A stretch of DNA of 64,000 bases from Vulcanimicrobiota bacterium (GTDB lineage: Bacteria; Vulcanimicrobiota; Vulcanimicrobiia; Vulcanimicrobiales; Vulcanimicrobiaceae): assembly GCA_003151115.1 (NCBI GenBank), contig PLWS01000007.1:62001-126000 (forward strand). The letters are read 5' to 3'. The notes beneath the pieces were generated by a model that saw only the letters and a program-made list of their open reading frames with translations, did no database searches and was not told where the DNA came from. Positions 1 through 64,000 of this stretch are shown here, piece after piece. The position numbers were made by a program, and so were the translations under genes. How positions within the stretch are numbered: the stretch's first letter is position 1; each line of letters begins with the position of its first letter.

Positions 1-347
1 CAAAAGCCGGGTGTCGGATAGAAGGCGCCTAACAGCTCCCAGCTGTCAGCCAAGCAGCCGGTCTCTTCCCGGAGCTCGCGTTTTGCGCCGTCTTCTGGAG
101 GCTCGCCGGGCTCGGCCGTCCCCGCCGGGATCTCCCACAGGCTGCGTCCCGCGGGATGGCGGTACTGGCGCACGAGTACGATTCGATCGGCGTCAGGCAG
201 CGCCGCAATCGCAAACGAACCTGGGTGAACCACCAGTTGGATGTCGCGCCTTTTACCGTTCTCTTCGACCGTATCGACGCGCACGCGAAAAATCGGTCCG
301 GCGTAGATTTCCTTCGAATCGATAACCTTCGGCGCATCGTCGGACAT
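1..347 (-). CDS. NUDIX hydrolase (ADP-ribose pyrophosphatase-like), 3' part cut by window edge
   Basis: Reverse translation from ATG at 347: MSDDAPKVIDSKEIYAGPIFRVRVDTVEENGKRRDIQLVVHPGSFAIAALPDADRIVLVRQYRHPAGRSLWEIPAGTAEPGEPPEDGAKRELREETG; NUDIX box GX5EX7REUXEEXGU-like. Absent from ORF track because it runs off the edge. Confidence 0.9.
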   Translation of the reverse strand, partial: MSDDAPKVIDSKEIYAGPIFRVRVDTVEENGKRRDIQLVVHPGSFAIAALPDADRIVLVRQYRHPAGRSLWEIPAGTAEPGEPPEDGAKRELREETGCLADSWELLGAFYPTPGF

Positions 348-402
348 TGCTGACTCCATACCCACGGACGGGATAGTTCGAGCCCCCCTCGTAGAACCAA
401 GC

Positions 403-612
403 GTGCGCCGGCAAACGACGATCGGTCAAGAGCTGCTGTGGCTGCTGATTTTTCTCGGAGTCTTCGCCGCGGCGGCCGCGCTGCTCTTAACCTATGCGAG
501 TTCGCACCGGTTCAACGACCGCATCGCGATCGCGCTGGCTGCGATTGCGGCCGGCGTGCTGACCATCGCTCTGCGCGCGCGTTTCCTGGGAAGCAATGCT
601 CGGCGCCCATAA
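403..612 (+). CDS. small membrane protein, hypothetical
   Basis: 69 aa ORF with two hydrophobic segments; overlaps start of next gene. Confidence 0.5.
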   Translation: MRRQTTIGQELLWLLIFLGVFAAAAALLLTYASSHRFNDRIAIALAAIAAGVLTIALRARFLGSNARRP

Positions 613-1366
613 CCCGCGACTCGATCGGGTGCGCGAACTGCGTACGAAAAAAGGCAGGCGCGAACAGGGCCGCTTTGCGATCGAAGGTGCAACGCTGCTG
701 CGTGAAGCGATGCGCAGCGGCGTTTCGATCGAAGAGGTGTACGGCACTCCGGCCGCGCTCGAATCGTCCGAGAGTGCGCGCAAGGCCGAAGCAAATGGAA
801 CGCCGGTTTACCGGATCGACGAACGCGCGATGCGCCGCCTCTCCGATCTGGAGAGCGCGCCCGGCCTCTTAGCAATCGTTCCGATCGCGCTGCGGCCGGT
901 CTCCGATCTGTTCGCAGCGCCCGCCTTGGTCTTGGCGCTGGCCGGGTTGAGCGATCCCGGCAACGCCGGAACGCTGCTGCGGGCGGCCGAGGCGTTCGGC
1001 GTCTCCGCCGTCGTCTTCGGCTCGGGCACGGTCGAGCCGCACTCCCCAAAGGTCGTCCGGAGCGCGATGGGCTCGCTTTTCCGCCTGAACGTCGCCGTGG
1101 CGTCCCCGGAAGAAACCGCCGCGGCGGCCGAGGGCTGGGAAATCACGGGACTGGCCTCAGGGGGACAGCCGATTGAGGGGCTTTCCTGGGCCCCTGCGAG
1201 CCTGCTGGTCGTCGGCCAAGAGCGGCACGGTTTGGGGCCCTGGGCTAGCCTGTGCTCGCGGCTGGCGGCCATTCCGATGAAGGGTGAAGCCGAAAGTTTG
1301 AATGCCGCCGTGGCGGGCGGAATCGCCCTCTTCGAGGCCACCCGAAATTCTGTCAAGAGAGTCTAG
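596..1366 (+). CDS. TrmH/SpoU family RNA 2'-O-methyltransferase
   Basis: NPRLDRVRELRTKKGRREQGRFAIEG...LSDPGNAGTLLRAAEAFG...GQERHGLG...IPMKGEAESLNAAVAGGIALFEATR: SpoU motifs. Confidence 0.93.
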   Translation: MLGAHNPRLDRVRELRTKKGRREQGRFAIEGATLLREAMRSGVSIEEVYGTPAALESSESARKAEANGTPVYRIDERAMRRLSDLESAPGLLAIVPIALRPVSDLFAAPALVLALAGLSDPGNAGTLLRAAEAFGVSAVVFGSGTVEPHSPKVVRSAMGSLFRLNVAVASPEETAAAAEGWEITGLASGGQPIEGLSWAPASLLVVGQERHGLGPWASLCSRLAAIPMKGEAESLNAAVAGGIALFEATRNSVKRV

Positions 1367-1465
1367 ACAGGCCAAAAAGTCAAGACTACCCTGTGGAAAA
1401 GTCGCGTGCTATACTGCTTGCACCGCATGGGGGCCGGGCCTGTGGGCCCGCCCAGAAGGAGACCG

Positions 1466-1567
1466 ATGGCCACGTCCGAGTTCTTCTGGAAACTCTTTAA
1501 GTCAACGGGATCGATTAACGCATATCTGATTTACCGGCAGCTCCACCCGACGTCGGTTCCAACCTGA
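1466..1567 (+). CDS. YqzL-like small protein (alternatively a pheST leader peptide)
   Basis: 33 aa: MATSEFFWKLFKSTGSINAYLIYRQLHPTSVPT; SD-like agaaggaga upstream; W-x-LF-x2-TG-x-I-x-AYL pattern as remembered for YqzL. Below ORF-track length cutoff. Confidence 0.6.
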   Translation: MATSEFFWKLFKSTGSINAYLIYRQLHPTSVPT

Positions 1568-1594
1568 GAACAAACGAAAAGGCGGACTCCAAAG

Positions 1595-1622
1595 CGCCCG
1601 GAAAGTAACCCCGGGCGTTTTC
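1595..1622 (+). terminator. Rho-independent terminator/attenuator-like hairpin upstream of pheS
   Basis: cgcccgg-aaagtaacc-ccgggcg followed by ttttcatttt, ending just before pheS ATG at 1629. Confidence 0.65.
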
Positions 1623-1628
1623 ATTTTC

Positions 1629-2660
1629 ATGCATGTAGACGAACATCTCGAGCAGCTGCGCGCCCGGTTTGAGGACGCGCTAAAAAACTCTGCCGGCGCG
1701 AGCTCGCTCGACGCCGTGCGCGTCGCATTCTTGGGCCGCAGCGGAGAAGTCACCGCGCTGCGCCGTTCGATTGGCAAACTTCCGCCGGCCGAGCGCCCCG
1801 CCGCCGGTCAGCGCATCAATGAAGCGGTCGAAAAGATGGAGCGTGCGCTCAACGACGCGCAGGCGAGCGCCCAGGCGCTCGCGGTCGGGGCGAGTCTGTC
1901 GCAGCGCATCGACGTCACGTTTCCTTCGATACCGCCGCAGCAAGGTTCGATTCATCCGATGAAGCGCGTGATGCACGACGTCTGCGCGTATTTCGAACGG
2001 CACGGCTTCGCCGTCGTGGTAGGACCGGAGATCGAACCCGACTACTACAACTTCGACGCGCTGAACATTCCGCCGGATCATCCCGCGCGCGAAGGCTTCG
2101 ACTCGTTCTTCCTGACGCCCAATCTCTTACTCCGGCCGCACACCTCGCCGATGCAGATCCGCACGATGCAGCAGCACCGCCCGCCGGTCGCCGTGGTCGT
2201 ACCCGGCACGTGCTACCGTCGCGACGCCGTCGACGCGCGCCACTTGTACCAATTCAATCAGTGCGAAGGCTTGCTGGTCGACGAGGGCGTGCACATGGGA
2301 CATCTCAAGGGCATGCTCACCGGCATGTGCCGCGAGATCTTCGGATCCGAACAGCAGGTGCGTTTCCGTCCGTCGTACTTTCCGTTCACCGAACCGAGCG
2401 CGGAGGTGGACACCACCTGCCCGCTCTGCCGCGGAGCCGGCGGCGAGTGCCGCATGTGCGGCGGTTCGGGATGGATCGAGCTGGGCGGCGCGGGCATGGT
2501 GCATCCCAACGTGCTGCGCAACGTCGACTACGATCCTGAGATCTACTCCGGCTGGGCGTTTGGCTTCGGCGTCGAGCGCATGGCACTGGTGCGCTACGAC
2601 GTGGACGACATCCGGCGCTTCTTCGAAAACGATGACGCGTTCTTGGAACAGCTGGCTTGA
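1629..2660 (+). CDS. pheS: Phenylalanyl-tRNA synthetase alpha subunit
   Basis: 343 aa; GSIHPMKRVMHDVCAYFERHGFAVVVGPEIE...HTSPMQIRTM...GLLVDEGVHMGHLKGML...FGFGVERMALVRYDVDDIRRFFEND. Confidence 0.98.
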   Translation: MHVDEHLEQLRARFEDALKNSAGASSLDAVRVAFLGRSGEVTALRRSIGKLPPAERPAAGQRINEAVEKMERALNDAQASAQALAVGASLSQRIDVTFPSIPPQQGSIHPMKRVMHDVCAYFERHGFAVVVGPEIEPDYYNFDALNIPPDHPAREGFDSFFLTPNLLLRPHTSPMQIRTMQQHRPPVAVVVPGTCYRRDAVDARHLYQFNQCEGLLVDEGVHMGHLKGMLTGMCREIFGSEQQVRFRPSYFPFTEPSAEVDTTCPLCRGAGGECRMCGGSGWIELGGAGMVHPNVLRNVDYDPEIYSGWAFGFGVERMALVRYDVDDIRRFFENDDAFLEQLA

Positions 2661-5023
2661 TGCGCGTCCCTTTAGGCTGGCTCCGCGATTATGTCGAGCT
2701 GCCGGCCGATCCAGGCGCCGTCGCGCAGATGCTGGCGCTGCTCGGCTTTCCGGTTGCGTCGATAGAAACGCGTCCGATCATTACGGGCGTTATCGCCGGC
2801 CGCATCGCGGAGCTCGGTAAGCATCCCAATGCCGATCGGTTACAAGTCGGCCGCATCGACGTCGGCGACGGTGCGCCGCTCACCATTGCGACGGCTGCAA
2901 CCAATGTCGCCGCCGGCCAAACGATCGCGGTCGCGACGATCGGCGCGCGTCTTCCGCAGCTCACGATCGAGCGCCGGAAGATGCGCGGCCTCGAATCGGA
3001 AGGCATGATGATCTCGGCCGAAGAGCTCGCGCTGCCCGCCGAATGGTTCGAGGACGGCATCATGCAGTTCGAGGAGTCGCTGCGCCCCGGTACCGACGTC
3101 GTCGAATGCTTCCGGTTGGGCGAAGCCGTGCTCGACGTCGAGGTCACGAGCAACCGCGTCGATGCCATGTCGGTGATCGGCCTGGCGCGCGAGCTGGCGG
3201 CCTATCAAAACGTTGCGCTGCGCGCACCCGATCTTTCGAATCCGGGCGACGGCGCGGGCGGACCGAAAGCCGAGGTCACCATAGAGTCCCCCGACTGCCG
3301 GCGCTTCGTCTCGCAGATCTTCACCAGTGTGAAGAGCGGACCGTCGCCGGCGTGGATGCGCATTCGTCTCGCGCTGGCCGGGCAGCGGCCGATCAACCGG
3401 CTCGTCGATATTTCGAATTACGTGATGCTCGAAACCGCTCAGCCGCTGCACTTTTACGACGCGGCCAAGATTCCGAATCATCATCTTATCGTCCGCGATG
3501 CGCGTGCGGGCGAACGGTTCGTCGCGCTCGACGGTTCGGAACACGAACTCACCCCGCAGGCCCTCGTGATCGCGAGCGAAACGTCGGCGGAGTGCTTGGC
3601 GGGTTTAATGGGCGCGCGCAGCAGCGAAGTGACCGGCGCGACGCGCGAACTGATCCTCGAATCGGCCAACTTCAGCGGACCGCGCATCCGCCGGACGGCC
3701 GGCCAGCTCGGTTTTCGTACCGAAGCCAGCTCGCGCCATGAGAAATCGCTCGCGCCCGCACTAACGGCCGTGGGCGCCGCGCGCGCCGCACAGCTGCTGG
3801 CGCAATCCGGCGCCACGCCGCACGAGCCGGCCGCGTTCGGCCCGCCGTTGAGCGCGCCCGAACCGATCGATTTCAAAATCTCCGACGTAAAACGCCTCTT
3901 AGGATACGAGCTGGACCTGCAAGCGATCACCGAACGCCTCGACGGGCTCGGCTTCAAGGTCGAACCGCAGGCGGATAGCGTGCTGCGCGTCGTTTCACCC
4001 GCGTGGCGCACCGATGTGACGTGCAGCGCGGACGTGATCGAAGAGATCGCGCGCATGGCGGGCTACGACCGCATATCATCGGAGATTCCCGCGGTGCGCG
4101 CGCACGACATCGCAAGCGGGGACTACCGTCGCGAACGTAAAGCTGCCGCGACGCTGGCGGCATTGGGATATCGCGAGATCGTCACGTACTCGCTGCACGG
4201 CGCGCACGTCTACGAGAAGATCCGGCGCGCCGGTCTCGAGCCGCCCGTGCGGCCGGTCGAAGTCCAGAATCCCCTGAGCGAAGATCAGCGCTACTTGCGC
4301 CACTCGCTGGGACCGGCGATGGTGACCCATCTCGCGCGCGCGAACGCACCCGCACGCGCATTCGAGATTGGACACATCTTCTACACCGAAGATCGCCAGC
4401 CGCTGGAAACGTCGATGGCGTTCTTCGCATTTTCCGCCGAACCGCATGACGAGCCGGAATGGCGCGACTCGCATTTTCTGCGCGCCAAGGGAGATTGCGA
4501 AGCGTTTCTACGCGCGATGACCGGAGAGAGCCATTTCGAAACCGCCGCGGACGAGCGCGAGGGTTTTCATCCCGGAAAGACCGGGGTCGTGCTGATGGGC
4601 GGGCGAGAGATTGCGGTCGTAGGACAAGTCGATCCCCGCTTGCTGCGCACCTTTGAAGCGCCGCTTCCCATCTATGCCTGCCGCATGATCTTATCGACCC
4701 TGCCGCCGTACGATGTTCCACAATTCAAACCGCCCTCCAAGTTTCCGTCGACGTATCGCGACCTCGCGCTCGTCTGCGATATCGATCTGCCGGCGCAGCG
4801 CCTTGAGAACGCGCTGCGTTCTGCCGCGGGCTCGTGGTGCACGGCGGTAGCAGCGTTCGACGAATATCGCGGAGCGCAGGTACCGGCCGGCAAGAAAAGC
4901 ATCGCGATTCGCCTGACACTGCAAAAACCGGACTCGACCATCACCGACGCCGAGGCCGACGCGGTCATCGAAAAGGCCGTAGCGGCTCTGAGCTCTCAAT
5001 TCGGCGTGACGCTGCGCGCATGA
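2657..5023 (+). CDS. pheT: Phenylalanyl-tRNA synthetase beta subunit
   Basis: 788 aa; B1 tRNA-binding domain, B3/B4, B5, FDX-ACB C-terminus (PSKFPSTYRDLALVCD...DEYRGAQVPAGKKSIAIRLTLQ); overlaps pheS by 4 bp. Confidence 0.98.
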   Translation: MMRVPLGWLRDYVELPADPGAVAQMLALLGFPVASIETRPIITGVIAGRIAELGKHPNADRLQVGRIDVGDGAPLTIATAATNVAAGQTIAVATIGARLPQLTIERRKMRGLESEGMMISAEELALPAEWFEDGIMQFEESLRPGTDVVECFRLGEAVLDVEVTSNRVDAMSVIGLARELAAYQNVALRAPDLSNPGDGAGGPKAEVTIESPDCRRFVSQIFTSVKSGPSPAWMRIRLALAGQRPINRLVDISNYVMLETAQPLHFYDAAKIPNHHLIVRDARAGERFVALDGSEHELTPQALVIASETSAECLAGLMGARSSEVTGATRELILESANFSGPRIRRTAGQLGFRTEASSRHEKSLAPALTAVGAARAAQLLAQSGATPHEPAAFGPPLSAPEPIDFKISDVKRLLGYELDLQAITERLDGLGFKVEPQADSVLRVVSPAWRTDVTCSADVIEEIARMAGYDRISSEIPAVRAHDIASGDYRRERKAAATLAALGYREIVTYSLHGAHVYEKIRRAGLEPPVRPVEVQNPLSEDQRYLRHSLGPAMVTHLARANAPARAFEIGHIFYTEDRQPLETSMAFFAFSAEPHDEPEWRDSHFLRAKGDCEAFLRAMTGESHFETAADEREGFHPGKTGVVLMGGREIAVVGQVDPRLLRTFEAPLPIYACRMILSTLPPYDVPQFKPPSKFPSTYRDLALVCDIDLPAQRLENALRSAAGSWCTAVAAFDEYRGAQVPAGKKSIAIRLTLQKPDSTITDAEADAVIEKAVAALSSQFGVTLRA

Positions 5024-5550
5024 TCTGGCCGGACATTCTGATCGCCGCCATCATTTTGATCGCCGCGCTCAAAGGCTACAAGCGCGGCTTCGTTCTGGAG
5101 CTGAGCGGATTCGTAGCCCTGGCCGCATCGGTCATCGTGCCGTGGTTCTACCGCGGGTCGCTGGACGGGTTCTTTCAATCCGTGTTTCATCTGGGCAGCG
5201 GGTCCGCGCACGTGGTCGCGATGTTTCTGGTCGGCTTGGCGACCTATGTCGCGATCCTGCTCATCGCGCGCGCGCTCAACACCGTGACGAAACTGCCGTT
5301 TCTCGGATTGGGAAACGCGTTAGGCGGCGCCGCGATCGGCGTCGTCAAGGCAGTCGTGCTGATTTGGCTGCTGCTCTACGTGGCGCTCTTCTTTCCGCTC
5401 TCGCCCGATATTCGCGCGGATCTGCACCGCTCGGTGCTCGTCGGTTACGAAACCAGTCCGAACGATCGCGTGGACGGCGCCATCATCGCGACGTTCCCGT
5501 GGTTTGCGCGTCCATTTGCACACTACTTTTTTGCTCACCACCGGGTATAG
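5020..5550 (+). CDS. CvpA family membrane protein
   Basis: MIWPDILIAAIILIAALKGYKRGFVLELSGFVALAASVIVPWFYRG...: 4-TM CvpA-like; ATG overlaps pheT stop. Confidence 0.8.
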   Translation: MIWPDILIAAIILIAALKGYKRGFVLELSGFVALAASVIVPWFYRGSLDGFFQSVFHLGSGSAHVVAMFLVGLATYVAILLIARALNTVTKLPFLGLGNALGGAAIGVVKAVVLIWLLLYVALFFPLSPDIRADLHRSVLVGYETSPNDRVDGAIIATFPWFARPFAHYFFAHHRV

Positions 5551-6703
5551 CGCCGCCTAAATCCAAAAAGACGCGCAGCGCGGCTTTTCCGGCGGCGCCG
5601 ATCTGCACCGGCACGTCGTAATCGAGCAGCGCGATCTCGATCGCTTGGATCGCAGCCAGCACGTCGGTTTGCGAAATGTCGCCCATCGTTCCCATGCGCA
5701 CGATCTTGCCCTTGAGATCGAGTTGACCGCCTGCCAGCGTCACACCGCGATTCGCCCGCAAGCCGCGCAGCAAGCCGGCGGCATCAACGCCGGCGGGAAC
5801 CTTCGCGGTAACGACGGTGACGGAGTGCGCCCCGGGCTGGGAAAAAACCTCAAGTCCGAGCGCCGAAAATGCCGCGCGGATCGCTTCCGCGTACGTTGCC
5901 AGCCGCGCGTGTATTGCCGGCGCGCCTTCGCGACGGTACTGCTCTAGCGCGGCGTCGAGCGCGAACATTGCGCTGACCGGCGACGTCCACGGCATCTGAC
6001 CCTGCCGCGCAAACTCGCGAGCCTTCAGCAGATCGAAGTAAAAGCGCGGCGTCTTCGAAGTTTCGATCGCGTCCCACGCACGCGGGCTAACGGCGAGCAT
6101 CGCGACGCCGGGCGGCGCTGCGATCACTTTTTGCGATGCGCCCACGACGATGTCATATCCCCATTCGTCCATGCGGAAATCGGTTGCGCCAAGACCGCTG
6201 ACCGAATCGACGATCGTGAGTGCGCCGTGCGCTTGCACGATCGCGGCCAGTTCGGCCATGTCACTTTGAACGCCGGTCGACGTTTCGTTGTGCGTCAGCA
6301 GAATGCCGCGGTAACGGTGATCGGCATCCGCGGATAGCCGCCGCGCAAGCTCGTTCGGATCGACGGCGAACCCGGGACGCGGTTCGATCGCATCCACCGT
6401 CATGCCATAGGTGCGCGCGATCGCGATCATGCGCTCGCCGAAGACTCCCATCGGAGCCGCCAGCAGCGCGTCGCCGGGCGAAAATGCGTTGGCGATTGCG
6501 GCTTCCAATCCGCCGGTTCCGGACGACCCCAGCAAAACGATCTCGGCCTCTTGCGTTCCAAAGAGGGGACGCAAACCCGCATAGATGCGTTCGACCAACT
6601 CGCTGAACTCAGGGCCACGATGATCGATGAGCGGCCGGTTCATCGCTCCGAGCACGCGTTCGGAGACGGTCACCGGGCCCGGGATGAACAGCAGCTCTCG
6701 CAT
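5483..6703 (-). CDS. Class V aminotransferase (alanine-glyoxylate/serine-pyruvate type)
   Basis: 406 aa; LFIPGPVTVSERVLGAMNRPLIDHRGPEF...VDSVSGLGATDFRMDEWGYDIVVGASQKVIAAPPGVAMLAVS (PLP lysine region). Confidence 0.93.
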   Translation of the reverse strand: MRELLFIPGPVTVSERVLGAMNRPLIDHRGPEFSELVERIYAGLRPLFGTQEAEIVLLGSSGTGGLEAAIANAFSPGDALLAAPMGVFGERMIAIARTYGMTVDAIEPRPGFAVDPNELARRLSADADHRYRGILLTHNETSTGVQSDMAELAAIVQAHGALTIVDSVSGLGATDFRMDEWGYDIVVGASQKVIAAPPGVAMLAVSPRAWDAIETSKTPRFYFDLLKAREFARQGQMPWTSPVSAMFALDAALEQYRREGAPAIHARLATYAEAIRAAFSALGLEVFSQPGAHSVTVVTAKVPAGVDAAGLLRGLRANRGVTLAGGQLDLKGKIVRMGTMGDISQTDVLAAIQAIEIALLDYDVPVQIGAAGKAALRVFLDLGGAIPGGEQKSSVQMDAQTTGTSR

Positions 6704-6711
6704 CGGCTTAC

Positions 6712-9135
6712 CTAGCGCCGGGTACGCGACCGCTTGCGTTCGCCGTTGCGGACGCGCTTGATCGCGCTGCGCCGCATCGGAACGACGTTGCTTGCGCGTG
6801 CGGGCGAGACGCCGAGATCGACCGGCGTGATGATCCGCTTGCCGAGCGCGTGCTGCAGCACTTCGGAAAGTTCCTCGACGGGCACGAACGACATGGTATC
6901 GCGCACCTCTTTGGGGATGTCGTCGAGATCGATCTCGTTGCGCTTGGGCATGATGATTTTCCGGATGCCGGCGCGTTTCGCGCCCAGCACTTTTTCCTTG
7001 AGCCCCCCAATCGGCAGCACTTGACCGGTAAGCGTGATTTCGCCGGTCATCGCAACGTCCGGATCCACTTTGATTCCGGTAAGCAGCGATGCGATCGCGG
7101 TAGCCAAAGCAACGCCGGCCGACGGACCATCTTTGGGTACGGCGCCCGTCGGCACGTGAATATGCAGATCGTGTTTGGCAAAGTAATCGTCGGGCAGCCC
7201 CAACTCGGCCGAACGCGAGCGCAAGAACGAAACCGCCGCTTGCGCGCTCTCTTTCATGACGTCGCCCAGTTGACCGGTCAGCACCAGTTTTCCGGTACCC
7301 GGCATCGCGGTCGTTTCGATGAAGAGAATATCTCCGCCGACCGGCGTGTAGAACATTCCGGTGGAAACGCCGACCGATGCGACGCGTTTCTTGACTTCGT
7401 TGTAGAAGAGCGGCTTGTTGAGATAACCCACCAAGCTGTCGGCTTTGATGCGCCCTTTGTATCGCGGCGCCTCCGCAATCTTACGGGCGATCTTGCGGAA
7501 CGTCGTGCCGATCTCGCGTTCGAGATTGCGGACGCCGGCTTCACGCGTATAGTCCACGATGATGGACCGCAGCGCCGCATCGTTGATCTGCGCCTGCGAA
7601 TCCTTGAGTCCATTAGCCTTACGCTGTTTAGGAACGAGATAGCGTTTGGCGATCTGAAGTTTTTCGAGCTCGGTATAGCCCGAAAGTTGGATGATCTCCA
7701 TGCGGTCGCGCAGCGGCGGGCTAATCGTATCCAAGCTGTTGGCCGTGCAGACGAAGAGCACTTGCGACAGATCGAACGGCAGATCGAGATAGTGATCGCG
7801 GAAGGTATTGTTCTGTTCCGGATCCAGCACCTCGAGCAGCGCCGACTGCGGGTCGCCGCGGAAGTCCGCACCGACCTTGTCGATCTCGTCGATCATCATG
7901 ACCGGGTTGCGCGTCCCCGCGTCGCGGATCGCTCGCACGATCGTGCCCGGCATCGCGCCGATGTAGGTGCGGCGGTGCCCGCGTATCTCGGCTTCGTCGC
8001 GCACGCCGCCGACCGAGAGACGCGCGAACTTGCGTCCCATCGCGCGGGCGATCGATTGCCCGAGCGACGTTTTGCCCGTACCCGGCGGCCCTACGAAACA
8101 CAGGATCGGACCGGTCAGCCGTTTCTTGAGTTTGCCGACGGCCAAGTACTCGATGATGCGGTCTTTGATTTTGTCGAGATCGTAGTGATCTTCGTCGAGA
8201 ATTTGACGCGCGCGCTTGATGTCGAAGTGGTCAGTGGTCTCCTGGCCCCACGGCAGCTGCACGAGCCAATCCAGGTACGTGCGGATAACGCTATACTCCG
8301 GCGACGCCTGCGGAACTTTGGAGATGCGGTCGAGTTCCCGGTCGGCGGCTTTGCGCGCGTCTTCGGGCATCTTGGCTTCTTCGATCTTCTGACGCAGCTC
8401 GTTGGCTTCGGCCAGCTGCGGATCGACCTCGCCGAGTTCTTCTTGAATCGCCCGCAGCTGTTGGCGCAGATAGAACTCGCGCTGGTTTTTCTCCATCTCG
8501 CGCTGGATGTCGGATTGAATCTTGTGGCCCAGCTCGACAACCTCGAGCTCCTTGGTCAGGAGCATCGTCAGCTTGCGCATCCGCTTCTCGGTGTCGCGCT
8601 CTTCGAGCACCGCTTGGCGATCCGCGGTATCCAGGCGCATGGTCGAGGCGACGAAGTAGCTGAGCAAGTTCGGATCCGAGATGTTTTGAACTTCCATCTC
8701 CATCTCACGCGGAGCTTGCGGAAGATAGCCGAGCAATTTTTGGAAGAGCGTTCCGAGGTTCCGCTGCATCGCCACCAGTTCGTCGGAAGAACTCGTAACG
8801 TCGGGAAGTTCGGCGTATTCGGCGACCAAATACGGATCGGTCGAGGTAAATTGTTCGATCTTGAAAACGCTCTGTCCGGCGACGATGCAACGCAACGTAC
8901 CGTCGGGCACTTTGAGCATTTTCTGCACCGTGCCGATCGTTCCGATGCGGTGCACGTCGTCCGGACCCGGATTTTCGATGTCGCGGTTCTTGAGGAGCGT
9001 CAGCCCAATAGACTTGCCTTCGCGCAGCGCTTCTTCGACCAATTGAATACCCGGTCGCTTTATGACGGCAAGCGGAATGACGGTGTTCGGAAAGAGCACG
9101 GCGTCTTGGAGCGGCAGAAGTCCGATTTCAGGCAT
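6712..9135 (-). CDS. lon: ATP-dependent protease La (Lon)
   Basis: 807 aa; [69 protein letters not shown] Ser/Lys protease site. Confidence 0.99.
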
Positions 9136-9509
9136 TAGGCCAGCACCCGCTTCACGATCATCCGGATTTCCGTGCGCGACGCCGGAATGTATTCGTCCGC
9201 CGAAATGGGCAGAGCAATCGTCAGCATACCGTCCTCATAGGATCCCGTAATCTCTGCCTGCGCGACCGCAACGGGCAAGCGGATGCTTTTGACGAAATCG
9301 CCGTCCGCGATCTCTTTTTGCACGAACGATCCTCCGCGCAGGCGCGCGGTCTTGGCGCGGCGTCCCGAAATATAGAGCCGCTGATCGTCCAAGTAAATTC
9401 GCAAACTTTCGCTGTCGGCGCCGGCAAGTTCAGCGCGAACCACGAGCGTGCGCGAGCCTTCGTCGATGACGACATCGACGTTCGGCTGCCATCCGCACAT
9501 CCAATCCAT
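9135..9509 (-). CDS. Hsp20/alpha-crystallin family small heat shock protein
   Basis: MDWMCGWQPNVDVVIDEGSRTLVVRAELAGADSESLRIYLDDQRLYISGRR...SFVQKEIADGDFVKSIRLPVAVAQAEITGSYEDGMLTIALPIS; TAATG overlap with lon. Confidence 0.9.
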   Translation of the reverse strand: MDWMCGWQPNVDVVIDEGSRTLVVRAELAGADSESLRIYLDDQRLYISGRRAKTARLRGGSFVQKEIADGDFVKSIRLPVAVAQAEITGSYEDGMLTIALPISADEYIPASRTEIRMIVKRVLA

Positions 9510-9660
9510 TGCTATCTTTAACTCTCCAAGGGGGCCCGGGGATTCGGGTCCAAAAGCATCCTCGCATTCGCAGTTGTCCTCCTGCCGCTGCCAGTAGCGA
9601 GGTGAACCTCTGATCAAGCTAGCCCGGCGGCTGGGGCCGTTCGACGCCGCGCTCATCGTC

Positions 9661-10944
9661 ATGGGCGGAATCATCGGCTCGGGCATCTTCCGCAATCCCT
9701 CGGTCGTCGCTAAAATCGTTTGGATTCCGAGCGCGATCCTCGGCGTCTGGATCGCCGGCGGAGCCGTATCGATTCTGGGCGCGTTCGTCATCGCCGAACT
9801 GGCGGCGCGGCGCCCGCACGACGGTGGATTCTACGCCTACTTGCGGGACGCGTTTCACCCGCTTGTCGCTTTTATGTACGGCTGGACACTGCTGCTGGTC
9901 TCGCAAAGCGGCGGAATGGCGGCAGCGGCGCTCACATTTGCCGGCTATTATCCGGTGCTGACGGGACAGAACGTCAGTCAACCGCTGCTGGCCTTTATCG
10001 TGCTCGCAATTTTTACGATCGTCAATTGTCTGGGAGTGCGCCAAGGCGGCAATCTGCAAAACGTCTTCATGGTGTTGAAGATCGGCGCGATCGTCTTGCT
10101 CATCGGCGCCGGCTTCCTGGCGCACCCGACGCCCTCCGCAGCAGTTCAAACGCCGAACGCGCCCGACACCCTGACGCTGATCGGCGCGATGGCGGCTTCG
10201 ATGGTCGCCGTCATGTTCGCATACAGCGGCTGGCAAACGGCAAGTTTCATGAGCGGCGAACTGAAGAATCCGACGCGTTCACTTCCGCTGGGATTGCTCT
10301 GGGGCGTCGGCGGGGTGATCGTGCTGTACCTGTTGGTCAACGTCGTCTGCTTGCGCGTGCTCGGCGTGAACGGCTTGACGCACACCGATGCGCCCGCCTC
10401 CGAGGTGGCGCGCAACTTCATGGGAGCGCGCGGAGCGCAGCTGATGGCGGCGATCATCTCGCTTTCGACGCTTGGCTTTTTGAGCAACCAGATTCTCACG
10501 TCGCCGCGCGTCTATCACGCGATGGCTGAAGACGGCCTATTTTTCCGCTGGATAGCATGGGTGCATCCGAAAACGCGCGTACCGATCGTCGCAATCGGCT
10601 TGCAAGGCGTCGTCGCGATCGTTATTATGTTTTGGAAAGGCTACGCCGCGATCCTGAACTACGTGATCGGCGTCGATTTCTTGTTCTTCGCGTTCGCGGC
10701 CGCCGCGGTTTTTATTTTCCGTGCGCGCGATCGCAGCCAGAGGGTCCCGTTTTCGGTTCCGTTTCACCCGTATACGACGGCCTTATTCCTGGTGGTCGCA
10801 CTTGGAATCGCGCTGACGAGTTACGTGGCGTCGTGGCAGGGAACGCTCGCTACGGCCGCGGTCTTTTCTGCGGCCGTTCCAGCCTACTTTCTCTTCGTGT
10901 ACTTCAAAGGAAGAGCCGCTGACGCTACTGGTAAAACAGCGTAA
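9661..10944 (+). CDS. APC family amino acid permease
   Basis: 427 aa multi-TM; MGGIIGSGIFRNPSVVAKIV...; coding frame extends upstream to a CTG at 9610, so the N-terminus is probably longer. Confidence 0.88.
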   Translation: MGGIIGSGIFRNPSVVAKIVWIPSAILGVWIAGGAVSILGAFVIAELAARRPHDGGFYAYLRDAFHPLVAFMYGWTLLLVSQSGGMAAAALTFAGYYPVLTGQNVSQPLLAFIVLAIFTIVNCLGVRQGGNLQNVFMVLKIGAIVLLIGAGFLAHPTPSAAVQTPNAPDTLTLIGAMAASMVAVMFAYSGWQTASFMSGELKNPTRSLPLGLLWGVGGVIVLYLLVNVVCLRVLGVNGLTHTDAPASEVARNFMGARGAQLMAAIISLSTLGFLSNQILTSPRVYHAMAEDGLFFRWIAWVHPKTRVPIVAIGLQGVVAIVIMFWKGYAAILNYVIGVDFLFFAFAAAAVFIFRARDRSQRVPFSVPFHPYTTALFLVVALGIALTSYVASWQGTLATAAVFSAAVPAYFLFVYFKGRAADATGKTA

Positions 10945-11314
10945 TCTGCGAGCCGCCGACATAGATTCCGACAATGTGATCGATCGTCAGATTTTTGCCC
11001 TGCAGAATCTTGCGCAGCGAGACGACGACGCCTTGGTCGTCCAGCAGGGTGGCGTGTCCGAGCGTGTCGCGCAAGTCGGCGATCGCCGAGGCATTTTTCC
11101 GAAGCGTTGCGGAATCGACCTCGCCCGCGACGCTCACGAAATGAAACTGCGCGACGGTCAAGTTGCTCATCAGCGCGCGAAACTTGTCGGATTGGGCCGG
11201 GATGTTTTTCGCGGCGGCCGCGTAATCGGCCGAACCGGCGGCGAGGGCGGGGGCGGTGAAAAGGGCCAGCGGCAAAAGCGCCGCAGCCAAGAGATGAGTA
11301 AATCTCATCGACAT
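10925..11314 (-). CDS. secreted hypothetical protein
   Basis: 129 aa with signal peptide MSMRFTHLLAAALLPLALFTAPALAAG. Confidence 0.6.
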   Translation of the reverse strand: MSMRFTHLLAAALLPLALFTAPALAAGSADYAAAAKNIPAQSDKFRALMSNLTVAQFHFVSVAGEVDSATLRKNASAIADLRDTLGHATLLDDQGVVVSLRKILQGKNLTIDHIVGIYVGGSQITLFYQ

Positions 11315-11353
11315 AGGTACAGGCCTCCGCCTTCTATTATAGCGCGGCCGGAA

Positions 11354-11387
11354 GAAAAAATAAGGAAGGCGCTTGCGCGCCCTCCTT
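11354..11387 (-). terminator. Rho-independent terminator of the 11411-11893 gene
   Basis: aaggaaggcgc-ttgc-gcgccctcctt (one mismatch), followed on the minus strand by ttattttttc. Confidence 0.55.
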
Positions 11388-11410
11388 ACGGGTCGACTAG
11401 GTCTTTAGGC

Positions 11411-11893
11411 TTAGATTCCGCCGCAGGAGACGTACACTTTAAGCATCGCTGCGCTCTTGTGCACGTTGATAGCATACATCGTCTTGCCGGTCAGCTGCGC
11501 GACCGAGACGCCCGGAACCGTCGTCGTAGAAACGCCGTTCACGACGTTGCTCAGCGGTTTCCACGGGGCCGGTTTCAGCTTCGCGCAGGTGCCCATATGA
11601 ACGTGCGCCGGTTCCGACGCGCCTTTGGGCTCGTTGCTGACCGTTAGGGTCACCAGGACCCCGCCGCCCTTGTTAACGATGGTCGCGGTTCCGGTCTGCC
11701 CGGAGCCGCTTTGCGCGCCCATTTTCACGGTCCGGCCTACGGCGGTCTTCATGCCGTTCGAAATCTTCGCATTGGCACCGGGCGCGGCAGTTGCCGTAGT
11801 GCTGGTGGTTGTCGTGCCCGAGCCGCAGGCGCTCAAAGCGGCCGCCGCGGCGATCGCAACGCCGCAGGTCAGAATGGTCCGAGGAAATTTCAT
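11411..11893 (-). CDS. secreted/lipoprotein hypothetical protein, possibly CHRD-like
   Basis: MKFPRTILTCGVAIAAAAALSACGSG lipobox; ...GASEPAHVHMGTCAKLKPAPWKPLSNVVNGVSTTTVPGVSVAQL... Confidence 0.6.
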   Translation of the reverse strand: MKFPRTILTCGVAIAAAAALSACGSGTTTTSTTATAAPGANAKISNGMKTAVGRTVKMGAQSGSGQTGTATIVNKGGGVLVTLTVSNEPKGASEPAHVHMGTCAKLKPAPWKPLSNVVNGVSTTTVPGVSVAQLTGKTMYAINVHKSAAMLKVYVSCGGI

Positions 11894-12040
11894 GCTTGTA
11901 TTGTCCTCCAAAAAGACAGGCCAAATGGTTTATCAGCTTGCTTGTACCTTTCCCTCATTTGGGCAGGCCACCGACATTTGGGCAGGGCGCCGAAGCAAGC
12001 AAGCGAAGGGGATCGGTAATTGCTTGCCTTTGGAGGCTTC

Positions 12041-12481
12041 ATGAGTTCACGCGTCAACCACCTCGCCGTCTTCGTAGCGGCGTTAGCGTTCTTCCTGATA
12101 AGCTTTGTCTGGTACAGCTACATTTTCGGCGCCATGTATGCCGCGCAGATCGCTCAGATGACGGGCGGTAAAGGGGCGGCCATGCCCGCTAACATGACGG
12201 CGCCATTAATCGAGACCTTCCTGTTGGGCTGGTTCCTGGCGTACGTCATCGGGACAGCACTCTCGATGCGCCCGGATCCCAATCCCGCCGCCCGTGGCTT
12301 TGGCTTCGGCATATTCATGGGGATCGGCATCTTCGCTTCGATGTCGCTCATGGGCGTCGTGTGGGGCGGCGTCACGTTCGGACTCTGGGCTATCAACGCC
12401 GGATTCGTCATCGTGGCAATGGCGATCATGGGATGGATCATCGGCGCCTGGAGCGCTCGCACCGCAAAAGCATCCGCTTGA
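12041..12481 (+). CDS. DUF1761-like membrane protein
   Basis: MSSRVNHLAVFVAALAFFLISFVWYSYIFGAMYAAQIAQMTG...; DUF1761-type N-terminus. Confidence 0.7.
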   Translation: MSSRVNHLAVFVAALAFFLISFVWYSYIFGAMYAAQIAQMTGGKGAAMPANMTAPLIETFLLGWFLAYVIGTALSMRPDPNPAARGFGFGIFMGIGIFASMSLMGVVWGGVTFGLWAINAGFVIVAMAIMGWIIGAWSARTAKASA

Positions 12482-12502
12482 TAGTCACTCGAAAAAAAGA
12501 GA

Positions 12503-12530
12503 GGCCCGCGAATATTCGCGGGCCTTTTTT
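12503..12530. terminator. bidirectional intrinsic terminator between the DUF1761-like gene and groEL
   Basis: aaaaaaa...ggcccgcgaa-ta-ttcgcgggcc-tttttt; perfect 10-bp stem flanked by A-run and T-run. Confidence 0.85.
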
Positions 12531-12609
12531 GTGTAACTCTGTCTAGCGCAGATGGGGTTGGCTGCGACCGCTAAACATGCTCGCGGTCGCGGACAACCCC
12601 ATCAAGCGT

Positions 12610-14606
<1,997 letters not shown>

Positions 14607-14637
14607 AATTTAGGTAGACCAGAATGTGGAAATGGGG

Positions 14638-14664
14638 CTAGCACTCTCTAGCGGAGACTGCCAG
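14638..14664. promoter_or_regulatory. degenerate CIRCE-like element upstream of groESL
   Basis: ctagcactc-N9-gactgccag versus TTAGCACTC-N9-GAGTGCTAA; left arm 8/9, spacing exactly 9, right arm 6/9. Confidence 0.5.
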
Positions 14665-14716
14665 CCAGCAAAGTTTAGCAGACTCCGGCGGGGACTGCAA
14701 GGTCTGAAGTGGCCCC

Positions 14717-16954
14717 TTAGAGGGCGCGGTTTATCGGGACGACGCGGGGGCTGGAGCCGGTCTGGGCCGACTCTTGTTCGGCGATGCGGGCCATCAGGTC
14801 GCCGCGGGCCATGGGCCGGTGGAAGAGGTAGCCCTGGGCTTGGTCGCACCGCAGGCCGCGCACGAACTCCCACTGGGACTCGGTCTCGATGCCCTCGGCG
14901 ATGACGCGCAGCCCGAGGGTCTGAGCCAGGGTCGCGATGGCTTTGACGATGCCTTGGTCGTACGGGTCGCGCGTGACGTCGTCGATGAAGCCTTTGTCGA
15001 TCTTGATCGCGTGCACCGGAAGGCGCTTGATGTAACTGAGCGAGCTGTAGCCTTTGCCGAAATCGTCGACGACGATCTGCACGCCCATGGCGTGGATGCG
15101 CAGCAGCGTCGCCACGGCGAGATCGTTGAGCACGATGTTCTCGGTCACTTCCAGTTCGAGCGCGCGGGCCGGCAGGCCGGTCTCCGCGAGCACCGCCCCG
15201 ATCGTGGCCGCGCAATCTTGTTCGTAGAAGTCGCGCGGCGAAAGGTTAACCGAAACGCGGAACTCCGGCGCGGCGATCTGTCTGATGCGCGCGGCGGTGC
15301 TGCAGGCTTGTTTGAGCACCCAGCGGCTGATCTCGACGATCGTGCCGCTCTCTTCGGCGATGGGGATGAAGACTTCGGGAAGCAGCTCGCCCAGCGTCGG
15401 ATGCTGCCAGCGAACCAAAGCTTCGGCAGTCACGATGCGTTTCGTTGAAACGTCGACGATCGGCTGGAAGAGCAGCTGCAGTTCGCCGCGCGTCAGCGCT
15501 TGACGAAGATCTTGCTCCAAGCTCATCCGTTCGAGCACATTCGCGTGCATCGTGCCGTCGTAGGACTTGACGTTGTTGCGGCCGGCTTCTTTGGCGCTGT
15601 ACATCGCCGAGTCGGCGAAAGCGATCAGTTCTTCGGCGGTGTGCGCGTTCTGCGGGAACAAGCTCGTGCCGATGCTCGCGCTCACGAACAACTCGCGGCT
15701 GTCGATGACGAACGGCTCTTGGAAAGTGGCCAGCACACCCATAGCGACGGATACGACACTGCGCTGATCGCCGATGCCGTCGATGATCACGACGAACTCG
15801 TCGCCGCCGGAACGGAAGATCGAAGCGCGGTTGATCAGGCGCTCTTGCAGACGCGCGGCAATGCCGCGCAAGAGTTCGTCGCCGACGCGATGGCCGAGCG
15901 TATCGTTGATCGTCTTGAAACGGTCGATGTCGATGAAGAGCGCCGCGACCGGACCGCTTTTCGCGGCGGCATCGTCAAGAATCGCGGAGAGCGTTTCTTC
16001 CAGCGCGAGCCGGTTGGGCAGCTGCGTCATGACGTCTTGCCGCGCGAGGCGCGCAAAACGCTCGGCGCTCTCGCGCACGTCGGTGACGTCGAGCATCACG
16101 CCGATCGCGCCGATCAGCGTGCCGTCGGCATCGCGCAACGGCTCCACGTCATTTTGCAGCCAGCGTCCGTTCTGGCGCGTCTCGTAACGCACTGCTTCGC
16201 CGCCGAGCGCGCGCCGCAACTCCAGCAGCGCAGCCCGGCGCTGGTCGGGATCGTCGATGCTGGCACCGTACGGCCCGCCGACGAGATCGTCGGCGCAAAG
16301 CCGCTGCTCCGCGGCGCCGCGAATCGAGGTCAGCCGCAGATCGCGATCGACCGTCCAGACAACGGCCGGCATTTGTGAGAGCAGCAGACGCAAGCTCGCG
16401 CTCGTCTTAAGCAACAGTTCGCTGTTCTTGCGTTCGGTCACGTCGCGTAAGTGCACGAGCAGCTCGTCGCGGGCGGGCTGCATCCGAATTTCGATCCATC
16501 GATCGGTCGACTGGAAGTGCTGCAGCCGCTCCAGCGGAACGCCTTGACCGCGCACGCTGAGCATTTCCGGCACCAGATCGGAAGCCAGTGGGTCGAGCAC
16601 TTCTTGGACGCGCACGCCGATGAGTTGGCTCGCGTCCTTACGCAGCAGCTCTTCAGCCCGCTCGTTGACGTGTGAAAAGCGCCAGTCTTTGTCGATGATA
16701 AAAAACCCGTCGGGGATGCTCTCCACGACGTTGTAGCCGCGCTCGGTCAATCCACGGATCGAATTGATTCCGTCGCTGACCAGTAGCTTGGCGGCAACGC
16801 AGATGACGATGCAGCCGGCCGCAGCATAGATCGCCAGCAGGAGCGGCCCGGCATGCTCGGTCGCAGCTGCAAAAAATGCTAAGAAGCACAGCGCAACCAG
16901 AACGCCAAGGATGACGATGCGAAGGTTCATGCCCGCCTGCGCGGCGGGCTTCAC
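14717..16954 (-). CDS. Membrane PAS-GGDEF-EAL protein
   Basis: 745 aa; two N-terminal TM segments, PAS domains, RSGGDEFVV (GGDEF), EALVRWQHP (EAL), VDDFGKGYSSLSYIKRLP. Confidence 0.95.
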   Translation of the reverse strand: MKPAAQAGMNLRIVILGVLVALCFLAFFAAATEHAGPLLLAIYAAAGCIVICVAAKLLVSDGINSIRGLTERGYNVVESIPDGFFIIDKDWRFSHVNERAEELLRKDASQLIGVRVQEVLDPLASDLVPEMLSVRGQGVPLERLQHFQSTDRWIEIRMQPARDELLVHLRDVTERKNSELLLKTSASLRLLLSQMPAVVWTVDRDLRLTSIRGAAEQRLCADDLVGGPYGASIDDPDQRRAALLELRRALGGEAVRYETRQNGRWLQNDVEPLRDADGTLIGAIGVMLDVTDVRESAERFARLARQDVMTQLPNRLALEETLSAILDDAAAKSGPVAALFIDIDRFKTINDTLGHRVGDELLRGIAARLQERLINRASIFRSGGDEFVVIIDGIGDQRSVVSVAMGVLATFQEPFVIDSRELFVSASIGTSLFPQNAHTAEELIAFADSAMYSAKEAGRNNVKSYDGTMHANVLERMSLEQDLRQALTRGELQLLFQPIVDVSTKRIVTAEALVRWQHPTLGELLPEVFIPIAEESGTIVEISRWVLKQACSTAARIRQIAAPEFRVSVNLSPRDFYEQDCAATIGAVLAETGLPARALELEVTENIVLNDLAVATLLRIHAMGVQIVVDDFGKGYSSLSYIKRLPVHAIKIDKGFIDDVTRDPYDQGIVKAIATLAQTLGLRVIAEGIETESQWEFVRGLRCDQAQGYLFHRPMARGDLMARIAEQESAQTGSSPRVVPINRAL

Positions 16955-18510
16955 AGCATCTTACGTTGCCGTAACTCGGCGCGAAGCGCGTGACGCGACT
17001 CCACGCCCAAAGCGGCAAAGATGATCTCGATCTGCTTCTCGAGCGTAAATCTGCTGCGGCTGAACCGGTGCGAGAGCTCGTCGAGGTCGGCGCCTTGCGA
17101 AAGCGCTATCGAGATCTGGCGCTGCATCGGCGTGAGCCCCGAAAGGACGCGCTGCTCTTCGACTTTATCCAACTCCGAGAGCCGGCGGAAGAACGGGCTC
17201 TTCGAGAAGTGTCCTGCTTGCGCGCGCGCTTTTTCGAGCCATTGGAGGTCTTCGGTCAGTTCGAAGAGCGCGGCCGCCGCAAGCGCGGCACGATAAGAGT
17301 GCTTGATCTGCGCGAAGACGTCATAGGCAAACTCCAGCGACTCTTTGGCGAGCTTGACGTTCCCAAGCACTGCCTGCACGCGGCCGGCGGCATACTTCTC
17401 GTATGCGATCGAGCGGCGATCGTGAGCCGAAGCCAGAGTCGGATCGAGACTGTCTTTGCCGAGCGAACTGTACATTGAGACGTAGCGCTGCGCCTGCGCC
17501 ATGTCGGTCGAGGAAAAGAGTTCCCCGAGCATCACAAGCGCTTGACGTTCTTCGCCGTGCGTAGCGTCCCACTCGATTTCAGAAGACAGCGCGTCGGCCT
17601 GCGCGAGCTCCTCGGCCGCCCAGGCTTCGTTCGAATTCATTTTCGCGACGTACGCACGATCGATGTGCGCCATGACCTTCCAGGCCAACGTCGGCGCCAG
17701 CGCCTTGGAATCTTTGAAGAGCCATTGAGCGCGGCCCGGATCGCCTTGATGGAACGCGTGCCACGCCAACGCGCGGACGCACATGAATTGCAGGTCCGCG
17801 ATATCCGGCGTCCACTCGATCGCTTCGTACGCGGCTTCGCCCACGCGCATGCCGTCGTTGTCGCCGGTCTCGACCGCCAGCCGCAACAATCCGTGCAGCG
17901 AGATCGCCACCGTCGTGAGGTCGAAGCGCTCTTGCGACTCGCCGAACAAACGGAACGCCGCTTGCAGGTCCTGCATTTGCGCGGAGTAATTTTCAAGACC
18001 GGCATACATCCACGACCGCAGTGCGAGCCCGCGGAACTGCGCGAACGGATCGGGATCGCTCATCGCCAGCACGATCTCGTCGCCTTCGGGATCGTAACGG
18101 CGCGTGGCCCAGAGCAGGCGCGCGCGCTCGTAACCTAAACGCGCGACGCGCGGCAAGTGATCTTCGACGAGTTCTTGTGCGCTCGCGAGCATGTCGCGCG
18201 CACCGTCAAAGTTGCGAATATTGACGTAAGAGAACGCGGAGAGGATGAGATAGCCGAAGCGTCCCTCGGCAGACTTGAACTCCTCGGAATGGAGTGCGAG
18301 CGATTCTAGGCCAAGGACCGGGCGGCGGCGGGACAGCACGTCGGCGCGCACCAGCAAGCCTTGCTCGTTGAACGGCGCGGGCCAATCCTCGCAGTACTCG
18401 AGCAGCTGCAGCGCCTCGTCCCGGCGCGCGCGGCGCGCCAAATCCGTCGCGAGTTGCAGACTCGTCGAGACGTCGGCCCCTGTTTTTAGGCGTTCGCCTT
18501 GCACGTGCAT
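16951..18510 (-). CDS. TPR-like protein with C-terminal LuxR-type HTH
   Basis: 519 aa helical-repeat body; C-terminal LTPMQRQISIALSQGADLDELSHRFSRSRFTLEKQIEIIFAALGVESRHAL resembles LuxR HTH; 4-bp overlap with the GGDEF/EAL gene. Confidence 0.65.
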   Translation of the reverse strand: MHVQGERLKTGADVSTSLQLATDLARRARRDEALQLLEYCEDWPAPFNEQGLLVRADVLSRRRPVLGLESLALHSEEFKSAEGRFGYLILSAFSYVNIRNFDGARDMLASAQELVEDHLPRVARLGYERARLLWATRRYDPEGDEIVLAMSDPDPFAQFRGLALRSWMYAGLENYSAQMQDLQAAFRLFGESQERFDLTTVAISLHGLLRLAVETGDNDGMRVGEAAYEAIEWTPDIADLQFMCVRALAWHAFHQGDPGRAQWLFKDSKALAPTLAWKVMAHIDRAYVAKMNSNEAWAAEELAQADALSSEIEWDATHGEERQALVMLGELFSSTDMAQAQRYVSMYSSLGKDSLDPTLASAHDRRSIAYEKYAAGRVQAVLGNVKLAKESLEFAYDVFAQIKHSYRAALAAAALFELTEDLQWLEKARAQAGHFSKSPFFRRLSELDKVEEQRVLSGLTPMQRQISIALSQGADLDELSHRFSRSRFTLEKQIEIIFAALGVESRHALRAELRQRKML

Positions 18511-18520
18511 TCGGGCGCCG

Positions 18521-19549
18521 CTAATCCCTAATCGTTCCTGCGTTGGAGGTTTGTCCTGGACTGACCGTTACCGTCGTCGCCCCCTTCAGGCGCGAGCGAT
18601 CCGAACTGGAACCCCGCGATGAAAAACTCTCGCCCGCCGAGTTGGTGTATTGGTTGTAGACGTCCAAGCTGTACGTGCCCGCGGCCAGCGTGTGCAGAAG
18701 GAAGTTGCCCGACGCGTCGGTGGCAACGGTATTGCCGACTTGGTTTCCAGGCCCGGCCGCGACCACGACGGCGTTAGAAACCGGAGTGCCATCATTGTTG
18801 ACAAGGGTGCCGGAAATCATGCCTTCGTTGGAGTTGGCAGCGACAAACAGCGTTGGGCGCACCGCCAGACTGAGACTGTTGTGCGAGCCGGAGTTACCAT
18901 GATTGTCATCGCCGCGTCCCCAGCCGATCGACGGCGGCGTCAGGGATTCCATTAAGTTGAAATCCACGTTCAGCAGTTCGCTCGCGCCGGATCCAATCGT
19001 GAACGATCCGTTTTGCGTGATCGCGACGAGTCCGCCGCTGAGATAAGACGTGCTGGTCGCCTTGCCGGCATGCGATGACGATCTGTCGTTGTCCGTGACG
19101 AAATTCAGCGGAGCGCTTAGACCGCCGGTATAGAGCACGGAGCTCGCGGCAGTGTTGACGACGAACCGCACTTGCTGGTAGGTTTGCAAGTTATTGACGC
19201 TGGCCGTACCGACGTCGTCGCCCGAACCGTTCTGGAACTGAAGCAGATCAACGATAAACGGCGTGGTGTATTTGGCGACGACTTGGCTGTTGCCGGCGGC
19301 GTCGACGACGTCGATTTCACTGATGGCGAGATTAACGCGGGCCAGACCGGAGCCGAAGAACGCGGGCGGAGCGTCGCCGACGGCGACGTCCATCGTAGCG
19401 ATCCCGCCGTGCGTATCGAAAGGCTGAACGATGTTCTGCGGATTATATGGAGGCAGAGCCGATGGCGTGGCCGATTGCCCGTGCATCGCACAGGCTGCCG
19501 GCACAAATGCCAACAGCAAAGCGTAGAAAGCCTTAAAATGTCGCTTCAA
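18521..19549 (-). CDS. DUF4382-like lipoprotein with carboxypeptidase-regulatory-like domain
   Basis: 342 aa; AACAMHG lipobox; SGTLVNNDGTPVSNAVVVAAGPGNQVGNTVATDASGNFLLHTLAAGTYSLDVY. Confidence 0.65.
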   Translation of the reverse strand: MKRHFKAFYALLLAFVPAACAMHGQSATPSALPPYNPQNIVQPFDTHGGIATMDVAVGDAPPAFFGSGLARVNLAISEIDVVDAAGNSQVVAKYTTPFIVDLLQFQNGSGDDVGTASVNNLQTYQQVRFVVNTAASSVLYTGGLSAPLNFVTDNDRSSSHAGKATSTSYLSGGLVAITQNGSFTIGSGASELLNVDFNLMESLTPPSIGWGRGDDNHGNSGSHNSLSLAVRPTLFVAANSNEGMISGTLVNNDGTPVSNAVVVAAGPGNQVGNTVATDASGNFLLHTLAAGTYSLDVYNQYTNSAGESFSSRGSSSDRSRLKGATTVTVSPGQTSNAGTIRD

Positions 19550-19667
19550 GCGCTCTATCCTCCGTGACTAAGTCCTAACCCGTGATGCGAATATAGCACG
19601 TCCAACGCCAAAGACCATGCAAAATAATTGAGCAGAAAGGCCCATATACAAGAAGTGGTGGTTAAGA

Positions 19668-20081
19668 TTGCGTAAAGAGCCCCTTACGGAGGGCTGGGGA
19701 CGCATCGCTTGGCGCGGCGCGATGGAGGGGGCGGCCGGCGGCGCGCTCTTCGGGCTCGTCTATTTCTCGGGCGCCGTTCGCCGCTACCCGGCGCCGCCGT
19801 TCCTCGCAGAATATGCTGCGCTCTACACGGCCACATGCGTTGCCTGGGGAATCGGATACGCCTACCTGGCGGCTACACAGCCGCAGGTCAACCGCTTTCC
19901 GGTTCTCTCCGGTCTGGCATTCGGCGTCGTCGTGTACGTCGTGGCGCAGCTCGTCCTCTACGGCGTCGCCGCCGAGCAGATTCATACCGCGCAGCAAGTC
20001 GCATTCGGCCTTTCGGCAGCCTGTTTATTTTTCGGGTTACCGGTAGCGCTCATCGCGCGGCTCCTCGAGCGCACGCGGTGA
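19668..20081 (+). CDS. membrane protein, hypothetical
   Basis: 137 aa, about 4 TM; overlaps alr GTG start. Confidence 0.5.
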   Translation: MRKEPLTEGWGRIAWRGAMEGAAGGALFGLVYFSGAVRRYPAPPFLAEYAALYTATCVAWGIGYAYLAATQPQVNRFPVLSGLAFGVVVYVVAQLVLYGVAAEQIHTAQQVAFGLSAACLFFGLPVALIARLLERTR

Positions 20082-21187
20082 TCGGGACGCTGCGCATCTC
20101 AACCGGCGCGCTGCGGCGGAACGCCAAAGCCTTGCGCGATCTCGCGGCGCCGGCCCGCGCCGCTTTCGTCGTCAAGTCAAATGCTTACGGTCACGGGCTC
20201 GTTGGAACCGCGCATGCGATCGAAGAATATGCCGACGCGCTCGGCGTCTATTCCGTCGAAGAAGGCCTGACGCTGCGCGAAGCCGGCATCGCGGCGCCGA
20301 TCATGGTGCTCGGTCCGTCGCCGGTCGAGCTGCTCGATGACGCGCTGAGGCACGATCTGCAAATCACGATCTGGGATGACGGCCTGTATCTGGAAACCGT
20401 TGCGAACATCGCTCGCCGTCACGGGAAAACGTTTGGAGTCCAAGTTAAAGTGGATACGGGCGTCAGGCGCTTGGGTCTCGATCCGTCCCAAGCCGGAAAG
20501 GCGATCAAACGCATCGCAAGCACTCCCGGAATCGCGCTGACGGGGATATTCTCGCACTTGGCTTCAGCCGAAGAGTTGGACTCCGCATTCACGCTCGCGC
20601 AGGTCGAGACGCTGAATGCTGCGATCGGCGACGCCAAACTCGACTCGGATCCGCTGCGTCACATCGCCGCATCTGCTGCCGCCATACTGTGGCCGCAGAC
20701 CCGTTTGGATCTCGTGCGCTTCGGCATCGCACTCTACGGTTTGTGGCCCTCGAAGCAAACGCGTGCAGCTTGCCCGCTGGAACTGGAGCTGGAACCGGCT
20801 CTTGCATTTGAAAGCCGCCTCGCCGCAGTCCGGAAGATTGAAGCCGGCACCGCCGTCGGATACGGCGGAACGTTCCGCGCTCCGCGGCCGATGCGCGTCG
20901 GCGTCGTGCCGTTCGGTTATGCCGACGGCATTCCGCGCGCGCTCTCCAATCGCGGCGCGTTCGTCGTCGCCGGAAAACGCTGCCCCATTGCGGGCCGCGT
21001 CTGCATGAACATGACGATTCTCGATCTGGGAACGACCAACGCGCGTCCGGGCGATCGCGTCGTGCTGATCGGGAGCGACGGCGGCAGCGCAGTTTCGGCC
21101 GACGATTGGGCCGACTGGGCCGGCACGATCAATTACGAGATCGTCACGCGACTGCCGGCCGGTTTACCGCGATCCTTCGAAGACTAG
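20078..21187 (+). CDS. alr: Alanine racemase
   Basis: GTG start; VIGTLRISTGALRRNAKALRDLAAPARAAFVVKSNAYGHGL (PLP lysine motif); GRVCMNMTILDLG. Confidence 0.95.
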   Translation: MIGTLRISTGALRRNAKALRDLAAPARAAFVVKSNAYGHGLVGTAHAIEEYADALGVYSVEEGLTLREAGIAAPIMVLGPSPVELLDDALRHDLQITIWDDGLYLETVANIARRHGKTFGVQVKVDTGVRRLGLDPSQAGKAIKRIASTPGIALTGIFSHLASAEELDSAFTLAQVETLNAAIGDAKLDSDPLRHIAASAAAILWPQTRLDLVRFGIALYGLWPSKQTRAACPLELELEPALAFESRLAAVRKIEAGTAVGYGGTFRAPRPMRVGVVPFGYADGIPRALSNRGAFVVAGKRCPIAGRVCMNMTILDLGTTNARPGDRVVLIGSDGGSAVSADDWADWAGTINYEIVTRLPAGLPRSFED

Positions 21188-22359
21188 TGTGAAGCCGAAC
21201 CGTTGCCCGTTCGCCGTTCGATCGGTTCGAATGCGTGCACCGGCGGACCGGAATACGTCGCTTGCGGGCGGATGAGGCGGTTGTCCGCGAGCTGTTCCAA
21301 AACGTGCGCCGCCCAGCCGGCGATGCGGCCGCAGGCGAAGATTGGCGTAAATTCGTCGCCGGGGAATCCTAAACTGTAGAAGAGCGGCGCCGTGTAGAAA
21401 TCGACGTTGGCGTAAATGCTCTTGTCGGGCTTCTTCTCGCGCAAAACGAGATTGGACGCATCTTCAAGCGCACGCGCGATCTTATACCATTTCGGATCGT
21501 GCAGTTCGCTCAGTTTTTTCGCGACCGCTTCCAAATGCCGCGCGCGCGGATCGCGGACTTTGTATTCGCGATGGCCCATCCCCATGATGCGCTCGCCGCG
21601 TGCGAGCACTTCGCGCACGTAGGCTTCCGCGCGTTCGGGTTTGCCGACTTCGAGCAGCACGCGGCCGACGGCACTCGCGGCGCCGCCGTGCGCTTCGCCC
21701 TCGAGCGTCGCGATCGCCGACGTCACCGCCGCATAGAGGTCGGCTTTGGTCGAAGCGGTCACGCGCGCTGAAAACGTGGATGCGTTGAACGAGTGATCCG
21801 CCAGCAGCACGAGGTAGGTGTCCATCGCGTCCTCGGCGACTTCGGACGGCTCGCTACCGCGGCACATATAAAGGAAGTTCGCCGCTTGTGAAAGATCGTG
21901 CCGCGGTTCGATCGGTTCGAGCCCGCGCCGGATGCGATCCCACATGGCGACGGCGGTCGGCACTTTTGCGATCAACTCGATCGCGGTGTGAACGTCGGAG
22001 ACGTGCGCGCCGTGTGCGTCGACCGGCACGAAGATTGCAAGCCCTGAAACGATCGTGCGCAGCACGTCCATGGGCCAAGCGTCTTTGGGAACGCGCTCCA
22101 TCGCATTGATGAGCGGCTCGGGCAGCATGCGGTGCGCGCCGAGTTCTTTGCGCAGCTCGTCGAGCTGTTTCGCGGAGGGGAGACGTCCATACAACAGGAG
22201 ATGCACGACTTCTTCGAAGCACGCGTTGGGCGCCAAATCGTCGATGTCGTAACCGCGGTAGGTGAGCCGCCCTTCCTTACCCTCGACGTTGGAAAGCAGC
22301 GTGCTGCCGACAACGACGCCTTCGAGGCCCCGGTCGACGACGATCCCTGTTGTAGACAT
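21184..22359 (-). CDS. Citrate synthase family
   Basis: 391 aa; EGRLTYRGYDIDDLA...LADHSFNASTFSARVTASTKADLYAAVTSAIATLEGEAHGGA...GMGHREYKVRDPRARHLE...VDFYTAPLFYSLGFP. Confidence 0.96.
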   Translation of the reverse strand: MSTTGIVVDRGLEGVVVGSTLLSNVEGKEGRLTYRGYDIDDLAPNACFEEVVHLLLYGRLPSAKQLDELRKELGAHRMLPEPLINAMERVPKDAWPMDVLRTIVSGLAIFVPVDAHGAHVSDVHTAIELIAKVPTAVAMWDRIRRGLEPIEPRHDLSQAANFLYMCRGSEPSEVAEDAMDTYLVLLADHSFNASTFSARVTASTKADLYAAVTSAIATLEGEAHGGAASAVGRVLLEVGKPERAEAYVREVLARGERIMGMGHREYKVRDPRARHLEAVAKKLSELHDPKWYKIARALEDASNLVLREKKPDKSIYANVDFYTAPLFYSLGFPGDEFTPIFACGRIAGWAAHVLEQLADNRLIRPQATYSGPPVHAFEPIERRTGNGSASH

Positions 22360-22368
22360 AATCTCTCC

Positions 22369-23310
22369 TTAGTCCGGTACCTCCGCTAGGTGCTGACCGT
22401 ATTCCCGCGGGTTGAAATACCAGCCCGGAAGCGAGCTCGGAAACGTGATGTCGGTGAAGTCGAAGTCGACCGTCGCACCGTCGCCGCCGTAGACCGTTTG
22501 CGTTCCGTTGGATTCGACGCGCGGCTCCACAATGCCGTGCAAGTGCGTGACCACCAGCTGTCCGCTGAGATACCCGAGCGTGTAGGTGAAGGTAACGGGG
22601 AAAATCCCCTCGTCGCCCGTGAACAGCCGGTCGTGCGCGATGATGCGCCGCAGTTCGTAACTCTTCTTGTCCACCCAGATCTGGCGCAACACGTTCCGTT
22701 CGGGATCGCGGCGCGGACGCAGGACGAGGTGCAAGAGGTTTCGCTCGACCGTCATCTGCGGAACGTCGTAGTCGGACTCGCCGATGGCGATGACGGAGCC
22801 GATGGTTTTGAGCGGCTCGGATGACGGCTCGGGCGTCGGCACGTACGATTGCGGGTTGATGTGCTGGCTAACCGGCGCAGCTGCAAAGACGTCCGCGGTC
22901 GGCGGACCCGGATCGGTGGCTTCATTGAGCGCCGGACGGTCGAAACTCGGCGGCCCTTCGGCATCGTCGCGATAGATGCGGCGCGTCAGCGCGGCGCGGT
23001 CGAGATTGCGAACCCAGTAGTGCGTGGTGTACGAGCCGAGCGGATCGGGATAGGGCGAGGCGCCGGGCTCGGCAGCGTAATTCGTGTATTGCGTGCGGAC
23101 CATCGTGTACGTCTCGTAGGCCGGCGGAGGACGGCGCGCGCGAAAGACCCGGCGGATCATGCCGAGGACGCGAACGGGCGTCAGGGATTGATAGGGAGGC
23201 AGCGTTACCTGTGGGGCCGGCGTCGCCTGGGCCCCCGTGCGGATAGGAGCGGCCAGCGAAACGCCAAGGACGGCGGCGGCAAAGAGTACCGCCAGAGAAT
23301 TTTTCAGCAT
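22369..23310 (-). CDS. secreted protein, hypothetical (outer-membrane lipoprotein-sorting-like)
   Basis: 313 aa with signal peptide; beta-rich region QIWVDKKSYELRRIIAHDRLF. Confidence 0.5.
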   Translation of the reverse strand: MLKNSLAVLFAAAVLGVSLAAPIRTGAQATPAPQVTLPPYQSLTPVRVLGMIRRVFRARRPPPAYETYTMVRTQYTNYAAEPGASPYPDPLGSYTTHYWVRNLDRAALTRRIYRDDAEGPPSFDRPALNEATDPGPPTADVFAAAPVSQHINPQSYVPTPEPSSEPLKTIGSVIAIGESDYDVPQMTVERNLLHLVLRPRRDPERNVLRQIWVDKKSYELRRIIAHDRLFTGDEGIFPVTFTYTLGYLSGQLVVTHLHGIVEPRVESNGTQTVYGGDGATVDFDFTDITFPSSLPGWYFNPREYGQHLAEVPD

Positions 23311-23346
23311 ACTCGGCTTGTATAACGTCTGGGAGGCTCCCGAATG

Positions 23347-23505
23347 TTACGCCAGGCGCGACATGTCTATCCGGCGTCCTCCCAGCATCACGAAGGAAGG
23401 CTTTTCAAGCGTGCGGATATTTGCGGCAGGATCGTCGGAAACGGCGATCACGTCGGCGAGTTTCCCCGGTGCGAGCGCCCCGTGCGGACAGCGGCAATCG
23501 AACAT
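23347..23505 (-). pseudogene. C-terminal remnant of an amidohydrolase
   Basis: 52 aa: MFDCRCPHGALAPGKLADVIAVSDDPAANIRTLEKPSFVMLGGRRIDMSRLA; matches the G-x-LxPGKxADlxxvxxDPxxxIrxL...VxxGG C-terminus of metal-dependent amidohydrolases. Confidence 0.65.
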
Positions 23506-23936
23506 TATTCTTCTCCTGCGCTCCACGTTGAGCCGTCAGTGAACTTCACATACTGCACCGTACACTTCGGCTGCGGTTCGCTCGAGAAGATGAACTTGGT
23601 CTGGCCACTGAAATCGTTGAACTTGTGATGGATGGTGATCCCGGGCGAGAACGTGCCGACGTCGCGGATCGATGCCATCGATTTTTCCATCTCGACGCCA
23701 AAGCGGACGGTGGTCGCGGTCTTGTCGCTTTCGTTCGTGAACTTGATCTCCAGCGGTCCCGATTTCTTCGTCAATGCGATGGCGGCGCTTGGCGTTACGT
23801 TGGGGCCCTGCTGGTAATCGATGTGACAGTAATCGACGATGATCGGGGAGGCAGGTTTGGCAAGCGTAACGCTTGCCGGAATCAATGCAGCCAGAACGCT
23901 CGCGGCTGCGGCAGCTCCAAGATAATGAAGACGCAC
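23505..23936 (-). CDS. secreted protein, hypothetical
   Basis: GTG start, signal peptide VRLHYLGAAAAASVLAALIPASVTLAKPAS; about 143 aa. Confidence 0.55.
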   Translation of the reverse strand: MRLHYLGAAAAASVLAALIPASVTLAKPASPIIVDYCHIDYQQGPNVTPSAAIALTKKSGPLEIKFTNESDKTATTVRFGVEMEKSMASIRDVGTFSPGITIHHKFNDFSGQTKFIFSSEPQPKCTVQYVKFTDGSTWSAGEE

Positions 23937-23943
23937 GATTACC

Positions 23944-24888
23944 TCATTTCGTAAGTACGCGTTCGCCATTGCGCGAAAGCGCGTAGCCCAAGAGCCTGTC
24001 GACGAGCGCGTTATAGCCGATGCCCACCGCATTGCAAACGTCGGGCAGAACGCTCGTCGGCGTCAGGCCGGGCAACGCGTTGATTTCCAAGATGTAAGGG
24101 CGCCCTTCCTTGCTGACGATGAAATCCGTGCGCGAGTAATCCCGAAGACCGATGAGGCGGTGCGCCGAAAGCGCGAGCATGCCGATCCGCGCCGCGAGAT
24201 CGGGGTCGATCGGCGCGGGAACCACATGCGTGCTGCCGCCGGGAGCATACTTGGACTCGAAATTATAAAACTCGCCGGCATTTGAGATGATCTCGGCAAC
24301 CGGCAGCGCTTCTTCACCCAGCACTGCGCACGTAAACTCGCGTCCGGGAATAAACTCCTCGGCGATCACTTCGGCGTATTGTTCGGCGGATGCGATCATC
24401 GCTTGCGACCACTGTTCGTGGGTGCGGACGATCGAGACGCCCGCGCTGCTGCCCTGATAGCGCGGCTTGACGACCAGCGGCAGATCGAGCGAACCCGGCA
24501 AGAGCGGCAGCGTGCCACCTGAGAGATCGAAGAGATCCCAGGTTGCGGTCGGCAAGCCTTCGGCCGAAAAAAGCTTCTTGGTGAGGTGCTTGTCCATCGC
24601 CAGCGCGGCCGACTCCAAACCGCTGCCCGTGTACGGAAGGCCGAGAAAATCGAGAATGCCCTGCAGTTGTCCGTCTTCGCCGCCCGGGCCGTGCAGCGCG
24701 TTAAAAACCGCATCAGGCGCGATGTCGCGAATCGCGTCGACGAACTTCCGATCGTAGTCGAGCGACTGCGCGGTGTAACCGAGCGACTCGAGCGCGCGCA
24801 TAACGCCCGTTCCGGTTCGAATGGAGATCTCGCGCTCGGCGCTCGAACCGCCCATCACGACCGCGATGCGGGCTTTTTTCTTTTTCAT
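23944..24888 (-). CDS. ddl: D-alanine--D-alanine ligase
   Basis: MKKKKARIAVVMGGSSAEREISIRTG...NALHGPGGEDGQLQGILDFLGLPYTGSG...YILEINALPGLTPTSVLP. Confidence 0.97.
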   Translation of the reverse strand: MKKKKARIAVVMGGSSAEREISIRTGTGVMRALESLGYTAQSLDYDRKFVDAIRDIAPDAVFNALHGPGGEDGQLQGILDFLGLPYTGSGLESAALAMDKHLTKKLFSAEGLPTATWDLFDLSGGTLPLLPGSLDLPLVVKPRYQGSSAGVSIVRTHEQWSQAMIASAEQYAEVIAEEFIPGREFTCAVLGEEALPVAEIISNAGEFYNFESKYAPGGSTHVVPAPIDPDLAARIGMLALSAHRLIGLRDYSRTDFIVSKEGRPYILEINALPGLTPTSVLPDVCNAVGIGYNALVDRLLGYALSRNGERVLTK

Positions 24889-25832
24889 TCGACGAAGACG
24901 CCGACGAGGTGCACTTCGAGCTGGAGATCCACGCCGAATTGATCGCTCACCGCGCGGCGGACGCGCGCGAGCAACGTCGCGACGTCTTTGGCGGACGCAT
25001 TGCCGGTGTTGGTGATGAAGTTCGCATGCAGCGCCGAGACTTCCGCACCGCCTTGTTGCCACCCCTTGGCTCCGGCAGCTTCGATCAGACGCGCCGCCTT
25101 GTCGCCTTCGGGGTTGCGGAAACACGAACCGGCGTTGGGCAGCGCGATCGGCTGCGTGTTCTTGCGGCGGATAAGACGCGTTTGCATCTCCTCGCGCACG
25201 GTTTGCGCTTCACCGCGTTCGAACGCCAGCATCACGCGCGAAACGATCGCGTCGCGCGCGAGCGACGTGTGGCGGTAATAATAATGAACGGAGACGGGGT
25301 GCGCCTGCGGTTTGGCCGGCGACTGTACCCAGACCTCGCGCACGAAGTCGCCCATCTCGCGATCGGTGCCCGCGTTCATGCGCAGCGATCCGCCGACGCT
25401 GCCGGGAATTCCGGCCAGCGACCCGATGCCGACCGCGCCGGCCGACGCCGCCTTCGCGGTGAGCAGCGACATCGCAGCCGAAGCGCCCGCGCGCACCGTC
25501 ACTTCTGCGCCGTCGTCCGCGACGTCGATCGCGGCGAACTCTCCGGCTAGCCGCAAAACCAGGCCGCGAATGCCGCCGTCGCCGACGAGCAGATTGCTTC
25601 CGCTGCCGAGCACGAACCACGGCAGCTTGCGGCGCGCGCATAGACGCATGACCTCTGCGAGCTGATCTTCGCTCTCTACCACGACCCATGCGTCGGCCGG
25701 TCCGCCGATCTTCCACGAGGTGTAAGGGGCCAGCGGTTCGTCGAAGCGCACCGCTTCGCCGCAGATTGCCGAGAGCTTTTGCCGGTCGGCATCGGTCAGC
25801 AGGCTGCGCAGTTCGGAATCGGCGGCGATCAC
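24885..25832 (-). CDS. murB: UDP-N-acetylenolpyruvoylglucosamine reductase
   Basis: 315 aa; YTSWKIGGPADAWV...LGSGSNLLVGDGGIRGLVLRL...NAGSCFRNPEGDKAARLIEAAGAKG. Confidence 0.97.
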   Translation of the reverse strand: MIAADSELRSLLTDADRQKLSAICGEAVRFDEPLAPYTSWKIGGPADAWVVVESEDQLAEVMRLCARRKLPWFVLGSGSNLLVGDGGIRGLVLRLAGEFAAIDVADDGAEVTVRAGASAAMSLLTAKAASAGAVGIGSLAGIPGSVGGSLRMNAGTDREMGDFVREVWVQSPAKPQAHPVSVHYYYRHTSLARDAIVSRVMLAFERGEAQTVREEMQTRLIRRKNTQPIALPNAGSCFRNPEGDKAARLIEAAGAKGWQQGGAEVSALHANFITNTGNASAKDVATLLARVRRAVSDQFGVDLQLEVHLVGVFVE

Positions 25833-27187
25833 GCCGAGACGTCCCGCGCGAGTTCGGCCGCAACCTTCGTGATGTTGCCTGCTCCCAGCATGAGTACCAG
25901 CGCGTTCGCGGGCGCCTCGCGTTGCAGCACTTGGCGCAGATCGTGCACGTATTTGACGTACGATGTCGGCACGCCGGCGGCTTCCAGCGGTTCCCCGATG
26001 AGCCGTTCGGTCACGCCCTCGATCGGCGTTTCGCCGGCGCCGTAAACCGGCGCGAGGTACACGCGGTCCGCGTCGGTGAGCGCTTCGGCAAACGCTCGTG
26101 CCAAATACGCGGTGCGCGTGTAGCGGTGCGGCTGAAATGCGACGACGATCGGCCCGTGATGGTAGCGGCGCGCAGCGGCGATCGTTTCACGCACCGCCGT
26201 CGGATGATGCGCGTAGTCGTCGACGACGATCATGCGCGCGGTCGTTGCGAGCACGTCGAAGCGGCGGCGCACGCCGCGAAAACCGCTCAGCGATTCGGCC
26301 ATGGAAGCGAACGGAATATTGAGCGCCCATCCAACCGCGGCAGCGGCCAGCGCGTTTTCGATGTTCATCGCGCCCGGCACGTGCAGCTCCACCGTTCCCA
26401 GGCGCGCGCCGTCGGCGAAAAGTTCGAACGTCGACTGCAGGTGTCCAAAGCGGATGTTCGACGCATGCACGTTCGCATCGGCGGCGATTCCGAACGTGAT
26501 CGTGCGCGCGCGGCGCGCGTTTTGCGCGAGCAAACGCGTCAGCGGATTATCCACGCCGACGATTGCCGCGCCATCGGGCGGCGCTTTTGCCAGAAACTCT
26601 TCGAAGGCCGCGACGAGCTTCGGAATCTCCGCGTCCGACGTCAGATGATCGTTCTCGATGTTCGTTACCACCGCAACGGCGGGATCGAGAAGCGTGAACG
26701 ATCCGTCCGATTCGTCGGCTTCGGTCAGAAACCACGGAGCGGTGCCTTCGTGCGCGTTGGTGCCGAGCAAGCCGTCAATTCCACCGAGCACGAGGCTGGC
26801 GTCGACGTTGGCGCCGCGCAAGACCGCGGCGGTCATCGCCGTCGTAGTCGTCTTGCCGTGCGTGCCGCAGATCGCGATGCCGCGGCGTCCTTCCATGATG
26901 CGCGCGAGCATCTCGCCGCGTCCGATAACGGGAATGCCGCGCTCGATCGCCGAGCGATACTCGGGGTTTTCGGGATCGATCGCAGAACTGACGACGACGG
27001 TGGTCGCACCGTTGATGTTGCGCGCATCGTGTCCGACGGAAATCGTCGCGCCGGCAGCTCGCAATTCTTTCAGCAGCGGCGAATCGATCGCGTCCGAGCC
27101 GGTCACGCGTTCGCCGCGTAGCAGCAGGATGCGCGCGATGGCGCTCATACCGATGCCGCCGATTCCGACGAAGTGCAGTGTGCGCAA
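25829..27187 (-). CDS. murC: UDP-N-acetylmuramate--L-alanine ligase
   Basis: LRTLHFVGIGGIGMSAIARILLLRG...GTHGKTTTTAM...DDYAHHPTAVRETI; probable TTG start at 27187 just after murG stop. Confidence 0.96.
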   Translation of the reverse strand: MRTLHFVGIGGIGMSAIARILLLRGERVTGSDAIDSPLLKELRAAGATISVGHDARNINGATTVVVSSAIDPENPEYRSAIERGIPVIGRGEMLARIMEGRRGIAICGTHGKTTTTAMTAAVLRGANVDASLVLGGIDGLLGTNAHEGTAPWFLTEADESDGSFTLLDPAVAVVTNIENDHLTSDAEIPKLVAAFEEFLAKAPPDGAAIVGVDNPLTRLLAQNARRARTITFGIAADANVHASNIRFGHLQSTFELFADGARLGTVELHVPGAMNIENALAAAAVGWALNIPFASMAESLSGFRGVRRRFDVLATTARMIVVDDYAHHPTAVRETIAAARRYHHGPIVVAFQPHRYTRTAYLARAFAEALTDADRVYLAPVYGAGETPIEGVTERLIGEPLEAAGVPTSYVKYVHDLRQVLQREAPANALVLMLGAGNITKVAAELARDVSA

Positions 27188-27189
27188 GG

Positions 27190-28299
27190 TCAGCTCTCGT
27201 TCTTTGTTACGAGCGCCTCCACCCGCGCAAGAATTGCGGCGACCGGGTCGCGATTGGCGCGCAAACGCGCGGCCGAACGCATTTGGTCGAGCCGCTCGGG
27301 CTGCATCACCTCGCGCAGCATCCACCACAGCGAATCGGCGTTGAGTTCCCCATCCGCGATCACGGCGGCCGCCCCGCTGCCGGCGAGCATGCGGGCGTTT
27401 GCGGCCTGGTGGTCCTCGGCGGCAAACGGATAGGGCACGAGCAGGGCGGGAATGCCGAGCGCGGTGAGCTCGCCGAGCGTCGATGCACCCGCGCGCGCGA
27501 TCGCGAAATCGCAGACGGCGTATGCGTCGGCCATGTCGGGCAGGTACGAAACGAGTACGGCCAAGTTTTCCCCGAATGGTGTGCGTTCGGCCGCCTGCAT
27601 GTATTCATGGTCGCGCTCGCCGCAGATGTGCAGCACCTGCCACGCCGCGGGCAGCGCGCGCCGCGTCACCAGCGCCGCGATCGCCTCGTTGATCGTCCGC
27701 GCGCCCTGACTCCCGCCGATGGCGAGGATCGTGCGCCGGGACGGATCGAGGCCGAGCCGGCGCGCCGCTTCGATGCGGTTATCCGGATGCAGCAGAGACG
27801 CGCGAACCGGAACGCCGGTGTAGACATACTTGCGTCCGAAAGCCCGGTCGGCTTCGGGAAACGCGCCCCATACTTCGTCGACGATCGGCGCCAGCAAACG
27901 GTTGGCCAATCCGGGATGCGCGTTGGGTTCGAGGAGCGCGAGTGCCGGACCCGGCCGCACGCCGCGCAAGATTCGCGCGGCCGCCATTGCCGGAAAAGAA
28001 ACGTAACCGCCCGTCGCGATCACGATATCCGGATCGAAATTGCGCAACACGCTCACCCCTTGCGCGATACCGGCGGCGTTGGCGGCCACGGTGCGCAGCA
28101 TGCCGAGCGAAGCGCCGCGCTGCAGCGGACTGCTTTCGATCGTCGCAAGTTCGTAGCCGGCCGCAGGCACCAGCGTGTTCTCGATGCCATCCGGACTACC
28201 GACGAACAGGATCTCGCTGCGGTCGCGCAGCGCGTCGGCTAACGCGATCGCCGGATACACGTGGCCGCCGGTGCCGCCGCCGGCGAATGCGATCTTCAC
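27190..28299 (-). CDS. murG: UDP-GlcNAc:lipid I N-acetylglucosaminyltransferase
   Basis: 369 aa; MKIAFAGGGTGGHVYPAIALADAL...GGSQGARTINEAI...ARAGASTLGELTALGIPALLVPYP. Confidence 0.97.
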   Translation of the reverse strand: MKIAFAGGGTGGHVYPAIALADALRDRSEILFVGSPDGIENTLVPAAGYELATIESSPLQRGASLGMLRTVAANAAGIAQGVSVLRNFDPDIVIATGGYVSFPAMAAARILRGVRPGPALALLEPNAHPGLANRLLAPIVDEVWGAFPEADRAFGRKYVYTGVPVRASLLHPDNRIEAARRLGLDPSRRTILAIGGSQGARTINEAIAALVTRRALPAAWQVLHICGERDHEYMQAAERTPFGENLAVLVSYLPDMADAYAVCDFAIARAGASTLGELTALGIPALLVPYPFAAEDHQAANARMLAGSGAAAVIADGELNADSLWWMLREVMQPERLDQMRSAARLRANRDPVAAILARVEALVTKNES

Positions 28300-29456
28300 T
28301 CTGGGGGAGATAGCCGCCGGTGCCGCCCGACGTTAATGATCAGCGCGACGGCGATCAGCGACACGATCAGCGAGCTTCCGCCGAACGATATAAAAGGAAG
28401 AGGCACGCCGGTCACCGGCCAGGACGACGTGACGACGGCGATGTTGACGAAGGCTTGAATAACGATGAGCGCGGCGCAGCCCGTCGCCAGGAAGAACCCG
28501 AACCGCTCCGGCGCGGCGATGGCGATCCGGATCGCGCGGTAGGCCAGCGTGCCGAACAGAATCAGCACGGTCGCGGTTCCGATCAGGCCGAGCTCTTCGC
28601 CGAGTACGGAAAAGATGAAGTCCGTGTACTGCTCGGGGAGATAGAAAAACTTGGCGCGCGACTCGCCGAGCCCAACGCCGAAGAGTCCGCCGCTGCCGAG
28701 CGCGAGCAGTGACTGCACGATGTGGAAGCCGGTGTTCTGCGCATCCTTGAACGGATGCAGAAACGCAAAGATGCGGGCGCGCTTATACGGACTGCTCATG
28801 ATTGCAATCGCGGCGGGAGGAAGGGTGACCGCAATAACCATCAGCAGATGCTCGATCCGCGCGCCCGCCGCAAAAAACATGGCGAACGCTGTAAAGATGA
28901 TGAGACTGGAGGTACCGATGTCCGGCTCGATGAGCACGAGCATCGCCGTGAAGAACACCGGAATGCAGAGCGGGGCCAGCCCGCGCGTCAGCGACGTGAT
29001 GCGCTCGCCGCGACCCGCCAGCGCGGCGGCCAAATAGACGACTAGTCCGAGTTTTGCAAACTCCGACGGCTGCAGCGAAAACGAACCGGCGCCGATCCAG
29101 CGGCGCGCGCCGGAGACCGTCATGCCTACGTGCGGCACGAAAACCGTTAACAGACCCGCGATGCAGAGCAGCAGCGCGTAGGGCGCGAAGGCGCGCAGCT
29201 TGCGGTAGTCGACCTTATAGGCGCCGTACGCGAGAATCAATCCCACGATCAAGTAGATCGCTTGGCGCTTCACATAGTAGGCCGTGTCGTGGTGATCGGC
29301 ATACGCCTGTGCGCTCGATGCGCTGAAGATCATGACCAGGCCGATGGCGACCAGACTCGTCACCGCGATGAACAGCCACGTATCCGGCGGGGACGAGACG
29401 AACGAGCGCGGCAGCTCTTGGTTGTGCGCTTGGCGTTTTGCGACCGATGCTTTCAT
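28296..29456 (-). CDS. ftsW: Lipid II flippase/glycosyltransferase FtsW (SEDS)
   Basis: SEDS signatures; GARRWIGAGSFSLQPSEFAKLGLVVYLAAAL...VLGEELGLIGTATVL...PVTGVPLPFISFGGSSLIVSL; ATG 29456. Confidence 0.95.
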   Translation of the reverse strand: MKASVAKRQAHNQELPRSFVSSPPDTWLFIAVTSLVAIGLVMIFSASSAQAYADHHDTAYYVKRQAIYLIVGLILAYGAYKVDYRKLRAFAPYALLLCIAGLLTVFVPHVGMTVSGARRWIGAGSFSLQPSEFAKLGLVVYLAAALAGRGERITSLTRGLAPLCIPVFFTAMLVLIEPDIGTSSLIIFTAFAMFFAAGARIEHLLMVIAVTLPPAAIAIMSSPYKRARIFAFLHPFKDAQNTGFHIVQSLLALGSGGLFGVGLGESRAKFFYLPEQYTDFIFSVLGEELGLIGTATVLILFGTLAYRAIRIAIAAPERFGFFLATGCAALIVIQAFVNIAVVTSSWPVTGVPLPFISFGGSSLIVSLIAVALIINVGRHRRLSPPE

Positions 29457-30832
29457 CGCGCCGGCGTTCCCAGCACGGCGTCGGTAAATTTTTGACCACG
29501 GTCTTCGGCCGACTCGAACATATCGAACGATGCACACGCCGGCGAAAGTAGCACCACGTCGCCGGGTTTTGCCACCGCCTGCGCGGATCGAACCGCTTCT
29601 TCCATCGAACCGGCGCGTTGGATCGGCGTACGGTAGACGTGCGCCGCGATATCGTCGGCGGCTTCGCCGATGACGATCAGCGCGCGCGCCCGCTCGTCGA
29701 CGATGCGTCCGAGTTCGGTGAAGTCGGTATTCTTCGGTTTGCCGCCGGCGATCAAGACGATCGGCTTGTCGTACGCGCGCAGCGCCGCGATGACGGCGCC
29801 CGGGTTCGTGGCCTTGGAATCGTCGACGTAGAGCACGCCGTCAACTTCACCGACGGGCTGCATGCGGTGCGACATCGGACCAAATGTGCGGATGCCGTCG
29901 CGAAGTTCTCGCGGCTCGATGCCCGCAGCCAACACCGCAAGCGACGCGGCCATAACGTTTTGCACGTTGTGCATCCCGGGAAGCGGGATATCGTCGCGGC
30001 TCGCGATATGGATCGGTCGCGGATCGCCCGTCACCGGCGAATATGTCAGCGTGCCGTCGCGCAGGTACATCGTCGCGTGTTTGCTGTCAGCGCCGAGCGT
30101 AAACCACATCTGCTTCGCGCGCACGCGGGCTTCGCCCGAATGCCAATGTAACAGCGCCAGCACCGGGTCGTCGAGGTTGGCGATGAAAACGTCGTGCTCG
30201 TTTTGATTGGCAAAGATGCGGTATTTGGCTTCGATATATTCGTCCATCGAATGATACCGGTCCAGATGATCGGCCGAGATGTTCAGAATCACCGAAACGC
30301 GCGGATGGAACGAGCGGATCGTTTCGAGTTGGAACGACGACACTTCCGCCACAACCCAACTCTCCGTCGGCGCCGCCACCGCCTCGAGGATGAGCGGGTT
30401 GCCGATGTTGCCGCCGACGCGCGCGTCTTTACCGGCCGCGCGCAACAGGTGTCCGATGAGCGAGGCAGTCGTCGATTTGCCTTTGGTTCCGGTTACGGCG
30501 ATAATCGGCGCTTTGCACAAACGGTACGCGACTTCGATTTCGCTGTAGACCGGGACGTTGCCGCTTTGGATCTTTCGAACGAGCGGGCCGTTGAGCGGAA
30601 CGCCCGGCGAGAGCACCGCGCAATTCAGATTTGCGAGCTCACCGATGTTTTCGGGGGCGACGTACCGCGCGCCCATCGCTTCGATACCCGCAATCGTCTC
30701 TGCGAGTTCCGCACGCGGTTTTTCATCGATCGCGTACACCTCGGCGCCGCGCTCGCGCAAGACTTCGACGACGGCCTTCCCGCTGCGCCCGAGCCCGATG
30801 ACCAAGATCTTCTCGCCAGCGGCAAAGTTCAT
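29453..30832 (-). CDS. murD: UDP-N-acetylmuramoylalanine--D-glutamate ligase
   Basis: 459 aa; AVTGTKGKSTTASLIGHLL...NISADHLDRYHSMDEYIEAKYRIF...YVDDSKATNPGAVIAAL. Confidence 0.96.
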   Translation of the reverse strand: MNFAAGEKILVIGLGRSGKAVVEVLRERGAEVYAIDEKPRAELAETIAGIEAMGARYVAPENIGELANLNCAVLSPGVPLNGPLVRKIQSGNVPVYSEIEVAYRLCKAPIIAVTGTKGKSTTASLIGHLLRAAGKDARVGGNIGNPLILEAVAAPTESWVVAEVSSFQLETIRSFHPRVSVILNISADHLDRYHSMDEYIEAKYRIFANQNEHDVFIANLDDPVLALLHWHSGEARVRAKQMWFTLGADSKHATMYLRDGTLTYSPVTGDPRPIHIASRDDIPLPGMHNVQNVMAASLAVLAAGIEPRELRDGIRTFGPMSHRMQPVGEVDGVLYVDDSKATNPGAVIAALRAYDKPIVLIAGGKPKNTDFTELGRIVDERARALIVIGEAADDIAAHVYRTPIQRAGSMEEAVRSAQAVAKPGDVVLLSPACASFDMFESAEDRGQKFTDAVLGTPAR

Positions 30833-30886
30833 AAAGTAGCAACGCTAGGGAGCGCGGGCGCACTATGTGTCATGGTGGAAAATGAT

Positions 30887-30967
30887 GTCATCCTGAGCGA
30901 GCGTTTTGCCCTTGGCAAAACGCGCAGTCGAAGGACGCCCGAGCAGGGTGCGAAGCACCCAGGACGA
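30887..30967. repeat. hairpin-rich intergenic repeat-like element
   Basis: gtcatcctgagcga-gcgttttgcc-ctt-ggcaaaacgc-gcagtcgaaggacgcccgagca-gggtgc-gaa-gcaccc-aggacgag; two perfect hairpins of 10 and 6 bp; only copy seen in this window. Confidence 0.55.
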
Positions 30968-30986
30968 GGGCCGCATATACCACGCG

Positions 30987-32051
30987 TCACCGTACGATCG
31001 CCAATCCGACGGCGCTGCAAATGGCCGAGGCAATCCAAAAACGCGTCGTAACTTTGGTTTCGGGCCATCCGGACAGCTCGAAGTGATGATGCAGCGGCGA
31101 CATCTTAAAAATGCGCTTGCCGTGCGTGAGTTTGAAATACACCACTTGCAGCATCACAGAGAGCGCTTCAGCGACAAACACGCCGCCAATAATGATCAAT
31201 AAGAACATCTGGCCCGAAAGAATAGCAGTCCCGGCGAGTAGAGCCCCGAGGGCTAGGGATCCGGTGTCACCCATAAAAAGCTTCGCTGGGTGATGGTTGT
31301 ACATGAGGAAGGCGAGACACGCGCCGATTCCTGACAACGCTGCCAAACCGCCAAACTCTCCTACTGCTTCGTTTTGCAGCGTGATGAAACCAATCACGAT
31401 TAGCGGGGGCAAAATCGTCCCTGTTGCCAGGCCATCGAGGCCATCCGTCAGGTTCACCGCGTGAATCGTTCCGGCTATTGCAAATATTCCGAGCACTAGC
31501 CAAAGCCAGTAGGGCAACCATAAAACGTGGCCGGGTACAATGAGCACCGCCCATCCAACATGCCCGCTGCCTTCGCTTATCGAGCGTAAAAACATGATCG
31601 CTATAAGCGCCGTAAACAAAAATTTTGTGCGGGCGCGCAGTCCGCGATTCTTCCCAAAATGAACCGACATAAGATCGTCGAGTGCGCCCACCGCCGCGCA
31701 AGCCGCGACAAGCCCGAAGAGCTTCAGTAGATTCGACCATGGCTCCGCCGCGGGCGACCCTGGGATCATACTGATCAAGACGAGTGGCAGAATCCCGAGG
31801 ACAAAGCAAATACCCCCCATCGTCGGCGTACCGGTTTTTATTTGATGCGTTTTTGGAGCATCCTCATACGCGTATTGGACAATGTTGAATCTTTTCAGGA
31901 GGGGTATTAAAATCGCACCCACGATGGCAGCGGTCAAAAATCCTAGGGCAATCAGGATCGCCGCTTCCCTTGCGAGCATGGCGAGAGTCACTTGCCCCAT
32001 AAACTTCATTTCGCCCATGTGCGGTGGAATGATATCGCGCAGCCAGGTCAT
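30987..32051 (-). CDS. mraY: Phospho-N-acetylmuramoyl-pentapeptide-transferase
   Basis: DAPKTHQIKTGTPTMGGICFVLG...AVNLTDGLDGLATG...FMGDTGSLALGALL...MSPLHHHFELSGWPETKVTTRFW; ATG 32051 overlaps stop of the upstream gene. Confidence 0.97.
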   Translation of the reverse strand: MTWLRDIIPPHMGEMKFMGQVTLAMLAREAAILIALGFLTAAIVGAILIPLLKRFNIVQYAYEDAPKTHQIKTGTPTMGGICFVLGILPLVLISMIPGSPAAEPWSNLLKLFGLVAACAAVGALDDLMSVHFGKNRGLRARTKFLFTALIAIMFLRSISEGSGHVGWAVLIVPGHVLWLPYWLWLVLGIFAIAGTIHAVNLTDGLDGLATGTILPPLIVIGFITLQNEAVGEFGGLAALSGIGACLAFLMYNHHPAKLFMGDTGSLALGALLAGTAILSGQMFLLIIIGGVFVAEALSVMLQVVYFKLTHGKRIFKMSPLHHHFELSGWPETKVTTRFWIASAICSAVGLAIVR

Positions 32052-32752
32052 CCGCTTGCGCGCCCCAGCGGATTTGCTCCGTCGCCGCGCCACTTGAGGA
32101 CGACAACCGGTGTTTGCTCGTCGCCATTACCGTGCGGATTCGAAAGCAGCGCCTCGGCCACGCTGTCGCGATTGACGCCGGACGACGCGCCCAAAACTTT
32201 AGCGGTGTTGAGATCGTTCGCGTCGACCACCGCGCACCCGATGCCGGTCCGCTCAAAAACGGACTGCGCAAACGCGTCGGGGTTCTGGGGCGCGAAAACG
32301 ATCAGGTTTCCGAACGGCGGCATCGTCCCGGTATATCCATCGATGGCTGCAATCGCCTCGCCCAAGATTTCGTAGAACATGCCGCGACGGCCGGCGAGCC
32401 GGCCCAACACTTGCATGACCGCGGCGTACGCGACCTTGGGAGCGCCGACGTTGTCGATCACGATCTGCACCGACTCGGGCTGACTCACCGTTGCCATTGC
32501 GCCCGCATGACGCGACAGCAGCAAAGCGAGTCGCGAGGGGCGCACGTATTCCGCCGGGACGGCTTGGCGCTGCGCGATCGCCACGGCTGTTTCGGAAACT
32601 GCGAGCACGTCGCCGGAGTGCGCGATGCCGGCGACCGCATTTTGAATCAGCGCTGCGAGATCTTCTCCCGGACGAACGAGGCGCGTACGTACCGGAATTG
32701 CTACCATGCCCGCCGCAATCTGCGGGCGGTCGACGCGCAAGCTGCCGCTCAT
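32048..32752 (-). CDS. CofE-like protein (coenzyme F420-0:L-glutamate ligase family)
   Basis: 234 aa from ATG 32752: MSGSLRVDRPQIAAGMVAIPVRTRLVRPGEDLAALIQNAVAGIAHSGDVLAVSETAVAIAQ...; ATGA overlaps with murF and mraY. Confidence 0.7.
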   Translation of the reverse strand: MSGSLRVDRPQIAAGMVAIPVRTRLVRPGEDLAALIQNAVAGIAHSGDVLAVSETAVAIAQRQAVPAEYVRPSRLALLLSRHAGAMATVSQPESVQIVIDNVGAPKVAYAAVMQVLGRLAGRRGMFYEILGEAIAAIDGYTGTMPPFGNLIVFAPQNPDAFAQSVFERTGIGCAVVDANDLNTAKVLGASSGVNRDSVAEALLSNPHGNGDEQTPVVVLKWRGDGANPLGRASG

Positions 32753-34119
32753 GCCGCTCCTGCCCGGAGCGACTGCACGATCTCCTCCATGCGATACTTG
32801 CGCGAGCCTTTCAGCAACACGACGTCTTGATCGGTCGCGTTCTTGCGCAGCCACTTCGCCGCTTCTTCGTTTTCGCCGAACGTGACGATGTGCTCGCGCG
32901 CAAAGCCGGCGCGTACCGCGCCCGCGGCGAGCGATGCGGCAAAATCTCCGCCGACCAAGAGCACGTCGATGTTCATCGCCGCCGCGTGCGCTCCGACACG
33001 CTCGTGAATCGCAGGCGCGTCGGAGCCGAGCTCGGCCATGCTGGAAAGCACCGCGATCCGGCGGCGCGCATTTTCGGACGAAAACGTGGTCAGCGTTGCG
33101 ATCGTGCCGCTCGCGTTCGCGTTGTAGGCATCGTAGATTAGCCGCGGTCCGGCGGGGAGGTCGATGTTTTCGTACCGGCCCGGCGGCAGCGTGAGCCGGG
33201 CAACGTTGCCGGCGATCTCTTCGGCGTTGACGCCAAGCAAGAGCGCGCCGGCGATTGCGGCCGCGAGATTCGCACGGTTGTGCGCGCCGGGAAACGGCGT
33301 GCGGATCGGGAGTGTTTGCGACGCTCCACCATAGTTGAGCACGAGCGTGCTCTCGTCGCGCACCCAAACGCCGGGCAGCGACGGCTCCCCTTCGCCGAAC
33401 CACAGCGGCGGCGCGCCGAGCGAGCTCGCCCGGTTGCGCGAAATCTCGTCGCGCGCGTTGAGCACCGCCTGCGCGCCTTCCGAAAACAAACCCCATTTCG
33501 TGGCCGCAAGCTTCTCACGCGATCCGAAGATCTCCAAATGCGCGTCACCGACGTTGGTCAATATGCCGATGTGCGGCGACGCAATCGCCACGAGCTCCGC
33601 AATCTCGCCCCCATGGCGCGCGCCCATCTCGATCACGAGCATCTGCTGCTGCGGCGAGAGCGAGAGCAGCAATTTGCTGACGCCGATCTCGTTGTTTTCA
33701 TTTCCGGGCGACGCGGCTACAGCCGAAGGCCCCAGCGTCGCGCTCAGCAGCTGGCAGAGAAAATCTTTAGTCGTCGTCTTTCCGCTGCTTCCGGTTACGG
33801 CGACCACGCGTCCCGTAAACTGCGCGCGAGCCGCAGCTGCGAGATCCATATAGGCGCGGCGCGTATCGCGCACGATCAAAGCCGCGACGCCATCACTCTT
33901 TGTCTCCGGCGAATCCACAACGATGGCGGCGGCGCCTTTTTTTAACGCTTCGCCGATAAAATCGTGGCCGTCGAAGCGCTCGCCCCGCAACGCGAGAAAC
34001 GTGTCGCCGGGATTGAGCGATCGCGTATCCGTTACCACCGTGAGCGTTTCGGGAGCGCGTTCGCGGCCCCGCACTTGGGCGCCGGTCGCTTCGGCCGCGC
34101 GATCGAAAGACAGCGTCAT
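32749..34119 (-). CDS. murF: UDP-MurNAc-tripeptide--D-Ala-D-Ala ligase
   Basis: 456 aa; DTRSLNPGDTFLALRGERFDGHDFIGEALKKGAAAIVVD...VTGSSGKTTTKDFLCQLL...DAYNANASGTIATLTTF. Confidence 0.96.
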   Translation of the reverse strand: MTLSFDRAAEATGAQVRGRERAPETLTVVTDTRSLNPGDTFLALRGERFDGHDFIGEALKKGAAAIVVDSPETKSDGVAALIVRDTRRAYMDLAAAARAQFTGRVVAVTGSSGKTTTKDFLCQLLSATLGPSAVAASPGNENNEIGVSKLLLSLSPQQQMLVIEMGARHGGEIAELVAIASPHIGILTNVGDAHLEIFGSREKLAATKWGLFSEGAQAVLNARDEISRNRASSLGAPPLWFGEGEPSLPGVWVRDESTLVLNYGGASQTLPIRTPFPGAHNRANLAAAIAGALLLGVNAEEIAGNVARLTLPPGRYENIDLPAGPRLIYDAYNANASGTIATLTTFSSENARRRIAVLSSMAELGSDAPAIHERVGAHAAAMNIDVLLVGGDFAASLAAGAVRAGFAREHIVTFGENEEAAKWLRKNATDQDVVLLKGSRKYRMEEIVQSLRAGAA

Positions 34120-35576
34120 GAAGGCACGCGCTCGCGTTCGGCCAGCGCATGGCGCGCTTGCGCGGCGTCGTCGAACGGCAAAACGTTCGTCCCGACGATC
34201 TGGTACGTCTCGTGACCCTTGCCCGCGATCAAAATCGTGTCGCCCGGACGCGCGTCTCTAATCGCGGCCGCAATCGCACGCGCGCGATCCGTCTCGATCT
34301 CGTGCGGCGCGCCGCCGATTCCGGGAAGAATGTCGTCGATGATCGCGCGCGGGTCTTCCGTACGCGGATTGTCGGAGGTCACGTAGGCGTAGTCCGCATT
34401 TTGCGCGACGACCGCGCCCATCTCGCGGCGTTTGCCGCGGTCGCGATCGCCGCCGCAGCCGAAAACAACGATGCGGCGTCCGCGCGCCGTTTCCTTAAGC
34501 GCACGCAACGCCGACTCCAGCGCGTCCGGTGTATGCGCGTAATCGACGATCACCTCGATGTTGCCCCCGTCGATACGCTCCATCCGGCCGCGGACGCGAT
34601 CGACCAACGCCAATCCGCGCGCCGAAACGTCGTCGGAGAATCCAAGCATGCGCGCAGCCGAGATCGCGCACAACGCGTTGCTAACGTTAAACCGCCCGGT
34701 AAGGCGCAATTCGAATTGGCGGCCGTCCACTTCGAAGCTCGAGCCGCTTGCGTGCACGCGGATCTTTTCAGCGCGAACGTCGGCGGGGCTGTCGCAGGCA
34801 AACGTAAGGACGGGCTTGGCGGCGCGCAGCTCTTCTGCCCAGCGCGCTCCGTATGAATCATCGGCATTGAGAACGGCGCGCTCCGCGAGATCGAAGAGCT
34901 GCCTTTTTGCAGCTGCGTAAGCTTCCGGCGTTTGGTGAAAATCCAAATGATCGCGCGTCACGTTCGTCAATCCCGCCACCGAGAAATGGACGTCGGAGAC
35001 GCGGGCGAGCGCGAGTGCGTGCGAGCTGACTTCCATCGCCACGACCTGTACCGCTTGGTCGCGCATCTGCGCGAGCAGCGCCTGCAACTCCGGTGCGAGG
35101 GGCGTCGTATTATCGAGCGGCCGTTCGGCGCCGTCAAATTTCGTGCCGAGCGTGCCGACGATCCCGGCCGAAAGTCCGGCCGCGGTGGCAATGGCGGCGA
35201 TCATGTGCGTGACCGTCGTCTTTCCGTTGGTTCCGGTAATCCCGGCAATTGCCAGATTGCGCGACGGAGATCGATAAAATGTATCGGAAATTTTTGAAAG
35301 CGCGGCTGCCGTATCCGGAACGATCACGCTGGTAACGCGCGGCGGAAGATCGATTTCGCGTTCCAAGATCACCGCGGACGCGCCGCGCGCGACAGCTTCG
35401 CTCACATAACGGTGGCCATCGGTGCACTTGCCAACAATCGCAAAGAATAGCGCGCCCGGCCGGACGGATCGGGAATCGAAAGCCAGCGACGAAACAATTA
35501 CGGACCCGCCGCCGGTGATGCGGCTTTCCGGCAATCCTTCCAGCAGCAATTCCAGCAGCACGCCCGGTTCGATCAT
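34116..35576 (-). CDS. murE: UDP-MurNAc-dipeptide--amino-acid ligase
   Basis: 486 aa from ATG 35576; SLAFDSRSVRPGALFFAIVG...GITGTNGKTTVTHMIAAIA...VIVDYAHTPDALESALRAL...TSDNPRTEDPRAIIDDI. Confidence 0.96.
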   Translation of the reverse strand: MIEPGVLLELLLEGLPESRITGGGSVIVSSLAFDSRSVRPGALFFAIVGKCTDGHRYVSEAVARGASAVILEREIDLPPRVTSVIVPDTAAALSKISDTFYRSPSRNLAIAGITGTNGKTTVTHMIAAIATAAGLSAGIVGTLGTKFDGAERPLDNTTPLAPELQALLAQMRDQAVQVVAMEVSSHALALARVSDVHFSVAGLTNVTRDHLDFHQTPEAYAAAKRQLFDLAERAVLNADDSYGARWAEELRAAKPVLTFACDSPADVRAEKIRVHASGSSFEVDGRQFELRLTGRFNVSNALCAISAARMLGFSDDVSARGLALVDRVRGRMERIDGGNIEVIVDYAHTPDALESALRALKETARGRRIVVFGCGGDRDRGKRREMGAVVAQNADYAYVTSDNPRTEDPRAIIDDILPGIGGAPHEIETDRARAIAAAIRDARPGDTILIAGKGHETYQIVGTNVLPFDDAAQARHALAERERVPS

Positions 35577-37357
35577 GGGGTAAATTTCGCCGTTTGTTGA
35601 GGCCGGACCAAGCGCTTTTTGGGTGATGGCTTCGGAGGCGGCGTCGCGGGGAGGGTACCGGCGTGCAGCATCGCCTGCCGCGCGATTTCCGAAAAAGCCG
35701 GCGCGGCGACCACCGAACCGTAGATGGCCCCTTGGGGACGCTCGACTTTCACGTAGATCAAGTAGCGCGGATGCTCGTAGGGGACCATACCTATAAAGGA
35801 AGCGATGTACGCGCCCGGTTCGTATCGGCCGTTTTCGACAACCTGCGCCGTCCCGGTTTTGCCCGCCGTCGTATAGCCCGCGAGCTGCGCGCTCGGGTTC
35901 CCCGTTCCGCGCACCACCACGGCTCGCAAGAAGCGGCGCAGCGTGTCGGCAGTGCGCCGCGAAAAGACGCGCCGTTCGATCTCCGGCCCGTATTGGTAGA
36001 CCAAGCGTCCCTGCGCATCGAAGATCGCGCGCACGAGCCGCGGCCGAACGAGCAGTCCGCCGTTGGCAATCGCGCAATAGTAGCGCGCCAGCGCGAGCGG
36101 CGTGACCGAGACGCCTTGTCCGAACGCCATCGTCGCGAGCGAGCTGTCGCTCCAGTCCGCCGGCGCCGGCACGATGCCGGGATTTTCGCCCGCAAAACCG
36201 ACATGCGTGGCATCGCCGAATCCCGCGCGCCGTTCCATGTCGTAAAACGTCTTGCTGCCGATGAAGAGGCCCACTTCGGCCGCACCGACGTTATGCGAAT
36301 ACGCGATGATGTCTTCGAGCGTTTCACTGCTGCCGCGCACCGGCATGTCGTCTTCGGCGTTGTGGATCACGCGGCCGCCGACTTCGATCTCGTTGCGCGC
36401 CGGAAAATACGACGACGTCGTAACCTTGCCGCTCTCGAGTGCGGCCGCCGCGGTTAAAAGCTTAAACGTCGAACCGGGCTCGTAAGCATCTTGCACCGCG
36501 CGCTCGCGGCGAGCATCAGGCGAAAACTTCCAATACGTGTTCGGATCGAAGTGCGGCAAATCGGCGAGCGCGAGCACTTCGCCGGTGGACGGATCCATAA
36601 CGAGCGCCGTGCCGCTTTGGGCGTGAAATTCCGTCACTTGTTTCTTGAGCGCGGATTCGGCGACGAACTGCAGATACGGATCGATCGTCAACTGGAGCGT
36701 CATGCCGGGCTTGGCGGGCCGCACGGCGCGCTGCCGCCCGAACGGAATCGGGTGCCCGAATTCGTCGGCTTCCAGCGTGACGCGCCCCGACGTTCCTTTT
36801 AAAAGGTCGTCATAGGCGTACTCGATGCCGGCCAATCCGTTCTCGTCGATTCCCACGAATCCGACGACGGTTGAAGCCGTCTGTCCGGCCAGATCGACGC
36901 GGCGCCCCGTATCCTCTTCCATGACCGAAATTCCCGGTAGCTGCAGCGCGGAAATTGCGTCGGCCTGATCGTGTGGAATCTTTCGCGCCACCCAAACGAA
37001 CTGCAGCGTGCGATCGCGCAGCAGTGCCGTCGTCGATTCGGGAAGTCGCCCGAGCACCTTCTGCAGGCGCGCGATGGTCGGGGCGGCGTCGCCGAGATCG
37101 TGCGGCACGGCGTAGACGCTTTCGGAGGGAAGCGAGTACGCCAGCACGTTACCATCGCGATCGAGGATGCTGCCGCGACGCGCGAACACATCGACGGTGT
37201 CGCTCCGTTGCGCGAGCGCCTGCTTCGCGTAGATCGGGCCCTTGAAAACTTGCACCTCGACGAGCCGCCAGCCCAGTATGAGCGCGGCCGCGGCCACGAT
37301 ATAAAAGAGCGCTTTTGCGCGGCGAGGAGCGACGCGCGAGAACGTTCGGCGGTGCAC
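35573..37357 (-). CDS. ftsI: Class B penicillin-binding protein / FtsI transpeptidase
   Basis: 594 aa; YEPGSTFKLLTAAAALESG (SxxK), YSHNVG, TAGKTGTAQ (KTG). Confidence 0.94.
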   Translation of the reverse strand: MHRRTFSRVAPRRAKALFYIVAAAALILGWRLVEVQVFKGPIYAKQALAQRSDTVDVFARRGSILDRDGNVLAYSLPSESVYAVPHDLGDAAPTIARLQKVLGRLPESTTALLRDRTLQFVWVARKIPHDQADAISALQLPGISVMEEDTGRRVDLAGQTASTVVGFVGIDENGLAGIEYAYDDLLKGTSGRVTLEADEFGHPIPFGRQRAVRPAKPGMTLQLTIDPYLQFVAESALKKQVTEFHAQSGTALVMDPSTGEVLALADLPHFDPNTYWKFSPDARRERAVQDAYEPGSTFKLLTAAAALESGKVTTSSYFPARNEIEVGGRVIHNAEDDMPVRGSSETLEDIIAYSHNVGAAEVGLFIGSKTFYDMERRAGFGDATHVGFAGENPGIVPAPADWSDSSLATMAFGQGVSVTPLALARYYCAIANGGLLVRPRLVRAIFDAQGRLVYQYGPEIERRVFSRRTADTLRRFLRAVVVRGTGNPSAQLAGYTTAGKTGTAQVVENGRYEPGAYIASFIGMVPYEHPRYLIYVKVERPQGAIYGSVVAAPAFSEIARQAMLHAGTLPATPPPKPSPKKRLVRPQQTAKFTP

Positions 37358-37372
37358 GCGTCCCTTCAGACC

Positions 37373-37792
37373 CTATTTAGCGCCGAACCAGCTCGCTAAA
37401 CTGGAAAGAAAAAGCCGCGATCGTCCCTGTGGCGCGGCCGGCGGAAGCGTCACCAGCGCGAACTGCTGCGGCTCGCGCATGTGCAGCGCCGACGCCATCT
37501 TCGACAAGCGATCGTCCGAGCGCAGCGCCGCCAGCCGATCGTCGAGCCGCGCCGTTTCGGCCTGCAATGAGGCACGCTGTCTGTCCGCGCGCGCGACCGA
37601 ATAATTCAAACTGGTGAGATTGGCGATGAGCATGACGTAGACCATAACGCCGACCAGCACCACACCGAGCGCGCCGCAAAATCGGACGAGGCTCGTATAA
37701 CGCGCGCGAGACGCGCGGGTCTTGCGCATATGCGTTGCATGTTTGGCCGTGCGGACGTTGCGCAGCCGCGGGCGCGCCTGATATGCGACCAT
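37373..37792 (-). CDS. FtsL-like cell division protein
   Basis: 139 aa, one TM segment (FCGALGVVLVGVMVYVMLIANL) then coiled-coil; position between rsmH and ftsI. Confidence 0.7.
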   Translation of the reverse strand: MVAYQARPRLRNVRTAKHATHMRKTRASRARYTSLVRFCGALGVVLVGVMVYVMLIANLTSLNYSVARADRQRASLQAETARLDDRLAALRSDDRLSKMASALHMREPQQFALVTLPPAAPQGRSRLFLSSLASWFGAK

Positions 37793-38664
37793 CAGCTCGC
37801 TCTCCGCTCGGCGGCGCGCATCTTTGCACTGCTCGCACGAGGGTTCTGCTCGATTTCGTCCTGCCCGGGGACGATGGGCTTGCGCGTCAATATTTCAAGA
37901 CGATCGTCATTGAGAAACTTTCGCTTGACGATCCGGTCTTCCAACGAATGGAAACTGATGGCGACAATCCGGCCGGCACCACGCAAGCGGTCGACCGCGC
38001 TGTCCAAGCCTTCGCGCAGCGCTTCGAGTTCGTCGTTGACGGCAATGCGCAGCGCTTGAAAAACGCGCGTAGCCGGATGGATGCGCTCGCGCCTGCCCGG
38101 GCGGTGCATCAAGCCGCTGATCATCCGCGCAAATTCGAGCGTCGTTCCGGGAAAGGAGCCGGCCTTGCGGCGGTGCACGATCGTGCGCGCGATCCTGCGC
38201 GCCGCACGCTCCTGACCGTAATCGAAGAAGATCTCCGCCAGTTCGGTTTCGCTCGCGCTCATCAGCACGTCGTAAGCGCTGCGTCCGGCCAGCGGATTCA
38301 TGCGCATGTCGAGCGGTCCGGATTCCCGGAAAGAAAAACCGCGCGACGGTTCGTCAAATTGCATCGAGGAAACCCCCAAGTCGAAAAGCACGCCGTCCAC
38401 GAGCTCGATCTCGAGACGATCGAGCACGTCCGGCAGCTCGCGGAAATTCGCATGAATAAATGTAAAGGCGGAATCGTCGATCTCGGCAGCCCGCTGCCCG
38501 GCCGAAGGATCCGCGTCGAGCGCAATGAGCCGCCCGCCCTTCAAACGCGAGAGGATGCCACGCGAATGGCCACCCGCGCCGAAGGTCGCATCCACATAGA
38601 TCCCAGACGGACGGATCGCCAGCCACTCTAAGGCTTGCGCGTGAAAAACGGGAATGTGTTGCAT
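37792..38664 (-). CDS. rsmH: 16S rRNA m4C1402 methyltransferase
   Basis: 290 aa; MQHIPVFHAQALEWL...YVDATFGAGGHSRGIL...VDGVLFDLGVSSMQFDEPSRGFSFRESGPLDMRMN. Confidence 0.97.
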   Translation of the reverse strand: MQHIPVFHAQALEWLAIRPSGIYVDATFGAGGHSRGILSRLKGGRLIALDADPSAGQRAAEIDDSAFTFIHANFRELPDVLDRLEIELVDGVLFDLGVSSMQFDEPSRGFSFRESGPLDMRMNPLAGRSAYDVLMSASETELAEIFFDYGQERAARRIARTIVHRRKAGSFPGTTLEFARMISGLMHRPGRRERIHPATRVFQALRIAVNDELEALREGLDSAVDRLRGAGRIVAISFHSLEDRIVKRKFLNDDRLEILTRKPIVPGQDEIEQNPRASSAKMRAAERRAS

Positions 38665-38679
38665 CGCTCCAGCCCGCCA

Positions 38680-39123
38680 TCAATAAAGCCCCAGCTCCGC
38701 CATCAAATCACCGGCTTCGGGATCGGGCGCGGCGTGCGAGGCGTAGCGCTCTGCCGCCCAAATCTCGACCCGCGTGAGCGAGCCGACCGAAACGACCTCG
38801 CGCTCGATGCCGGCATACGCCCGCAGCGCCGACGGGATGAGCAGACGTCCTTGAACGTCGCATGCAACCTCCTCGGTGTGCGCAAAGATATGGCGCACGA
38901 GGCGGCGGAAACGCTCGTCCTTCCGCGGAGCGCCTTCGAGCCGACTGCAGAAGTCGGCCCAATTCGCCTGCGGATAGAGGGCGAGGCACGGGTCCGGTTG
39001 CGCGATCGTTAAGACGAAACCGGTCCCTAGGCGTTCGCGGAAGCGCGCGGGCACGATGAGGCGGCCCTTGTCGTCAAGGGCATGCTCCACCGAACCAAAT
39101 AAGCGCGGCAAATCCGCGTGCAA
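38680..39123 (-). CDS. mraZ: Transcriptional regulator MraZ
   Basis: 147 aa; LFGSVEHALDDKGRLIVPARFRERLGTGFVLT; TTG start with SD gagggaggaaagg. Confidence 0.96.
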   Translation of the reverse strand: MHADLPRLFGSVEHALDDKGRLIVPARFRERLGTGFVLTIAQPDPCLALYPQANWADFCSRLEGAPRKDERFRRLVRHIFAHTEEVACDVQGRLLIPSALRAYAGIEREVVSVGSLTRVEIWAAERYASHAAPDPEAGDLMAELGLY

Positions 39124-39139
39124 CCTTTCCTCCCTCGGT

Positions 39140-39169
39140 CACCACAACGCACCACTTTGCACCACTATA
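39140..39169 (-). promoter_or_regulatory. mraZ promoter with three MraZ-box-like direct repeats
   Basis: Minus strand: gTATAGTGGTGcaaaGTGGTGcgttGTGGTGacc; GTGGTG x3 with exact 10-bp period, first overlapping a TATAGT -10. Confidence 0.7.
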
Positions 39170-39330
39170 CGCCCCGATGCTACGCGTGGCAAGAGTGAAG
39201 GTGAGATTAAGAACTCCACAATTTCTAAAACGAACAAACGTTCGATTACGCGAAGCAGCGCAAAACGTCCGCCGCAGCTCCCTCGTTGTAAGGAAGTCGA
39301 AGGCAGGGTGGATACCTTGCAGAAGAGACT

Positions 39331-39813
39331 GTGACCCATATGAAAAGGATGCTCGGGACCGCGCTATTCCTGAGCTTGCTCTGCGGTTGCAGCGGAGCGG
39401 GTTATCTTCCGTATGCGCCGCACGCGCTCGATCCCGCGCAACTTCAACGGCTCGTCAGCACGGCAGCCGCACGCAACGGCGTGCCGATCGGTTTGGTCAA
39501 CGCCGTCGTCATGGCGGAATCGGCCGGCGATCCATCGGCCATCAGCAGCGCGGGAGCGCAGGGCCTCATGCAATTGATGCCCGGCACTGCGGCTGGCTGC
39601 GGAATCGGCAACGCGTTCGATCCGGCAGAGAATGTGGACTGCGGAACGCGCTACTTGCACGGTCTGCTTAAACGCTACCGGAATAACGTCGAGCTCGCAG
39701 TGGCGGCGTACAACGCTGGGCCCGGCGCCGTCGATCAATATCACGGCATTCCGCCGTATGCGGAAACGCAAGCCTACGTCGACCGCGTTCTGACGGCTTA
39801 CCGCAGCTACTAG
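39331..39813 (+). CDS. Lytic transglycosylase (SLT domain) lipoprotein
   Basis: 160 aa; LLCGCSG lipobox; GLVNAVVMAESAGDPSAISSAGAQGLMQLMPGTAAGCGIGNAFDPAENVDCGTRYLHGLLKRY...AVAAYNAGPGAVD. Confidence 0.93.
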   Translation: MTHMKRMLGTALFLSLLCGCSGAGYLPYAPHALDPAQLQRLVSTAAARNGVPIGLVNAVVMAESAGDPSAISSAGAQGLMQLMPGTAAGCGIGNAFDPAENVDCGTRYLHGLLKRYRNNVELAVAAYNAGPGAVDQYHGIPPYAETQAYVDRVLTAYRSY

Positions 39814-39829
39814 CGGACTGTTAACGCGG

Positions 39830-40984
39830 ATGGCCTCCATTTCCGGAGCACGCCCCGCGCCCCTGGGTCTGTTGCGCTCGCTGCGCTTACCGCTGCTCGA
39901 CGCTTACATACTGCGCGAGTTCATGGGGCCGTTCGTATTCGCGTTCCTCGCGTTCTTTTTATTTTGGGGTTTCAACATTTTCTTCTTGGCCGCGAATCAA
40001 ATCATCGGCCACGGCGCGCCGTTCTTTCTCGTCTTGCGGTTCGTCGCGTTCCGCGTGCCGCAATCGATTCCGATGGCCTTTCCGTTCGCGGCACTTTTCG
40101 CAACGCTGCTTGGCATCGGACGCCTGATGGCCGACAACGAAATCAACGCGATTCGCACGTCCGGCACGTCGCTGTGGCGCCTCTGTCTTACGCCGCTGGT
40201 TTTCGGATTTACGGTTTTTTTATTCGCCTGGGCGATGAACGAATTCGTGGCGCCTAAATCGGTCGAGATTTCAACGCGCACGTTCTATCAGATCATCTAT
40301 CACACCGGCGCGCTGCCGGTCGAGTCACAGTTTTTTCGTAAGGACCCCGATACGGGCAACGAGTTCTTCATCGATCACGTGATGGCCGACGGCAGCACCA
40401 TGGTGGGCGTGCAGATCTTCAAGCCCGGACGCAACGGTTACTGGAACGAAACGATTCAGGCCAAGACCGCGCACGTGGTTGGACCGACGCTGGTTCTGAA
40501 CGGCGTCGTCATTACGTTTTATAACAGCCAAGGCTATATGACGTCGCAGGTTGACAAGTCTGAAGCCAGCATCGGCCTGCCGCTGGGAGAAAACGCGGCG
40601 CAGTTCCTGAGCAGCGCGAGCAGCGACGCATGGACGATGGATTCCAAACAACTGGCCCACCAAGTCAGCGCATTACAAGCGCAAGGTGTCGGCGGCGAAG
40701 CGCTGGGAAATCTGCAAGTCAATCTCGCAGACAAGCTGGCGTTTCCGTTCTCCGCGCTGGTCGCGGTCATGCTGGCGCTGCCGCTGGCGATCATGTTCGG
40801 AAAGAAAGGGCGCATGATGGGAATCGCGATGTCGATCATCGCGTTCTTCGTCTATTTCATTCTCTCGGAAGCGGCCGCCGCGTTCGGCGGCACGGGGCGC
40901 GTGAACCCGTACATCGTTTCCTGGATCCCGAACCTCGTCTTTGGTGTGGGCGGCCTGGCGTTACTTTGGTACGAAGAGCACTAG
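39830..40984 (+). CDS. LptF/LptG (YjgP/YjgQ) family permease
   Basis: 384 aa; LLDAYILREFMGPFVFAFLAFFLFW...PQSIPMAFPFAALFATLLGIGRLMADNEINAIRTSGTSLWRL. Confidence 0.92.
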   Translation: MASISGARPAPLGLLRSLRLPLLDAYILREFMGPFVFAFLAFFLFWGFNIFFLAANQIIGHGAPFFLVLRFVAFRVPQSIPMAFPFAALFATLLGIGRLMADNEINAIRTSGTSLWRLCLTPLVFGFTVFLFAWAMNEFVAPKSVEISTRTFYQIIYHTGALPVESQFFRKDPDTGNEFFIDHVMADGSTMVGVQIFKPGRNGYWNETIQAKTAHVVGPTLVLNGVVITFYNSQGYMTSQVDKSEASIGLPLGENAAQFLSSASSDAWTMDSKQLAHQVSALQAQGVGGEALGNLQVNLADKLAFPFSALVAVMLALPLAIMFGKKGRMMGIAMSIIAFFVYFILSEAAAAFGGTGRVNPYIVSWIPNLVFGVGGLALLWYEEH

Positions 40985-40992
40985 GCGGCGTC

Positions 40993-43900
40993 GTGTTTGG
41001 TTCGCAGGGTCGCGCAGTTCGCGCAACGATTTGCTTGACGACGTTTCTGGCCGGATTCTTTCCCATAGCGGCACCGGCGCGCGACGTCAATTTTGAAAAC
41101 GCGAACCTCAAGAGTCACGATTTCCGCAACGCCGATCTGCGCAACGCGGATCTGCAAGGCGCCGACCTGAGCGGCGCCGACCTGACGCGCGCAAATCTCA
41201 CCGGAGCCAATATGCAGGGCGCGCACTTGGAAGGCGCGATTCTGCAGAATGCGATTCTGATACGTGCGAATCTGCAGTCGGCCGACTCGCAAGATGCGAT
41301 TTTCCAAGGCGCATCCTTGCAGCAGGCAAATATGCAGAGTGCGTTGTTGTACGGCGCTCATCTTTACCGCGCGAATTTGCGGCACGCCGATCTCGCCGGC
41401 GCAAACCTCGAAACGGCCGACCTGCGCTCCGCCGATATACGCGACGCAAACCTACAGGGGGCAAACCTGTTGCGCACGGATACGCGCGGCGCACGCTGGT
41501 TCGGAGCCAGTTTGCAAAACGTACGGCGTTCGGACCAGATCGCGCTGGCGACGCCGCTGCCCGAATTATCCGCGCCGCCCGTTCCGGCAACGCCCGAGCC
41601 GATCGTGCGCGTAACCGCTGCGCCAAAACGATTGCCCGTCAAAACCGCAATCGCACGCGTCACTCCCGCACCATCGCCATCGCATACGCCATCGCTGGTT
41701 TTAGCGCGAAAGAAGATCGCCGTTGCGGCCGTTACGCCGCCTGCGCCGCACATGTTGCCGGTCCCGCGCATTTTGCCGGCGCCGTCACCTTTGCTAACGC
41801 CGCATCCTTTGCTAACGCCGCTGCCGTTGCTAACGCCGGCGCCACTGCCCGCGCCCGCGCCTTCTCCGGCGGCTGCGCAAAACGTGATGTCATCCGAAGC
41901 AATCTTTGCACTGCTCAACGCGCGACCGTGCGCGTCGCGTTCGAGCGGCACGGGCGATCTGATCGCACAAGTCACGCCGACTCCCGCGCCGTCGCCGAGT
42001 TCGAGCGCGAGTGTTCCAAACGCACCGCTGGCACCGGGTCAGCTCTACGCAACGCCCATTCCGACGGGGAGTCCAGTTACGCCACCGCCGATTCCTACGC
42101 CCACGCCGGCCACAAAGGCAAGCACCGGGCCCGTCTTTCTTATTCGTGGCTCCGCGCCGCCGTCGATTGTCCCGAACGGCTCGCCGACGCCGGAGGCGTC
42201 CCCGACACCGATCGTGGCACCCACGTTGCGCCCCGGCTTTGTTGCAGTCATGGCCGACAAGTTCGTCGGCAATGCGAACAAACAGGGCGCGCCCGGCGAC
42301 GCAATCGGCAACGTCCACATCTTCTATCAAGACGAAGTGCTCGTCGGCGATCGCGCGCACTATGACGGGTTCAAAACGATCACCGTCACCGGCAATCCCT
42401 ACATCGTCGACAACACGAATACGTCGATCTTGCACGGCGATCAGATCGTGTTCGATACGCTCGCTCAGCGGGCCGAACTGATCAACGGCCGCGGCGAGAG
42501 TTCGCAAGGCGTGGAACGCGGGCTCGTCTACTTCAGCGCGAAGGACTTGCGAGCCGACGAACACGGCGTCTCGCACGGCGATTACGCGAACGTCACAACC
42601 TGCGAGCGCCCGCGCGCGGGCTATCACATTACCGGGCGCACCATCGACGTTTATCCCGGCGATCGAATGGTCATCAGCAAAGCCGTGCTCTTCTTAGGCG
42701 CGGCCGCAGTCTTCTATCTGCCCAAAGTGATCATTCCGTTGCGGCGCATCGACGACGACCGCCAGCGCCCGTCGTTTTTTCCCGAAGTCGGCTACAACTC
42801 ATACCAGGGCTTTTACATCAAAGCTAAACCCGGATTCGGTCGCGACCAGTACTTTTATGGCTATTATCGCGTCGAGTACTACTCAAAACAGGGGTTCGGC
42901 TTGGGGTACACCGCGTTCTTAGCCCGGCAGAGCGGCAAGCGGCAATCCTCGATCGACTCGTATGCCATTCACGACCGGCGCACGCAGACGACGACCTGGA
43001 ATTTGAACGCGCAAGACACCGAAAACTTCTCGCAGACCCTGCGCGCGCGTTTCGGATTCGCTTACAACAGCAACTTCGGACCGTTGATCAACCTGCCGCC
43101 CAACGAAAACATCAACGCGTCGATCGCGCACACCGGCGCGCACGCGCAGCAGAACTATACGTTTGCGCACAGCAGCATCGCCACCCAGTCTGCGAACGAT
43201 AATTTTGGGTTCACCGAAACGCGCAGCTTCTCGGCGTCGACGCAGAATAGCCTCGCTATCAACATCAGTTCGGCGCGCACCAATTACGGGCTCAACAACG
43301 CAAGCAGCAACTCGACCGGCACGTTCAGCGATCTGCTGCAATGGAGCAACAAGTTTGCCGCCTACACGCTGAACTACGACAAGAGTTTCGCCCGCACACC
43401 GTACGGGCTGAACAAGGAGCCCGAACTCCAGATCCATCCGTACAGTTTTCTCAAGCACTTCATCATTCCGATCACGTCGTCGTTCACAATCGGAGACTAC
43501 AACGAACCGCAAACGCCGCTCTCCACATCGCGCGCGGACTTGAATTTCAACTTCGGCCCCGCGCTCTATCACGTCTTGGGCAGCGACATCAGCGCCGGCG
43601 TAAACGTCCACCAGTACGCGTACGGCACGGGCGACATGAAGGCCAGCATCCAGCAGAACGCCTCGATGTCGACACCGATCGGAAGCCACGCCCTCAATGC
43701 GATCACCTACAATGAAACCAACTACAACGGTCCGCCCTTCGTGCCGTTTAACACGCTCGACCAGCAGCCGACGAACAACTACAAGAGCGCGGCCGACGTC
43801 TTACGTTTCTACAACAGCGACTTCTACACGCTGACGCTGAGCTTCAACACCGCTTTCAACCGCGCGGCGCAGCCGGTGCAGTATCAGCTCGCCGCTCACC

Positions 43901-44235
43901 CGTCGCGCCGCTCGTACGTCGCGCTCGCAGGATCGTTCATCCCGGGCCCCGGCAACGGTTTCTTCATGACAAACCTGCAGTTTTCGACGCCGTTCGGAAA
44001 CGGGTCGACGCTGCAGTTCATCGGCGACATCGACTGGAAGAACAAGGGCCGCATCATCAACAAGAGCATTTACTGGAGCCGCATCATCGGCGACTGCTAT
44101 CAAATCCAGCTCCAATACAATCAGGCCGCGAAGCAAGTGAACCTCACGCTGAACCTGCTGGCATTCCCGTCGCGCGGCGCAAGTTTCGGCTTAAACTCGA
44201 CCGGCTCGATCATTCCGACCAGCTTCAACTTCTAG
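40993..44235 (+). CDS. LptD-like outer-membrane protein with N-terminal pentapeptide-repeat domain and Pro-rich linker
   Basis: About 1080 aa from GTG 40993: signal peptide, about 27 tandem A(D/N)LxX pentapeptides, Pro/Thr/Ser-rich linker, LptA/OstA-like domain (MADKFVGNANKQGAPGDAIGNVHIFYQDEVLVGDRAHYD), then beta-barrel-like C-terminus. Confidence 0.82.
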   Translation: MFGSQGRAVRATICLTTFLAGFFPIAAPARDVNFENANLKSHDFRNADLRNADLQGADLSGADLTRANLTGANMQGAHLEGAILQNAILIRANLQSADSQDAIFQGASLQQANMQSALLYGAHLYRANLRHADLAGANLETADLRSADIRDANLQGANLLRTDTRGARWFGASLQNVRRSDQIALATPLPELSAPPVPATPEPIVRVTAAPKRLPVKTAIARVTPAPSPSHTPSLVLARKKIAVAAVTPPAPHMLPVPRILPAPSPLLTPHPLLTPLPLLTPAPLPAPAPSPAAAQNVMSSEAIFALLNARPCASRSSGTGDLIAQVTPTPAPSPSSSASVPNAPLAPGQLYATPIPTGSPVTPPPIPTPTPATKASTGPVFLIRGSAPPSIVPNGSPTPEASPTPIVAPTLRPGFVAVMADKFVGNANKQGAPGDAIGNVHIFYQDEVLVGDRAHYDGFKTITVTGNPYIVDNTNTSILHGDQIVFDTLAQRAELINGRGESSQGVERGLVYFSAKDLRADEHGVSHGDYANVTTCERPRAGYHITGRTIDVYPGDRMVISKAVLFLGAAAVFYLPKVIIPLRRIDDDRQRPSFFPEVGYNSYQGFYIKAKPGFGRDQYFYGYYRVEYYSKQGFGLGYTAFLARQSGKRQSSIDSYAIHDRRTQTTTWNLNAQDTENFSQTLRARFGFAYNSNFGPLINLPPNENINASIAHTGAHAQQNYTFAHSSIATQSANDNFGFTETRSFSASTQNSLAINISSARTNYGLNNASSNSTGTFSDLLQWSNKFAAYTLNYDKSFARTPYGLNKEPELQIHPYSFLKHFIIPITSSFTIGDYNEPQTPLSTSRADLNFNFGPALYHVLGSDISAGVNVHQYAYGTGDMKASIQQNASMSTPIGSHALNAITYNETNYNGPPFVPFNTLDQQPTNNYKSAADVLRFYNSDFYTLTLSFNTAFNRAAQPVQYQLAAHPSRRSYVALAGSFIPGPGNGFFMTNLQFSTPFGNGSTLQFIGDIDWKNKGRIINKSIYWSRIIGDCYQIQLQYNQAAKQVNLTLNLLAFPSRGASFGLNSTGSIIPTSFNF

Positions 44236-44274
44236 ACGGCTCGGGTAGGGCCGGCAGCACCCTCAAGCGGGAAG

Positions 44275-44439
44275 CACTATACCCAGCTTGGCTCTGGGCC
44301 GGGAATGTGCGACATTTTTGAGCCGGCCATGGATGGCCGCTTCAAAACTTTGTTTTCTCAAAAATGCGCCCAAGCCGCAAAAAAACATGGACGTTTTTTT
44401 GCGAGCGGTTCCAGGCCCAGAGCCAAGCTGGGTATAGTG
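44275..44439. repeat. 26-bp perfect inverted repeat (arms 44275-44300 and 44414-44439) with nested hairpins
   Basis: cactatacccagcttggctctgggcc ... ggcccagagccaagctgggtatagtg; inner gcgacatttttgag/ctcaaaaatgcgc and perfect cgcaaaaaaac-atggac-gtttttttgcg. Confidence 0.95.
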
Positions 44440-44444
44440 GCTTC

Positions 44445-44606
44445 ATGCAACAAACCATTGAGTGCGCGCACGACTTGTGCAACTGCACGCTCACGGCCGA
44501 AATAGAAACCGAAGAGTATTGCAGCCCCGTTTGCAAAGACGATGACGCGGGAGGAATTGAGTCCGACGCCTGCAATTGCGGGCACCCGCCCTGCGACGTG
44601 CAGTAG
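44445..44606 (+). CDS. Metallothionein-like Cys-rich protein
   Basis: 53 aa: MQQTIECAHDLCNCTLTAEIETEEYCSPVCKDDDAGGIESDACNCGHPPCDVQ; resembles bacterial SmtA/BmtA spacing. Confidence 0.75.
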   Translation: MQQTIECAHDLCNCTLTAEIETEEYCSPVCKDDDAGGIESDACNCGHPPCDVQ

Positions 44607-45323
44607 TTACGGGCTGTTGATGACTTCGCCGGCGGCGATCTGCGCGCTGCGCGGCGTGACTTGTGGCCAGCCGGCGTTCGCGCTGAACTGCTGATCGAAC
44701 GACGTTGAGACGTCGCTGCCGGGAAGGCCCGTGGTCGGGAACGTGAACGTCTGATCTTGCGGGCCGCCGATGCCGGGCGCGTCGATCGGCTGACCGGAAC
44801 CGTTGGTCGTGAACCAGTTGACGTACCAAAGGTTCGGATTTGCTCCGGGAACGGGAGACGGTGTCGGAACTATGCCGTTAAAGAGCCTGCGATCGAAGGT
44901 CACGGTGAACTGCGTGTTCTGGCCGTTGCTATTGAGGTTGAACTGCAACTGCTGCGGCGTATACTGGATGATTACCGGAGTGGCAACCTGTCCGCCGCCG
45001 ACGCCGGTGTTGCGGACATATTGCACGACCTGCACAGAAGACGTTACGCCATTGCCGCCCACGACGATCGCAAACCAATAGTTCGCATAATTGGTTTGGT
45101 AGCCGTTGGCGTAGGGCATGCCGCCGCTCGTCGACGTGTTGAACATGATGACGTATTGAACGTTGGTGAAATCCATCGCCTGGGCAGTCGTGAACTTGAC
45201 CTGCATGAAACCCGAGGGGAGTCCCGAAGGCGTGATGGAACCGCGGTCGGGGGTTACTTGGCGCCCGCAGGCTGCAAACGTGAACGCCGCAACAGAGACG
45301 ACGAACAAGATTTTGCGTAGCAC
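44607..45323 (-). CDS. lipoprotein, hypothetical
   Basis: GTG 45323 with SD ggaggtaaag; VLRKILFVVSVAAFTFAACGRQ lipobox-like. Confidence 0.6.
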   Translation of the reverse strand: MLRKILFVVSVAAFTFAACGRQVTPDRGSITPSGLPSGFMQVKFTTAQAMDFTNVQYVIMFNTSTSGGMPYANGYQTNYANYWFAIVVGGNGVTSSVQVVQYVRNTGVGGGQVATPVIIQYTPQQLQFNLNSNGQNTQFTVTFDRRLFNGIVPTPSPVPGANPNLWYVNWFTTNGSGQPIDAPGIGGPQDQTFTFPTTGLPGSDVSTSFDQQFSANAGWPQVTPRSAQIAAGEVINSP

Positions 45324-47391
45324 CTTTACCTCCGTCATCGTTTCCGCATTGAGCGCGGTCGCGCTCGCATGTGCTTTTCCCAAGGCGGGACAGGCTTGGC
45401 TCGCCCCGCTGGCGGCGGCGGGCCTGTTCTGGGCTTGGCAGCGGCTCTCCTGGAAACGTGCATTCTTCGCCGGATGGTTCGCCGGCACGATCTTTTTCGC
45501 GATAAATTTTTCTTGGTTCACGCACACTGTCGGCGACTATGTCGGCCCGTTCGCGTTTGCCGTGGTGCTGATCCCGGCGCTCGTAGAAGGGCTGACGTTT
45601 GCTGCAACCGCAGTTGCTGCGCGCGCAGCCGAGCGATACGCCCCGGCTTGGGCGGCACCGGCCGCAGCGGCAGCCGCGTTCACGGTCTTCGAGTGGCTGC
45701 GATCGGTCGGCGTGCTTGCCGTTCCGTTCGCGCAGATCGGGTACTCGCAAACCGTTACGCCGCTGATCGTGTTTGCGCCGTACATCGGATCGTTCGGCGT
45801 GACCTTCGTCGTCATGCTGTTGGGCGCGTATCTTGCGCAGGCAATCGATCTTCGCACACCGCGCGCATTCTTCGCCGTCGTCGTGGGCGTGGGTGCGACC
45901 GCCGCTCTCTGCTACGCGGCATGGCCGGCCCTGCACCGTTTCGCCGAACCGCCGCTCCTGCGCGTTGCGGCCGTGCAAGGCAACATCGCGCAGACGGTCA
46001 AGTGGAATCCGCAGGCATTTTGGCCGACCGTCAACACGTACTTGACGCAGACTCGAAAACTGCAGCCTGCGCACCCGCAGCTGATCGTCCTTCCGGAAAC
46101 CGTCATTCCGACGGATCTCAATACGAGCGACCCCAACGGCGTGCGCGCAATGGTCCGCTCGGATTTTTCAGCGCTGGCGCGCAGTTTGAATGCCACGCTC
46201 GTGGTCGGAAGCCTGGAAGCGCGCGGACCCAAAGATTACAACGCCCTTTTCGTTTTTAATCCATCGGGAACGCTCTCGCAGGTTTACGAAAAACGGCAGC
46301 TCGTCCCGTTCGCCGAATCGTTTCCGGGCGAAGCCTTTCTCAGTTGGCTGCCGAGCTCGGATCTCATCGGAAGGTTTGCAGCCGGACAAGACGACACCGT
46401 CATAACCGCCGGCGGCGTCACGTTCGCTCCGCTGATCTGCTGGGAGTCGGCATTCGCGGATCTCGTGCACGCCCAAGTTGCGCGCGGTGCCCAGTTCCTG
46501 GTGATCTCGACCGATGACGCATGGTTCGGCGAAACGTCCGGGACGTACCAGCACGCACAGATCGCGCAGATGCGCGCGATTGAAAACGGTCAATGGGTAC
46601 TACAGTCAGCCTCGACCGGGATCAGCGGCATCGTCGCGCCCGACGGAACGTGGATACAAGCGACCGCGCTCGATAAGACCGCGATCCTCTCGGGCGAAAT
46701 CCGGGCGCCCACGGGCTCATTCTTCGCGCGTATCGGTCCGACGCCGGTCGTCATCGCGCTCGCTCTGCTGTATGCCGCGATACTCGCACTTCGCACCGTG
46801 CTCGCGCGCGCACGCCGCTGGCGCGCGCCGCAATGGCGCCCCACGCCGGCGCGTTGGAAGCTCTTTGCAGCCGTCGCCGCAGCCGTTCTCTTGATCTGGG
46901 TCATTGCGGGCGTTATATTGGCGGGCAACGAGCCGGGCGCACCGCCGCAAGGCATGACGCCGCTGACGCTGCATGGCGGGCGCGTAACCGGAAACCGCAT
47001 AAGCACGAAATCTTGGATGTTCGAATACGACCGGGCGGAGATGTCGGCCGACGGCGTGCTCGCGACCGTGCAAGGCGTGCGCCGCGGCGTGCTGTACAAG
47101 GACGGTAAACCGTATCTCACCGTCCGCGCCGAACAAGTCTCGGTCAACACGCAAACGTTCGATTTCACGGCGACCGGCGACGTGCACATCACGCAAAATC
47201 AAGACACGAGCTCGGAGCGCTCCTTCGATTCGGATCTCATCCAGTGGATCAACGCGACCAAATCGCTTACTCTGCCGCATCCGAGCGTCGTACGCAGCGG
47301 TGGCGAGACGTTGAAAGTCTCCTCGATAAATGTGAACTTCAATACCGGCCAAATTCGCTTTGGCCAGGTCAGCGGCGGCGTAGCGCCCTAG
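45313..47391 (+). CDS. Lnt-like apolipoprotein N-acyltransferase with C-terminal LptC/LptA-like domain
   Basis: Multi-TM N-terminus; nitrilase domain (VLPETVIPTDL, VYEKRQLVPFAESFPG, PLICWESAF, DDAWFGETSGTYQHAQIAQMRAIENG); extra TM then about 160 aa beta-rich domain. Start codon uncertain (TTG 45313 or 45349). Confidence 0.88.
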   Translation: MRSTFTSVIVSALSAVALACAFPKAGQAWLAPLAAAGLFWAWQRLSWKRAFFAGWFAGTIFFAINFSWFTHTVGDYVGPFAFAVVLIPALVEGLTFAATAVAARAAERYAPAWAAPAAAAAAFTVFEWLRSVGVLAVPFAQIGYSQTVTPLIVFAPYIGSFGVTFVVMLLGAYLAQAIDLRTPRAFFAVVVGVGATAALCYAAWPALHRFAEPPLLRVAAVQGNIAQTVKWNPQAFWPTVNTYLTQTRKLQPAHPQLIVLPETVIPTDLNTSDPNGVRAMVRSDFSALARSLNATLVVGSLEARGPKDYNALFVFNPSGTLSQVYEKRQLVPFAESFPGEAFLSWLPSSDLIGRFAAGQDDTVITAGGVTFAPLICWESAFADLVHAQVARGAQFLVISTDDAWFGETSGTYQHAQIAQMRAIENGQWVLQSASTGISGIVAPDGTWIQATALDKTAILSGEIRAPTGSFFARIGPTPVVIALALLYAAILALRTVLARARRWRAPQWRPTPARWKLFAAVAAAVLLIWVIAGVILAGNEPGAPPQGMTPLTLHGGRVTGNRISTKSWMFEYDRAEMSADGVLATVQGVRRGVLYKDGKPYLTVRAEQVSVNTQTFDFTATGDVHITQNQDTSSERSFDSDLIQWINATKSLTLPHPSVVRSGGETLKVSSINVNFNTGQIRFGQVSGGVAP

Positions 47392-47394
47392 GCG

Positions 47395-47706
47395 CTACTG
47401 GCCGCCGGACTTCTTTTTCGCTTCGGCGATCAGTTGTTTGACTTTCTGGCCGCCTTTGTGGCCGATCTCTTCGTAAAAATCGGCGCCGTATTTTTCCTTG
47501 ACGACGCGGCCGCCTTTTTGTCCGATCGACTCGTAAAACTCCACGCCGTGGCGCTGCCGCGTCGCTTGGCCGCCCTTGCGCCCAATCGTTTCATAGAACC
47601 CCGGGCCATAGCGGTCGCGAACGGTGTCGCCGCCCTTCTTTCCGGCCTCGCGCACGGACATCTCGCCACCCGGCGGCTTGTCGTCGGCTTTGTGTGGTTT
47701 TGCCAT
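47395..47706 (-). CDS. KGG-motif / LEA group 1 (Em/GsiB)-like stress protein
   Basis: 103 aa with four KGG-containing repeats (YGPGFYETIGRKGGQATRQRHGVEFYESIGQKGG...). Confidence 0.8.
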   Translation of the reverse strand: MAKPHKADDKPPGGEMSVREAGKKGGDTVRDRYGPGFYETIGRKGGQATRQRHGVEFYESIGQKGGRVVKEKYGADFYEEIGHKGGQKVKQLIAEAKKKSGGQ

Positions 47707-47727
47707 GGGGTGTCCGGTGGACAGCTG

Positions 47728-47946
47728 CTAGGAGCTCTTGCGCTTGAGCTTTTGGCCGCCTTTTTGACCTATCACTTCGTAGAACGAGGGCCCGTACTTT
47801 TCTTTGGTGGCCTCCCCACCTTTGCGCCCGATGGCCTCGTAGAATTCCGTGCCGTACTTCGCCTTGACGCGCTCGCCGCCACGCTTGCCTGCTTCTCGAA
47901 CAGTCATGCCCCCGCCCGGATTTTGCACTTGGTCTTGAATCGCCAT
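47728..47946 (-). CDS. KGG-motif / LEA group 1-like stress protein
   Basis: 72 aa: REAGKRGGERVKAKYGTEFYEAIGRKGGEATKEKYGPSFYEVIGQKGG. Confidence 0.8.
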   Translation of the reverse strand: MAIQDQVQNPGGGMTVREAGKRGGERVKAKYGTEFYEAIGRKGGEATKEKYGPSFYEVIGQKGGQKLKRKSS

Positions 47947-48026
47947 GTGGTGTAGCCCCTTAATGATTGGGATATGTATCGCGGTCTAAATACCCACCCG
48001 ACCGCTTGTTAAACGAAAATAGGGAT

Positions 48027-48841
48027 ATGGGGGCGGCGCCGAAGCATTCGAGCATGAGAATCGTCGGGCTTATCGTCTGCCTCGCACTCTGCTCAACGGG
48101 ATTGGGACAGGGTCAGGGCAATGCCGCCGATCTCGCGCAGATAACAGCGCGCGGCAGAGCTTTATTCGCGTACGATGCTGCTGCGGCCGCGGCGACAGAT
48201 GCTGTAAAAGCTATTGCAGGCTCGGCAATGCCGCCCGGTCAGGGCTTGTATCTTGGCCATCCCGATCAAAACGGCGCCTGGATCTTTGACTTTGGCACGA
48301 TATCGCCCGAGCGCGCGGCTTTCACCGTGTATTATCGCGCCGCCGAAAATGCGCCGCACACTGCGAAATTCACCGTTACGAAGCTCGCGCCGGCGGAAGC
48401 CGGCACACCGTTCGATCTCGCGGCGGGGCGCGCCGCGATGGCGGGGCAAGACGATTTCGGAAGGTGACGCGGCCCTACAACTACGCGATCCTTCCGCTGC
48501 AAAACGGCGACATGTACGTCTACCTGTATCCCGCGCAAACCGATCCGAAGATTCACCCGCTGGGCGGCGACGAACGATACCTCGTTTCCGCAGACGGAAA
48601 GACGCTCTTGGAAAAACACCGCATGCACCAGCGCATCATTGAGATGCCCATGGACGCTGCGGCCGGCTCCACGACGCAGGCAGGCTTTCACAGCGATATT
48701 TTCAGCGGCACCCCAGAAGACTCCGACGTCTTTCACGTGCTGATCCGGCGGCCCTTAGTCGAAGAGTATGTCGTCGCGCAGGGAGAGCTTTACCAGATTC
48801 AAACCGACGGCACGATCGTGGATAAGGGGAAAGCCCCTTAA
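48027..48841 (+). pseudogene. secreted protein apparently split into two overlapping ORFs by a frameshift
   Basis: ORF ending ...AAGRAAMAGQDDFGR* at 48467 and ORF from GTG 48464 (TRPYNYAILPLQNGDMYVYLYPAQTDPKIHPLGGDERYLV...) read as one continuous domain. Confidence 0.5.
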
Positions 48842-48844
48842 CTT

Positions 48845-49426
48845 TCAGCTTGCGGAGAGCGCGTCGTAAACGGCGCGCGTGCGTTCCTTTAACTGGACGA
48901 AGTTTCCGTCGTTTTCGATAATGTAGGTTGCGCGGGAACGCGCGGTTTCGGGGTCGATCTGCGAAGCGATACGCGCGCGAATCTGCTCTTCGCTGAAGCG
49001 ATCGCGCATGGCAATGCGTGCGATGCGCTCGTTTTCCGGCGCGATGACCACTACCGAGGCATCGCACCGCTCGTCGTAGCCGGTTTCGAACAAGAGCGGA
49101 ACGACTTGCACGACGATCTGCCCCGGTTTGGCGTAACTCTCGGCAGCGTCGGCTAAACGGCGCACGTGCGGATGCACGATCGCATTGAGCCGCTCGCGCG
49201 CGCCCGGATCGTGAAAAACGATCTCGGCGAGCGCCGCGCGATCGAGCCCGCCCATGCGAACCACCGAAGGCCACATGCGCGCGATCTCGCGCAACGCGTC
49301 GCTGCCCGGAGCGACCGCTTCGCGCGCGAGTTTGTCCGTATCGATGATGTACGCGCCAAATGCTTCCATGCAGCGCGCGACCTCGCTCTTGCCGGATCCG
49401 ATTCCGCCGGTCAGGCCGACTCGGAC
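48845..49426 (-). CDS. coaE: Dephospho-CoA kinase
   Basis: Frame extends upstream of ATG 49369 to encode VRVGLTGGIGSGKSEVARCMEAFGAYIIDTDKLAREAV; P-loop upstream of listed ORF; expected start codon reads GTC. Confidence 0.85.
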   Translation of the reverse strand, partial: VRVGLTGGIGSGKSEVARCMEAFGAYIIDTDKLAREAVAPGSDALREIARMWPSVVRMGGLDRAALAEIVFHDPGARERLNAIVHPHVRRLADAAESYAKPGQIVVQVVPLLFETGYDERCDASVVVIAPENERIARIAMRDRFSEEQIRARIASQIDPETARSRATYIIENDGNFVQLKERTRAVYDALSAS

Positions 49427-50562
49427 GGTTCGCCCTCCGAAGATGTTTCCGCCGGCACTTCAGCTTGCGGTTCCGGCAGTTCCTCGACTTCGATCTTTTC
49501 GATCTCTTCGGGCGGAATGTCGGCGACGTGCTGAATCGACGCCGTGATGCGGCGCGTCGAGTGATTGATCGTCAGCAGCGTCACTTCGACTTCCTGGCCG
49601 GGGCTGAACTGCGCGCCCGGATCGAACTCGCCTTTGGGAACCATCGCGAGGACGCCGGGCACGATTTCCACCAGCAAGTAGTTAGGCGTGACCTTGACGA
49701 TTTGCGCGGTCAAACGATTGGTTTCGTAGAGTTTGTTCGCGTATTCGTCCCACGGATCGGGCAACGCGTGCTTGAGCGACAGGCTGACCTTCTTGGCGTC
49801 GGCATCGAATTTCATGATCTCGACGTTGACGACGTCGCCAATCTTGACGACTTCGGACGGATGTTTGATCCGCGCGTAGGACAGCTCGCTGTTGTGAATC
49901 AAGCCGTCGATGCCGCCGAGATCGACGAATGCGCCGAACTCCGCCAAACGCACGACGACGCCTTCGCGAATCTGACCAACCTCGAGCGTGCCGAGCAGTT
50001 CCTGTTTCTTGGCGTTGAGTTCTTCTTCCAGAACCAAACGCTGCGACAGCACAACGCGGTGGCGCTTATGATCGAGATCGATCACTTTGAGCCGCAGCTT
50101 TTTTCCGACGAGTTCTTCCAGGTTGCCGATCGGCTGGCGCCTGATCTGCGAAGCGGGAACGAAGCCGCGCATGCCCAGATCGACCAGAACGCCGCCCTTG
50201 ACGACCTGCGTAACGGTCGCCTCGATGACTTCGTCGTGTTCGTGGGCCGCGATGACTTTCTCCCATGTCTTGAGCGCGCGCGCGCGCCGCTCGGAGAGAA
50301 AGAGCGTGCCGTCGTTGTCGTCGATACGGTGGATCATCACTTCCAGCGTGTCGCCGACTTTTAATTCTTTGGGCTCTATCGCTAAGGAGAGTTCCCGAAA
50401 CGGCAGCGTGCCTTCGGATTTTCCGCCGATATCGACGAGCAGTTCGTCCTGGTACTTGGCGACGATTAGGCCGTTGAGGACTTGGCCTTCGTCGAGAACC
50501 TTCAGTGAGTCTTCGTAAAGTTGCTGCTCGAGTGCGAGTTGATCTTCTTCCTCTTCTTGCAC
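49411..50562 (-). CDS. rpsA: 30S ribosomal protein S1 (four S1 domains)
   Basis: S1 repeats: GQVLNGLIVAKYQDELLVDIGGKSEG, ATVTQVVKGGVLVDLGMRGFVPASQ, IREGVVVRLAEFGAFVDLGGIDGLIH; start uncertain (GTG 50562 is a candidate). Confidence 0.92.
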   Translation of the reverse strand: MQEEEEDQLALEQQLYEDSLKVLDEGQVLNGLIVAKYQDELLVDIGGKSEGTLPFRELSLAIEPKELKVGDTLEVMIHRIDDNDGTLFLSERRARALKTWEKVIAAHEHDEVIEATVTQVVKGGVLVDLGMRGFVPASQIRRQPIGNLEELVGKKLRLKVIDLDHKRHRVVLSQRLVLEEELNAKKQELLGTLEVGQIREGVVVRLAEFGAFVDLGGIDGLIHNSELSYARIKHPSEVVKIGDVVNVEIMKFDADAKKVSLSLKHALPDPWDEYANKLYETNRLTAQIVKVTPNYLLVEIVPGVLAMVPKGEFDPGAQFSPGQEVEVTLLTINHSTRRITASIQHVADIPPEEIEKIEVEELPEPQAEVPAETSSEGEPSESA

Positions 50563-50618
50563 GGGAGCGGTTGGCGTTGTAGAGATTTTAGCTGTCCATC
50601 CTTTATATATATTTGTCC

Positions 50619-51431
50619 TTATCTTTGACAGGTGCGGCACCACCAGGTGCCGCGCTGAGCCAATACGGTTCGAACGATCGCGCGGCCGCAACGTTCGCAT
50701 CCGGAGCCGGCCCGGCCGTATACCGAAAGCGCGTTTTGAAAGCCGCCCTGCAGGCCCCGCACATCGACGTAATCATCGACGCTCGTGCCGCGCATTGCGA
50801 TCGAACGCTGCAAAACCTCGACGAGGGCGTCATGCAGCCGGCGTATGGCCGGCTTTGTCAACGCTTTCGCGGGAGTGCCAGGACGGATCCGGGCTCCCCA
50901 CAGCGCCTCGCAAGCATAGATGTTTCCAACCCCTGCGATACGCCGCTGATCCAGCAACAACGCCTTGATAGGCGTCGTCCGCCCCGAAAGCATACCGATA
51001 AAGCGCTCAGGAGTAAAGTCCCCCGACAAAGGCTCCACGCCAAGGTGAGCGTCCCACAGCTCGCCGCGCTCGACCAGGCGCATGCGACCGAATTGCCGCG
51101 AGTCGGCAAACGCCAGGCGGCTTCCGTCGGTGAAATGGAGCGAAACGTGCTCATAAGGAATCGCGGCTTGGCCGCGGCCCAGGACGATGAGGCGTCCCGT
51201 CATCCGCAAGCTGACGATCAAGCACCGCCCCGAGCCGAGTTCGATTATCGTAAATTTTCCGCGCCGGCTGACCGAAACGATCCGCTCGCCGCGGACCGCG
51301 CGTTTGAAATTCACGCGACGCGGCGCAACCGCCATCTTCGGAAGCGCGACGGCGGCCTTTTCGATCGTCTTTCCTACGATCGTGCCGGCCAGGCCGCGCA
51401 CGATGGTCTCGACCTCGGGGAGCTCGGGCAT
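50619..51431 (-). CDS. mutM: Formamidopyrimidine-DNA glycosylase
   Basis: 270 aa; MPELPEVETIVRGL...; C-terminal CERCGRAIVRTVLAQRGTWWCRTCQR zinc finger. Confidence 0.97.
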   Translation of the reverse strand: MPELPEVETIVRGLAGTIVGKTIEKAAVALPKMAVAPRRVNFKRAVRGERIVSVSRRGKFTIIELGSGRCLIVSLRMTGRLIVLGRGQAAIPYEHVSLHFTDGSRLAFADSRQFGRMRLVERGELWDAHLGVEPLSGDFTPERFIGMLSGRTTPIKALLLDQRRIAGVGNIYACEALWGARIRPGTPAKALTKPAIRRLHDALVEVLQRSIAMRGTSVDDYVDVRGLQGGFQNALSVYGRAGSGCERCGRAIVRTVLAQRGTWWCRTCQR

Positions 51432-51878
51432 TTAGGGGAGGTGCGGAATCGTCACGCCGCCGCTCAACCCGTCGCGTGCCGCCTCTCCCGCCGGGAGTTC
51501 CAGGACGTACTTCGCAACGCCGTCGCGGCGCGGGATACGATCGTCGGACGTATCGGTCGCAACGACGGGAACGTTCGAAAAAACGGTTCGCACGATACCG
51601 TTTCGGCCCATAAAAACCATATCCAGCGGAATCAGCGTGTCCTTCATCCAGAATTCGATCGGCGCGTCCGCATCAAACACAAAAAGCATTCCGGTATGCG
51701 GCGCGAGTTTGCGCACGCCCATCAAGCCGCGTTCGCGCTGCGGTTCCGTAGCGGCGACCTGTACGCGAAGCTGCGCCGCGGGCGCGCGCAGTGAGATGAC
51801 GCGCAAGTTCTGCGGCGTCGGAACCGGCTGCGGCGAACCTTGTGCCAGCGCCAACGTCAGCGCGAGGGCTTCAAACAT
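51432..51878 (-). CDS. DUF192 family protein
   Basis: ERGLMGVRKLAPHTGMLFVFDADAPIEFWMKDTLIPLDMVFM motif. Confidence 0.9.
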   Translation of the reverse strand: MFEALALTLALAQGSPQPVPTPQNLRVISLRAPAAQLRVQVAATEPQRERGLMGVRKLAPHTGMLFVFDADAPIEFWMKDTLIPLDMVFMGRNGIVRTVFSNVPVVATDTSDDRIPRRDGVAKYVLELPAGEAARDGLSGGVTIPHLP

Positions 51879-54483
51879 CTGCGGTCTCCTCGACGTCGTA
51901 CCAGTTTTGCCCGACCTTGACCGTAACGTCCAGCGGAACGCTCAACTCCATGACGTTTTTCATTTCTTTGCGCACGATCGCTGCCACCTCAGAAAGTTCG
52001 GCGCGCGGAACCTCAAAAATGAGCTCGTCGTGGATCTGCAGCAGCATGCGCGCCGTCAGCCCTTGGGCCGCCAGCCGGGCATCCGCGCGCACCATCGCGA
52101 GCTTCATCAGGTCCGCCGCGCTGCCTTGTAACGGCGCATTGGTGGCTTCGCGTTCCGCCGCGGAGCGGAGCATGTAGTTGCTCGACTTCAGCGCCGGCAT
52201 GTAGCGGCGCCGCCCGAGGATCGTCGTGACAAACCCTTGCTCGCGTCCCTGAGCGATGACGCCGTCGATGTAAGCGCGGACGCTTGGAAAGCGGGCGAAG
52301 TACGCCGTCGTAATTTCGCGCGCTTCCGCGCGCCCGATTTCCAAGCGCTGCGCCAGGCCGAAATCCGACATGCCGTAGAGCAGTCCGAAGTTCACGGACT
52401 TTGCCATGCGGCGCTGATTGGGATCGACGCTGCTTCCGGCGGGCACGGCAAAAAGCTGGCGCGCCGTAAAATCGTGAATGTCTTGTCCTTCGTGGAATGC
52501 CCGGCGCATCGCCTCGTCGCCGGAAAGATGCGCCATCAAGCGCAGTTCGATCTGGTTGTAGTCCGCCGCCAGCAGGACGCTATCTTTGCCCAGCGCCACG
52601 AACGCACGGCGGATCCGCCGTCCGAGCTCGCCGCGCACGGGAATGTTCTGCAGGTTGGGATTGGTCGAACTCAAGCGCCCGGTGGCCGTGCTGGTCTGGT
52701 TGAAAATCGTGCGCAAGCGTCCGTCGCGCGGATCGATGAGGGCCGGAATCACGTCGACGTAGGTGTTCTTCAGTTTCGTGACTTCGCGGTATTCGAGCAC
52801 GCGCGCGCAGATCGGATAGTCGCGCGCCAGCCCCGCTAAAATCTCCACGCCCGTCGCCCACCCGGTTTTGGTTTTCTTCCCCGACGGGAGGCACAATTTT
52901 TCGAACAGGATGTTTCCGAGCTGCTGAGGCGAGCCGATATTGAATTCGTCGCCGGCCAAATCGTAAATTTCGCGCTGCAGGCGCGCGACGGCTTCGTCGA
53001 TTTCCTTCGCAAGTCGCATCAACTCCGCGGGATCGATGGCGACGCCCGTCCATTCGAGTTTCGCCAAAACCGGCGCGAGCGGAACCTCGACGTCTTCATA
53101 CAGGCGCAGCTGATCGCGCGACTGCAATTCGGAGCGCACCTTTTCGACCAGCCGCATCGCGGCGTCGGCCTGCGCGGCGACGTCTTCGCCGGGGCTGAGC
53201 GCAAGAAACTCCTGCGCGGCGTCTTCGACCAGCGCAAACGTTCGCGACGGATTGAGCAAGTGCGCGCCGATCATCATGTCGTCGGCGAAAGGCGGTGCGG
53301 TGAAGCCGCGATCGTGCAGCACGTGGAGAACCGCTTTGACGTCGTGCGCCGCCAGCTGCGGAGCGGCGAGCAGCACTTTTTCGAATGCGGCGCGCACCGG
53401 CTCGTGCGCGAGCGATCCCGCCAAGAAACCCAGCCCGCTTCCCTTTCCGCTCGAGATGCCGATCTCGCCGTCCGGTTTCACCGCAAACGCCAGCCGTTCC
53501 GCAGAAGCGAGCGCTTCGAGTTCGCGCGCGAGCTGGGCATATTCCGGCGGATCGGTCGCTGCGATATAGGAACGGTAGTTGCCGGTGACGCGCTCTTGCG
53601 CGTGCAGCAGCGGCAGTTCCGACGGCACGTTGAGCCGGCCCAGCAGTGTTTTGAATTCGAGTTCGCTGTAGAGCCGGTAGAGTTCGTCGTTGCCGGCCGG
53701 CGTGTACTGTGATTCGTTCCAGTCGATGGCCAAGTCCAAATGATCGTCGGCCACCGACACGTCGCGACAGACCAATGCCTGCTTACCGTATTCTTCCACG
53801 AGTTTTTGCAACTTCGGCGATCCCGCCAACGACGGATTGGCAACGAGCGCGTCGAGCGAGCCAGCGGCCTTGATCAATTTGATCGCCGTCTTTTCGCCGA
53901 CGCCCGGAATGCCGGGAAGATTGTCGGACGGATCGCCTTTGAGCCCGCGGTAGTCCGGCAACTGCTTGGGATCCAAATCGAACCGTTCGCGCACCGCCGC
54001 AACGTCGTAGCGCGCGAGTTCGGTGATGCCGCGCCGCGTCATCAACACCGTCGTCGCTTCGTTCACGAGCTGCAGCAGATCGAGATCTCCCGTGACCACA
54101 ACCGCGCGCTCGCCGGCCTCTTTGGCCTGCCGCGCGAGGGTCGCGATCACGTCGTCGGCTTCTTCGCCCTCGATCTCCAGAACCGGAATGCGATTGGCCT
54201 GCAGAATCTGGCGCACGAGCGCGAACTGCGGACGCAGGTCGTCCGGCATTTGGTCGCGCTGAGCTTTGTATTGTTGATAGAGCGCAACGCGGTGCGCGGG
54301 AAGCCCTTTGTCGAAGGCGGCGATCACGTGCGTCGGTTTTTCGTCGGCGATGATCTTGTTGAGCATCATCGTAAATCCGTACGCCGCGTTGATCGGCACG
54401 CCGCGCGTCGTCGTCAGCGGGGGCAGCGCGAAGAATGCCCGGTAAACGAGCCCGTACGTGTCGAGCAGCATCAGGCTGGCCAC
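51871..54483 (-). CDS. polA: DNA polymerase I
   Basis: 870 aa; 5'-3' exonuclease N-terminus; pol A motifs (DYNQIELRLMAHLSGDEAMRRAF, RRMAKSVNFGLLYGMSDFGLAQRL, QIHDELIFEVP). Confidence 0.98.
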   Translation of the reverse strand: MASLMLLDTYGLVYRAFFALPPLTTTRGVPINAAYGFTMMLNKIIADEKPTHVIAAFDKGLPAHRVALYQQYKAQRDQMPDDLRPQFALVRQILQANRIPVLEIEGEEADDVIATLARQAKEAGERAVVVTGDLDLLQLVNEATTVLMTRRGITELARYDVAAVRERFDLDPKQLPDYRGLKGDPSDNLPGIPGVGEKTAIKLIKAAGSLDALVANPSLAGSPKLQKLVEEYGKQALVCRDVSVADDHLDLAIDWNESQYTPAGNDELYRLYSELEFKTLLGRLNVPSELPLLHAQERVTGNYRSYIAATDPPEYAQLARELEALASAERLAFAVKPDGEIGISSGKGSGLGFLAGSLAHEPVRAAFEKVLLAAPQLAAHDVKAVLHVLHDRGFTAPPFADDMMIGAHLLNPSRTFALVEDAAQEFLALSPGEDVAAQADAAMRLVEKVRSELQSRDQLRLYEDVEVPLAPVLAKLEWTGVAIDPAELMRLAKEIDEAVARLQREIYDLAGDEFNIGSPQQLGNILFEKLCLPSGKKTKTGWATGVEILAGLARDYPICARVLEYREVTKLKNTYVDVIPALIDPRDGRLRTIFNQTSTATGRLSSTNPNLQNIPVRGELGRRIRRAFVALGKDSVLLAADYNQIELRLMAHLSGDEAMRRAFHEGQDIHDFTARQLFAVPAGSSVDPNQRRMAKSVNFGLLYGMSDFGLAQRLEIGRAEAREITTAYFARFPSVRAYIDGVIAQGREQGFVTTILGRRRYMPALKSSNYMLRSAAEREATNAPLQGSAADLMKLAMVRADARLAAQGLTARMLLQIHDELIFEVPRAELSEVAAIVRKEMKNVMELSVPLDVTVKVGQNWYDVEETADV

Positions 54484-54614
54484 TAGCGGCGGCCCGAATG
54501 CGAACGATCGAACCGGGCCCTTACGTTAGAACCACTATGACGTCTAGACATGAGCGCTCGGCCTTCGACGGTGCCCGCATGAGGCGCCTGCGCTCCGGCG
54601 GCGAAGAGCGTGCG

Positions 54615-55172
54615 ATGCGTTCCAGACTGTATTGCATAGCCGCGCTCGCGGCCGCTCTCTTGGCTTTTCCCTTAACGGCCTGGGGCGCATCGACGCCGGC
54701 CCCGATGCCGTCGCCGAAGCTGCCGTCAAAGGCGCTGCACGTCGATCTGCAGGTCGAAGTGAACAAGCTCGGTCAAGTGGTGCGCGTCCTGCACGGAAAT
54801 CTTTCGGGCGATGGGCCGTTCGACACGATGGTGATGGGCAACGCGCTGCAGATGTGGATTCGCGATCAGCGCGGCAAGACGGTCACGGCGATCGTCGGGC
54901 TGTACAAAGTCCACTACGATTACAATCCCAGCACGCACGCCGTGAAGCGGACGTTCGCTCTTATCAAGCGCGGCGGCAGCTGGGCCAACGAACCGGGCGC
55001 CGCCACCAAGATCATGTCCGACGCCAAGAAACAAGCGGAAGCCGCGGCAGCCGCGCTTGCGAAGCTGAAGGCGGATCAGCAAAAGAAGGCCGCAGAAAAC
55101 CCGAATCTTCCGGATATTAACGCCGCTCTCAAGAGGTCGCGGGCGACGGCCTCACCGTCACCGCGTCCATAG
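54615..55172 (+). CDS. secreted protein, hypothetical
   Basis: 185 aa from ATG 54615, signal peptide MRSRLYCIAALAAALLAFPLTAWGAS. Confidence 0.6.
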   Translation: MRSRLYCIAALAAALLAFPLTAWGASTPAPMPSPKLPSKALHVDLQVEVNKLGQVVRVLHGNLSGDGPFDTMVMGNALQMWIRDQRGKTVTAIVGLYKVHYDYNPSTHAVKRTFALIKRGGSWANEPGAATKIMSDAKKQAEAAAAALAKLKADQQKKAAENPNLPDINAALKRSRATASPSPRP

Positions 55173-55179
55173 CCGCTAA

Positions 55180-56022
55180 GTGCGGTACGTAAGCTACGAG
55201 CACGAAGGCCGTATCCGTCCGGGTTACCTCGACGGCGACCGCGTCGGTTCGATCGATTGTAGCACGCTGCTCGAGTACATCGCGCTCTCGCCGGCCGAAC
55301 GCGAACGGAAGCGGCTTCGAGAGTTCGTTCCGCTTTCAAGAGTAACGCTGGCCGCGCCGGTTCGCCCAAATAAGAACGTCTTTTGCGTCGGGCGGAATTA
55401 TCTTGATCACGCGCTAGAGGTCTCACAGCAAACGGGGCGCGAGCTCAAATTGCCCGACGTTCCGACGTTTTTCACCAAAGCTCCGACGGCAATCGCGGCG
55501 CCCGGACAAACACTCGAGTTCTCGTCGAAAGTCTCGAACGAATACGATTGGGAAGCGGAGCTGGCCATCGTGATCGGATCGCGCGTAAAAGACGTAAGCG
55601 AAGCGAATGCGCTCGCCGCCGTTTTTGGTTATACGTGCTTCAACGATCTCACGGCGCGCGATCTGCAACGCGCGCACGGACAGTGGTTTAAAGGAAAAAG
55701 TTTGGATTCGGCCGCGCCGATGGGGCCGTGGATCGTTTCTCGCGACGAAATCGGCGACGCCCAAGATCTTACGGTCGCGCTGCGGGTCAACGGCATTGAA
55801 AAACAACGCAGCACGACGGCGCGCATGATCTTTTCGCTCCCCGTGCTCATCGCCTCGCTCAGCAAGGGCATGACGCTGGAACCTGGAGACGTTATTGCCA
55901 CGGGTACGCCGGAGGGAGTCGGCTTTGCGCGCACGCCTCCGGAGTTTCTTCGCGACGGCGACGACGTCGAAGTCGAGATCGAAAAGATCGGCGTCTTGCG
56001 CAACCGCATTCGCATCGTCTAG
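55180..56022 (+). CDS. Fumarylacetoacetate hydrolase family protein
   Basis: 280 aa, GTG start; VFCVGRNYLDHALE...PTFFTKAPTAIAAPGQTLEF...GYTCFNDLTARDLQRAHGQWFKGKSLDSAAPMGPWIV. Confidence 0.93.
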   Translation: MRYVSYEHEGRIRPGYLDGDRVGSIDCSTLLEYIALSPAERERKRLREFVPLSRVTLAAPVRPNKNVFCVGRNYLDHALEVSQQTGRELKLPDVPTFFTKAPTAIAAPGQTLEFSSKVSNEYDWEAELAIVIGSRVKDVSEANALAAVFGYTCFNDLTARDLQRAHGQWFKGKSLDSAAPMGPWIVSRDEIGDAQDLTVALRVNGIEKQRSTTARMIFSLPVLIASLSKGMTLEPGDVIATGTPEGVGFARTPPEFLRDGDDVEVEIEKIGVLRNRIRIV

Positions 56023-56063
56023 AGCGAAGGGTTGTCGTCCCTGGGATGGAAACGGACGGCCCG

Positions 56064-57170
56064 ATGAAGATCGCCGTGCTGCGAGAATCCGCGCCCAACG
56101 AAACGCGGGTCGCGCTGGTTCCGGAAACCGTTGCGAAGCTCGTGAAGAACGGCATGACCGTGCAGATCGAACGCGGCGCCGGCGAGCGGGCCGCCTTCCC
56201 GGATGACCTCTACATCAAGGCCGGTGCGACCGCCGCCGACCGCGCGCAAGTCTTGGACGGCGCGGATCTCGTGCTGTGCGTCGGCAGACCCGACGACTCC
56301 GTGCTAACGGCCATGCCCAAAAAAGCCGTGCTGCTCGGTTTGCTCGCGCCGCTCGGCGATCCGGATTACGTCCGGCGCTTAGCCGCTGCCGGCATCACGG
56401 CGCTTTCGATGGACGCCATTCCGCGCATTACACGCGCGCAAGCGATGGATGCGCTCAGCTCGCAAAGCAACATCGCCGGCTACAAAGCCGTGTTGCTCGC
56501 AGCATCGGAACTTCCGAAGTTTTTTCCGATGTTGACCACCGCCGCCGGAACGATCCGTCCGGCGAAAGTTTTGATCCTCGGCGCGGGCGTCGCCGGACTG
56601 CAAGCGATTGCGACCGCTCGGCGGCTGGGAGCGGTTGTCAGCGCGTACGACACGCGCGCCGTCGTCAAAGAGCAAGTGCAAAGTTTGGGTGCGACCTTTC
56701 TGGAATTCGATTTGGGCGCCGATGCGGAAGGCGCGGGTGGTTATGCCAAGGAGCTGACGCCAGAACAGATTGGTCGCCAGCGGCAATTCATGGTCGACCA
56801 CATCGGCGCGTCCGACGTGGTGATCACGACCGCGCTGGTTCCGGGGCGGCGCGCGCCGGTGCTCATTACCGAAGAAGCCGTCGCAGCGATGGGTCCGGGT
56901 TCGGTGATCGTCGATCTCGCGGCGGAAGCCGGCGGCAACTGCGCACTCACGGTGAGCGGTAAAACGGTCATCACGCCCAACGGCGTGCACATCATCGGTC
57001 AGCCGAATCTTGCCGCAACGATGCCGTACCACGCCTCGCAACTCTATTCGCGTAACGTGCAAGCCTTGCTCGAGTCATTGCTCAAAGACGGCGTACTGAA
57101 CCTCGATCCGGCCGATGAGATCGCGCGCGGAACGACGATCGTGCGCGCCGGCGAGATGGTCGCAACGTGA
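56064..57170 (+). CDS. pntA: NAD(P) transhydrogenase subunit alpha (part 1)
   Basis: MKIAVLRESAPNETRVALVPETVAKLVKNGMTVQIERGAGERAAFPDD...ILGAGVAGLQAIATARRLGAVVSAYDTR. Confidence 0.95.
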   Translation: MKIAVLRESAPNETRVALVPETVAKLVKNGMTVQIERGAGERAAFPDDLYIKAGATAADRAQVLDGADLVLCVGRPDDSVLTAMPKKAVLLGLLAPLGDPDYVRRLAAAGITALSMDAIPRITRAQAMDALSSQSNIAGYKAVLLAASELPKFFPMLTTAAGTIRPAKVLILGAGVAGLQAIATARRLGAVVSAYDTRAVVKEQVQSLGATFLEFDLGADAEGAGGYAKELTPEQIGRQRQFMVDHIGASDVVITTALVPGRRAPVLITEEAVAAMGPGSVIVDLAAEAGGNCALTVSGKTVITPNGVHIIGQPNLAATMPYHASQLYSRNVQALLESLLKDGVLNLDPADEIARGTTIVRAGEMVAT

Positions 57171-57490
57171 GCGAACTCTCCATATTCTTCGGGCTGCTGA
57201 CCGTTTTCGTGCTTGCGATCTTCGTCGGCTTCGAAGTGATCTCGAAAGTTCCCACGACGCTGCATACGCCGCTGATGTCGGCCACCAACGCGATCCACGG
57301 CATCGTGCTGGTCGGCGCAATCATCGTTACCGTAAAACTGCTCGACCCGGCGCACGCGCTCGCAACGCCGCTGCTGACCGCGATCACGATCGTGGCCGTA
57401 GCGCTCGGAACGATCAATGTCGTCGGCGGCTTTGCCGTGACCGAGCGCATGCTGCAGATGTTCAAGAAACGCGAGCCTTCCAAGAAGTGA
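57167..57490 (+). CDS. pntAB: NAD(P) transhydrogenase subunit alpha (part 2, TM)
   Basis: 107 aa; FVGFEVISKVPTTLHTPLMSATNAIHGIVLVGA. Confidence 0.93.
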   Translation: MSELSIFFGLLTVFVLAIFVGFEVISKVPTTLHTPLMSATNAIHGIVLVGAIIVTVKLLDPAHALATPLLTAITIVAVALGTINVVGGFAVTERMLQMFKKREPSKK

Positions 57491-58896
57491 CCGCATTCGT
57501 TCTGCTGCGGCTGGCCGAGATCGCCGCGATCGTGCTCTTCTTTCTGGGCCTGCATTTCCTGAGCTCGCCTGCCACGGCGCGGTTTGGAAACCGTCTTGCG
57601 GCGTTGGGCATGCTGATTGCGATCGTTGCTGCACTCGCGCCATCGCACGGATATGGGTGGTGGGCGATTCTCGCCGGCATGGTTGTCGGCACCGTTGTCG
57701 GACTTTACTCCGCGCTCAAAGTGAAAATGACCGCGATGCCGCAGATGGTCGCGCTCTTCAACGGCGCGGGCGGCGGCGCCGCGGCAGCCGTGTCGACGGT
57801 GCAATATCTTTTGTGGGAGCGTGCGCACAACACAGGCGTTCCACTCGACGTGCTCACCGATGTGTCGCTCGTCATCAGTGCGATCATCGGTGCGGTCAGC
57901 GCCGCGGGCTCAGTGATCGCGTTTCTCAAGCTGCAAGAGCTGATGACCGGCCGGCCCGTTACCTACCGCGGACAGCAATTCGTCAACGGTATCGTGGCAT
58001 TGGCGATCGCCGGACTCGCGGCGTGGGTCATGATTACGCTCGGCGTCGAGCCGACGTGGGCGTATGGCGTGATGGTCGCGCTCGCACTCGTACTCGGCGT
58101 CATGTTCGTGCTGCCGATCGGCGGCGCCGACATGCCCGTGGTGATCTCGCTGCTCAACTCGTTTACCGGGCTCGCAGTCGCCATCACCGGATTCGAGCTG
58201 CGTTACAACCTATTGATCATCGCCGGAACGCTGGTCGGCGCGAGCGGCACCATGCTCACGATCCTCATGGGCAAAGCGATGAACCGTCCGCTTCGCAACG
58301 TCCTCTTCGGCGCGTTCGGCGCGAGCGGCGGAATGGACGTCGCAGCTTCCAAGGGCGGCCAGCAGAACATTCGCAGCGTGACGGTCGACGACGTCGCGGT
58401 CATGCTCGCCTTCGCGCATCAAGTGATCATCGTTCCGGGGTATGGTATGGCCGTCGCGCAAGCCCAGCACAGCGTTCGCGAACTCGCGGATCAACTCGAA
58501 AAGCGGAGCGTTACCGTGAAGTATGCGATTCATCCGGTGGCGGGCCGCATGCCCGGGCACATGAACGTGCTGCTCGCCGAAGCGAACGTCCCATACAATC
58601 AGCTCTACGACATGGACGACATCAACCCGGAGTTCGCGCGCACGGACGTCGCGCTGGTGATTGGCGCCAACGACGTTACCAATCCGGCCGCGCGCAACGT
58701 TGCGTCGTCGCCGATCTACGGCATGCCGATCCTCGACGTGGACAAAGCCGCCAACGTCGTCGTCCTCAAACGATCGATGCGTTCGGGTTTCGCCGGCATC
58801 GAAAATCCGCTCTATGAAGATCCGAAGACCGCTATGCTCTTCGGCGACGCGAAAGCCAGCGTTGACTCGCTAGTCTCGGCCGTGAAAGCTCTCTAG
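57487..58896 (+). CDS. pntB: NAD(P) transhydrogenase subunit beta
   Basis: GTG 57487; MPQMVALFNGAGGGAAAAVS; VPGYGMAVAQAQHSVRELAD; YAIHPVAGRMPGHMNVLLAEANVPYNQLYDMDDINPEFARTDVALVIGANDVTNPAAR. Confidence 0.97.
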   Translation: MTAFVLLRLAEIAAIVLFFLGLHFLSSPATARFGNRLAALGMLIAIVAALAPSHGYGWWAILAGMVVGTVVGLYSALKVKMTAMPQMVALFNGAGGGAAAAVSTVQYLLWERAHNTGVPLDVLTDVSLVISAIIGAVSAAGSVIAFLKLQELMTGRPVTYRGQQFVNGIVALAIAGLAAWVMITLGVEPTWAYGVMVALALVLGVMFVLPIGGADMPVVISLLNSFTGLAVAITGFELRYNLLIIAGTLVGASGTMLTILMGKAMNRPLRNVLFGAFGASGGMDVAASKGGQQNIRSVTVDDVAVMLAFAHQVIIVPGYGMAVAQAQHSVRELADQLEKRSVTVKYAIHPVAGRMPGHMNVLLAEANVPYNQLYDMDDINPEFARTDVALVIGANDVTNPAARNVASSPIYGMPILDVDKAANVVVLKRSMRSGFAGIENPLYEDPKTAMLFGDAKASVDSLVSAVKAL

Positions 58897-58899
58897 AGT

Positions 58900-59421
58900 T
58901 TATCGAACGCGGCTGCGCTCGTATGCGTCCCTGGACCCGAATGCCAAGAAAAGCAGCACCAGCGGAAACGCGATATCGTTGATCCATAAGATCGTGCCGG
59001 CGTTTCCGGGTGCATAGTTATGGCAGCAAATCATCTGATTGATGTGCTGGATCGCCGCACCCGCGGAAAAGATGAAAAATACCAGCGTCGTCGCCAGCCG
59101 CATCTCGTAACCGCGCCCGAGCGAGAGCAACGCGATAACGGCAACGCCGAACTCGGCCCACGCCAGTTCCCATTCGAACGGACTGGGCTGCCAGCCGATC
59201 GATGACGCCGCAGTCTGCTGAAAGAACGCGTGAAAAATTCCCGCCCATAAGAATCCGAAGCCGATCCCGTAGAAGAGCAGTTCGCCCCAGAGTGTGTAGC
59301 CGGGCGTCATGACGGTCCGGTGCATTTTTGCCCGGCGCAATTTCAGAATAGTGACAACGATCGCCACGACGATGAGCACCAACTCGAGATTGGAGAGGAC
59401 CGCGCGAATGACGGTTGCCAT
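58900..59421 (-). CDS. membrane protein, hypothetical (DUF6790-like?)
   Basis: 173 aa, multiple TM segments. Confidence 0.5.
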   Translation of the reverse strand: MATVIRAVLSNLELVLIVVAIVVTILKLRRAKMHRTVMTPGYTLWGELLFYGIGFGFLWAGIFHAFFQQTAASSIGWQPSPFEWELAWAEFGVAVIALLSLGRGYEMRLATTLVFFIFSAGAAIQHINQMICCHNYAPGNAGTILWINDIAFPLVLLFLAFGSRDAYERSRVR

Positions 59422-59434
59422 TACGGTTGCTCCT

Positions 59435-61069
59435 TTATTGGGTCAGGCGCCAGTTGAAGGCGTTCCACGTCGGTAAGAACGCATTCGGATAAAACCCGGC
59501 CAACGCTCTTCGATAAGCGTAAATGTAGTTCGCGTCGAAAAGGTAGACGATCGGAACGTCTCCCGCGACCACCCGTTCGATCCAGCTATACAAACTCTTG
59601 CGCGCCGATCGTGAAGGCGAAGCCAATGCGGCCGTCTCGAGCGCCTCGACACCGCGGTTGCAGTAGCGCATATAATTGCTGGGCGCTCCGCATCCCAAGA
59701 TCGAAGAATCGTCCGGATCCGATCCCATCGTGAACGGGACATAGGCCAGATCGAAATTGCCGCTCGCGAGGACGCCGGTGCGGGGTAAGAATAGCTGCGC
59801 GTTGCTCACTGTCTTCATCTCCACGTCGATGCCGCGCTTCCGAAGTTCGGCTTGCACCATCGTTGCGACGCGCATGCCGGTGGCCGTCTCTTTGAATTGA
59901 ACGTAGACCAGCGTTAACATCGCACCGGTTTTTGTGCGCATGCCGTCGGAGCCGCGGCGCCAACCGGCCGCATCCAAGAGTTTGTCAGCTGCGGGCGGAT
60001 CGTACTGCGGCTCCCTTACGGATGCATCGAAAGCCCACGAGAAACGCGGCTGGAGCGCGTCGGTGACCGGATACTGTCCCAGCGTAATTTTGCGGCTGAT
60101 CCCCGCGCGATCGATCGACATCGCGAGCGCTTGCCGCACGCGCACGTCGTCGAGTGGTGGGTGCGACAGATTCAAAACTAGGCCGGCGACGACGCTTGTC
60201 GGCTCGTACCGGTAGACGATGTCGGGATGCGATCGCAAAACATTCTGCTGGACCGGCGCGATCAAATTCCAGTCGAGTTCGCGCGATTGCAGCAAGACGA
60301 GATTGGTGGCTACGTCCGGGATAATGCGGATATCGAGCCGTTTGGTTTTGGGAGATCCGCGCCAGTATCGCGGATTTGCCACGTACAGCAACGATTCGCC
60401 GCGCCGCCACGCAACGAACGTGTACGGCCCGTCCCCGACCGTGGGCGCTGCGTTGAAGGGCGCCTGCGCAAGCGGCTCTTGCTTGCGCAGCACGTGCGCC
60501 GGCAAGACGAATTGCGGACGGTAACCATAAGAAAAGAATGTATCGACAGCCGGCGCCCACGCGTGCTTTAAATGAAAGACCACGACGTGCGGGCCACGCG
60601 CCTGCGCGCGCTCGATCAGATCGTAGCCTTCGCGCGAGGGAACGGGATTGCGCGGATCCAGAATCGCACGCAGTGTATAGAGCACATCGTCCGACGTCAC
60701 CGGCACGCCGTCGCTCCACGTCACTTGCGACCGCAAGCGGTACACGATCGTACGCCCGTCGCGCGAGAGATCTCCGTTCTCTTGCGAGGGCACGCGCAAG
60801 AGCAATTCGGGAATCTCGCGTCCGGCGGGATCGAAGTCTACGAACGGTTCAAATGCCAGACGCGCCACTTGCTGCTCGACCGAGGCCGCGTCTTGGTGCA
60901 AGAAGAGCGGGTTCAGGTTTGCCGGGTCGGAGGCCAAATCGAACCTGACGGCGCCCGACGCGCGGTGCGGCGTCGCCTGACGCTGATGCGACGCGCCGGC
61001 GCCGGTGGGGCCGCGCGAGCAGCCGCTCAGAAGCATTGCCAGCACCGGCCACGCCCAGATCTTTCGCAT
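59435..61069 (-). CDS. ABC transporter substrate-binding protein, family 5 (peptide type)
   Basis: 544 aa; lipobox LLSGCSRG; VTWSDGVPVTSDDVLYTLRAILDP...VRQALAMSIDRAGI. Confidence 0.93.
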   Translation of the reverse strand: MRKIWAWPVLAMLLSGCSRGPTGAGASHQRQATPHRASGAVRFDLASDPANLNPLFLHQDAASVEQQVARLAFEPFVDFDPAGREIPELLLRVPSQENGDLSRDGRTIVYRLRSQVTWSDGVPVTSDDVLYTLRAILDPRNPVPSREGYDLIERAQARGPHVVVFHLKHAWAPAVDTFFSYGYRPQFVLPAHVLRKQEPLAQAPFNAAPTVGDGPYTFVAWRRGESLLYVANPRYWRGSPKTKRLDIRIIPDVATNLVLLQSRELDWNLIAPVQQNVLRSHPDIVYRYEPTSVVAGLVLNLSHPPLDDVRVRQALAMSIDRAGISRKITLGQYPVTDALQPRFSWAFDASVREPQYDPPAADKLLDAAGWRRGSDGMRTKTGAMLTLVYVQFKETATGMRVATMVQAELRKRGIDVEMKTVSNAQLFLPRTGVLASGNFDLAYVPFTMGSDPDDSSILGCGAPSNYMRYCNRGVEALETAALASPSRSARKSLYSWIERVVAGDVPIVYLFDANYIYAYRRALAGFYPNAFLPTWNAFNWRLTQ

Positions 61070-61169
61070 GGCACGGGCGTTCTCGGGGGCAGGTCGCCCA
61101 ACCCGCGGCGCCCCTTGTGCCGGATGTCTTCCGGTAGTAGAATTGATTTCCCGAAGATTATTCGGTCAT

Positions 61170-61655
61170 ATGAACAAAACTCCGAACGTCACCGGCGAAC
61201 CAGGCGGGCTCGACGAGCTCGATCTTCGCCTGCTCTCGGCGCTGCAAAACAACGCCCGTTCAACCTTTGCCGACCTGGGCGAGGCCGTCGGCCTCAAGGC
61301 TTCGGCGGTGCACGATCGCGTCAAGCGCTTGGAGAGCCGCGGATACGTCCGCGGATACGCGGCGCAGCTCGACGGCAAACTCTTGGGGCTTGAACTGGTC
61401 GCGTTTGTCGGCTGTTACACCGCTCCCGACTGCAGCTATGACGCCTTCATCGCAGCACTCACCGCGATGCCGGAGATTTGCGAGATCCACAGCGTCGCCG
61501 GCGAGGAATCGTTCGTCCTGAAAGTGATGACGCGCTCGACCGCCCATTTGGACGAATTGCTTTCGCGCCTGAAGAGCGTACCGGGGATGGCGCGCACGAA
61601 AACGACGATCGTTCTCTCGACGCCGTTCGAGCGCAACGGAATATCGGTCGCATGA
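61170..61655 (+). CDS. Lrp/AsnC family transcriptional regulator
   Basis: LDELDLRLLSALQNNARSTFADLGEAVGLKASAVHDRVKRLESRGYVRGYAAQLD...CEIHSVAGEESFVLKVMTRS. Confidence 0.93.
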   Translation: MNKTPNVTGEPGGLDELDLRLLSALQNNARSTFADLGEAVGLKASAVHDRVKRLESRGYVRGYAAQLDGKLLGLELVAFVGCYTAPDCSYDAFIAALTAMPEICEIHSVAGEESFVLKVMTRSTAHLDELLSRLKSVPGMARTKTTIVLSTPFERNGISVA

Positions 61656-62731
61656 AGGTTTCAAAGAAGGCGGGTCACCGGTTCGGCACGCATCGCGTGA
61701 TCGCTCCGCCGGGCGCGATGCCGCAAAACGCGTGGAAGCTCGACGATACGCCGGTTCCGTTCGCGAACGAAATTCTTTGCGACGTGGACGCGCTCAACCT
61801 CGACTCGGCGTCGTTCGCGCAGATCCGCGCTTGCTGTTCCGACGACGAGCACAAGATCGCCGAGCATATTTTGGCAACGGTACGCGAGCGCGGCAAGCAG
61901 CACAATGCCGTCACGGGAAGCGGCGGCATGTTCGTTGGCCGCGTCCGGGAGATCGGTGAAGACTTGCGCTCTGGCATCGATTTGCGCGAAGGCGACGCGA
62001 TCGCGTCGCTCGTTTCGCTGACGCTGACGCCGCTGCGGTTGGATGCCGTCGCCGGCGTGCAAATCGCCAGCGGTCACGTGAGCGTACGTGGTACCGCGAT
62101 ACTCTTCGAATCGGCCTCCTGGTCGAAGCTGCCGGCGGACATCGATCCCGGCGTCGCACTCGCTGTGTTGGACGTGGCCGGCGCGCCCGCTCAGATCGAT
62201 AAACTCGCGCGTCCGGACATGACGGTCGTCGTGATCGGCGCAGACGGCAAGTCGGGTATGCTGGCTTGCGCGAAGGCACGAGCCAGGCTCGGCGCGTCCG
62301 GCAAGATCGTCGGTGTGGCGCCGCGAGTGGGTTCGGAGCCCGCTAGACTGCTGGCCGCAGAGGGCCTCGTCGATATATTTGTCGAGGCGGATGCTCGCGA
62401 CACGCTCTCGCTTTTTGAAAAAGTTTCGGCTGCGGCGCCCGAACTTGCCGACCTCGTCATCAATTGCGTGAACGTCGACGGTACGGAGCTCGGTTCGATT
62501 CTGTGCGCAAAGGATTCGGGCACGGTCTATTTCTTTTCGATGAACACATCGTTCACGGCCGCGGCGCTGGGCGCCGAAGGCTTCGGGAAAGAGGTAACGA
62601 TGCTCATCGGCAACGGCTACACCAAAGATCATGCCGCGATCGCGCTGCAAACTCTGCGCGACAATCCGGCGCTGGCAGCTTACTTCAATAAACACTACGC
62701 GCTCGCGCGTCCCGCGGAGAGACTCTCATGA
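61652..62731 (+). CDS. kdd: L-erythro-3,5-diaminohexanoate dehydrogenase
   Basis: 359 aa from ATG 61652; GTHRVIAPPGAMPQNAWKLDD...; directly upstream of kamA with 4-bp overlap. Confidence 0.88.
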   Translation: MKVSKKAGHRFGTHRVIAPPGAMPQNAWKLDDTPVPFANEILCDVDALNLDSASFAQIRACCSDDEHKIAEHILATVRERGKQHNAVTGSGGMFVGRVREIGEDLRSGIDLREGDAIASLVSLTLTPLRLDAVAGVQIASGHVSVRGTAILFESASWSKLPADIDPGVALAVLDVAGAPAQIDKLARPDMTVVVIGADGKSGMLACAKARARLGASGKIVGVAPRVGSEPARLLAAEGLVDIFVEADARDTLSLFEKVSAAAPELADLVINCVNVDGTELGSILCAKDSGTVYFFSMNTSFTAAALGAEGFGKEVTMLIGNGYTKDHAAIALQTLRDNPALAAYFNKHYALARPAERLS

Positions 62732-64000
62732 ATACCGTGCTTCACTCCAAGCCACCCGTCGGCCCCGAATACTTCGAATTCAAGAATCTGAAGCAGGGAG
62801 AATTCTGGCGGCACGTTCCCGCGTACAAAGACGTCGACGAGAGGACGTTCCTCGACCACTTGTGGCAGCAGAAGCACTCGGTAAAAACGCCGCAGGAGTT
62901 GCTGCAAACGATCGAGAGCCTTGCGTCGGCAGAATTTATCGAAGATGCACGCGCCGGCTTCGCGCATGCGCCGATGGCCGTACGCGTTTCTCCCTATGCC
63001 ATCTCGCTGATCGATTGGAACGATCCGTACGGCGATCCGATCCGCCGGCAGTTCATTCCGGTTAAGAGCACGTTCTTGCCGGATCATCCGCGGCTGGTGC
63101 TCGACTCGCTGCACGAACAAGCCGACTCGCCGGTGCCGGGGCTCGTCCACCGCTACGTGGACAAAGCGCTGTTTCTGCCGCTGGCGGTTTGCCCGGTCTA
63201 TTGCCGGTTTTGTACGCGCAGTTATGCGATCGGTCCCGACACCGAGGAAGTCGATAAAGTCGAGCTCGCGCGCACGCCAAAACAATGGCAAGACGCTTTC
63301 ACGTATATCGCGAGCCGGCCGGAACTGGAAGACATCGTAATATCGGGCGGCGATGTTTACCAGCTGCCTCCCAAAAACGTCGAGCTGATCGGCAACGCCT
63401 TGCTGGACATTCCGCACGTACGCCGCATGCGCTTTGCCACCAAAGGCCCGGCGATCATGCCGATGAAACTGCTGACGGATCCGGCCTGGGTGGATGCAAT
63501 CGTCGGCGTCGTCGAACGCGGGCGTCTGCTCGGTAAAGACGTCGTGCTGCACACGCACTTCAACGCGCCCGAAGAGATCACGTGGATCACCGAAAAGGCC
63601 ATGAAGGTGCTCTTCGAGCGCGGCGTCTTCGTGCGCAATCAATCCGTGCTGATCCGCGGCGTCAACGACGTGCCCGAGCGGATGCAGCTGCTGGTCAAGC
63701 GTTTGAGTTACGTTAACGTGCATCCGTACTACGTCTACATGCACGATATGGTCAAAGGCGTGGAAGACCTGCGCACAACGATACAAACAGCCGTTGACGT
63801 CGAGAAATTCGTTCGCGGAAGCACCGCGGGGTTCAACTCGCCGACGTTCGTCTGCGACGCACCCGGCGGCGGAGGCAAACGCGACGTGCACAGCTACGAG
63901 TACTACGACCGCGAGAACGGTATCACCGTCTATGCGGCTCCGAGCGTCAAGCCAGGCAAAGCCTTCATGTATTTCGATCCGATCGATCGCCTCTCACCCG
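62728..64000 (+). CDS. kamA: Lysine 2,3-aminomutase (partial, runs off window)
   Basis: Radical SAM CPVYCRFC; FLPLAVCPVYCRFCTRSYAIGPDTEEVDK...DIVISGGDVYQLPPKNVELIG...YYVYMHDMVKGVEDLRT; open at 64000. Confidence 0.94.
   Translation, partial: MNTVLHSKPPVGPEYFEFKNLKQGEFWRHVPAYKDVDERTFLDHLWQQKHSVKTPQELLQTIESLASAEFIEDARAGFAHAPMAVRVSPYAISLIDWNDPYGDPIRRQFIPVKSTFLPDHPRLVLDSLHEQADSPVPGLVHRYVDKALFLPLAVCPVYCRFCTRSYAIGPDTEEVDKVELARTPKQWQDAFTYIASRPELEDIVISGGDVYQLPPKNVELIGNALLDIPHVRRMRFATKGPAIMPMKLLTDPAWVDAIVGVVERGRLLGKDVVLHTHFNAPEEITWITEKAMKVLFERGVFVRNQSVLIRGVNDVPERMQLLVKRLSYVNVHPYYVYMHDMVKGVEDLRTTIQTAVDVEKFVRGSTAGFNSPTFVCDAPGGGGKRDVHSYEYYDRENGITVYAAPSVKPGKAFMYFDPIDRLSP

Follow-up and report, generated by a model that had tools for sequence, protein, structure and literature searches.

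LptD occurs in nearly all bacteria that bear LPS, and its plan is regarded as fixed: a signal peptide, a jellyroll, and a barrel. The window analyzed here, a whole stretch of 64,000 nucleotides in a 2.56-Mb assembly, comes from the Eremiobacterota, a little-known phylum whose envelope has hardly been studied, and it holds a gene (positions 40993 to 44235, forward strand) in which an array of pentapeptide repeats precedes the parts expected of an LptD. The locus therefore raises the question of whether this protein is an LptD, whether the repeats are a constrained part of it, and what such a head might do at the LPS translocon. A selected extra domain on LptD would be a natural experiment on the positioning of the translocon in the envelope.

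The gene encodes 1,080 amino acids followed by a stop codon, and its GTG start lies 8 bases past the stop codon of an LptF/LptG-type LPS export permease gene directly upstream (positions 39830 to 40984, forward strand; PF03739, E = 3.5e-68, with TIGR04408 and TIGR04407 below their cut-offs). The order of lptF/G and then lptD is the same in relatives, and the lptD orthologues start at the same place, beginning [M/V]FG. As originally predicted, the protein begins with a signal peptide (residues 1 to 29, positions 40993 to 41079, sequence MFGSQGRAVRATICLTTFLAGFFPIAAPA), which is kept in the orthologues, and the frame is open throughout from 40993 to 44235. The same architecture is seen in genomes that were assembled independently and have different accessions, which rules out a frame error and a chimeric contig.

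Profile comparison, fold, cysteine pattern, and gene context agree in identifying the C-terminal two thirds of the protein firmly as LptD. This part consists of an LptA/OstA-like jellyroll (residues 410 to 595, positions 42220 to 42777, forward strand) and a beta-barrel (residues 596 to 1080, positions 42778 to 44232, forward strand), in keeping with the original prediction, although the label "porin" given there is wrong, the protein being an LPS translocon. Compared with other LptD proteins, the sequence is too divergent for single-sequence Pfam matching: the jellyroll gave only OstA_2 at E = 0.066, and the barrel on its own gave no match. The prediction had been made to depend on an LptA/LptD match in the C-terminal 650 residues, and whereas this nearly blank Pfam result could have counted against it, a profile built from 65 relatives (alignment A1) matched LptD structures in the PDB (7omm, E = 1.3e-11; 8h1r, E = 2.1e-5). 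Positions 3 to 289 of A1 are the span that matches 7omm, the LptD of Neisseria gonorrhoeae, and this span places the jellyroll, whose strands are also seen in the AlphaFold2 model (mean pLDDT, 82; pTM, 0.51). When the model was compared with the PDB using Foldseek, the 31 best matches were all LptD or LptDE, with E values down to 2e-23; among them are 4q35 and 4n4r, which have vague PDB titles and which we take to be LptD/LptDE entries. TM-scores to the LptD and LptDE entries were modest (0.3 to 0.54), which is in line with what a distant relative and a model of two domains would be expected to give. Matches to the C-terminal 671 residues were found in 143 of 151 genomes of the phylum, with a single match in the genome itself. 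Transport of LPS to the cell surface is the predicted function of the encoded LptD.

The cysteines are arranged likewise. Cys537 (NVTTC, positions 42601 to 42603) and Cys1035 (GDCY, positions 44095 to 44097) are invariant, each being present in 65/65 rows of alignment A1 and 41/41 rows of alignment A2, and the conserved TTC of the lptD relatives aligns with the TC of LptD in 7omm. The two residues lie, as in LptD, in the C-terminal part of the jellyroll and in the last strands, and they are placed as expected for the partners of the LptD inter-domain disulfide. Further upstream, Cys313 (positions 41929 to 41931), a cysteine in all 26 alignment rows that cover its column, may correspond to the first LptD cysteine. 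The mature protein here has three cysteines, against four in LptD of E. coli. Overall, the protein has in common with LptD (7omm, 8h1r, 5iv9, and 9kn3) a jellyroll and a barrel downstream of an LptF/G permease, and it differs in its added pentapeptide-repeat head and in having one more Pro-rich linker ahead of the older N-terminus.

Other components of the LPS pathway are encoded in the same genome. LpxC was found with E = 3.8e-84, and a neighboring pair of exported LptA/LptC-like genes (PF06835 and PF03968) lies away from the lptF/G-lptD locus (L044, positions 3648 to 4792, forward strand). For LptE (PF04390), which is fast-diverging, the best match in the genome was below the cut-off (E = 0.229).

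The head itself is a pentapeptide-repeat domain of about 29 to 30 units, enough for about seven predicted coils (residues 30 to 178, positions 41080 to 41526, forward strand). The proposed identification of the repeats by HMM was borne out by PF00805, with E = 1.9e-34 and a score of 117 bits (cut-off, 20.2). Thirty consecutive pentads run from residue 32 (nucleotide 41086), of which 27 have a hydrophobic central residue, and 26 combine this residue with a small residue at position i-2; among 10,000 shuffled versions of this stretch, the highest count was 10. The array of about 27 A(D/N)LxX units that had been described is thus real, but the count is somewhat higher and the units are not uniform, since ADSQD and TDTRG lack the hydrophobic center. 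A full-length AlphaFold2 prediction gave regular short strands with good confidence only for residues 32 to about 110, and confidence was below 50 almost throughout residues 112 to 378. Residues 30 to 178 contain no cysteine, and Pfam gave no OstA or LptA match in residues 1 to 196. A single conserved docking face on the helix was not supported, as a range test gave no face a significant excess of conservation (P = 0.32). The core of a pentapeptide helix is packed with its own side chains (Leu, Phe, Met, and Ala) and has no groove for lipid A. Because the repeats stand directly behind the signal peptide, the natural reading of the sequence is that the head is an exported, periplasmic extension, as had been proposed; its location is inferred.

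Between the head and the jellyroll lies a Pro-rich stretch of about 231 residues (179 to 409) with 56 prolines, which AlphaFold2 left unstructured and which is probably disordered. A Pro-rich linker of about 220 residues had been predicted; the linker is present, but it is not continuous, as a conserved segment, QNVMSSEAIFALLNARPCASR, interrupts it. This segment belongs to the older LptD N-terminus (residues 296 to 409, positions 41878 to 42219, forward strand), which consists of an LLNARPC segment and Pro-rich linker 2 and is found in family members that have no repeats; an LLNxxxC-type motif is present in 55 of 75 N-termini. The preceding part, linker 1 (residues 179 to 295, positions 41527 to 41877, forward strand), is specific to the clade and was recognized by its composition, with 31 prolines and 10 Lys/Arg residues against 3 Asp/Glu. 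The LLTP-type tandem is incompletely kept in relatives.

To place the origin of the head, LptD N-termini were compared across more than 100 genomes of the Eremiobacterota. At least 24 consecutive repeats were present in six of the seven genomes of the genus, and never more than five in any other genome examined; the seventh member of the genus (G106) and about 100 other members of the phylum do without the block. The relatives that were to be surveyed according to the original prediction therefore do show the same architecture, in these six carriers of one genus, and the idea that it is common in the phylum was discarded. A truncated assembly does not account for G106, in which the gene is complete, lies behind lptF/G, and has a signal peptide and the older N-terminus. 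In G106 and many family members, the LLNxxxC segment and Pro-rich linker 2 come immediately after the signal peptide, whereas in the carriers the repeats and linker 1 sit between the signal peptide and this same segment. Since the carriers keep all of the older parts, the block was added to a pre-existing LptD within one genus, independent losses in every other lineage being far less economical, and we regard it as a recent gain confined to one clade. No prior account joining pentapeptide repeats with LptD was found in the open-access literature, so that the architecture is new as far as open-access papers and the genomes of this phylum are concerned.

Constraint on the head was assessed from pairwise dN/dS between the six carriers, among which synonymous distances close to 1 are common. 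Values for the repeat block were about 0.07 to 0.21, with a single one-residue indel across the six species. The LptD jellyroll and barrel gave about 0.01 to 0.15, and linker 1 gave 0.23 to 0.45, with many indels (12 to 55 gapped columns per pair). A freely varying repeat array is expected to gain and lose units. The repeat block is under purifying selection and its length is fixed; with its number of units held constant it behaves as a folded, constrained domain, and linker 1 as a length-tolerant spacer.

When the genus was searched with the repeat block, each of the six carriers yielded, besides lptD, the gene of a second exported protein. In the genome analyzed here, this protein has 839 residues (L163, positions 3433 to 5949, reverse strand) and comprises a signal peptide, about 24 pentads, a short Pro-rich linker, and a C-terminus whose sequence resembles that of a barrel. 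This C-terminal part was matched in 108 of 151 genomes, and orthologues without repeats occur in G106 (87% identical) and in the 23 others inspected outside the carriers. The LptD block and the block of the second protein match in one register at 54 to 66% identity, with z scores of about 4 to 7 above the other in-phase registers; the copy in the genome analyzed here, which has diverged, reached about 3. Given a match in a single register at this identity, a common origin of the two blocks is most likely. The start of the second protein looked LptA-like by eye, and a second LptD was therefore considered; Pfam, a PDB profile search, and hhalign to A1 gave no support, and the protein is kept as a probable barrel of unknown family. 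Its C-terminus is 87% identical to that of G106, against 78 to 82% to the other carriers, while in the LptD comparison G106 is the most distant member of the genus (70%); gene exchange with G106 is possible for the second protein.

A third exported repeat protein (L164, positions 2540 to 4738, reverse strand) combines 32 pentads with a Cu_amine_oxidN1 domain (E = 8.5e-21) and possibly a barrel, and it adjoins a stand-alone exported repeat protein of about 66 pentads (L164, positions 4653 to 5912, reverse strand). Relatives of the third protein that are more than 80% identical were found in four further carriers but not in G106; the register match to its repeats is weak (z of about 3). Repeat genes are numerous in the genus, with 24 to 40 Pfam matches in each of the five most complete carrier genomes. 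Because all three repeat additions fall on a single branch of the tree, finding them together does not count as independent support for a common function. In addition (L165, positions 3179 to 5305, forward strand; L166, positions 3681 to 5924, reverse strand), a protein that resembles a membrane peptidase of the BlaR1/M56 type and carries C-terminal pentapeptides stands beside a secreted repeat protein, an arrangement kept in G106 too.

What the head does can be approached from its tether and its interior. About 230 probably flexible residues before the jellyroll and a packed core without a lipid groove point to a tethered docking domain, and our tentative preference, held at a little less than even confidence, is that the head is a periplasmic domain that ties the translocon to another component of the envelope; we infer its location, the docking, and its partner alike. 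In this mechanism, LptD would receive LPS from the LptA bridge at its jellyroll and insert it into the outer leaflet. The clade has gained, directly behind the signal peptide, a repeat block expected to form an exported beta-helix of about seven coils. This helix would remain periplasmic and fold on its own, at the end of a Pro-rich leash of about 230 residues that is long enough to cross the periplasm. The head would not conduct LPS; it would dock on an envelope component and so position or cluster LptD. It might bind the stand-alone repeat protein, one of the similar heads, the cell wall, or the surface of the membrane or LPS. A role for the helix as an LPS conduit that replaces or extends the LptA bridge, as the original prediction had entertained, would suit its position N-terminal to the jellyroll, where LptA docks in known Lpt systems. 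However, two adjacent LptA/LptC-like genes are kept in the genome, about 100 relatives manage without the block, the interior of the helix is filled with side chains, and the flexible chain separates the head from the jellyroll. With LptA-like genes present and a packed core, the head should not replace the bridge, and we consider a conduit highly improbable. Protection of gyrase in the cytoplasm was also set aside, because of the signal peptide and the low scores to the Qnr and MfpA models. Qnr, MfpA, and HetL, which have the same repeat and fold class, are cytoplasmic, with DNA gyrase as the target of Qnr and MfpA, and the head scored far below the cut-offs of these families. DotG/IcmE of the Dot/Icm type IVB system likewise has pentapeptide-like repeats in a large envelope protein, but it matches weakly (E = 3.2e-5) and belongs to a secretion machine that has no relation to LptD.

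A closer parallel is YjbI of Caulobacter, a free secreted repeat protein reported from simulation and thiol probing to lie in the LPS layer and to control outer-membrane composition (PMC12864828). Both are exported pentapeptide helices with a signal peptide and a connection to the outer membrane, and YjbI indicates that secreted repeat helices can act there. The head might accordingly contact lipid A or the membrane surface as YjbI does, resting on LPS or on the inner leaflet close to the translocon, and sense or stabilize the membrane where new LPS enters, and fusion to the LPS translocon would be the most direct place for such contact. Yet the N-terminus of LptD faces the periplasm while YjbI is reported in the outer leaflet; YjbI has two cysteine pairs flanking its helix and a charged C-terminal tail (PMC12864828), whereas the helix here is tethered N-terminally to LptD, has neither feature, and runs into a Pro-rich linker; and similar blocks occur on exported proteins not known to handle LPS. 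We judge this reading unlikely. Contact with peptidoglycan, raised originally along with a possible scaffolding of the LptA bridge, would have the head and linker 1 anchor LptD and hold the translocon at the wall. The Pro-rich, net basic linker is long enough to pass the wall, and blocks on several outer-membrane-type proteins would be expected of a general anchor, but Pfam found no known peptidoglycan-binding signature and the linker is poorly conserved, which makes a wall anchor rather doubtful. A selfish or ornamental module, copied among exported genes and persisting because it folds well and does no harm, is likewise an unlikely account of the block. The abundance of repeat genes in the carriers and the presence of blocks on at least three exported proteins fit such a module; the low dN/dS and the unchanged repeat number in six species, with many pairs at a synonymous distance near 1, argue against it, although selection for foldability alone could explain part of both.

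Similar blocks on other exported proteins suggest a tethering module that could be used repeatedly on outer-membrane proteins of this phylum. In its broadest form, which is speculative and rather improbable, the heads would be a general docking module, and LptD, at least two other barrel-type exported proteins, and the stand-alone repeat protein would form a periplasmic scaffold. Such a scaffold, if it exists, would co-localize LPS insertion with other outer-membrane proteins.

Downstream of lptD, a divergent gene is followed by a gene in which Lnt (apolipoprotein N-acyltransferase) is joined to an LptC-like C-terminal domain (positions 45163 to 47391, forward strand; TIGR00546, E = 2e-83; TIGR04409 for LptC, E = 3.6e-7, below the cut-off). 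These coordinates are those of the open reading frame as listed, and the true start is probably further in. Lnt and the LptC-like domain form one alignable frame in this genome and in G101, G103, and G104 (L031, L032, and L034), whereas they are encoded in separate frames in G102, in G106, and in one relative further removed (L033, L131, and L035); the fusion is thus apparently confined to part of the genus. Between positions 44265 and 44440 of the window, downstream of lptD, a long imperfect inverted repeat was seen by eye, formed by CACTATACCCAGCTTGGCTCTGGGCC and its complement about 150 bases further on.

Follow-up and report, generated by a model that had tools for sequence, protein, structure and literature searches.

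The window, that is, the whole stretch of 64,000 nucleotides analysed here, comprises bases 62001-126000 of contig 3 of a genome (G000) of 2.56 Mb that is 98% complete. It contains a reading frame of 692 codons, open from a TTG at 45313 to a stop codon at 47391 with a possible in-frame start further upstream, in which Lnt is followed by an additional transmembrane (TM) helix and a beta-rich domain, here called LptC2. The features of the locus are as follows.

39331-39813, plus strand: SLT transglycosylase, first gene in the conserved cluster (PF01464, synteny)
39830-40984, plus strand: LptF/LptG permease, one of two in the genome (PF03739, 3.5e-68)
40990-44235, plus strand: LptD-like outer-membrane protein, start approximate (Foldseek LptD; PF00805)
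44607-45338, minus strand: predicted lipoprotein gene, divergent, between lptD and lnt (lipobox in translation, synteny)
45313-47391, plus strand: lnt-lptC2 fusion ORF, 692 aa, TTG start, exact start uncertain (same uninterrupted ORF in G100, G102 and G103)
45313-46782, plus strand: Lnt part, residues 1-490, with the N-terminal TM region, the nitrilase domain and most of the last Lnt TM helix (TIGR00546, 1.7e-83)
46783-46854, plus strand: linker, residues 491-514, predicted cytoplasmic loop joining the last Lnt TM helix to the LptC2 TM helix
46833-46835, plus strand: remnant ATG at the ancestral lptC2 start site, no longer in the reading frame of the LptC2 domain
46855-46926, plus strand: extra TM helix, residues 515-538, LptC-type N-terminal anchor (AlphaFold helix 2-23, hydropathy peak)
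46933-47391, plus strand: LptC-like beta-jellyroll, predicted periplasmic, residues 541-692 and stop codon (TIGR04409, PF06835, Foldseek LptC)
47395-47706, minus strand: KGG-repeat protein, convergent, downstream edge of the cluster (synteny)

The order SLT, lptF/G, lptD-like, divergent lipoprotein, lnt, lptC2 and convergent KGG protein is found in 10 genomes from three families of the class, the divergent lipoprotein being kept in most of the class and not detected in the most distant of these 10 genomes. Class-wide, lnt lies within an Lpt gene cluster, with LptC2 as its constant neighbour. The LptD-like gene that the initial annotation had noticed near the fusion indeed lies upstream of it, separated by the one divergent lipoprotein gene, and it is an LptD by fold (Foldseek 8h1s, E 3e-23, region 42160-44235). 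The Pfam LptD profile PF04453 misses this gene despite the clear fold match, which suggests that LptD genes of Eremiobacterota may often go unannotated.

The two halves of the fusion protein

The match to Lnt covers residues 14-464 (TIGR00546, 281 bits, equivalog cut-off 132.9; also PF20154 LNT_N and PF00795 CN_hydrolase), and three motifs aligned to solved Lnt structures locate the catalytic triad at E262, K327 and C376. Hydropathy peaks lie before residue 208 and at residues 467-501, flanking the nitrilase domain (217-464) in the manner of Lnt, and the last Lnt TM helix peaks at about residues 479-497. The homology to canonical Lnt (5n6h, 5n6m, 5xhq, 6nwr) spans the full enzyme and takes in the motifs of Glu, Lys and Cys, whereas the fusion protein adds about 180 residues to it, with one more TM helix and a periplasmic jellyroll. 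Because the triad is intact and the fusion protein is the sole protein above the Lnt cut-off in the genome, the Lnt half presumably N-acylates lipoproteins as usual.

The further TM helix and beta tail described beyond the nitrilase domain and the last Lnt TM helix are present, at residues 515-692 (46855-47388, 178 aa). LptC has one TM helix followed by a beta-jellyroll in the periplasm, and the same architecture, a single N-terminal TM helix and one jellyroll, is found here, the TM helix coming after Lnt in the fusion. The AlphaFold model of the 178-aa tail (pLDDT 81.5) has one helix (2-23) followed by an all-beta domain. On the isolated tail, the LptC profile TIGR04409 gives E 3.4e-8 and 33.2 bits, under the equivalog cut-off of 38, and PF06835 gives E 9.7e-5 and 22.5 bits (cut-off 21), as against 18.6 on the full-length protein. 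A Foldseek comparison of the tail model with the PDB returns LptC at the top (4b54, E 4e-7, TM-score by target 0.79-0.80) and LptA next, which agrees with the LptC/LptA-style fold that had been proposed from the sequence; 6mit chain C and 3my2 are further LptC structures among the matches, and each of the 17 PDB matches with E no higher than 0.001 is an LptC or an LptA/LptH. The resemblance of the tail to LptC exceeds chance on the E-values of these two profiles and of the Foldseek match to LptC. The profile and fold matches thus confirm that a full Lnt and an LptC-type TM helix with jellyroll share one ORF.

When the PDB was searched by sequence, the LptC2 profile found nothing credible, and the fold search alone gave matches. 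Some split LptC2 homologues are barely or not picked up by LptC profiles, PF06835 scoring 19.0, 13.2 and nothing on those compared. The LptC of Enterobacteria (4b54, 3my2, 6mit chain C) shares with LptC2 the N-terminal TM helix and the one periplasmic beta-jellyroll; however, identity is about 12-15%, and LptC2 is linked to lnt and lptD rather than to lptA and lptB, is fused to Lnt and coexists with another LptC. As LptC2 falls short of the equivalog score and shares its genome with another LptC, I class it as LptC-like and not as LptC, which leaves undiminished the proposal that it may work like LptC.

A separate LptC in the same genome

The other LptC, LptC1, is a protein of 180 aa encoded on contig 5 of G000 (within L014:9747-10505, minus strand) and scores above both LptC cut-offs (TIGR04409 41.6 bits, cut-off 38; PF06835 30 bits). 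Its gene comes after lpxB and a gene resembling O-antigen ligase, the latter label coming from a reading of the sequence, and directly precedes lptB and an LptG-type permease gene. LptC1 and LptC2 both match the LptC-family profiles TIGR04409 and PF06835, LptC2 with the scores given above, but LptC1 is a predicted lipoprotein with a lipobox, its Cys17 invariant in 30/30 homologues, and belongs to an lptB-lptG cluster. Of the 149 phylum genomes, 126 have a homologue of LptC1, among them almost every genome of the class. Compared directly, the LptC2 and LptC1 profiles match only weakly (probability 9.7%, E 0.003), which counts against the explanation that I favour below.

The initial annotation had taken the fused domain for the bridge subunit of LPS transport in this genome, and had itself named a separate canonical lptC as the observation that would contradict this. 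Such a gene exists, above the TIGR04409 cut-off, in the lptB/lptG cluster on another contig, and the fused domain is consequently a second, TM-anchored LptC-like protein. It is still conceivable, though unlikely, that the fused domain is the LptC bridge of the organism, that LPS transport and lipoprotein maturation form one machine, and that the lipoprotein encoded on contig 5 does something else: the TM-plus-jellyroll architecture of LptC2 is nearer to textbook LptC than is the lipoprotein LptC1, and its gene is grouped with lptF/G and lptD. However, LptC1 passes the equivalog cut-off, is class-wide and sits between lpxB/O-antigen-type genes and lptB-lptG, and a fusion found in four species only (see below) implies no general physical coupling. 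Tested directly, LptC2 is neither the only LptC of the genome nor linked to lptA or lptB.

The genome has two LptF/LptG genes only, one in the lptB cluster and one in the lnt cluster, which suggests a single exporter. Despite this number, it has both the class-wide lipoprotein-type LptC1 and the TM-type LptC2. Two further adjacent genes for LptA/LptC-like jellyroll proteins are found on contig 5 of the same genome (L013:9647-10791, plus strand), following murA- and mreB-like genes at about 100 kb from the lptB cluster.

Distribution and origin of the fusion

The 149 genomes of the phylum were searched with the whole fusion protein and with profile A1, an alignment of 27 LptC2 homologues. LptC2 was found in 110 of them, directly downstream of lnt and on the same strand in 103, while in the other seven lnt and lptC2 are on different contigs or there is no listed match to lnt. 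In about 100 related genomes, the block of TM helix and tail is a free-standing gene. A continuous lnt-lptC2 frame is restricted to four species of one genus (G000, G100, G102 and G103), which are soil bacteria, and the comparison with sister genomes therefore speaks against the fusion as a general feature. I also rejected a class-wide fusion, as beyond the four fused genomes the two genes are in frame only in G016, where a TAG stands between them. Long ORFs around LptC2 in relatives (e.g. 696 aa in G050) were likewise rejected as fusions, their frame differing from that of lnt. In G104, the seventh member of the genus, the junction is disturbed by a run of Ns and a contig misjoin, so that this genome is uninformative. 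A scan for LptC2 across GTDB, which detects close relatives only, matched only Eremiobacterota/Vulcanimicrobiota or bacterial MAGs, and Lnt-LptC fusions from other LptC families may exist beyond its reach.

In split relatives, lnt and lptC2 often overlap by a few bases. In the split genome G105, lnt ends with CTGCAATGA, in which the stop codon of lnt and the start codon of lptC2 share ATGA (CAATGA), while the window reads CCGCAATGG at the same junction (CAATGG), the stop codon having become Trp and the frame being shifted. Given that lptC2 directly follows lnt at 103 of its 110 loci, and that outside the four fused genomes the two are in frame only in G016, the split state is ancestral. In the tree the four fused species form one clade (support 98/96) with the split G101 and G105 outside, from which a single origin follows; the fusion arose once and recently, by loss of the stop codon and a change of frame at an overlapping junction.

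That an assembly or sequencing error joined two genes might be suspected from their separation in most relatives. However, the same continuous frame occurs in four separately assembled species of one clade, with an in-frame deletion in the linker of one of them, and I have rejected this artefact as having next to no probability.

One polypeptide or two

Both halves are under strong purifying selection, with dN/dS of about 0.1. Among the fused species, the LptC2 domain has dN of 0.04-0.07 and dS of 0.52-0.84 (dN/dS about 0.07-0.11), and Lnt has dN of 0.06-0.11 and dS of 0.45-0.90 (dN/dS 0.11-0.14). The linker is more variable, and in G100 it has lost 7 codons in frame. It could be argued that the genes are fused on paper only, an internal start or cleavage by a protease releasing two free proteins, as the linker does contain in-frame GTG and TTG codons (in the window, a GTG at 46798). 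However, none of the possible linker starts keeps both its position and its context across the four fused species, the candidates have no clear Shine-Dalgarno sequence upstream as judged by eye, and the ATG of the ancestral lptC2 is out of frame in the window. I regard two free proteins as quite improbable; on the reading frames, the simplest reading of the product is one polypeptide.

Proposed role of the fused domain

I propose, as the probable explanation, that the window carries a recent lnt-lptC2 fusion in which Lnt acts as usual, while LptC2 most likely docks on LptB2FG beside LptC1. The ancestral and still class-wide arrangement is lnt followed by lptC2, which encodes a small inner-membrane protein with a single TM helix and a jellyroll of the LptC type. 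Within the genus, one sub-clade lost the TGA of lnt in an ATGA-type overlap and underwent a frame shift, from which the single chain would result. The last Lnt TM helix is predicted to end in the cytoplasm, where it would be followed by a positive loop (8 R/K and no D/E in residues 492-516), after which the LptC2 TM helix would recross the membrane and leave the jellyroll in the periplasm. The domains are evident from sequence and model, and the predicted topology fits the arrangement of LptC. The LptC2 jellyroll, and perhaps its TM helix too, would dock on the single LptB2FG exporter beside the lipoprotein-type LptC1. LptC1 might then be the bridge and LptC2 a TM-bearing regulator, a division of labour that is thinkable since in E. 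coli LptC without its TM helix still supports transport, the helix seeming to regulate ATPase activity (PMC10094684). The outer membrane of Vulcanimicrobium alpinus is LPS-covered (PMC9758169), which makes LPS plausible in the phylum. The fusion itself probably fixes no more than 1:1 expression and location, and Lnt and LptC2 most likely keep their own jobs while tethered.

The constant linkage of LptC2 is to lnt and not to lptB or lptA, and this counts against docking on the exporter, as do its score under the equivalog cut-off and the poor detection of some of its split homologues. Alternatively, LptC2 could be a partner of Lnt and not an Lpt subunit, its jellyroll handing lipids or apolipoproteins to Lnt or positioning it. 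The jellyroll fold holds acyl chains in Lpt proteins, and the linkage of lptC2 to lnt is almost invariant throughout the class, ending in fusion in one clade. However, the cluster is an Lpt cluster as well (lptF/G, lptD), so that proximity to lnt cannot be told apart from proximity to lpt genes, and Lnt elsewhere is not known to need a partner of this kind; I give this alternative a small though appreciable chance. A bolder and improbable reading is that in this clade Lnt has been built into the LPS exporter, with the TM helix and jellyroll of LptC2 docked on LptB2FG and N-acylation taking place where the Lpt bridge begins, which would couple maturation and export in space. Were this so, the coupled maturation would include Lpt lipoproteins such as LptC1, and the lptF/G-lptD-lnt-lptC2 cluster seen class-wide would represent this coupling without fusion.

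Precedent and significance

The nearest precedent is Ppm1 of Mycobacterium tuberculosis/BCG (Rv2051c, BCG_2070c), in which an Lnt domain is fused to polyprenol-monophosphomannose synthase, M. smegmatis having Lnt and Ppm synthase as separate genes (MSMEG_3860/3859; PMC3850990). In both cases Lnt is fused to the product of a neighbouring gene and the genes are separate in relatives, but the partner is Ppm synthase there and a TM-anchored LptC-like jellyroll here, Ppm synthase being absent from the fusion protein. Fusion of Lnt to a neighbour is thus known, while an LptC-like partner is without precedent in the literature searched, in which no Lnt-LptC fusion was found. The locus illustrates that a gene for lipoprotein maturation can join an LPS-transport cluster, first by synteny and then by fusion. 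It also reveals a whole bacterial class in which LptC-type proteins come in two versions, one a lipoprotein and the other anchored by a TM helix; in the studied genome, both accompany only one LptFG pair. The Lpt field has yet to settle what the TM helix of LptC does (PMC10094684), and a lineage that seemingly splits the TM and lipoprotein versions of LptC over two genes offers a natural test of it.

Other genes of the cluster

The predicted lipoprotein gene at 44607-45338 (minus strand) is head-to-head with lnt, the ORF containing it has no Pfam match, and its product is a candidate LptE-like partner. The LptD-like gene carries a block of pentapeptide repeats (A(D/N)LXX) and a Pro-rich linker between the signal peptide and the LptD N-domain. 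This block is present in six of the seven members of the genus (not in G105) and absent from the five other genera checked; with the fusion, this makes two domain gains of a lineage-specific kind in one Lpt cluster.
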